This document shows, piece by piece, positions 1 through 5,147 of a stretch of DNA of 5,147 nt; position 1 is the first letter of the stretch; every line of letters begins with the position of its first letter. The stretch lies in NCBI GenBank assembly GCA_016209155.1, contig JACQWU010000308.1:1-5147 (forward strand). The letters run 5' to 3'. Made by a program: the position numbers and the translations under genes. This stretch comes from Candidatus Desantisiibacteriota bacterium (lineage in GTDB: Bacteria; JACRDZ01). Below the pieces are notes generated by a model, which saw only the letters and a program-made list of their open reading frames with translations, had not been told where the DNA came from and searched no databases.

Positions 1-748
1 CCACGTTATCTGTATTATAAATCAACTGGGCTGCTATAGTGATCAAAAAAGCGAACAGACTATAATTAGAAATAAGTTTCCACGTTTCCTTTTTAAATAA
101 TTTATAACTTATTACAAGCTCCGGATTAAGCTTATAAGCATAAAATACTCTGGCTATCTGACCCATTATATTTATTATAATCGTAATAATACTTAAAGCT
201 ACAAGTCCATAACCCATTTTAACAAAAATCACAATTAGTGCTGTCCTGGCAATAAGCATTCCAATCTCAACACCGCTATTAAAATCATATTTCTGATAAC
301 CCCATATAAGACCGCCAAAAGCTGCGAAAGGTAAATTTATGGCGAGATTCAGTCCGATAAAAATAAATGCTATTTTTGTTTCTCCGGCGTAAGCAGATTC
401 TATCTGAAATATTCTATCAAAATAATTAGCCACAATTAAAGTTATTGCAAGTACAATTCCACCTAAGATAGTATAAGAATAAAAACCTGTACTTGTAATT
501 TCATTTATTTTTTCCTGTTCCTTTTTTGCCCTGAACTCGGAAATATACTTTATTACTGCGCTTCTTATTTCAAAATTAACCAGTCCCATATAACCGGCTG
601 TCGATAAAATCAATGTCCATATTCCGTATATTGCATCTCCCATAGAATGCACCAGAAAAGGCATTAAAAAAAAACTGGTGACTATTTGCAAAAAATAGTA
701 AGCCCAGTTCGAAAAAACATTCTTAATTATTTGCGAAGAAGTACTCAT
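1..748 (-). CDS. Polysaccharide (Wzx/MOP-type) flippase, C-terminus cut off by window edge
   Basis: This is an integral inner-membrane protein that likely flips lipid-linked oligosaccharides across the membrane. Only the first 249 residues are in the window; family members usually run to about 420-500. Translation shows hydrophobic segments near residues 13-34, 41-58, 88-110, 125-148, 160-177, 180-198 and 230-245. A short basic loop around 66-80 (YISEFRAKKEQEK) is typical of this family. Near the cut end 'YNTDNV' matches the 'TDnvviG' pattern common in polysaccharide biosynthesis proteins. I chose the ATG at 746-748 because AAGGA (754-758) sits 5 bases upstream. An in-frame ATG at 764-766 would overlap the previous stop as ATGA but has no well-spaced ribosome binding site. 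It is the fourth gene of the minus-strand operon, 14 bases after the DHS-like gene. No frame interruption is seen. The superfamily is fairly sure; the glycan substrate is unknown. Confidence 0.85.
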   Translation of the reverse strand, partial: MSTSSQIIKNVFSNWAYYFLQIVTSFFLMPFLVHSMGDAIYGIWTLILSTAGYMGLVNFEIRSAVIKYISEFRAKKEQEKINEITSTGFYSYTILGGIVLAITLIVANYFDRIFQIESAYAGETKIAFIFIGLNLAINLPFAAFGGLIWGYQKYDFNSGVEIGMLIARTALIVIFVKMGYGLVALSIITIIINIMGQIARVFYAYKLNPELVISYKLFKKETWKLISNYSLFAFLITIAAQLIYNTDNV

Positions 749-753
749 TGTTT

Positions 754-758
754 TCCTT
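754..758 (-). promoter_or_regulatory. Ribosome binding site of the flippase gene
   Basis: AAGGA on the minus strand lies 5 bases before the ATG at 746-748. It decides between that start and the ATG at 764-766, which would add six residues (MKIRKT). Confidence 0.6.
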
Positions 759-762
759 ATTT

Positions 763-1707
763 TCATATTCCCATTTTTACATTAACAGCATTAACCAAAA
801 GAGGAATCATTATTTCATGATAACCGCAGAAATAATATCCTTTTCCTCCATATGCGGTAGGTCTTGAAAGAACATTTACTTCCGGACGATAATGTCTTAT
901 CATATCAAAATTTGCCGCGGTAAATTTGTTTATTTTAATACCAAGATTTCTGGTTATTGTAATAGCTTTTAAAAATACCTCGGGCAGCATTACCGATGAA
1001 CCGAAATTAATTACTACACCGCCTTCTAAATTTACAAGGCAGGAAGCAAAAGTCTTAAAATCAATATATGATGCCTCTCCAAGAACTTTCCCTTCCGCTT
1101 TCGGATGCTGATGAATAATATCAGTACCAATAGCAATATGGACAGTTACAGGGATATTATATTTTACTCCGGCAAAAAGAATGCTCATTTCCCTGTAAGG
1201 ATATTTATCTTTGCAAATTTTTTCACCAAGAGCTTTTCCCGCACCTAATCCTTTTTTTACACCGCTTTTAAGAGCATTATTAATATTAAAGCCTGTTTCT
1301 TCTGCCATTCCAAAGCTGCCATCTTCCAAATTATGTGCAACATCCTCTGATGTGCCGCCAATCATTGCTATCTCAAAATCATGAATAGCTCCTGCTCCGT
1401 TTAAAGCAACACAACTTAATATTCCATTCTTCATCAAATCTATGATGAGCGGACTTAATCCGCATTTAATGACATGTGCTCCCATCATAAAAATAACAGA
1501 TCTTCTATTTTTATGTGCATGAACTATATCCGCTACAAGCTGACGAAAATTTTCACCTGCAAAAATATAAGGTAATGAATCAATAAATTCCTGAAAAGAA
1601 GGATTTATACCGCAGACTTTTGAAAAATCCTTTACTGATGTTTTATTTTTTCGATCTTTTATCGGATAAGTTTTTATTTTAGAAAAATCAAGCATTTTTG
1701 TTTCCAT
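763..1707 (-). CDS. Deoxyhypusine synthase-fold family protein, function unknown
   Basis: This 314-residue cytoplasmic protein has no signal or membrane segment. It resembles the deoxyhypusine synthase (DHS) fold, an NAD-dependent aminobutyl-transferase family. Visible blocks are GAHVIKCGLSP (76-86), ALNGAGAIHDFE (101-112, where DHS has TAGGVEEDF), GGTSEDV (117-123), FGMAEETG (132-139), HIAIGTDIIHQHP (190-202), EGGVVINFGSSVMLPEVF (228-245, where DHS has GGGVVKHH), RHYRPEVNV (271-279), and RP-6-K ending at K289, followed by IPLLV (301-305). K289 falls where human DHS has its catalytic Lys329 (WGKI, then FPLLV). The KHH motif and the Glu of VEED are not kept. Most bacteria lack eIF5A, so true hypusine formation is unlikely. 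A related polyamine or NAD-dependent reaction, such as homospermidine synthesis, is possible but unproven. The start has AGGAG (1712-1716) 4 bases upstream. It lies 14 bases after the DUF3108 stop and 14 bases before the flippase, so it is operonic. Fold moderately sure; activity unknown. Confidence 0.75.
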   Translation of the reverse strand: METKMLDFSKIKTYPIKDRKNKTSVKDFSKVCGINPSFQEFIDSLPYIFAGENFRQLVADIVHAHKNRRSVIFMMGAHVIKCGLSPLIIDLMKNGILSCVALNGAGAIHDFEIAMIGGTSEDVAHNLEDGSFGMAEETGFNINNALKSGVKKGLGAGKALGEKICKDKYPYREMSILFAGVKYNIPVTVHIAIGTDIIHQHPKAEGKVLGEASYIDFKTFASCLVNLEGGVVINFGSSVMLPEVFLKAITITRNLGIKINKFTAANFDMIRHYRPEVNVLSRPTAYGGKGYYFCGYHEIMIPLLVNAVNVKMGI

Positions 1708-2117
1708 AATTCTCCTATATATTATTTATATTCGACCAATTGAATCGCTACTGCTCCTATCAAAACACCGCTTCTTATTAATACCGGTATTTTTTTATCA
1801 TCATCCGTTACCCAAACAAAAAATTCACCTTTATGCTTAAATAATCCGCTTGCCCCCAGTACTTTAGGTTCAATTTTAAAAGTATTGAAAGTTCCTGCTG
1901 GGACACGAATTTGTTCTTTTTTTATTACTTTGATTACCAGTTTAAAAACTTTTTCTCCGTCAAAAATATCAAAAGAAATATCTTTCCCGACTTCCATAGG
2001 GAGATTACGGAAATGATAGATTGCCGAGAAAGGGTCCTGAATAAATTTTGGTATTTTATACTTTTTATTTTTACGAATAGCCTCTCCATTTACATAATCA
2101 AATTTAATTATTTTTCG

Positions 2118-2120
2118 CTA
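2118..2120 (-). other. In-frame amber codon inside the DUF3108 gene
   Basis: TAG replaces codon 119, in context ATT TAG CGA. It sits between EGNF and IIKFDY, at a variable polar position as I recall the family pattern. One substitution from AAG, CAG or TCG would produce it. The five complete frames here end in TGA (HDOD, DHS-like, SurE) or TAA (DUF3108, Pcm); none uses TAG. Confidence 0.85.
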
Positions 2121-2152
2121 AATGAAATTCCCCTCATTAAGATCTTTATCAT

Positions 2153-2169
2153 AAAAAAAAAAAAAAAAA
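2153..2169 (-). repeat. 17-base poly-T tract within the DUF3108 coding sequence
   Basis: Seventeen consecutive A on the plus strand read as T17 on the coding strand and encode most of the FFFFF stretch (residues 103-107). It is by far the longest homopolymer in the window; the next longest noticed is A10 at 3527-3536. At this length the downstream frame is correct, since the family spacing between VDQENF and YDKDLNEG is kept. Such tracts are prone to slippage in replication and to sequencing length errors. Confidence 0.9.
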
Positions 2170-2473
2170 TTTTCCTGATCAACTAAACTTATTATTTTAT
2201 CACGAACAGGATAAAAAAAAGACACATACTTTGAAGAAGTTGTTTCAGTAATGAGTTTATAATATTTTTCATTATTATTCAAGGTTGTATCATCTATTTT
2301 CATAACAGAATCACCGGCATAGAAATTCAACCAGGTTATTTTGTATATCATGCATTCCCCTACACGTATTGCGGATCTATCTGCTGCTGCAAAGATCTCT
2401 TTTTTTGAAAATATAATAAAAAAAAAGAGGTGTAAAATAAAAAGGATTTTTTGTAGGTTCGAAAATGGTATCA

Positions 2474-3316
2474 TCAATTAATATCCATCCAATCCGCTCG
2501 TAAGGACTCATTTTCATTCAGTATTTCCTGCAAACTAAAAACTATATTTTCTTTTTTTCTGTCATCAATTTCCGTTATTTTAAGAATATCATGTTTAATA
2601 GAATTATGACAAGAGTTAATTCCAAAACCAATTCCAAGCCTATTGCAAACAACATCCGCAAAAACCACAATAGACACCAATTTAGAATTATAACAAGACT
2701 CAGATGGATTATGATGAAAAGCAATTACATCTATAAGACTTAATGGAAGTCCCCAGTACTCCGCTACTTTCCTGCCTATTTCAATATGTGTAGTATTAAA
2801 TAAGGACTTTTCAGCTTCAAGAAAAGATATTTTATTTTTCATTACTTTTTTAACTATTTTAGAAAAATGTTCGGGGAAATACTGTGCAAGTATCATTTCC
2901 CCAAAATCATGTATTAAACCTGCCGTATAAGCGATTTCTCCCATCTCTTCGTCAATCTCTTGTGCAATAATTCTGCTTAAATAAGCAGAAGCAATAGCAT
3001 GTTCCCAAATAAATCCTTCATATGGGGAATAACTGCGGATATGCGCATTAGGAAAAGAATTTATCAATGCTTTTTGAATATTTTCAGCGCCCAGAAAAGT
3101 GCAGGCTTTATCAATAGAATCAATTTTTTCAAAAGACTTGAAAAAATTGTTGGCATAATTTAAAAGTGATAATGTTATCGCGGGATCTATAGAAATCACT
3201 TCTGCCATATCGTGTAAATCTACTGTTGGATAATTAAACAATTCCTGCATTTTATTTGCCGAATCAGGAAGAGGAGTCAGACATTCAATCTTCTTAATTC
3301 CTTCTAATATTTCCAT
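2474..3316 (-). CDS. HDOD-domain (HD-related output domain) protein
   Basis: This 280-residue soluble protein is a stand-alone HDOD domain, a signalling-output relative of HD phosphohydrolases. Residues about 8-200 carry the family pattern: LTPLPDSANKMQELF (13-27), a helical section with ISIDPAITLSLLNYAN (41-56), the IDSIDKACTFLGAENIQ block (65-81), then WEHAIASAYLS (104-114), TAGLIHDFGEMIL (131-143), THIEIGRKVAEYWGLP (176-191) and IAFHHNP (198-204). A possible metal set is retained: H106, H136-D137, H177, H201/H202 and D221. The usual Lys after HDxG in HD-GYP enzymes is Glu140. No receiver or sensor domain is attached. The start ATG at 3314-3316 has AGGAG (3324-3328) 7 bases upstream, and a strong promoter lies just beyond. 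It is the first gene of the minus-strand operon and its stop overlaps the DUF3108 start by one base. Family assignment is firm; whether it is an enzyme or a binding module is unknown. Confidence 0.9.
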   Translation of the reverse strand: MEILEGIKKIECLTPLPDSANKMQELFNYPTVDLHDMAEVISIDPAITLSLLNYANNFFKSFEKIDSIDKACTFLGAENIQKALINSFPNAHIRSYSPYEGFIWEHAIASAYLSRIIAQEIDEEMGEIAYTAGLIHDFGEMILAQYFPEHFSKIVKKVMKNKISFLEAEKSLFNTTHIEIGRKVAEYWGLPLSLIDVIAFHHNPSESCYNSKLVSIVVFADVVCNRLGIGFGINSCHNSIKHDILKITEIDDRKKENIVFSLQEILNENESLRADWMDIN

Positions 3317-3353
3317 TTAATATCTCCTCTGCATTTGCGGTAATGTCATTAAA

Positions 3354-3383
3354 ATACTAACATTTATGCAGCTTTCCTGTCAA
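3354..3383 (-). promoter_or_regulatory. Sigma70-type promoter of the HDOD operon
   Basis: On the minus strand a perfect -35 TTGACA (3378-3383) is followed after 18 bases by TAGTAT (3354-3359), preceded by TGT, which makes an extended -10. Predicted transcription starts near 3347, giving a leader of about 30 bases that contains AGGAG and leads to the ATG at 3316. Confidence 0.65.
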
Positions 3384-3421
3384 GTTATGGGAAAGACGGG
3401 CAATTAAAAATAAAATTGTTG

Positions 3422-3451
3422 TTGACGGTTAAACATCTTGTATGTTATTTT
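3422..3451 (+). promoter_or_regulatory. Candidate promoter of the surE-pcm operon
   Basis: TTGACG (3422-3427, five of six consensus bases) is followed after 18 bases by TATTTT (3446-3451, four of six). TGTTAT at 3443-3448 is an alternative -10 with a short 15-base spacer. Transcription would begin near 3458, leaving a leader of about 50 bases. The AT-rich background makes chance matches common, so this is weaker than the divergent promoter. Confidence 0.4.
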
Positions 3452-3454
3452 TTA

Positions 3455-3484
3455 ATTAATGCTTTCATATTACTATTCATTAAT
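3455..3484. repeat. Inverted repeat ATTAATG / CATTAAT in the surE leader
   Basis: Seven-base perfect arms (3455-3461 and 3478-3484) flank a 16-base spacer. The repeat lies between the candidate -10 and the ribosome binding site of surE, so it could be an operator or a weak leader hairpin. The arms are nearly all A and T, so chance is a real alternative. Confidence 0.3.
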
Positions 3485-3495
3485 ATTTCATAATT

Positions 3496-3501
3496 AAGGA
3501 G
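3496..3501 (+). promoter_or_regulatory. Ribosome binding site that points to an ATT start for surE
   Basis: AAGGAG is the only strong Shine-Dalgarno match upstream of the SurE frame. Seven bases after it comes the in-frame ATT at 3509-3511. No ATG, GTG or TTG occurs in the SurE frame between the upstream in-frame stop (TAA, 3491-3493) and the conserved VTNDDG motif. Confidence 0.75.
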
Positions 3502-3508
3502 ACAACTT

Positions 3509-4309
3509 ATTTTTTCTAAAAAAACCAAAAAAAAAATATATAATATTATTGTAACAAATGACGATGGCATTGATTCTCCGGGATTACATGATTTAGCCCG
3601 TGCTTTACAGCCCCTTGGAAATGTATATATAATTGCTCCTAAAGAAGAAAAAAGCGCTATCGGACACTCTGTTACTTTGCATTATCCTATAAGAGCAAAA
3701 ATAATAAAATCGAACAATGTTATATCTTTAGACGGGACACCTTCCGATTGTATCATTTTTGGTGTTTTGCATTTTCTAAAAGATAAAAAAATAGATTTAA
3801 TAGTATCGGGTATTAATCTTGGACCAAATTTGGGGGATGATGTTACTTATTCAGGCACTATAGGAGCTGCAATAGAAGGAACGCTTCTTAAAATACCTTC
3901 AATAGCTGTTTCTCTTGCCGGCAGAGTACATAAAGATTTTTCTGCCGCGAGTTCGTTCGCTAATAAAATGGCAGATTATATCCTGAAAAATGGACTTCCG
4001 CCTATGACACTATTAAATATTAATATTCCTCTTGAAAAAGACGATAATATTAAAGGTTATTTAATAACCCGTCAGGGGAGAGGGGTCTATAGAGATAATA
4101 TAGTAGAAAAGATTGATCCCCGCGGTAAAAAATATTTTTGGATAGATGGGGATGAACCAAGATGGGAAACCAAAGATAGCGGAGATACAGATTTTTACGC
4201 GATTGCAAATAAATATATTTCAATAACACCTTTAAAACTTGATCTTACCAATTATGAAATATTGGAATCAATGAGAGAAAAATTAAAAATAAAATTAAAT
4301 TATGATTGA
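3509..4309 (+). CDS. surE: 5'-nucleotidase SurE, apparently starting at ATT
   Basis: SurE is a cytoplasmic metal-dependent phosphatase that removes phosphate from nucleoside monophosphates (and often polyphosphate), linked to stationary-phase survival. From the ATT the protein is 266 residues, a normal length. It shows IIVTNDDGIDSPGL (13-26) with the metal-binding D18-D19, APKEEKSAIGHSVT (43-56) with S49, DGTPSDC (75-81), SGINLGPNLG (100-109) with the conserved Asn103, and YSGTIGAA (114-121). The C-terminal half continues with RQGRGVYRDN and DTDFYAI, matching the family. The first usual start in frame is a TTG at codon 57, which would delete the catalytic Asp pair and cannot be right. ATT 3509-3511 lies 7 bases after AAGGAG and adds a lysine-rich start (MFSKKTKKK). 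The stop overlaps pcm by 8 bases. Function is firm; the start codon is inferred, and an ATG misread as ATT is the alternative. Confidence 0.93.
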   Translation: MFSKKTKKKIYNIIVTNDDGIDSPGLHDLARALQPLGNVYIIAPKEEKSAIGHSVTLHYPIRAKIIKSNNVISLDGTPSDCIIFGVLHFLKDKKIDLIVSGINLGPNLGDDVTYSGTIGAAIEGTLLKIPSIAVSLAGRVHKDFSAASSFANKMADYILKNGLPPMTLLNINIPLEKDDNIKGYLITRQGRGVYRDNIVEKIDPRGKKYFWIDGDEPRWETKDSGDTDFYAIANKYISITPLKLDLTNYEILESMREKLKIKLNYD

Positions 4310-4946
4310 TTATTCCGGTTTACGAAATAAAATGGTTGATGAACAAATTATAAAAAAAGGCATTAAGGATGAACGTGTAATTAATGCAATGCGTAAAATT
4401 CCAAGGCATCTTTTTGTAAATGAAGCTCTGGCTCACCGCGCTTATGGAGATTATCCTTTACCAATAATTGAAAGCCAGACTATTTCACAACCCTATATGG
4501 TCGGTTTTATGACTGAGATGCTGGATACAGCAAAGACGCATAAAATTCTTGAAATAGGTACAGGTTCGGGTTATCAGACAGTAATTCTGGCTGAATTAGC
4601 TGATAAGGTCTATACGATTGAACGTTATAATACTTTAGTTGTAAAAGCCCGGGAAATATTTAATAAATTAAATTATAATAATATTGTAATGAAAACAGGT
4701 GACGGCAGCCTTGGATGGAAAGAATTTGCACCATTTGATAGAATTATAGTAACAGCTGGAGCACCTGTAATACCTGAAAAATTGATAAATCAGCTTAATC
4801 CAAACGGAAAAATGATTATACCTGTTGGAGATTATCATTTGCAAAAATTAATGTTTATTGAAAAAAATGACGAAAAAATTTCAATTAAAGAATTATCCGG
4901 CTGCATGTTTGTTCCACTTGTGGGTAAATATGGATGGAATCAATAA
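4302..4946 (+). CDS. pcm: Protein-L-isoaspartate O-methyltransferase
   Basis: Pcm methylates L-isoaspartyl residues in aged proteins using S-adenosylmethionine, starting their repair in the cytoplasm. The 214-residue length is standard. Diagnostic blocks are IPRHLFV (33-39), the substrate-loop motif ISQPYMV (61-67), SAM motif I LEIGTGSGYQT (83-93), the acidic ribose-binding IER (106-108), GDGSLGW (133-139), RIIVTAGAP (147-155), GKMIIPVG (169-176) and the C-terminal FVPLVGKYGW (203-212). The frame is intact and all key motifs are present. The start overlaps the surE end by 8 bases and has no recognisable ribosome binding site in the AT-rich stretch before it, so translation is probably coupled to surE. 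The stop TAA overlaps the next start by one base (TAATG). surE-pcm pairing is widely conserved and supports both calls. Confidence 0.97.
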   Translation: MIDYSGLRNKMVDEQIIKKGIKDERVINAMRKIPRHLFVNEALAHRAYGDYPLPIIESQTISQPYMVGFMTEMLDTAKTHKILEIGTGSGYQTVILAELADKVYTIERYNTLVVKAREIFNKLNYNNIVMKTGDGSLGWKEFAPFDRIIVTAGAPVIPEKLINQLNPNGKMIIPVGDYHLQKLMFIEKNDEKISIKELSGCMFVPLVGKYGWNQ

Positions 4947-5147
4947 TGAAATACTTTTCATTTCATAAAATCATTTTTTTATTATTAATATTTACTATAT
5001 TTTTACCAGCATGTCAGCGTAAATTAGTCAGGGCACAGAAATTTCCGGAAAAATTTTATAATGTTATACCTATTGATGCTTCAGGTGAATTTATTGTTGA
5101 ACATAATGAAAATACTATTAATATGGCAAAAAATGATGTTAAAATAA
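4946..5147 (+). CDS. Lipoprotein, probably NlpD-like with LysM, truncated by window edge
   Basis: The first 67 residues are visible. Residues 1-22 are a lipoprotein signal: a positively charged start (MKYFSFHK), a hydrophobic core IIFLLLIFTIFL and the lipobox LPAC with Cys23, which would be lipidated. The next residue is Gln, so outer-membrane sorting would be expected under the E. coli rule. Residues about 49-67 (FIVEHNENTINMAKNDVKI) can be aligned by eye with the opening of a LysM repeat (YxVkkGeTLwsIAkkynVsi), but the Gly and Thr-Leu are not kept. The start overlaps the pcm stop by one base, and in many diderms a LysM/M23 amidase-activator lipoprotein (NlpD) follows surE-pcm. Lipoprotein is firm; the NlpD assignment is inference from order and the weak LysM match. 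The M23 domain, if any, would lie outside the window. Confidence 0.8.
   Translation, partial: MKYFSFHKIIFLLLIFTIFLPACQRKLVRAQKFPEKFYNVIPIDASGEFIVEHNENTINMAKNDVKI

Follow-up and report, generated by a model that had tools for sequence, protein, structure and literature searches.

A lone in-frame TAG in a DUF3108 family gene: nonsense mutation, sequence error or recoding?

A reading frame that stays open on both sides of a single stop codon can be interpreted in more than one way. In the window, the whole stretch of DNA that was analysed (5147 bases, the entire contig 237 of its genome), an otherwise unremarkable, putative cell-envelope gene of the DUF3108 family is interrupted by one TAG. Has this gene been broken by a mutation, is the codon an error of the sequence, or is TAG decoded as an amino acid in this organism? 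The initial annotation had raised all three readings. As will be discussed below, a nonsense mutation and a base-call error are both viable, while a recoded or suppressed TAG does not agree with how the genome uses this codon. The source genome is a 3.08 Mb draft in 352 contigs that is 78.8% complete and 2.3% contaminated.

The interrupted frame and its homologs

The DUF3108 frame runs on the minus strand from an ATG at 2474-2472 to a terminal TAA at 1722, and comprises an N-terminal segment that resembles a signal peptide by eye, followed by the DUF3108 domain. The gene, its stop and its surroundings are laid out as follows:

1722..2474, minus strand: DUF3108 family gene of 250 codons with one internal TAG; the Pfam PF11306 match spans the stop
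2118..2120, minus strand: in-frame TAG, codon 119 counted from the ATG and the sole internal stop of the frame
2153..2169: homopolymer of 17 A at a distance of 32 nt from the TAG; in the gene it is T17 and encodes FFFFF
2474..3316, minus strand: HDOD domain gene directly upstream, whose stop shares one base with the start of the DUF3108 gene (TGATG)
763..1707, minus strand: GSU2086 family gene directly downstream (NCBIfam NF052581), without a Pfam match

Is this one coding frame? With the stop translated as X, residues 45-247 align to positions 2-208 of the 209 in the Pfam DUF3108 profile (PF11306) with an E-value of 4.9e-34, and the score of 118.4 bits against a gathering cut-off of 26 places the gene in the family. 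The codon-usage score is 0.33 before the TAG and 0.41 after it (genome median 0.41, 5th percentile 0.23), and on both sides a coding bias is seen in the DUF3108 frame only. Given the local composition, chance alone would keep the 131 codons that follow the TAG open with a probability of about 5e-6. The normal coding bias on either side, this long open stretch and the near-full-length domain match thus confirm that a single internal TAG lies in a coding DUF3108 frame and is no chance effect. This bears out the initial annotation, which had placed the TAG at codon 119 within a DUF3108 frame of 250 codons and described that frame as intact before and after it. An Rfam scan of the window gave no RNA element match at the TAG site, and a PDB sequence search gave no match.

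Homologs of the gene occur in 27 of 60 genomes, the source genome being one of the 60, and only the window copy among these DUF3108 members carries an internal stop; the homologs of 26 other genomes are free of one. The alignment at codon 119 that the initial annotation had proposed contains K, R, D, A, G, S, F or Q at the TAG column, with K in two genomes of the same phylum (L037 and L040) that also share the downstream GSU2086 family gene. Homologs are therefore intact at the position of the TAG, as would be expected for a nonsense pseudogene. Since the column is variable and polar, the alignment gives no sign of a special residue at this site. The nearest relatives among the genomes compared are three of the same phylum; a scan of a genome collection with the PCMT gene of the window retrieved no close relative of the species.

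The gene order around the locus is also shared. DUF3108 is followed by the GSU2086 family gene in L037, L040 and a further genome (L035), and more generally the two families adjoin each other in several genomes, a linkage conserved within the phylum. In the window the GSU2086 gene starts 14 bases past the end of the DUF3108 gene, and an effect of the TAG on this downstream gene is possible.

TAG as a stop codon in the source genome

How is TAG used elsewhere in this genome? Ends of non-overlapping ORFs of at least 100 amino acids were counted on 100 contigs, which represent 0.94 of the 3.08 Mb. Among the 742 ends sampled, TAA accounts for 452, TGA for 173 and TAG for 117 (16%). After TAA the next in-frame stop follows at a median of 8 codons, after TGA and TAG at a median of 7 each, and by this similarly short distance the sequence after TAG is as non-coding as that after TAA. 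Several conserved proteins end in TAG where their family ends: the family match reaches residue 476 of 478 in GatA, 459 of 461 in CdhE, 247 of 249 in LarB and 211 of 215 in thiamine diphosphokinase. The source genome uses TAG as an ordinary stop codon. The earlier suggestion that the window can do without TAG as a terminator is correct for its five complete frames, which end in TGA, TAA, TGA, TGA and TAA, yet so small a set cannot show that TAG is unused, and genome-wide the suggestion fails.

The termination machinery fits this usage. RF1 and RF2 are both encoded, each exceeding the curated cut-off of the NCBIfam model for that factor, and RF1 (prfA) has neither lost nor altered its decoding motif RVPVTEGSGRIHTS (PVT) or its catalytic GGQ. 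For prfC (RF3) the genome has no match over cut-off. A whole-genome search with tRNA models gave 30 matches, namely 29 tRNAs and one tmRNA; none of the 29 has a CUA anticodon, in an assembly that is 79% complete and so holds an incomplete tRNA set. ARAGORN run on 100 contigs (0.94 Mb) likewise found no CUA tRNA. PylS (TIGR02367) has no match in the genome, and the eight matches to PylB, none over the curated cut-off, are probably general radical SAM proteins. The evidence from terminators speaks against recoding independently of the absence of a suppressor tRNA. Frequent TAG ends, the presence of RF1 and a search of this incomplete assembly for a CUA tRNA that finds none are precisely the observations that the initial annotation itself had named as arguing against its proposal of a recoded, rare or suppressed TAG; with PylS also absent, we reject it.

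RF1 of this genome is short. It has 313 amino acids compared with 353-384 in nearly all RF1 proteins compared, and relative to RF1 of 20 other genomes some 47 residues of its domain 1 are missing without a shift of the frame (L001:1012-1953; G000:C117). Domain 1 is neither the decoding nor the catalytic part of the protein. The gap is either a real deletion or an assembly collapse.

Mutation, error or readthrough

We favour a real and ordinary nonsense mutation over a sequence error, with a probability of about 0.6. What supports it is that conserved genes of this genome end in TAG, that RF1 is encoded and that the homologs are intact. One point change would have created the premature TAG inside the DUF3108 gene, and translation would then stop after 118 residues; as the truncation falls inside the DUF3108 domain, the product is probably inactive. 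If the change was recent, this would account for the remainder of the frame still being open. The figure covers the whole reading, including the presence of the TAG in the cells, which we infer rather than read off the sequence; it is a judgement, as is the weight given to error below. Against this reading stand the nearby run of 17 A, which lends plausibility to a local error of the sequence or the assembly, and the incomplete state of the genome (79%) and with it of the tRNA set.

The competing view that deserves most attention, less probable than mutation but by no means negligible, is that the TAG arose by base-calling, assembly or strain mixing, while the cells carry an intact gene. Runs of at least 17 A are rare (4 elsewhere, in the 0.94 Mb sampled), and one such run lies 32 nt from the stop, at a place where relatives have, over an equal length, a mixed sequence rich in Leu and Pro. 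Such a run could mark a poorly resolved part of the assembly or a gene already drifting. The assembly is moreover a draft in 352 contigs with 2.3% contamination, in which further conserved genes carry stops or frame breaks. Yet the run has left the frame unshifted, with both sides aligning to the family at the same length, and a substitution 32 nt from a homopolymer is not typical of homopolymer errors; the association between run and stop was also spotted post hoc. A frame error at the run itself is not supported, as the family match continues in a single frame, and at the expected length, from one side to the other.

Could the cells instead make use of the stop? That a suppressor tRNA or a weak RF1 lets TAG be usefully read through to a full-length protein is highly improbable. 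A second conserved gene with an in-frame TAG, the missing domain 1 residues of RF1 and the roughly 20% of the genome that is missing and might contain a tRNA are in its favour; but general suppression would be costly where TAG ends 16% of the sampled genes, neither a CUA tRNA nor PylS was found, the PVT and GGQ motifs of RF1 are intact, and interruptions by TAA and TGA exist as well. A shade less probable still is the milder idea that a shortened RF1, with no RF3 found, weakens termination at TAG, so that the premature TAGs in the DUF3108 and polyketide synthase genes would undergo partial readthrough and be tolerated better than stops of the other kinds. We give even less credence to a gene in two functional pieces, the second restarting at a later start such as the ATG at 1997, where a 91-residue ORF begins: the break falls within one domain, and the 40 codons between TAG and this ATG are coding-like, although a genuine split would not require this. 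No split homolog is among those found, so that a functional split gene was rejected. Least probable of all is genome-wide reassignment of TAG to an amino acid. Nothing but the open frame past the TAG speaks for it, and it is refuted by terminator usage with more stops soon after TAG, by RF1, and by conserved proteins that stop at TAG where their family ends.

The locus may also be compared with known systems. In some crAss-like phages TAG codes for Gln (code 15; PMC9523058). An in-frame TAG in a conserved gene is common to such reassignment and to our locus, whereas here TAG is often the genuine end of a gene, RF1 is encoded and the searches yielded no suppressor tRNA. Pyrrolysine insertion offers another likeness, an in-frame TAG alongside a retained RF1; it was rejected on the absence of PylS. 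PylB is also below cut-off, and DUF3108 is not a known pyrrolysine protein. An ordinary nonsense pseudogene, on the other hand, likewise has one premature stop, a conserved open frame, intact homologs and standard termination, and differs only in that the base is known here from the assembly alone. Draft genomes commonly contain single genes with a premature stop, and the significance of the interrupted DUF3108 gene is slight as it stands. The lesson is rather that a lone in-frame TAG should be weighed against genome-wide TAG use before recoding is proposed. Were readthrough true after all, attention would turn to the shortened RF1.

Other interrupted genes in the assembly

Is the DUF3108 gene alone in being interrupted? 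Internal stops in about 110 domain matches of four large families comprise one TAG, two TAA and one TGA, and there is no preference for in-frame TAG over TAA or TGA at conserved columns of many genes. Most same-frame ORF pairs flanking a stop resembled neighbouring genes with start codons of their own. As other genes are also broken by TAA, TGA or a frame break, TAG is not special in this respect, and the several kinds of interruption imply that both nonsense changes and sequence errors occur in the assembly.

Individual cases are varied. A very large polyketide synthase (L129:1555-4557; G000:C43) has a TAG directly before the HGTGT of a ketosynthase domain, a second in-frame TAG in a conserved gene, and elsewhere a ketosynthase is split across two frames (G000:C124:200-864). 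Response-regulator matches contain TGA and TAA at G000:C90:8414-8677 and a TAA at G000:C143:7591-7863. A single frame holds DHH, DHHA1 and CBS domains, with DHH separated from DHHA1 by a TAA (L084:1832-3313; G000:C62); this is probably another interrupted gene. Apart from these, a single ORF of 4731 amino acids ends in TAG (L090:1844-16039; G000:C349).
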